Below are positions 1 through 20,554 of a stretch of 20,554 nucleotides of DNA, piece by piece. The notes beneath the pieces are model-generated. The model searched no databases, was not told the DNA's origin, and was given only the letters and a program-made list of their open reading frames with translations. The stretch is from positions 1-20,554 of IMG/VR virus record IMGVR_UViG_3300007363_000135; one strand, given 5' to 3'. Every line of letters starts with the position of its first letter. Positions within the stretch are counted from its first letter, which is position 1. Source of the DNA: a virus. The translations under genes were made by a program, and so were the position numbers.

Positions 1-222
1 ATTTGGTTCAACGCCGACACGACGCAAGCCGGGCTCGATGCCCTGGGCTGGTATCACGAGAACATCGACCCGAGCCGGGGCATTGGATTAGGCCCCGAAC
101 ACGATTGGTCCTCACACGCCGCCGACGCTTTCGGCATGATGTGCGTTGCCTATGAGGCGCCGCGCGAGAAAAAAACAATCACCCGCCGCGTCATCGCCGG
201 CCAGGGCTCATGGATGGGATAG
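1..222 (+). CDS. Terminase large subunit, C-terminal fragment
   Basis: Only the last 73 residues are in the window; the frame is open from base 1 to the TAG at 220-222. Large terminases cut concatemeric phage DNA and drive it through the portal; the C-terminal part is an RNase H-fold nuclease. The visible stretch HDWSSHAADAFGMM (about residues 34-47 of the fragment) matches the usual last nuclease motif, where a His/Ser-Ala-Asp-Ala segment supplies a metal-binding Asp, here Asp42. A basic tail (REKK, TRR) follows. The portal gene begins three bases after the stop, the standard terminase-portal order. The ATPase part lies upstream and cannot be judged. Family assignment rests on the motif plus position. 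Confidence 0.85.
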   Translation: MWFNADTTQAGLDALGWYHENIDPSRGIGLGPEHDWSSHAADAFGMMCVAYEAPREKKTITRRVIAGQGSWMG

Positions 223-225
223 CTG

Positions 226-2385
226 ATGGCTGATCGGGACATTCTGGCCGAGGAGAAAGAAGCGTTTGAGGTCGCGGCGGATGCCGAGGCCGAAAACCGC
301 GCCATGGCCCTTGATGATTTGCGCTTCGCCCGCCTCGGCGAGCAATGGCCGGACAAGATCAAGCAGGAGCGCGAGCGCGAGGGCCGCCCGATCCTGACCA
401 TCAACAAATGCTTGCCGTTCATTCGGCAGGTGGTCAACGACGCTAGGCAGAACAGGCCGCAGATCAAGGTCAAGCCGGTCGATGATCACGCCGACCGCGA
501 CACGGCTAACGTTTTGGAAGGCCTCGTTCGGAATATCGAGCGCACCAGCAAGGCCGACGTGGCCTATGATACGGCTGTCGATTACGCGGTTTCGTGCGGG
601 ATCGGGTACATCCGCGTCAACATCGACTACGAATACGACGACACCTTCGACAAGTGCCTGAAGATCGAGCGCATCGACAATCCTTTCAGCGTCTACGGCG
701 ACCCGTTCGCCCATTCCATGGACGGTTCCGATTGGAACCGGGCCTGGGTCACTGAATTGATGACCAAGAAAGAGTTTGAGGCCAAGTATCGCGGGGCGCA
801 GGATAGCGGATGGGAGGCGCTTGGATATGAAGCCCTCAAATCGCCTTGGCGCGACGGCGAGGAAATCCTGTTGTGCGAGAGCTGGTCGCGTGAGCCGGCG
901 GAACGGGAAATCTACCAATTGAGCAACGGTCAGGTTGTCGGGCGGGCCGAATACGAGGCCGCCGCCGACATCATGCAGATGGCCGGGGTCGTGCCGGTCA
1001 ATAGCCGCATGACCAAAGCCTACAAGATCACGCAGCGCATCATGACCGGCGCGGAGGTGCTGGAAGAAAACGAATGGGCCGGGCAATATCTGCCAATCAT
1101 CCCGGTCTATGGCGAGGAGTTCACGGTTGAGGGCAAGCGGTATCATCGCTCGCTTATCAATGGCGCTAAAGACGCCCAGCGCATGTTCAACTATTGGAGG
1201 ACGACCGCCACCGAGCTTGTGGCGCTGGCGCCGCGAGTGCCGTACATTGGCGAGGAAGGCACGTTTGACGCCGACCCTAACTGGCTGACGGCCAACACGC
1301 AGAGCCATGCCTATTTGCAGTTTTCCAGAGGCAAGCAGCCGCCAATCCGGCAACCGCTCGATAGCGGCACGGCGGCGGGCGCGATGACCGAGGCTCTTGC
1401 CGCGTCCGATGACATGAAGGCCATCATCGGCATGTACGACGCGAGCCTAGGCCAGCGGTCGAATGAAACCAGCGGGCGGGCCATCATGGCCAGGCAACGC
1501 GAGGGCGATGTTTCGACGTTTCATTTCATTGACAACTTGGCTAGGTCGATTCGGCATGTGGGGTGCGTCTTGCTGGACATGATCCCTAAAGTTTACAACG
1601 GCCAGCGCGTCATTCGTATCATCGGCGCGGATGAAACCGAGAGAACCGCCCGCGTCGGCAAGCCGGACGAAAACGGGCCTTTGCCCGATGGGGCCGAGCG
1701 CATCTATGACTTGAGCCTTGGCCGCTATGACGTGGCCGTCGATACGGGACCGTCATTCACCACGCGCCGTGAGGAAACGGCCATGCAGATGACGGAATTG
1801 ATCCGCGCCTATCCGCCCGCTGCGCCGTTGATCGGCGATTTGCTGGTGAAGGCGCTGGATTGGCCGAACGCCGACGAAATTGCAGAGCGCATCAAATCCA
1901 TGATGCCGCCCCAGGCGAACGGTGGCCTGCCGCCCGAACTGCAAAAGATGATGGCGGACGGCAAGCAGATGATTGACCGCTTGCAGGCCGAGAACATGCA
2001 GCTCAAATCCGGCGCCCAGTCCGACGCCGTGCGGGCCGAGATCGACCGTATGAAGGTCGAGCTTGACCGCCAGAAAGTGCAGATCGAGGCCTACAAGGCC
2101 GAGACGGAGCGAATGCAGGCAGAACAGGCCATGGCGGCGCCGCTTCCTCCCGTACAGCCCGCAGCTTCGCCGGTCAGTGTCAGCATCCCGGAGACGCTTG
2201 GCGAGAGCGTTCTTAACAGCATCGGCCCGGCGGTCGCCCAGGCGGTTTCCCAGGCGGTTGGCCAGTTGCCGCCGCTTCAGGTTAACATGCCGCCTCCGGT
2301 TAGGATGAGGCGAAGGCCGGTTAGAGACAAAAACGGGTTGATTGTTGAAACGATTGACGAGCCGATTAACGAGATGGTGAACTAA
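226..2385 (+). CDS. Portal protein, P22 gp1-like
   Basis: 719 residues, close to the 725 of P22 gp1. It should form the dodecameric portal through which DNA is packaged and ejected. Supporting features are the acidic helical N-terminus, the early segment RPILTINKCLPF with RQVVNDARQNRPQIKVKPVDD after it (residues about 57-87), a typical opening of P22-like portals, and the DASLGQRSNETSGRAIMARQREGD block near residues 405-428. Residues about 565-640 are rich in Glu, Lys, Gln and Met with heptad-like spacing, so a long coiled coil is likely; it probably corresponds to the portal barrel. A Pro-rich segment and a basic tail (MRRRPVRDKNG) follow. It starts three bases after the terminase stop with a weak ribosome site, suggesting coupling. 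The next gene starts one base after its stop. Confidence 0.93.
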   Translation: MADRDILAEEKEAFEVAADAEAENRAMALDDLRFARLGEQWPDKIKQEREREGRPILTINKCLPFIRQVVNDARQNRPQIKVKPVDDHADRDTANVLEGLVRNIERTSKADVAYDTAVDYAVSCGIGYIRVNIDYEYDDTFDKCLKIERIDNPFSVYGDPFAHSMDGSDWNRAWVTELMTKKEFEAKYRGAQDSGWEALGYEALKSPWRDGEEILLCESWSREPAEREIYQLSNGQVVGRAEYEAAADIMQMAGVVPVNSRMTKAYKITQRIMTGAEVLEENEWAGQYLPIIPVYGEEFTVEGKRYHRSLINGAKDAQRMFNYWRTTATELVALAPRVPYIGEEGTFDADPNWLTANTQSHAYLQFSRGKQPPIRQPLDSGTAAGAMTEALAASDDMKAIIGMYDASLGQRSNETSGRAIMARQREGDVSTFHFIDNLARSIRHVGCVLLDMIPKVYNGQRVIRIIGADETERTARVGKPDENGPLPDGAERIYDLSLGRYDVAVDTGPSFTTRREETAMQMTELIRAYPPAAPLIGDLLVKALDWPNADEIAERIKSMMPPQANGGLPPELQKMMADGKQMIDRLQAENMQLKSGAQSDAVRAEIDRMKVELDRQKVQIEAYKAETERMQAEQAMAAPLPPVQPAASPVSVSIPETLGESVLNSIGPAVAQAVSQAVGQLPPLQVNMPPPVRMRRRPVRDKNGLIVETIDEPINEMVN

Positions 2386-2386
2386 A

Positions 2387-2815
2387 ATGGCCACCTATAC
2401 CAAGTACGAAACCGCGATTGAAAAGCTGTGCAACAAGCTGATCGACGCCTTCGGCACAACCGACACATGGAAGGTTGTGATCCACACCGACGCGCCGGTC
2501 ACGGCCACCGACAGCGTGTTGACCGACCTGACGCAGATTTCCGGCTCGAACGGCTACACGACAGGCGGTGACAACGCCACGTTCAACAGCACGAGATCGG
2601 GCGGCACCGTCACGGCGACGGGAACCGATATTGTTTGGACCGCATCTGGCGGCAACCTCGGCAACTCGACAACGGGCCGATATTTCACGCTGTACGATGA
2701 CACGGCGACGAATGACGATCTATGGTGTTCCTGGGATTACGGCACCACCTTCACCGTAGCGAGCGGCGAGACGATGACACTGGATTTCGGCGCGAGCATC
2801 TTCACAATCGCATGA
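2387..2815 (+). CDS. Small Thr/Gly/Asp-rich phage protein, possible decoration protein
   Basis: 142 residues, no recognised family. The first 30 residues look helical (ETAIEKLCNKLIDAF). The rest is rich in Thr, Gly, Ser, Asn and Asp with alternating hydrophobics (TVTATGTDIVWTA; TFTVASGETMTLDFGA), which points to a beta-sandwich. There is no signal peptide or membrane segment. It lies between the portal and the scaffold/coat block, starts one base after the portal stop, and its TGA overlaps the next ATG. Such short beta proteins beside head genes are often decoration or other virion surface proteins, but this role is inferred only from composition and position. Confidence 0.75.
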   Translation: MATYTKYETAIEKLCNKLIDAFGTTDTWKVVIHTDAPVTATDSVLTDLTQISGSNGYTTGGDNATFNSTRSGGTVTATGTDIVWTASGGNLGNSTTGRYFTLYDDTATNDDLWCSWDYGTTFTVASGETMTLDFGASIFTIA

Positions 2816-3084
2816 GACACATTCCAGCATGTAACCGCGTCAAGGCGCAATCGGTGTGGGCTTTGCTCCCGGCCAAATATTACGAGGCATTGGAGCAGAA
2901 CCAAAAGATTGCCTCTTGTTGTCGGCACCCTGAGAACCATGACATCGAGGCGCTCTATTCGTCCGAAATCGAACGCGACAAGGGAACGCCTGACGTTTAC
3001 GTTTTCCACTGCACATGCGGTCGCAAGCACACGAGGTTTTGCGTCGGCGGAGGCGACATTAGGCCGGTCTGGGAAGTCCGTTAA
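2812..3084 (+). CDS. Small Cys/His-rich protein, possible zinc binding
   Basis: 90 residues from the ATG at 2812, which overlaps the previous TGA as ATGA. An upstream in-frame ATG at 2722 would overlap the preceding gene by 94 bases and is less likely. The protein has many potential metal ligands: Cys36, Cys37, His39, His43, then His66, Cys67, Cys69, His73 and Cys77, arranged as CCRH and HCTCGRKH. The spacing fits a small zinc-ribbon or knuckle-like fold, but I do not recognise a named family. The N-terminal part (ALLPAKYYEALEQN) looks helical. Its role in a head operon is unknown; protein-protein or nucleic-acid contact is possible. Confidence 0.7.
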   Translation: MRHIPACNRVKAQSVWALLPAKYYEALEQNQKIASCCRHPENHDIEALYSSEIERDKGTPDVYVFHCTCGRKHTRFCVGGGDIRPVWEVR

Positions 3085-3092
3085 CGGCGGAC

Positions 3093-3105
3093 GGGAGGAG
3101 CCTCC
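3093..3105 (+). promoter_or_regulatory. Strong Shine-Dalgarno able to fold on itself
   Basis: The GGGAGGAG run at 3093-3100 is a strong ribosome-binding site for the ATG at 3106. The bases just before the start (CTCC at 3102-3105) can pair with GGAG at 3094-3097, leaving a four-base loop GAGC. The site could therefore be partly hidden in a four-pair, mostly G-C hairpin touching the start codon. The pairing is read directly; an effect on translation is inference. Confidence 0.4.
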
Positions 3106-4545
3106 ATGGCCGTCTCAATAAGCAGAACAGCGGACCCGGCAGGCGTAAGCGCATCCAGCAACGTCGTCACATATAGCACCCAAAGCATCGGAACTGCGGC
3201 TGAGGACCGCGTTATTTTCCTGCTTGTCGGCTCGGAACTCGCCAGCGCCAGCCCGAACAGCGCGACGATAGACTACGGAACCGGCGCGGTGGCGATGAGC
3301 GCCGGAACGCAGGGCAACTTTGGCGCGGTCTACTCAAGAATATTCTACGCCAAGGCCCCAACCGGAACGACTGCTGATTTTGCAGTTACATTTGGTGCCA
3401 ACCCGAGCAACACCCAAAACCACGTTTCGGTCTATCGTGTTGTCGGGGCGCGGTTCTCTCTAACCTCGGGCGGCAACGGTTCCACCGATATGGACGCGAC
3501 CGCGCCGCTCACTACCGGCTCGATCACGATCCCATCGAACGGAGGATTTATTGCGACCGCTGCCGGCGCAAACAATAATAGCACCAAAACTTGGGCGAAC
3601 GCGACCGAAGATTTGGACGCCGACGTTACGGGTTTTCGGCATACAACGGCGACTAGGACAACAAGCGGCACGGTAACGGTAACGTGTACCGGTACCGTCA
3701 ATGCCGAAGATGGCGCTATGTCATGGGTCATTCTGACCCCCGGCACATTCGTCAACCCAAACGCCGGGAGCTACAGCCTCACCGGCACCGACGCAACGCC
3801 AAAGCTCGGGAAGGTCATAACGGCAGAAGCTGGAAGCTACACGCTCACCGGCACCGCAGCGACCCAGAAAAAGGGACAGGTCATCGCGGCTGGGGCGGGG
3901 AGCTATTTCCTCGCTGGCACTGATGCAACGCCGAAGCAGGCTAGGGTCGTCACGGCAAGCGGCGGTTCTTATGCGCTGACCGGCACCGACGCGAGCCCAA
4001 AACGCGGGTTTGTGGTAGCTGCTGGGGCCGGTTCCTACGTCCTGACCGGCACGGATGCCGACCTGATCTATACGTCGGCCGGCGGGTATACGATTGTTGC
4101 CGGGGGTGGCGTCTATACCCTAAGCGGCACCAATGCCGGGATTGTGCATGGATGGCGCGTCGCGGGCTCGTCCGGTTCCTATTTGTTGACCGGGACCGAT
4201 GCGGCATTAACCGCCGCCACGGTTACCGCCCAAACACAGACAGCCGGCGGCGGATGGGAGTGGTTGAACAACCTAAACCCGCCTATCAGGCGGCCCTCAG
4301 ATGAAGCCGATGAGACGGAACAACCAAGGCGCAAGAGAAAGCGCAAAAGCCGGAAACAAAAACCCGCCGCCCAGATTATCCTTGAGACTGACGCCGGCGA
4401 TGTTGAAACAGGAATTGTGCCAATCCGCCCCGCCAATGACGTTCTGGCGCGGCTTGGTCGGCAGATGAAATTCGCAGAGGCGGCGCGGGCCGAAAGGTTC
4501 CGCCGCATGGCAATCGCAGATGATGAATGGATGATGACGGCGTGA
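3106..4545 (+). CDS. Virion beta-repeat protein with seven 22-residue repeats
   Basis: 479 residues in three parts. Residues 1-220 form a Thr/Ser/Gly-rich beta domain ([20 protein letters not shown] near residue 23) that resembles the product of 18695-19387. Residues 221-377 hold seven tandem units of the type [20 protein letters not shown]: four of 22 residues, one of 26, one of 22 and a partial last copy. Residues 380-479 are different: Pro-rich, then very basic ([13 protein letters not shown], about 406-418), then a helical tail rich in Arg and Ala. GSYxLTGT repeats are known in phage structural proteins, where each unit probably makes a beta hairpin. A fibre or capsid-surface role is inferred. 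It sits between the portal and scaffold genes rather than in the tail-fibre block. Confidence 0.8.
3670..3698 (+). repeat. Long near-perfect inverted repeat inside a coding region
   Basis: Bases 3670-3681 pair with 3687-3698 around the five-base loop ACGTG. Eleven of twelve positions pair; the exception is A3676 opposite G3692. The segment encodes part of a Gly-Thr-Val beta strand in the 3106-4545 gene, so repeated GGT/ACC/GTA codons may explain it. The stem is nevertheless long for a chance structure and could slow ribosomes or affect mRNA decay. Confidence 0.5.
3766..4236 (+). repeat. Tandem coding repeats, period 66 bases
   Basis: Seven in-frame units start at 3766, 3832, 3898, 3964, 4030, 4108 and 4174. 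The period is 66 bases except for the fifth unit, which is 78 bases long. Each begins with Gly-[SV]-Tyr-x-Leu-[TAS]-Gly-Thr-[DAN]-Ala. Protein similarity between copies is high while the DNA has diverged, so this looks like an old, selected repeat rather than a recent expansion. Confidence 0.85.
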
Positions 4546-4549
4546 ACAC

Positions 4550-4774
4550 ATGGCTACACTGACTTTTAACGTCAACGTTCCCGATGCCGAGGTGCCGCGC
4601 GTAGTCGCGGCGCTTCGGTATGGTTTCGGCCAGCCGGCTGCAACACAGGCTCAACTTGTTGAGCTTGTCCGCCAGGACGTGCGCGACAAGCTGATTTCCA
4701 TGGTCCGAACCTACGAAACACTGAAAAAGCGCGAGACGGCAAACGATCCCGTTTCCGCGCTTCCCGCAACCTAA
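4550..4774 (+). CDS. Small hypothetical phage protein
   Basis: 74 residues, family not recognised. It opens with a short beta-like stretch ([24 protein letters not shown]) and continues with an amphipathic helix ([27 protein letters not shown]). There are no membrane segments or cysteines. It starts four bases after the previous stop and is followed by a 74-base spacer with two hairpins before the scaffold gene. Similar-sized proteins with an NVNVPDA-type opening occur near phage scaffold/coat genes. A virion or assembly role is a guess from position. Confidence 0.75.
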
Positions 4775-4775
4775 T

Positions 4776-4812
4776 TCCGGCAATAACGCCGGATTGCAGC
4801 GCCGTGAGGCGC
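4776..4812 (+). other. Two adjacent hairpins before the scaffold gene
   Basis: The first stem pairs TCCGGC (4776-4781) with GCCGGA (4788-4793) around AATAAC. The second pairs GCGCC (4799-4803) with GGCGC (4808-4812) around GTGA. No T-run follows either, so they are not classic terminators. They fill one of only three real spacers in the window and may protect or process the scaffold/coat mRNA. Confidence 0.4.
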
Positions 4813-4848
4813 CGCCCCTCCCAGCGAGCAAGCTGAAAGGCACTCCAG

Positions 4849-5733
4849 ATGGAAACTACCGACCAGACCGCTCCGACACCGGAAACCGTTGCTGAAACCA
4901 ACGCCCAGACGCCGGAGGTCGGAAACACCGAAGAACCGAACCAGGCCGAAACGCCCGAAGAAGGCGACGAGCAGGAAGGCCAGGAAGAGTTCATCGACAT
5001 TGAGCAGAACGGGAAAACCTACAAGGTCCCCAAGTCGCTCGAAAGCCTTCTTATGTTCCAGAAGGACTACACGCAGAAAACGCAAACCCTAGCAGAGCAG
5101 CGCCGTGATCTTGAAGCCACGCGCCAAGCGACGGAATGGGAAGCGGGAACAAAGGCCGCGCTGTTCAGGGAGGAAGCCCAGGCTTTTGCCCTGGATCAAA
5201 GGCTGGAACAGTTCGCTAACGTGAACTGGCCGGCCCTGGCCCAGCAGGACATGCAGCGTTATGCGTCGTTGCAGGCCGAATATACGCAGTTAAGGGATGC
5301 CCGCTCCAAGATCGGAGAAGCCATCGACGGGCGTCGAGCCGAATTGATTGAGAACCGCGAGCGCCAGACCGCCACCGCGCTTCACAAGGCAATGGAGCAC
5401 CTAAGCAAACCCAAGCCCGATATGGGCTGGGATGGCAAGTTTGACATGGCCAAGCGAGAAAGTCTGACCAAGTTTGGTCTGCAACTCGGGTTCACGGACG
5501 AGGAACTTTCCAACACGTCCCATCCCTTGATGGTGCAGACCCTGAACCTCGCTAGGATTGGCTATGAGAGCTTGAAGGCAAAATCCGCAAGCCTCAAACA
5601 GCAGCAGGAGGCGAAGCCCATTACCGTAGTTGCCAGCGGCAAGACACGGACAGGGCCGGCAAACCCCGACAAGCTGCCCATGAACGAGTGGATCAAATGG
5701 CGCGAAAAGCAAGTCAGCAATTCGCGCAAATGA
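4849..5733 (+). CDS. Scaffolding-like head assembly protein
   Basis: 294 residues directly upstream of the coat gene, the usual place of a podovirus scaffold; P22 gp8 has 303 residues. The first 50 residues are strongly acidic and rich in Glu, Thr, Pro and Gln (EEGDEQEGQEEF), probably disordered. Then come FIDIEQNGKTYKVPKSLESL (about residues 48-67), a pattern common in phage scaffold proteins, and a long helical, coiled-coil-prone region with many Gln, Glu, Arg and Ala (about 68-190). The basic C-terminus (WREKQVSNSRK) fits scaffold proteins that bind coat through a positively charged helix-turn-helix. Scaffolds guide procapsid assembly and then leave. Identification rests on position, composition and length. 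Confidence 0.82.
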   Translation: METTDQTAPTPETVAETNAQTPEVGNTEEPNQAETPEEGDEQEGQEEFIDIEQNGKTYKVPKSLESLLMFQKDYTQKTQTLAEQRRDLEATRQATEWEAGTKAALFREEAQAFALDQRLEQFANVNWPALAQQDMQRYASLQAEYTQLRDARSKIGEAIDGRRAELIENRERQTATALHKAMEHLSKPKPDMGWDGKFDMAKRESLTKFGLQLGFTDEELSNTSHPLMVQTLNLARIGYESLKAKSASLKQQQEAKPITVVASGKTRTGPANPDKLPMNEWIKWREKQVSNSRK

Positions 5734-5751
5734 CCCGCTAAAACTCAATCT

Positions 5752-5772
5752 GGACCGCCGTGATGGCGGACC
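5752..5772 (+). other. Hairpin in the leader of the coat gene
   Basis: CCGCC at 5755-5759 pairs with GGCGG at 5765-5769 around GTGAT, and two outer G-C pairs (5752-5753 with 5771-5772) extend it past one A-A mismatch. It lies 11 bases before the coat ribosome site. A role in mRNA stability of a highly expressed gene is possible but untested. Confidence 0.35.
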
Positions 5773-5782
5773 TATCCCAATG

Positions 5783-5787
5783 AAGGA
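5783..5787 (+). promoter_or_regulatory. Ribosome-binding site of the coat gene
   Basis: AAGGA lies eight bases before the ATG at 5796, inside a purine-rich stretch from 5782 to 5796. This good site, together with flanking hairpins on both sides of the gene, fits the high expression needed for a coat protein. Confidence 0.6.
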
Positions 5788-5795
5788 AAGAAGAA

Positions 5796-6992
5796 ATGGC
5801 TAACACCATTCTGACGCCGACTGCGGTGACGCGTGAAGCTCTCCGCATTCTGCACAATAAGGCGATGTTCATCGGCACGATCAACCGCCAGTATGACGAT
5901 TCTTTCGCCAAATCCGGCGCGAAGATCGGCAACTCGCTGAAGGTCAGGCTCCCGAACCAGTATACCGTCCGCACGGGCGCGACCCTGAATGTTCAGGACA
6001 CGACCGAATCCTCGACGACCCTGACCGTCAGCACCCAGAAGGGCGTTGACTTCAAGTTTACGTCCGAGGAATTGACCATGGACTTGCAGGACTTCTCGGA
6101 TCGCATCCTTGAGCCTGCCATGTCCGTTCTCGCCGCCAACATCGAGGCCGACGCCTATTCGATGTACAAGGACGTATACAACTTCGTTGACAGCGATGGT
6201 GCTGCCCTCGATCTGTATGACATTCTCGACGGCCGCCGTTACCTCAACGACAACTTGACGCCGATTGACGACAACCGGACGGCGATGCTGTCCACCGTCC
6301 ATTCGGCCAAGCTCGTCAATGACGTGAAGGCCCTGTTCCACGATAGCGCCGCCATCAAGCAGCAGTATCGTGAGGGCAAGATCGGCCGTACTGCCGGGTT
6401 CGATTTCTACGAAAACCCGATCCTTGGCAAGCATACGACCGGCACGGCCGCTTCCGGCGATACCGGGTACAACGTCAACGGGGCGAGCCAGTCCGGCGCG
6501 GCCCTGACTGTTGACACGGGCTCGACCACGTTCCTCATCGGCGACGTTATCACCATCGCCGGCTGCAACGCGGTTCACCCGGAAACCAAGGCGGACCTGG
6601 GGTATCTCCAGCGTTTCGTCATCACGGCGAACAGCGGAGCGAGCGCAACCACGCTCAACATCTCGCCGGCCATCGTCACGTCCGGGGCGACCCAGAACGT
6701 GTCGGCGGCTCCGACGAACGGCGGCGCGATTTCCAAGCTGGGCGGCGGCAACGCGGCCACGCTCGACAACTCGATGCTGTATCACAAGAACGCCTTCACG
6801 TTTGCGACGGCTGACCTTGTGATGCCGCAGGGTGTCGATTTCGCCGCCCGCGAGGTCATGGACGGCATCTCGATCCGCGTGGTTCGGGCCTACGACATCA
6901 ACAACGATGCGTTCCCGTGCCGTCTCGACGTTCTCTATGGCTACAAGACGCTTCGGCCCGAAATGGCCGTTCGCGTCCACGCCGACGGCTAA
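5796..6992 (+). CDS. Major capsid protein, P22 coat (gp5)-like
   Basis: 398 residues; P22 gp5 has 430. It forms the icosahedral shell. The N-terminus MANTILTPTAVTREALRILHN, the region IGNSLKVRLPNQYTVRTGATLNVQDTTE (about residues 49-76) and the late segment GDVITIAGCNAVHPETKADLG (about 249-269), followed by a beta-rich Thr/Ser stretch, are hallmarks of P22-type coat proteins with the HK97 fold. The helical EELTMDLQDFSDRILEPAMSVLAANIEAD (about 90-118) fits the spine helix. It follows the scaffold gene after a 62-base spacer with its own hairpin and good ribosome site, and is followed by a strong hairpin, so its mRNA may be specially stabilised. Confidence 0.95.
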   Translation: MANTILTPTAVTREALRILHNKAMFIGTINRQYDDSFAKSGAKIGNSLKVRLPNQYTVRTGATLNVQDTTESSTTLTVSTQKGVDFKFTSEELTMDLQDFSDRILEPAMSVLAANIEADAYSMYKDVYNFVDSDGAALDLYDILDGRRYLNDNLTPIDDNRTAMLSTVHSAKLVNDVKALFHDSAAIKQQYREGKIGRTAGFDFYENPILGKHTTGTAASGDTGYNVNGASQSGAALTVDTGSTTFLIGDVITIAGCNAVHPETKADLGYLQRFVITANSGASATTLNISPAIVTSGATQNVSAAPTNGGAISKLGGGNAATLDNSMLYHKNAFTFATADLVMPQGVDFAAREVMDGISIRVVRAYDINNDAFPCRLDVLYGYKTLRPEMAVRVHADG

Positions 6993-7000
6993 CGTCACCG

Positions 7001-7025
7001 GCCCCGCCGCATAACGTGGCGGGGC
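7001..7025 (+). terminator. Strong hairpin after the coat gene, possible partial terminator
   Basis: GCCCCGCC (7001-7008) pairs perfectly with GGCGGGGC (7018-7025); G-T and C-G pairs inside can bring the stem to ten pairs with loop ATAAC. Only two T bases follow directly, then CCATCT, so full Rho-independent termination is unlikely. It may be a leaky terminator or a 3' protecting stem that keeps coat mRNA high relative to the downstream genes. Confidence 0.55.
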
Positions 7026-7056
7026 TTCCATCTAACGAAACCAAAGGAGAAGTACC

Positions 7057-7317
7057 ATGGCAGTTGGCCAGTACCTCGGCGACGGAAACACCGACGGCTC
7101 GTCCTTCGGCTCCGCCACGACCGAGAAGATTTCGTTCTACGGCGTCACGCCTGTTGTTCAGCCGTCCGTGACCGCCATCGGCACCACGACCATTTCCCAG
7201 GTTGCGACCTCGGGCAAGTGGGCGTTTGCGTCCTCGACCGCCGCGCAGGCTTTCGTGGCCAGCGTCCGGTCCATCCAGGACAAGCTGGAAACCCTGGGCT
7301 TGATCGCCCAGTCGTAA
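7057..7317 (+). CDS. Small conserved virion-associated protein downstream of the coat
   Basis: 86 residues with a strong AAGGAG ribosome site at 7044-7049. It shows a pattern I associate with a widespread small phage protein found right after coat genes: a short Gly/Asp-rich start (DGNTDGSSFGSATTEK), the motif ISFYGVTPVVQPSVTA (about residues 26-41), then a C-terminal helix (AQAFVASVRSIQDKLETLGLI). It may be a head fibre or decoration protein, but the exact role is not established from sequence. There is no signal peptide or membrane segment. Its TAA overlaps the start of the next gene as TAATG. Confidence 0.8.
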   Translation: MAVGQYLGDGNTDGSSFGSATTEKISFYGVTPVVQPSVTAIGTTTISQVATSGKWAFASSTAAQAFVASVRSIQDKLETLGLIAQS

Positions 7318-8639
7318 TGCCGACAACGCACCTGATAAGCACGGGGCGGGCTCATGGTCCGCTCCGTGTCCTCATCGCCCTGCCGGTCTATTCCGGCGCA
7401 CTTGGGGCGCAAACAATGAAATCCCTATTTCCTGCCATGCAACGGCTTGATGACGCCGGCATTGGCTGGGAGGTTGCCATCGAGGAGGGCAATTGCCACG
7501 TCGATGACGCGCGAAACAGCCTTGTGAGGCGGCTTTTGCTGGGAGAATGTACTGATCTTGTGTTCATTGATGCCGATGTCGGGTTCGATGCGTCGGCCTT
7601 GGTGGAACTTGTCAATCTTGACCGCGACATTGTGGCCGGCGTCTATCCAAAAAAGAGCTTTTCCGAGGGCTTCCCTGTCATGGGGCTGCCCGGCGAGCGG
7701 TGGAGCGACGCCGAGGGGCTTGTCGAGGTTCAGGGAGCCCCAACCGGGTTCATGAAGATCAAGCGGCGGGTTCTGGAAAGCCTCCGCGACAGGGAAAAGG
7801 CCCGCGCTTTCATCGGGGCGGGCGGGAACATGGGCGATGAGCCCTATCATCCTATTTTCGAGCGCACAATTGCCAATGGCCGCAGATGGTCCGGCGATTA
7901 TGCGTTCTGCATCAAGGCCCGCAATGCCGGGTTCAAGGTTTGGGTCAACCCGGAATGGCGCTTCACCCATGAGGGGAACCACGTCTGGGAGGGAACGCTA
8001 GGCGATTTCTGGCGCAAGGAAGCCAGGATCGAAAGCCCGAAACTGATGGCGGCCATTCGGCGCCTGCGGGGCGGCGATGCGTCGTTTGAGGCGTTTGTTG
8101 CCCTGGCTCAAGCATGGGCGAACCCGTCTGCGGCTCTTCCCGACATGCTTCAGGCCGTTTGGGCGGCTTCCGTGGCCGCCAATGGCTGGGCAATTGAGGC
8201 TGGTTCCGGTCTGACAACAATCGTCGCAGGAATTGCGGCGGAAAGGACCGGCAATCTCCGCATTATCGCCCTCGAAAGCGACATGCGCTGGCATGACCGG
8301 CTTACCGGCCTGCTGAAAGTGGCGGAAATCGGCACGGTTGAACTTCTATATGCCCCTCTCAAGCGGGCCGATGGGTTTGTCTGGTACAATGCGGATGCGG
8401 CGTTCCCCGGCAAGTTCGCGCTTGCCATCTGCGACGGCCCGAACCGTGACTATGGCCGGGCCGGGCTTTGGAACGTCCTAGGCGACAGCATTCGCCACGC
8501 GACGTGGATCGTTGACGACGTTCAGGACAAGACACAACTCGATATGGTCAATGATTTTGCCGACGCCTACGGGCGCAAGATCAAGGTTCTCGGCGACGCC
8601 GGGAACAAGCAATTCGCCATCTGCATGGGTGACCAATGA
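7317..8639 (+). CDS. Glycosyltransferase fused to a methyltransferase-like domain
   Basis: 440 residues from the ATG at 7317, which shares one base with the previous stop. An upstream in-frame start would overlap the 7057-7317 gene by about 100 bases and is not favoured. Residues 15-260 look like a GT-A glycosyltransferase: RVLIALPVYSG at the start, LVFIDADVGF with the DxD-type metal site Asp85-Ala-Asp87, and GDYAFCIKARNAGFKVWVNPEWRFTHEG (193-220). Residues 275-440 look like a class I Rossmann methyltransferase: EAGSGLT (294-300) as the glycine-rich loop, IIALESD with acidic Glu320, and ALAICDGPNRDYG (368-380). It could glycosylate, and then methylate, a virion protein or host surface sugar. 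The glycosyltransferase call is firm; the methyltransferase call is moderate and its activity unproven. It overlaps the next gene as ATGA. Confidence 0.85.
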   Translation: MPTTHLISTGRAHGPLRVLIALPVYSGALGAQTMKSLFPAMQRLDDAGIGWEVAIEEGNCHVDDARNSLVRRLLLGECTDLVFIDADVGFDASALVELVNLDRDIVAGVYPKKSFSEGFPVMGLPGERWSDAEGLVEVQGAPTGFMKIKRRVLESLRDREKARAFIGAGGNMGDEPYHPIFERTIANGRRWSGDYAFCIKARNAGFKVWVNPEWRFTHEGNHVWEGTLGDFWRKEARIESPKLMAAIRRLRGGDASFEAFVALAQAWANPSAALPDMLQAVWAASVAANGWAIEAGSGLTTIVAGIAAERTGNLRIIALESDMRWHDRLTGLLKVAEIGTVELLYAPLKRADGFVWYNADAAFPGKFALAICDGPNRDYGRAGLWNVLGDSIRHATWIVDDVQDKTQLDMVNDFADAYGRKIKVLGDAGNKQFAICMGDQ

Positions 8640-9298
8640 CGACATATGCGACAATGCGGACGCGGATCGCCGACGAACTCGCCAACGACGGCGACATTAC
8701 CTCGGCGCAGATCAACTACGCCATTCTTGACACAATCAAGCAGTACGAGCGGACGCCGTGGTGGTGGAACGAGAAAACCGCCACGATGTCGACCGTCAAC
8801 GCCCAGGAATACTATTCATCGTCCGACCTGTCCGACATTCCCGACATCGTGCGGATCGTGTCGGCGCTTGTGACCGAGAACAGCCTTAAGCGGCCGTTGA
8901 TTCCGTATGAGTTCAGCCAGATTGACGACGTGCAGGACGGGTCGATGACCGGGTGCCCGGAAGCCTACGCCCTGTTCAAGGAAAACATCCGCCTGTATCC
9001 GATCCCGGATGCCGTATACACTGTGACGCTGGCGTATATCTATCGGTTGACGGCGCTTTCCGCCGACGGCGACAGCAACGCATGGACAACGGACGCCGAG
9101 GAACTGATCCGGCAAGGGGCAAAGCGCCGGATTGCGCTTAACTATCTCCACGCCGATGACCTCGCCGGCCGGTGCGCTGTCATGGAGCGGGAGGCGTTTG
9201 CGGAATTGCAGGCCGAAAACCGCCGCCGCCGGCCCAACACAAGATTGAAAATCCCGGCGATGTTGTCGCGCGGCGGTTTCAACATCAACGCAGGATAG
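8636..9298 (+). CDS. Head-tail adaptor, P22 gp4-like
   Basis: 220 residues, starting inside the previous stop (ATGA). The N-terminus YATMRTRIADELANDGDITSAQINYAILDTIKQYE (residues 3-37) is helical and matches the opening of podovirus adaptor (gp4-type) proteins, as does the following WWWNEKTATMSTVNAQEYYSSSDL. The middle is beta-rich, and the C-terminal half is helical and basic (GAKRRIALNYLHADDLAGRCAVMEREAFAEL; RRRRPNTRLKIP). Adaptor proteins bind the bottom of the portal after packaging and connect it to the tail hub. The order coat, adaptor, gp10-like protein supports the call. Confidence 0.85.
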   Translation: MTTYATMRTRIADELANDGDITSAQINYAILDTIKQYERTPWWWNEKTATMSTVNAQEYYSSSDLSDIPDIVRIVSALVTENSLKRPLIPYEFSQIDDVQDGSMTGCPEAYALFKENIRLYPIPDAVYTVTLAYIYRLTALSADGDSNAWTTDAEELIRQGAKRRIALNYLHADDLAGRCAVMEREAFAELQAENRRRRPNTRLKIPAMLSRGGFNINAG

Positions 9299-9301
9299 CC
9301 G

Positions 9302-10771
9302 ATGATTCCGTTCGCACCATGGCTTCCCGATATTGCGGCGTTTGACACGCGGGCCTCGCACGAGGCCCAGAACGTCATCCCGTCCGCGTCCGGGTTTCGT
9401 CCGTTCGCCGGGTTTCAGAATGTTGCCTCCGCCATTACGGCGCGGGCGCAGGGTGCGGTTTCTGTTCGGTCTATCTCCGGGACGATTTACAATTTCTGCG
9501 GCGACGCGACGAAACTGTATCTCATGGATTCGAACGGGCTTGCATGGTCCGACGTGTCGAGGGTTTCGGGGGGCGCCTATAGCACGGCCACGGACGCCGC
9601 GTGGCGGTTTTCCCAATATGGGAACTACATCACCGCCTTGAACGGCAACGACGCCGCGCAGGTTTTTGAACTTGGCACCTCAACGAATTTCGCCGCCTTG
9701 GGCGGATCGGCGCCTGCCGGCAAGTTCCCCGGCACCATTCGTGAGTTCGGCGTGATCGCCAGCACGTCCGTTGCCAACAACCGCATCACATGGTCCGCCA
9801 TTGGCGACATTTCCGATTGGGTGGCGAGCGCCACGACGCTTTCGGACAGCCAGGACTTCCCCGAGGGCGGCTCGATCATGGGCTTTGTCGGCGGCGAGTA
9901 TGGTATCGTTTTTCAGGAACGCGCAATTCAGCGCATGACGTTTGAAGGACCGCCCACGGCCTTTCGGTTTGACAAGATCACGGCTGCCTTGGGTTGCCGC
10001 GCCGAAGGCTCCATCGCGGCCTACGAAAGCATGACCTTCTTTCTCGCCGATGACGGCTTTTATATGCTTCGAGGCGGCGCCGAACTTGTGCCAATCGGGT
10101 CCGAAAAGGTTGACCGCTGGATCGAAACCAATCTCGACGCTTCGCAGCTCTATCGTGTCTCATCGGCCATTGATCCGATCAACAAGATTTACGTCATGGG
10201 TTTCCCGTCAGTCGGAGCCGGGAACCCGGATAGCCTTATCGTGTATCACTGGCCAACCGGCCAATGGGCGCGGGCGAGCGTTGACCACGAGATCGTCTAT
10301 ACGGCTTCGACGCAAAGCACGTACACGATTGATGGAATGGATGCCGTGTCGGCCACCATCGACGGCCTGCCATTCCCGGTCGATAGCCGGTTCTGGACCG
10401 GATCGGGGAGGTTGTTGCTTTCCGGTTTCGACACTTCACATAGGCAAGGGTTCTTTTCCGGCAGCAATCTCGCCGCCGCGATTGAAACCGGCGACAACCA
10501 GGCAGCGGAAGGCCGCAGGAGCCTTTTCCGAGGGCTTCGGCCAATCGTGGAAGGCTCGTCTGTCACGCCATCTCTCACCGTTGGAAGTCGTGACCACCTG
10601 ACCGAATCCGTCACTTATGGCTCGCCGGTTCCCATCAATTCCTACGGCTGGTGCAATGCACGGACGCAGGCCCGCTATCACCGGGCGAAGATTACAATTC
10701 CCGCCGCCTCCGCATGGAATTTTGCGCGGGGCGTCGACGATCTGAAACTGTCCCTCATGGGGAGACGATAA
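9302..10771 (+). CDS. Tail hub / DNA stabilisation protein, P22 gp10-like
   Basis: 489 residues; P22 gp10 has 472. gp10 plugs the portal-adaptor complex after packaging and holds the tail parts. The N-terminus PFAPWLPDIAAFDTRASHEAQNVIPSASGFRPFAGF is typical of this family: a stretch naming ligand-like Pro and Asp turns, then a beta-propeller-like body of repeated short strands (SISGTIYNFCGDATKLYLMD; GGEYGIVFQERAIQRMTFEG; MTFFLADDGFYMLRGG). DKITAALGCRAEGSIAA (about residues 223-239) is another recurrent family segment. It starts three bases after the adaptor stop and ends directly before the next ATG. Confidence 0.88.
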   Translation: MIPFAPWLPDIAAFDTRASHEAQNVIPSASGFRPFAGFQNVASAITARAQGAVSVRSISGTIYNFCGDATKLYLMDSNGLAWSDVSRVSGGAYSTATDAAWRFSQYGNYITALNGNDAAQVFELGTSTNFAALGGSAPAGKFPGTIREFGVIASTSVANNRITWSAIGDISDWVASATTLSDSQDFPEGGSIMGFVGGEYGIVFQERAIQRMTFEGPPTAFRFDKITAALGCRAEGSIAAYESMTFFLADDGFYMLRGGAELVPIGSEKVDRWIETNLDASQLYRVSSAIDPINKIYVMGFPSVGAGNPDSLIVYHWPTGQWARASVDHEIVYTASTQSTYTIDGMDAVSATIDGLPFPVDSRFWTGSGRLLLSGFDTSHRQGFFSGSNLAAAIETGDNQAAEGRRSLFRGLRPIVEGSSVTPSLTVGSRDHLTESVTYGSPVPINSYGWCNARTQARYHRAKITIPAASAWNFARGVDDLKLSLMGRR

Positions 10772-12472
10772 ATGGCGAAGAAGATGCGAAAGAAACCGCG
10801 CAAGGCCCCCGGCCTTCTGGGCCACGTCACGGCCCCAAGGTATTACGACCCGCCCGGCCCCGCTCCACGTGAAACATTGGCCTATTTGAGCGCCGCCGAA
10901 AAAATGGCGCTTCTGGGCATGACGGATGGAAGGGCCAATCGCGGCCCTCGGGGCATCCCGTCTTTCGCCGACGACAGCGCGTCGAGCATGGGGGTTTCTC
11001 GTGGTGATGCTTCGCAGGGAACGATAGGCTCTGGTTCAGACCCTGGACCGAATGGCGGGTCTATCAGCAGATCGTCCGGCGGCAGCTCTCCTAGCAATGC
11101 CGGGGGCGGCGGAAGTCCAAGTGGGATGAGTGGCGGCGCTCTCAATTCGCGCCTTGGCGGGTCGCTCGCCGCGAACTTCGGCATGAACTTCAACCCAGGC
11201 TCGCCAGGCTACGGGTCAACATTGCCTGGTTCCTTCGGCTATCCGGCCTCCGGCCCGTCGCAGTTTTCAAAGGACAACGCCGCCCAAATGGCGGCGATGA
11301 AGGCCGAGCGCGAGGCATTGCAGAGAATGGTTGGATTTACAAATGCCGGCGCGTTCCCGTCCGTTCCTCTCGGCGGGTTCCCGGCGGCCTCGACCACACC
11401 ATCCGCGTTTGCAGGCGCGTTCCCATCGGACCCGAGGCTTGGAATTGACCCGAAGGGGATTTCCAACCTTCCCGGACTATCTGGTCCAAACATGGGATTA
11501 GGGGAAAATCCGGCGCAACCCGGAAACTACACCGACCCAACAAACCGCATTAGCGGGGTTTATTCTGCGTTTGGCACTATGCCGGGGAGCGCGTTTTCAA
11601 ACACGGATTACACGGGTCTGAACGTCAACCCGACATTGGGGGCAATGAACCCACCGGCCCAAAGCACCGGTCCGGTTGTTCAGGTTGGGCCGGGGGGGTT
11701 GGTTTTTAACGGCGGGCGGCTGGCAATGGATATGCCGGGGCAGGGGATGCTCGACGTCCCGGTATCGAATAAAGCGGCCCAAATAGTTGCGGCGGCCCCA
11801 ACAAGGGAGGCCGCAATCAATGGGCTGGTTGGGCTTGGCATGGCCAGAGACACGGCGGAACAGTATGTAGGCCCGGGAAGTGTTGCTGGCCCCCCGGAAT
11901 ATGGGCCACTGAAGTCTACCAAATATCAAGACAGAGTTCCTCCAGAAAGACTGGCAATAGACATGCCGGGCCTTGGCCCGCTTGATGTTCCTGGCGGAAT
12001 AACCGATCCAACCTCAATGCCGTCATATAGCGGCCCATTTACGCCAGACGAGAGGCAAGGGACAAGTTTCCCATCGACGCCGGCAAGCCCACCCATCGAT
12101 GCGCCCCGAGGTGGTTTCGCAGGGGATTATTCTCCATCTTCGCCTTCTCCCGAAGGCGGGCGGGATGCCCCACCGGACCAAAATATTGACATGAACAAAG
12201 TGGTAAATGATCTTGACAGGCTAAACAATTTCGCCAGAATGAATTACGAGCGTGTGCAACGAGCCATTGGCAATCGTGACCCGAACGGCGCATTTGGCGG
12301 ACAGTTTGCCGGCGGCGGTAGCGGATTAAACCGTGGGCGACGGCCAATTCAGCCGCCAACGCCGCCCACAATGCCAAGCACGGAAGAGTTAAACTCAATC
12401 TATCTGGCGTTGCAAGCAGCGGGGGCAACCCCAGACGAGCTTGCCGCCGTTCTCGCAATGATGAACAGGTGA
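10772..12472 (+). CDS. Long Gly/Pro/Ser-rich protein, probably disordered
   Basis: 566 residues. It starts right after the gp10-like stop with GGGGAG upstream. The N-terminus is very basic (MAKKMRKKPRKAPG), followed by TAPRYYDPPGPAPRETLAYLSAAEKMALLGM and GPRGIPSFADDSA. Similar openings occur in hypothetical phage proteins of alphaproteobacterial phages. Most of the chain is Gly, Pro, Ser and Asn, with little predicted regular structure. A 15-residue motif of the form RLA[MI]DMPGxGxLDVP appears twice (residues 316-330 and 393-407). One helical segment is clear (about 471-500: NKVVNDLDRLNNFARMNYERVQRAIG), and the C-terminus is a helix with Ala/Leu. There is no signal peptide or known catalytic motif. 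Position between hub and ejection genes suggests a tail or internal virion protein. Confidence 0.72.
   Translation: MAKKMRKKPRKAPGLLGHVTAPRYYDPPGPAPRETLAYLSAAEKMALLGMTDGRANRGPRGIPSFADDSASSMGVSRGDASQGTIGSGSDPGPNGGSISRSSGGSSPSNAGGGGSPSGMSGGALNSRLGGSLAANFGMNFNPGSPGYGSTLPGSFGYPASGPSQFSKDNAAQMAAMKAEREALQRMVGFTNAGAFPSVPLGGFPAASTTPSAFAGAFPSDPRLGIDPKGISNLPGLSGPNMGLGENPAQPGNYTDPTNRISGVYSAFGTMPGSAFSNTDYTGLNVNPTLGAMNPPAQSTGPVVQVGPGGLVFNGGRLAMDMPGQGMLDVPVSNKAAQIVAAAPTREAAINGLVGLGMARDTAEQYVGPGSVAGPPEYGPLKSTKYQDRVPPERLAIDMPGLGPLDVPGGITDPTSMPSYSGPFTPDERQGTSFPSTPASPPIDAPRGGFAGDYSPSSPSPEGGRDAPPDQNIDMNKVVNDLDRLNNFARMNYERVQRAIGNRDPNGAFGGQFAGGGSGLNRGRRPIQPPTPPTMPSTEELNSIYLALQAAGATPDELAAVLAMMNR
11717..11992 (+). 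repeat. Duplicated 15-residue coding motif
   Basis: The two copies cover 11717-11761 and 11948-11992 and encode RLAMDMPGQGMLDVP and RLAIDMPGLGPLDVP. They match at 12 of 15 residues, while many third codon positions differ. This argues that the protein motif, not the DNA, is being kept. It may be a short binding motif in an otherwise disordered chain. Confidence 0.7.
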
Positions 12473-12475
12473 CAC

Positions 12476-12931
12476 ATGGGCGGAAGCGCGACAGGAGCCA
12501 GTGACAGAATGTCGGCGATGAGCGGGATGCGCGACCCAAGCGGAAAATGGGGTGGCGTCATGCCGTATGGGGGCGGCCGGCCGGATAGAAATTCCGCCGG
12601 CAGGCCACCGGGTTTTGCCGGCGACGACCCGCCCGCGCCGGGGACGGGCGGCAATTCAGGAGGGGAGCAATCCCACGATCTGGACTGGCTAAAGGCCCTC
12701 GCCGAGAAATATGGGATTCCATGGCCCGGCGGCGGGTCAGGGGGGGCCGGGGGGACCGGCGGAACGGGAGGAACGGCCCCACAGACGCTTGCATGGTCAT
12801 TCCCGCAATACAGCCAGACGTGGGCTTTCACTCCGCCGGCCCCGGTCTATCCATCATTGCCACCCCCGTTCAACAAGGACACATACGCGGCCGACCCGAA
12901 GAAAAAAAAGAAATACGGGCAGGAAACATGA
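12476..12931 (+). CDS. Gly-rich small protein, possible frameshift partner
   Basis: 151 residues beginning MGGSATGAS, four bases after the previous stop. It is low-complexity: Gly/Pro/Asp-rich with a Gly-Thr run (GGSGGAGGTGGTGGT, about residues 84-98), one helical stretch (HDLDWLKALAEKYGIPWPG), an aromatic/Pro segment (AWSFPQYSQTWAFTPPAPVYPSLPPPF) and a Lys-rich end (KKKKKYGQET). I do not recognise a family. Near the end the DNA reads A_AAA_AAG in the correct frame for -1 slippage, and the -1 frame is open straight into the next gene. The stop overlaps the next ATG as ATGA. It resembles the 10772-12472 product in composition. Confidence 0.7.
   Translation: MGGSATGASDRMSAMSGMRDPSGKWGGVMPYGGGRPDRNSAGRPPGFAGDDPPAPGTGGNSGGEQSHDLDWLKALAEKYGIPWPGGGSGGAGGTGGTGGTAPQTLAWSFPQYSQTWAFTPPAPVYPSLPPPFNKDTYAADPKKKKKYGQET
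12904..12910 (+). promoter_or_regulatory. Candidate -1 ribosomal frameshift site A_AAA_AAG
   Basis: An eight-A run (12902-12909) followed by G is read as AAA AAA AAG in frame zero, which gives the heptamer A_AAA_AAG used in bacterial dnaX. After a -1 slip the next codons lead without a stop into the gene at 12928 and on to 13281, giving a fusion of about 268 residues. I see no clear stimulating stem just downstream, and the nearest AAGGA upstream (about 12874) is farther away than in dnaX. The motif and frames are read directly; use is inference. Confidence 0.4.
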
Positions 12932-13281
12932 ACATAGACCGCCGTCTGATAGAGCCGCTTCTAGCCGAGATTTTCCCATCGGTTGTAGGGGCATCGAGTG
13001 ACGAATGGCACTTCTTCCTCGACAAGCTGACCAAAATGGAAACGCCTATTTCCATGTCCAATGGCGAGGCTTTCGACCGATGGCGGGCCGCTCTTTCCGG
13101 GCTTGGCTATCCGGTCAACGCCCATTCCGAACGTCGGGCAGCAACGGCCAAACAGGCCGCCAAGAGGATGCTTGAGGACGAAAGAAAGCGGGCGGCCTCT
13201 CTTTCCGTGACCCTTGATGCGTCACGCCGGGAGGCACCGGACTGGCCGGTTGCGGAAGTTTTGGCCAGCGTGAACGGGTGA
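12928..13281 (+). CDS. Small helical hypothetical protein
   Basis: 117 residues from the ATG overlapping the previous TGA. The same frame is open upstream to at least 12721, but the overlap start with AGGA at 12921-12924 is preferred; its three-base spacing is rather short. The protein looks mostly helical: RRLIEPLLAEIFPSVVG at the start, then a basic Ala-rich helix (RRAATAKQAAKRMLEDERKRAASLSVTL, about residues 70-97). There are no cysteines, membrane segments or known motifs. It may be made alone by coupling or as the C-terminal part of a frameshift fusion with the preceding Gly-rich protein. Function unknown. Confidence 0.72.
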   Translation: MNIDRRLIEPLLAEIFPSVVGASSDEWHFFLDKLTKMETPISMSNGEAFDRWRAALSGLGYPVNAHSERRAATAKQAAKRMLEDERKRAASLSVTLDASRREAPDWPVAEVLASVNG

Positions 13282-13287
13282 CGACCA

Positions 13288-13623
13288 ATGGCCGTTCGCC
13301 CGTTCCTACATCTTCCGCCGCCACCGCGCGACCCAGAGGGAAGAAGGCTATGGGAGGTTGTCGCCCAGACAAGGCGCGGCAAGATCGACGCCGTAACTAC
13401 GCTAACGCTCACGGCGGGGGCGGCTTCCAGCGTCCTGAACTTCAAGGGCCTGTCCCCGCAATCGGTTGTCGTCTTTGACCCCAAGACGGCCAACGCGGCA
13501 GCGGAGTTGTACGGCGGGACCATGTATGCGCTGACGGCGAACAGAGGAAACGACCAGTGGACAATAACCCACGCGAACAACGGCCAGACGGACAGGACAT
13601 TCCAGGTTCTGATAATGGGTTGA
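13288..13623 (+). CDS. Small beta-rich hypothetical phage protein
   Basis: 111 residues. After a Pro-rich start (VRPFLHLPPPPRDPEG) the chain is rich in beta-type stretches: AVTTLTLTAGAASSVLNFKGLSPQSVVVFDPKTANAA and the late GNDQWTITHANNGQTDRTFQVLIMG. The pattern of a VVVFDPKTANAA-type segment followed by an aromatic-flanked ITHANN is one I associate with small conserved proteins in phage structural operons, but no function is established. It starts six bases after the previous stop. Its TGA overlaps the next ATG as TGATG, so the next gene is probably translationally coupled. Confidence 0.75.
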   Translation: MAVRPFLHLPPPPRDPEGRRLWEVVAQTRRGKIDAVTTLTLTAGAASSVLNFKGLSPQSVVVFDPKTANAAAELYGGTMYALTANRGNDQWTITHANNGQTDRTFQVLIMG

Positions 13624-14024
13624 TGCAGGTCAAATGCTCTGGTGTTCCGATTGAAAAGATCGGCATGGTTTGGAGCCAGGCAATGCCGCTTTTGGTTCCC
13701 GCTCTTGGCGAGGGAGAGTTAATTGAAACTGTCATTCACCGATTGTTTCTTGGTTCTGCGCAATTATGGGTGGCCGCCGACGGAAACAGGCTTTGCGCCG
13801 CCTGTGTGACAGAAATTCCGATTCGTAACAAGCGGAAATATTGCAACATCTGGCTTGCCGGTGGTTCCGGCCTCAATAATTGGCTTTCGTACCTTCCAAG
13901 GGTCGAAGAATGGGCTAGGGCGAACGGATGCCACGCAATGCTGATTGAAAAGGCAAGGATCGGCTGGAAGCGGATTTTGCCTGACTACAAGACAAAGACC
14001 ATTCAGATGGTCAAGGAGTTGTGA
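13623..14024 (+). CDS. GNAT-like acetyltransferase-fold protein
   Basis: 133 residues from the ATG at 13623, which overlaps the previous stop; a longer in-frame start at 13557 would lie inside the preceding gene. The order of elements resembles short GNAT-fold proteins of podovirus structural operons: an N-terminal helix region (WSQAMPLLVPALGEGELIETVIHRLFLG), a strand pair (AQLWVAADGNRLCAACVTEI), a second strand (YCNIWLAGG), a helix (LSYLPRVEEWARANG) and the final block CHAMLIEKARIGWKRILPDYKTKTIQMVKEL. The GW-x-R-x-LPDYK ending is the strongest sign. The classic acetyl-CoA loop is not obvious, so it may be a structural relative rather than an active enzyme. The base composition looks less GC-rich than the neighbours. 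Confidence 0.72.
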   Translation: MQVKCSGVPIEKIGMVWSQAMPLLVPALGEGELIETVIHRLFLGSAQLWVAADGNRLCAACVTEIPIRNKRKYCNIWLAGGSGLNNWLSYLPRVEEWARANGCHAMLIEKARIGWKRILPDYKTKTIQMVKEL

Positions 14025-14025
14025 C

Positions 14026-14769
14026 ATGGGCGGAAGCACCACGCAAAAAACGACACAGACAAGTTCTCCGTGGGACGAGCAGGTTCCGTATCTGAAGTAC
14101 GGATTTGATGAGGCCGCCAGGCTCTATCAGACGCCGGGTCCGCAATACTATCCCGGCTCGACGGTCGCGCCGTTTTCGGCGGAACAGAACCAGTCGTTCG
14201 AGCTTGGCTCGCAGAGGGCGCTTGCCGGAAACCAGACAATGAAGGGCGCGGAACAATTCACGCAGAACGTTCTCGGCGGAAACTATCTTAACAACAACCC
14301 CTACAACGATCAGGTGTTCCAGAACATCCAATCCAAGGTCATGCCGGCCGTCAACAGCAATTTCATGGGTGCCGGCCGCTATGGTTCCGGACTTCACGGC
14401 GACACGATGACAAGGGCATTGACTGAAAGCTATGCGCCGTTTGCTGCGTCTCAATACGAAAGCGGGCTCAACCGCATGGGGCAGGCCGCCGCCATGGCGC
14501 CGACTTTCGCGGCGAACGATTACGCCGATCTTTCCGTGCTTGAGGGCATTGGCAGGTCCAAGCAGGGCCTTGCGCAGCAGGAGCTCGACGACGCCAAGGC
14601 AAGATGGGATTACTACGGGCAACTCCCATACAACAAGATGGGCCAGTTCCTGAACAACATCGGCGGGAACTATGGCGGCACGGTTGTTGGAAGCCAGCCG
14701 GGACCAAGCATGTTCCAGCAGGTTGCCGGCGCCGGTCTTGGCCTTCTCGGCCTTTACATGGGCCTCTAG
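14026..14769 (+). CDS. Internal virion / DNA ejection protein, gp7-position
   Basis: 247 residues from the ATG at 14026 (MGGSTTQKT), one base after the previous stop; the in-frame ATG at 13945 lies within the preceding gene. P22 gp7, the first of three ejection proteins, has 229 residues and the same relative position. The chain is rich in Gly, Asn, Gln and Ala with VPYLKYGFDEAARLYQTPGPQYYPGSTVAPFSAEQ near the start, a segment common in phage internal or tail-associated proteins, then helical stretches and a Gly/Leu-rich hydrophobic C-terminus (VAGAGLGLLGLYMGL, about 233-247) that may insert into membrane. An ejection role is inferred from position, size and the hydrophobic end. Confidence 0.72.
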   Translation: MGGSTTQKTTQTSSPWDEQVPYLKYGFDEAARLYQTPGPQYYPGSTVAPFSAEQNQSFELGSQRALAGNQTMKGAEQFTQNVLGGNYLNNNPYNDQVFQNIQSKVMPAVNSNFMGAGRYGSGLHGDTMTRALTESYAPFAASQYESGLNRMGQAAAMAPTFAANDYADLSVLEGIGRSKQGLAQQELDDAKARWDYYGQLPYNKMGQFLNNIGGNYGGTVVGSQPGPSMFQQVAGAGLGLLGLYMGL

Positions 14770-14781
14770 GAGACATCCACG

Positions 14782-15960
14782 ATGGCTAACAATATTTTGA
14801 CCAGCCTTCTCGGGCAAACTTCGTCATCTCCAACGTCGGCATTTTTGGGCGATATGTATGACCCAGAGGCCGCCCGCAAGCGTCGGATTGGCGATTTTCT
14901 CGCTGCCCTCGGCGCTGGGCTTATGACCAATAAGCAAATTGGCCCATCGCTTGGCCAGGCTTTCGAGGCATCTCGACAGGCCGGACAGGATTATCGGCAA
15001 GAGGCAATGGACGCCTATCGGATGCGTCTTGCCCAACAGGAGCGGACCCGCGATGACCAGCGGTGGCAGTGGGAACAGGACAAGATAAGGGCCGAACAGG
15101 AACAGCAGGACAAGCTGCGCAATGTCGTTGCCGGCGCTTTTGCCAATTCCAGCGCCGGCGCTCCGGGCGCTCCGAACTATGCCGGCGCATCGAGCGGATA
15201 CAACCCGCAAACGGCTGCCGCGAAGCCGTACTATGACGCTGGCATGTATCCAGAGGCGTTTGATGTTCTGTATGGTTCCAAGGCCAATCAACAGGCCCCG
15301 AACGTCCAGAAGTTCTATGACGACAAGGGCCAGGAATATTACGCGCAATGGACCAACGGCAAATGGCAACAGGTCGGCGGGGCGAAGCCGCAGTCTGGCG
15401 GGATCACATATACCGACGCGCAGGGCAACACGTTCCAGATCGGCGGGACCGGCAAGCCATTGACGGAAGGCCAGTCGAAAGACACGGGCTTTGCCGTTCG
15501 CGCTGAGGGGGCCAATAAGATATTGACCCAATATCAGAACAACTTGACAGATTTCGGGAAATCAAATCTCGGAGAACTTCCTCTAGTTGGAAACTACATC
15601 AAAGGAGCAGGCGGGCCTGAATATCAAATGGCCGAACAGGCGGGGAATGAATTTCTGACCGCCTTTCTCCGCAAGGATTCTGGCGCGACGATTACACCGG
15701 CAGAAGAGGCGTTGTACGGCAGAATATTTTTGCCGCGCCCTGGGGATACAAAGGAAGTGATCGCTCAAAAAGAAGTTGCTCGTATTCGAGCCCTCGCCGG
15801 TATCAATGCCGGGCTTCCTCCGCTTGCCATCCTTGAAAAGGAAAAGGCCCTCGCCTCTGTCCCGCAATCTCAAACCGCAGAACAGCCAAACCAACCGGCA
15901 CAACAAAACATCGGTGGGTCTGTGGAATTTAACTGGACGCCAGATGGGGGACTCCAATGA
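14782..15960 (+). CDS. Internal virion / DNA ejection protein, gp20-position
   Basis: 392 residues. The N-terminal part has ARKRRIGDFLAALGAGLMTN, then a long Arg/Gln/Glu/Asp helix (residues about 52-115) with coiled-coil character. The middle is Gly/Ala/Tyr-rich. The C-terminal part carries NEFLTAFLRKDSGATITPAEEALYGRIFLPRPGDTKEVIAQKEVARIRAL (about 290-340), a block shared by many podovirus DNA-transfer proteins with the pattern LR-x-SGA-x-I-x(n)-FP-x-PGD. This is the best family evidence among the three ejection candidates. It lies between the 247- and 531-residue proteins, as gp20 does between gp7 and gp16. Its TGA overlaps the next start. Confidence 0.8.
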   Translation: MANNILTSLLGQTSSSPTSAFLGDMYDPEAARKRRIGDFLAALGAGLMTNKQIGPSLGQAFEASRQAGQDYRQEAMDAYRMRLAQQERTRDDQRWQWEQDKIRAEQEQQDKLRNVVAGAFANSSAGAPGAPNYAGASSGYNPQTAAAKPYYDAGMYPEAFDVLYGSKANQQAPNVQKFYDDKGQEYYAQWTNGKWQQVGGAKPQSGGITYTDAQGNTFQIGGTGKPLTEGQSKDTGFAVRAEGANKILTQYQNNLTDFGKSNLGELPLVGNYIKGAGGPEYQMAEQAGNEFLTAFLRKDSGATITPAEEALYGRIFLPRPGDTKEVIAQKEVARIRALAGINAGLPPLAILEKEKALASVPQSQTAEQPNQPAQQNIGGSVEFNWTPDGGLQ

Positions 15961-17552
15961 CGGTAAAGGTCAACGGGCCAGACGGTTTGGTTGTGAATTT
16001 CCCGGACGGAACCGACCGGGAGACGATCAACCGCGTTATGTCGGAAGCCTATGCCAAAATGAAACAGGGCAACGCAAAAGGCATTCCGCTTTCAGAAGTG
16101 CCGCGAATGGCATTGCAAAATGCGCCGGCCAGCGCGAGGCAGTTTGTCGGCGGAATGGTCGATATGGTCGTTCACCCCGTAGAAACGATCCAAGGGGCGC
16201 AGCGCACCGTGGGCGATCTTGCCGACAGGTGGTTAAACTTGCCGGCGGCCAACGCCTGGCTTGCCGATCGCGGCCTTGCGACAAAGCGTGACCCCGCCGA
16301 AGTTCAGGCGTCCGCCGAACGCGGCGAGGCGGTCACTGGGCTTTTAAAAGACCGCTGGGGCGGCTGGGAGAATATCAAGCGCACCCTTGCAACCGACCCC
16401 GTCGGCGCCGCTGCGGACGCCTCAATGATCCTGACAGGAGGTGGCGGAGCTCTTGCTCGCGCTCCCGGCATATTGGGAAGGACTGGCCGTGCCGTGGCCG
16501 CAACTGGACGCGCCCTTGATCCTGTTGTGGCCACCGGGAAAGTGGCAAAGGGTGCGCTTGCAACAGCGTCACTTCCTGTTGGGCTTCTGACTGGAACCGG
16601 CCCGCAGACACTCATCGAGGCGTACAAGGCGGGAAGTACCGGAGGAGAACGCGGTCGCATTTTCCGGGGCAACATGCGCGGGAAAATCCCGCAAACCGAT
16701 GTTGTCGATGAGGCGCGAGGGGCTATTCAGAACATAAGCGACGCGAGAAACGCAAGATACGTACAGAAAATGACCGACGTAAGGGCATCGCAAAAGATCG
16801 TCGATGTTTCCCCCATCATTACCGAGTTCAACAATCAGGTCGCGTCTCTAAAGCAAGGCGGTTTCGTTGTGAGCCCGGATGGCATCAAGGCCCTCGACAA
16901 GGTTGCCGGGGTTATCATTGAACGCCTCAAGACGCCGGATGGGCGTTCTCCTGCGGCGATGGATGCCTTGAAAAGGCGAATTGACGACATGATGCCGCCA
17001 ATCACCGAAGCAAACAAAAATGTCGTTCGTGTTTTGACGGCCATGCGGAACAAAGTCAAATCCGAAATCATCCGGCAGGTTCCTGAATACAAGGAAATTA
17101 TGGCCAACTATGAAGCCAGCAAGGCGGCGCAGACAGAAATCGAACGCAGCCTTTCGCTCGGCAAGAAAAACACAAAAGACACCGCACTTAGAAATTTGCA
17201 GTCCATTACACGAAACAATGCAAACACGAATTATGGTTCCCGTCTTTCATCCGCCGAGATACTTGCGCGTGAGGGTGCCAGAGAATTATTTCCGGCCCTT
17301 GCCGGGCAAAGTCTATCCAGCATCTATCCACGCGACCTAGCAAAAACCGTTGTAACTGCCGCCACAGTCGGCGGGGCTCCGGCCGCGCTTCTTAATCCGG
17401 CGGCTGCGGCGACGGCCATCCCGGCTATTTTGCTTTCATCACCCAGGTTTTCCGGCGAACTGGCGCACAAGTTGGGGCAGGGGGCAAGATGGGGCCGCCC
17501 CGTCGGCAAGGGCTTGCTTGGCTCTTATCTACTCAATCGCGGACAAGAATAG
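15957..17552 (+). CDS. Large internal virion / DNA ejection protein, gp16-position
   Basis: 531 residues from the ATG at 15957, overlapping the previous TGA. It opens with VNGPDGLVVNFPDGTDRETINRVMSEAY (residues 4-31), a small motif repeated at the start of many phage injection proteins. Residues about 155-220 are Gly/Ala-rich with hydrophobic turns. The central part is helical and basic (VSPIITEFNNQVASLKQGGF; AAMDALKRRIDDMMPPITEANKNVVRVL; IIRQVPEYKEIMANYEASKAA). Near residues 460-495 is a hydrophobic Ala-rich segment (TVVTAATVGGAPAALLNPAAAATAIPAILL) that could span a membrane. P22 gp16 (609 residues) helps DNA cross the inner membrane. I see no catalytic motif such as a transglycosylase. The role is inferred from position and features. 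Confidence 0.77.
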   Translation: MTVKVNGPDGLVVNFPDGTDRETINRVMSEAYAKMKQGNAKGIPLSEVPRMALQNAPASARQFVGGMVDMVVHPVETIQGAQRTVGDLADRWLNLPAANAWLADRGLATKRDPAEVQASAERGEAVTGLLKDRWGGWENIKRTLATDPVGAAADASMILTGGGGALARAPGILGRTGRAVAATGRALDPVVATGKVAKGALATASLPVGLLTGTGPQTLIEAYKAGSTGGERGRIFRGNMRGKIPQTDVVDEARGAIQNISDARNARYVQKMTDVRASQKIVDVSPIITEFNNQVASLKQGGFVVSPDGIKALDKVAGVIIERLKTPDGRSPAAMDALKRRIDDMMPPITEANKNVVRVLTAMRNKVKSEIIRQVPEYKEIMANYEASKAAQTEIERSLSLGKKNTKDTALRNLQSITRNNANTNYGSRLSSAEILAREGARELFPALAGQSLSSIYPRDLAKTVVTAATVGGAPAALLNPAAAATAIPAILLSSPRFSGELAHKLGQGARWGRPVGKGLLGSYLLNRGQE

Positions 17553-17561
17553 GAAACGGCC

Positions 17562-18692
17562 ATGCCCGAGATCGGCAACACAAGCGTCTTTTCGCAGACC
17601 GACGCAAACAACAACAGCGGCACCGCGCCTTCGTGGTCCGGTTCCGCCGCGCCGTCAACACTCGACGACGCTGGCCGCGCCATCCAGGGCGCAATCACGC
17701 GCGAATGGAACTGGCGCAACTTCACCCTCACGGCGGCGGGGACGGCAGACGTCAAGACGCTGACCTATTCCGTCGCGCCAGCAGCTTACTACAACGGCCA
17801 GCGGTTCGCCTTCATCGCCAATACCACGAATACCGGGTCGGCCACGCTCAACGTCAACTCGGTGGGCGCCAAGACGATCAAATCCATGATGACCGGTTCG
17901 CTTGTCAATCTGGCGGCGTCCGACATGGTTTCCGGCATGTATGTCGAAGTCGCCTATAACACAGCAAACGACTGTTTTGTCTGGATCAACCAAAAACCTG
18001 TAACGGTTCCGTTCACGGCGGCTTCCGCATCCGGCGCGGCATCGCTTGCTTTTGCCGAGGACACAGACAACGGAACGAATGTTGCCACGCTCCAGGGGGC
18101 GGCGAGCCTTTCCGGCGACATTACCCTGACCCTGCCCTCCGCTGCTGGCACCATCGCCAACACTTCGGATTTCATCGGGCAGCAGACAATATGGGTTCCC
18201 GCCGCCGCAATGACGGCCAGGACCACAAACGGCGCCGCTTCCGGGTCCGTCGAGACGACGACAAACAAGGTCATGTTGTCAACGCTCGACTTCGACGCAA
18301 CGACTGCGGAATACGCCCAGTTTGCAATTCAGATGCCCAAGGGATGGGATGAATCGACAATCATCTGCCAATTCGTTTGGTCGCATCCATCCACCACCAC
18401 CAACTTTGGAGTTGCCTTTGAGCTTGCCGCCGTTGCCTTTGCCGACGATGACGCTGCCGACACGGCATTCGGAACCGCCGTCACCGTAACCGATACGGGC
18501 GGAACGACGGATGATATTTACATTTCAGCAGAAAGTTCGGCTATGACCGTGGCCGGTTCTCCGGGGGCGGAAGAATATGTTGTGTTTCAGGTAAACCGCG
18601 CCCCGGCCAATGGCAGCGACACAATGGCCGTTGACGCCCGCTTGCACGGCGTGAAGGTTCATTATACCATCAATGCCGCTAAGGACGACTAA
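17562..18692 (+). CDS. Tail fibre-like protein
   Basis: 376 residues with AGGA at 17551-17554 as ribosome site. The N-terminus (MPEIGNTSVFSQTDANNNSGTAPSWSG, then STLDDAGRAIQGAITREWN) is a virion-attachment type start seen in short tail fibres. Residues about 53-115 contain the fibre pattern AYYNGQRFAFIANTTNTGSATLNVNSVGAKTI. After a Ser/Ala-rich link and a DITLTLPSAAGTIANTSDF segment, residues about 206-376 form a separate beta domain (WVPAAAMTART; FAIQMPKGWDESTIICQFVWSHP; ENYVVFQVNR-like end and LHGVKVHYTINAA). This end resembles C-terminal modules found in phages of alphaproteobacteria. No endosialidase or pectate-lyase motif is seen. It should contact the host receptor. Confidence 0.82.
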   Translation: MPEIGNTSVFSQTDANNNSGTAPSWSGSAAPSTLDDAGRAIQGAITREWNWRNFTLTAAGTADVKTLTYSVAPAAYYNGQRFAFIANTTNTGSATLNVNSVGAKTIKSMMTGSLVNLAASDMVSGMYVEVAYNTANDCFVWINQKPVTVPFTAASASGAASLAFAEDTDNGTNVATLQGAASLSGDITLTLPSAAGTIANTSDFIGQQTIWVPAAAMTARTTNGAASGSVETTTNKVMLSTLDFDATTAEYAQFAIQMPKGWDESTIICQFVWSHPSTTTNFGVAFELAAVAFADDDAADTAFGTAVTVTDTGGTTDDIYISAESSAMTVAGSPGAEEYVVFQVNRAPANGSDTMAVDARLHGVKVHYTINAAKDD

Positions 18693-18694
18693 CG

Positions 18695-19387
18695 ATGCTC
18701 AGGGCAACGCAATTGATTGGGTTTGTGGCGAAAAAAAGAACTCCACCAACAATAAACTACGTTACAAAATCCTTCGATACATCCAACGCCACAAGTTACT
18801 CCTATTCGTCCCTGTCTATCGGCGCTGAGAGTTCTGACAGATTAGTCATTGCAGTTATGACCAATCACAACGGCTCAAGCACGGCAGTCAGGACTTTGAG
18901 TTCCTGCACGATTGGCGGAGTTTCAGCAACGGTTGCAGGAACGGATGGGCATGGCGCCGCTGGCGGCGCTTCTGTCGGTTGGGGGGTGGCGTATCTATTG
19001 GTGGCGTCAGGAACCACCGCGACAATCGACTTTACTTTAAGTGGGGGAGTGTCAAACTGTTTGTGTTCTGTATATACCGTCACAGGCTGGTCCTCTCAAG
19101 CTCCGACAGTTTATTCAGACACGGCCAGAGTGATTGAAATTGCTCTTGGCAGCCATCCTAACGGCGCGGCACTTGGCGCCGCTGTCCACAATACCTCCGA
19201 CCAGACTTACACAACGAGTTCCACTGGTTCTGTTCAACCTACCATTGTCGCAACAGATGCGCATGGTTCAGAAGCCGGGTACTCCGCATTGATTAGCCTG
19301 ACAAATGCGTCTGGCTCTCCAACCGTTTCGATTACCTCCTCCTCGTCGACCACCAACGAAGCCGGGTTTGTGGCAGTTTGGGAGTAA
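18695..19387 (+). CDS. Beta-sandwich virion protein, relative of the 3106-4545 N-domain
   Basis: 230 residues starting two bases after the fibre stop. It is rich in Ser, Thr, Gly and Val with regular beta patterns. The stretch SLSIGAESSDRLVIAVMTNHNG (from about residue 41) and the later VGWGVAYLLVASGTTATIDFTLSGG followed by CSVYTVTGW align in order with the [16 protein letters not shown] and [19 protein letters not shown] / VSVYRVVGA segments of the 3106-4545 product. The two probably share one domain fold. It looks more AT-rich than most neighbours, which could mean separate acquisition. As the second gene after the fibre it may be a receptor-binding or fibre-associated protein. Its TAA overlaps the next ATG as TAATG. 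Confidence 0.75.
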   Translation: MLRATQLIGFVAKKRTPPTINYVTKSFDTSNATSYSYSSLSIGAESSDRLVIAVMTNHNGSSTAVRTLSSCTIGGVSATVAGTDGHGAAGGASVGWGVAYLLVASGTTATIDFTLSGGVSNCLCSVYTVTGWSSQAPTVYSDTARVIEIALGSHPNGAALGAAVHNTSDQTYTTSSTGSVQPTIVATDAHGSEAGYSALISLTNASGSPTVSITSSSSTTNEAGFVAVWE

Positions 19388-19680
19388 TGACAATGTGGAC
19401 CTGGAAATCCCGTTCACACCTCGTCGACGCTCATTTCCACATCCCACTGTTTGCGGCCTATGGCGCGGCGGCATGGCTGTCGATTGTATTGCTCCCGCCG
19501 CTGATTGCCTCCGCCTGCATCGCGTTTCTCGTGGGCTACATCCGCGAGGTCACGCAGGTTCAACAGAAGCACTATGACAACGTGATATTCTACGGCTGGT
19601 TCGCGGCGTTCAATTTCGAGTGCCTATATCCGGGTGCAATCCTGATTATCGCGGCAATCGCCAGCGAAATCGCTGGTTAG
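19387..19680 (+). CDS. Small membrane protein, holin candidate
   Basis: 97 residues from the ATG at 19387, which shares one base with the previous stop; the ATG at 19393 (two codons later) is also possible. Residues about 19-54 are strongly hydrophobic and probably cross the membrane twice (AAYGAAAWLSIVLLPPLIASACIAFLVGYI). A second hydrophobic stretch at about 79-94 (CLYPGAILIIAAIA) may be a third pass. A polar link (REVTQVQQKHYDN) lies between. It precedes another small membrane protein and an endolysin without its own export signal, so a holin or other lysis role is plausible. A similar protein pattern occurs in phage lysis blocks, but I cannot assign a family. Confidence 0.7.
   Translation: MTMWTWKSRSHLVDAHFHIPLFAAYGAAAWLSIVLLPPLIASACIAFLVGYIREVTQVQQKHYDNVIFYGWFAAFNFECLYPGAILIIAAIASEIAG
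19661..19676 (+). other. Hairpin at the end of the holin-candidate gene
   Basis: CCAGCG (19661-19666) pairs perfectly with CGCTGG (19671-19676) around the AAAT loop, ending four bases before the gene's last base. TTAGGGCTTAAC follows, so there is no T-run and it is not a standard terminator. Confidence 0.3.
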
Positions 19681-19710
19681 GGCTTAACAACAACTCCACA
19701 AGGTTTTCAG

Positions 19711-19932
19711 ATGACAAGCGATGGCGAGCGAATTGCGGTTCTTGAGGCGAATCAAAGGCACATGCACGATAAAATAGACGCCATGGCCGAACAACTGCAG
19801 GAGGTTCATGACCTTTTGTTGAAGGCCAAAGGAGCCAAATGGGCAATCATCGGACTTGCCACTTTGGGCGGTTTCGTGTCGGCGAAGATCGGGGCCGCCG
19901 CAGCATTATTTGGAATGTCGTTCGGAAAATGA
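19711..19932 (+). CDS. Small coiled-coil membrane protein, second holin candidate
   Basis: 73 residues. Residues 5-40 form a polar heptad-like helix (ERIAVLEANQRHMHDKIDAMAEQLQEVHDLLLKAK), probably a coiled coil. Residues about 43-68 form one hydrophobic Gly/Ala-rich membrane segment (WAIIGLATLGGFVSAKIGAAAALFGM) ending in a short basic tail. AAGG lies just upstream as ribosome site, 30 bases after the previous stop. This one-pass plan with an N-terminal coiled coil is common for short phage lysis-block proteins and could be a holin or pinholin-like partner. Which of the two membrane proteins makes the lethal hole cannot be told from sequence. Confidence 0.72.
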   Translation: MTSDGERIAVLEANQRHMHDKIDAMAEQLQEVHDLLLKAKGAKWAIIGLATLGGFVSAKIGAAAALFGMSFGK

Positions 19933-19935
19933 TAT

Positions 19936-19941
19936 AGGAGG
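19936..19941 (+). promoter_or_regulatory. Consensus Shine-Dalgarno AGGAGG
   Basis: A full consensus site five bases before the ATG at 19947, the strongest in the lysis block. It begins three bases after the previous stop codon and suggests high translation of the exported protein. Confidence 0.65.
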
Positions 19942-19946
19942 CCACC

Positions 19947-20351
19947 ATGCGCCGTTTTCTCGCCGCCGTGCTTTTTTTCGCATTTGCCGGAACGGCCATC
20001 GCCGCCGACAAGACCTGCCTTCTCGGCGACCGGCAGGAGTTCTTCGATTCCGTCAAGACGCTCAACCCGAAAATCTACCGCGCCACGCCAAAGGCGCTGG
20101 CCACGATCCTCGACAAGATCAACGCTCCCCGCCTCGCTGCCAAGTCCTACGCGTTGGAAGCCGACGAATTGTATCTAGGCGTTTTCACAACGAAACAGGG
20201 AACCGTCATGGCCGGCATTGTCATGTTCAAGGATGGGTGCATCGTGCCGGGGACCGTCACGAGTATGAACATCGAACAGTGGGCCGCCTTCATGGAAATG
20301 ATCGGCCTGAAGCGCGAGGATTTCTATGACCTCAAGGAGGCGACCTCGTGA
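19947..20351 (+). CDS. Exported protein of unknown role in the lysis block
   Basis: 134 residues with a clear Sec-type signal peptide: MRR, a hydrophobic core (FLAAVLFFAFAGTAI) and a probable cleavage site at AIA-A, near residue 19 or 20. There is no Cys at +1, so it is not a lipoprotein. The mature part has two cysteines, Cys24 and Cys98, that could form a disulfide in the periplasm. It is a small alpha/beta protein (FFDSVKTLNPKIYRATPKALATILDKI; GTVMAGIVMFKDGCIVPGTV). It is not spanin-like: no coiled coil or lipobox. Its TGA overlaps the endolysin GTG as GTGA, so the two are probably translated together. It could regulate lysis, modify the periplasm or exclude other phages; none of these is shown. 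Confidence 0.78.
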   Translation: MRRFLAAVLFFAFAGTAIAADKTCLLGDRQEFFDSVKTLNPKIYRATPKALATILDKINAPRLAAKSYALEADELYLGVFTTKQGTVMAGIVMFKDGCIVPGTVTSMNIEQWAAFMEMIGLKREDFYDLKEATS

Positions 20352-20554
20352 AAACCTCGATTGCCGGAATTGAGGCCATCGCCAAGCACGAAGGCTTGAG
20401 GCTCCGGGCCTATCCAGACCCGGCAACGGGCGGCGAGCCGTGGACGATTGGCTACGGCCATACCAGCGCCGCTGGGCTTCCAAAGGTCTTGCGGGGCATG
20501 GTCATCACCAAGGAACGGGCGCGGGAAATCCTCGCCAATGATCTGGTGAAATTT
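20348..20554 (+). CDS. Endolysin, GH24 lysozyme, N-terminal part
   Basis: The first 69 residues are present; the gene runs off the window. It starts with GTG inside the previous stop. IEAIAKHEGLRLRAYPDPATGGEPWTIGYGHT (residues 8-39) matches T4-type phage lysozymes that cleave the glycan strands of peptidoglycan. By comparison with T4 lysozyme Glu11, Asp20 and Thr26, the catalytic residues would be Glu15, Asp24 and Thr33, with about three extra residues between the last two. No N-terminal signal or signal-anchor segment is visible, so release should depend on a holin, which fits the two membrane proteins upstream. Confidence 0.92.
   Translation, partial: MKTSIAGIEAIAKHEGLRLRAYPDPATGGEPWTIGYGHTSAAGLPKVLRGMVITKERAREILANDLVKF

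Follow-up and report, generated by a model that had tools for sequence, protein, structure and literature searches.

A glycosyltransferase–methyltransferase fusion and a small threonine-rich partner in the head operon of P22-like phages: a candidate virion-glycosylation cassette

What would a phage modify with an enzyme that joins a predicted glycosyltransferase (GT) to a predicted methyltransferase, encoded in the middle of its head operon? The window, the whole 20,554-base stretch analysed here, is a virus record of its own and carries a P22-like structural module, as identified by Pfam and PHROG searches. From portal to adaptor, all on the plus strand, the gene order is P22-like portal (226–2385; PF16510, 3.5e-187), scaffolding protein (4849–5733; phrog_3927, 4.4e-31), P22-like coat protein (5796–6992; PF11651, 6.9e-43), an 86-aa ORF (7057–7317), the GT-A glycosyltransferase–O-methyltransferase fusion (P0001; 7317–8639, a single frame of 440 aa) and a head-tail adaptor of the SU10 type (8636–9298; PF24175, 4.8e-20), followed by another virion protein. 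Between portal and scaffold, positions 3106–4545 hold a 479-aa ORF whose translation shows, by eye, several tandem copies of an AGSYxLTGTDA-like repeat.

Gene junctions and predicted fold of the enzyme

The fusion overlaps both of its neighbours. Upstream, in the sequence TAATG, the stop codon of the 86-aa ORF (7315–7317) shares one nucleotide with the start of the enzyme (7317); downstream, in ATGA, the adaptor start (8636) overlaps the enzyme stop (8637–8639) by 4 nt. Since a Shine-Dalgarno-like AAAGGAG precedes the 86-aa ORF, and inspection of the sequence upstream of the enzyme start found no Shine-Dalgarno site, the enzyme is probably translated by re-initiation. An earlier note on this DNA had described one frame joining a DxD-bearing GT-A domain to a Rossmann domain, which is borne out over 440 aa with all motifs present, and had both edges of this frame overlapping structural genes. 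The latter holds downstream, for the adaptor, but not upstream, where the overlapping gene is the 86-aa ORF and not the coat; translation together with the coat was thus inexact, the coupled upstream gene being the 86-aa ORF.

The AlphaFold2 model of the 440-aa protein (mean pLDDT 94.1, pTM 0.84) has the folds that the note expected, GT-A in the N-terminal half and class I methyltransferase in the C-terminal half, so the note's refuting outcome of a C-terminal half folding otherwise did not arise. The first, A197-like, half (residues 14–235; 7356–8021) is assigned by VIA-align, by profile and by its match to phrog_1574 (3.5e-24). Its closest solved fold is STIV A197 (2c0n), to which residues 16–231 align with Z 17.7, rmsd 2.3 and 23% identity over 163 aligned residues (VIA-align), and the GT-half profile matches 2c0n at E 9.5e-8. 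Both are viral GT-A folds with a DxD motif, although A197 is a single domain without a methyltransferase and belongs to an archaeal host and an unrelated virion. The second half (residues 241–440; 8037–8636) is assigned as a class I O-methyltransferase by VIA-align and profile. Residues 231–440 match TrmR, COMT, MycF, SpnH and others with Z 15.8–17.5 (VIA-align), mostly O-methyltransferases and among them the sugar O-methyltransferases MycF and SpnH (Z 15.9), and the profile of this half matches 3cvo at 6.9e-8. A fold in common does not reveal which substrate is used. With the enzyme model, the 50 top Foldseek matches in the PDB contain methyltransferases and no glycosyltransferase, the GT match having come from VIA-align and profiles; a PntC-AEPT fusion among these 50 was rejected as spurious (TM 0.2–0.3, rmsd 17–20).

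Across 60 aligned fusions, 18 residues are invariant. Those in the first half include H61, D63, D64, R66 and N67 of an HVDDARN motif (residues 61–67; 7497–7517), D85 and D87 of the DxD motif D85-A-D87 (7569–7577), D194 (7896–7898) and H218. D194 lies at a helix start in the model and is a candidate catalytic base by comparison with Asp151 of A197, which sits in a helix; the alignment of the GT profile to 2c0n ends at 133, short of Asp151. Invariant residues of the second half include G296 and G298 of SAM motif I (E294-A-G-S-G298; 8196–8210), D373 and P375 of a D373-G-P375 motif (8433–8441) and R381, whereas E294, E320 (the acidic residue after strand 2), D400 and D401 are kept at 90% or more; the window protein also contains V399-D-D. 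Because the catalytic motifs are invariant, both halves are probably active.

By itself, the window protein has no match at E ≤ 1 in Pfam or among PDB sequences, finds only HpsN in NCBIfam (E 0.1) and matches in PHROG only PHROG 1574, listed as of unknown function, and a weak glycosyltransferase family (E 0.034); the domain assignment therefore rests on relatives, profiles and the model. At E ≤ 0.01, Methyltransf_24 (PF13578) is matched by 13 of the 60 fusions (best 5.3e-11), and GT2 and Anp1 by four each. The GT2 and Methyltransf_24 profiles that the note had pointed to match some relatives but not the window protein, which has no PF13578 match. The Anp1 matches, to eukaryotic Anp1/Mnn9 mannosyltransferases (PF03452), are weak (best 8.3e-4), do not reach the Pfam cut-off and do not include the window protein.

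A family of fusions behind the capsid gene

A scan of IMG/VR and genome contigs yielded 198 homologous ORFs in 171 loci, including 84 full-length fusions (61 at 90% non-redundancy). This recurrence, together with the 18 invariant residues, indicates that the fusion is not a chance product; judged by sequence, it is a widespread family of uncultivated phages. The GT half is matched by 59 of 50,697 phage records, but only the metagenomic MW202691 holds at least 80% of the fusion and only this record matches the methyltransferase half, so that no isolate in this set carries the fusion.

A fast tree of 105 GT sequences requires three changes of the fused state, against 35 by shuffling, which points to a single origin, or a few origins, of the main fusion. 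A GT without a methyltransferase is found at 86 loci, and 24 of these also have the coat and the small ORF. In L010 and L014, related GTs are fused to a Methyltransf_24 domain, different in kind from the methyltransferase of the window. This repeated pairing of related GTs with methyltransferases of other kinds suggests that sugar methylation itself may be what is wanted. The slot of the fusion is occupied in L174 (MW202573; 5999–7182) by a separate Methyltransf_11 gene and an A197-like GT gene, in reversed order. Four consecutive A197-like GT ORFs occur in L084 (991–4227), on a contig assigned to a Chlamydiae MAG, and two proteins from Planctomycete MAGs (L090:8810–10681 and L092:4398–6332; 624 and 645 aa) have a C-terminal A197-like GT behind a long N-terminal part.

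The genomic place of the fusion is strongly kept. A major capsid gene precedes it in all 52 of the 61 representatives with at least 1.5 kb of upstream sequence, being a P22-type coat in 50 and a Phage_capsid_3 coat, with P22-like portals, in two. The adaptor lies downstream in 49 of the 54 representatives with 1 kb of downstream sequence. In 56 of the 61 representatives, the ORF ahead of the enzyme belongs to the family of the 86-aa ORF (hereafter, the small ORF). Two of the five exceptions (L137 and L149) start within the gene, and L099 has, at the expected position, an ORF of 87 aa with a weak score against the small-ORF family; the other two, L117 and L126, are those with the fusion behind a Phage_capsid_3 coat, and have other ORFs in place of the small one.

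The small upstream protein and a second enzyme type

At 65–95 aa, most members of the small-protein family combine a PDG...G...(F/Y/H)G..P motif with a stretch rich in Thr and a helix at the C-terminus. Counting members regardless of kinship, Thr makes up 21% of the post-motif part in those linked to A197-like enzymes and 13.6% in those linked to MptE-like enzymes (see below), versus 9.9% in whole coats. PHROG searches with 55 members gave five matches to phrog_6994 (head fiber; best 6.7e-6), one to phrog_4366 and eight to phrog_29706 ('tail spike'), and none of 23 MptE-linked members matched the head fibre families. The model of the small protein is of middling confidence (pLDDT 75) and Foldseek found no fold match for it in the PDB. 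We dropped a capsid protein match of the family profile as chance (E 0.22) and ignored scattered, weak Pfam matches.

Is the small ORF tied to the enzyme, or only to the operon? We selected loci by coat alone, taking the 80 coats nearest to that of the window among the matches listed. Classification covered 86 loci, namely 79 of these 80 plus seven hand-picked named records; the locus left out, L148, has fusion, small ORF and adaptor. The 18 loci without an adaptor were excluded from the tests, leaving 68 rows. Among the 61 IMG/VR loci with coat and adaptor, again nearest matches listed, 17 have the small ORF, 16 a glycosyltransferase and 16 both, while 44 have neither. Adding the seven named phages gives 17 loci with both, one with the small ORF only, none with the enzyme only and 50 with neither. 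L232 has the small ORF and no GT was found there.

On a quick tree of these nearest listed coats, the traits change 11–12 times. In 10 independent pairs differing in the small ORF, the GT differs in the same direction in 9.5 on average and in the opposite direction in none (sign test, p 0.002–0.004), a better test than Fisher values, which treat related loci as independent. Of the 50 loci with neither, 17 have less than 150 nt between coat and adaptor and 33 have more room, four of these with a loose match to the motif, although the small-ORF profile was built on GT-linked members and may miss divergent small ORFs in other phages. For coat-chosen loci without the small ORF, Pfam searches with 10 of the gap proteins listed returned a polysaccharide deacetylase and HNH endonucleases and no third GT type, although a GT of another family may lie elsewhere. 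A search of 56 loci with A197-like GTs from outside the P22-like setting, in other types of phage, found no small ORF within 3 kb. The co-occurrence of two neighbours could partly reflect joint transfer.

A second kind of enzyme occupies the same slot. In L191 (6483–7247), L236 (6480–7289) and L214 (6474–7208; open end), the small ORF occurs without an A197-like enzyme and is followed by a PF01973-like (MptE/Maf-like) protein of about 250 aa, scoring 9.9e-7, 8.5e-8 and 0.0071, respectively, all below the Pfam cut-off. A wider search for such proteins, adding loci L259–L315, found 57 loci, 48 of them non-redundant. A P22-like coat is present in 35 of the 48, and in all 35 the small ORF lies between coat and enzyme, within head operons; of the other 13, L287 has the small ORF at the contig end and 12 have neither coat nor small ORF. 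L266 and L268 contain an A197-like GT in addition to the PF01973-like protein. As PF01973 is described in a passage of PMC11339370 as the central domain of Maf flagellin glycosyltransferases, the phage proteins are putative glycosyltransferases too, with no sequence relation to the enzyme of the window. That either of two unrelated enzyme families shares a slot with the same partner is difficult to account for if the partner has no bearing on the enzyme, though joint transfer of neighbours is a possible cause. A difference in motif by enzyme type holds only in part, with F-F/Y in 51 of 55 A197-linked members and H at that place in 17 of 36 MptE-linked ones.

Proposed role, alternatives and known systems

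We propose, with a probability of about 0.6, that the fusion is a cytosolic two-step enzyme of a virion-glycosylation cassette that makes a methylated sugar, with the 86-aa protein as the likeliest acceptor. The GT-A half would take a nucleotide sugar from the host and, with the help of a metal at the DxD motif, transfer the sugar to Ser or Thr of a freshly synthesised head protein; O-methylation of that sugar by the methyltransferase half, with SAM as donor, would follow. The Thr-rich small protein, which we read as a head-decoration (mini head-fibre) protein, would be made together with the enzyme, because the enzyme has no ribosome-binding site of its own and its start codon overlaps the small gene's stop codon, and the glycan would be displayed on the head. 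Its constancy as a partner and the 21% Thr of its post-motif part make the small protein our first choice. It cannot be the sole acceptor, because L117 and L126 carry the fusion without it; the 56 GT loci elsewhere that lack it also count against it, and the coat or another head protein is a possible acceptor. The note had named a virion protein as target, a view that comparative genomics strengthens through the capsid-adjacent place and the pairing with the small ORF. Its suggestion that the sugar may be methylated gains some support from the architecture, from Che8 gp108 (see below) and from methyltransferases of other families that neighbour related GTs or are fused to them.

The same exceptions, L117 and L126, with their other capsid family, would also fit an enzyme that glycosylates a different virion protein (coat, adaptor or tail protein), the small ORF being a decoration protein that travels in the same mobile block; moreover, the STIV and mycobacteriophage precedents, in the passages cited below, concern the coat itself. 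We consider this unlikely, though a serious contender, given that two unrelated enzyme families share the small protein (35/35 and 56/61) and that both genes are missing from 44 of the 61 coat-chosen loci, nearest matches listed. It is improbable that one half is catalytically dead and serves for binding or dimerisation only, leaving an unmethylated sugar or a methylated protein as the product: G296, G298, D373, P375 and R381 are invariant and E294, E320, D400 and D401 nearly so, even though the methyltransferase half has diverged, Pfam gives no match for the window protein and many related GTs do without a methyltransferase.

Phage GTs that alter host surface polysaccharide are known, and gtr-type glucosylation of the host O-antigen has a membrane-bound GT or flippase as its defining feature. 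The enzyme of the window lacks this feature, with no transmembrane segment and a maximum 19-residue Kyte-Doolittle mean of 1.5. Structural genes flank it on both sides, and its place after the capsid gene is kept in 52 of 52 representatives with sufficient upstream sequence. We thus hold it very improbable that the enzyme alters the host surface, for receptor change or superinfection exclusion, and is simply parked in the late operon, although a general statement in PMC12619734 assigns such a role to phage GTs.

Returning to virion glycosylation, passages of PMC4187194 and PMC10551542 report that A197 is essential and that the coat protein of its virus is glycosylated. In phages, virion glycosylation is established in mycobacteriophages, according to parts of PMC12363180 and PMC11600133, the former describing Che8 gp110 as essential to glycosylation of the capsid. 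Encoded in one cluster with it (gp108–gp110 cassette), Che8 gp108 has a GT (PF00535, 3.5e-8, residues 31–132) followed by a methyltransferase (PF13578, 3.7e-11, residues 243–348) in one chain, as in our fusion; thus, both virion glycosylation and a GT–methyltransferase fusion are already known. The architecture looks convergent, because the GT half of gp108 shows no sequence relation to ours (no hmmsearch match; hhalign probability 0.3%), while the methyltransferase halves reach 59% in hhalign. Unlike the fusion, gp108–gp110 lies near the right end of the genome and outside any head operon. In Cluster O (Corndog type) mycobacteriophages, compared here by their description in part of PMC11600133, GTs and an O-methyltransferase modify capsid and tail tube but are separate genes. 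A phage-encoded GT with a methyltransferase, as in these cassettes, is present here too, as read from the genes.

Full-text literature searches, judged from their listings, recognised no paper on the fusion family in P22-like phages and no description of an enzyme-exchanging small-protein cassette; what is new here is the small Thr-rich ORF between coat and enzyme in such a cassette. Whereas virion glycosylation has been shown in a few mycobacteriophages, in the passages cited above, the fusion family suggests that it may be widespread among uncultivated P22-like phages. The family further points to a function for PHROG 1574 and names a very small candidate acceptor, one suited to expression in E. 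coli alongside its enzyme, and the two unrelated enzymes with one partner offer a natural experiment on what sets acceptor choice.

More tentatively, at a little under even odds, the locus may be an interchangeable head-decoration module of P22-like phages, in which gain or loss affects a dedicated glycan-carrier mini-protein and an acquired enzyme jointly and leaves the coat in place. The enzyme would be of the A197-like type, with or without a fused methyltransferase, or of the MptE/Maf-like type. L263 (3390–3998) has two tandem members of the small-protein family ahead of an MptE-like gene. In L014 (3167–4795), a 543-aa post-coat protein has a beginning that resembles the small ORF and an end that resembles its C-terminal helix, both with weak scores, around a middle of several repeats of the domain of another post-coat protein, and is perhaps a long version of the same fibre.
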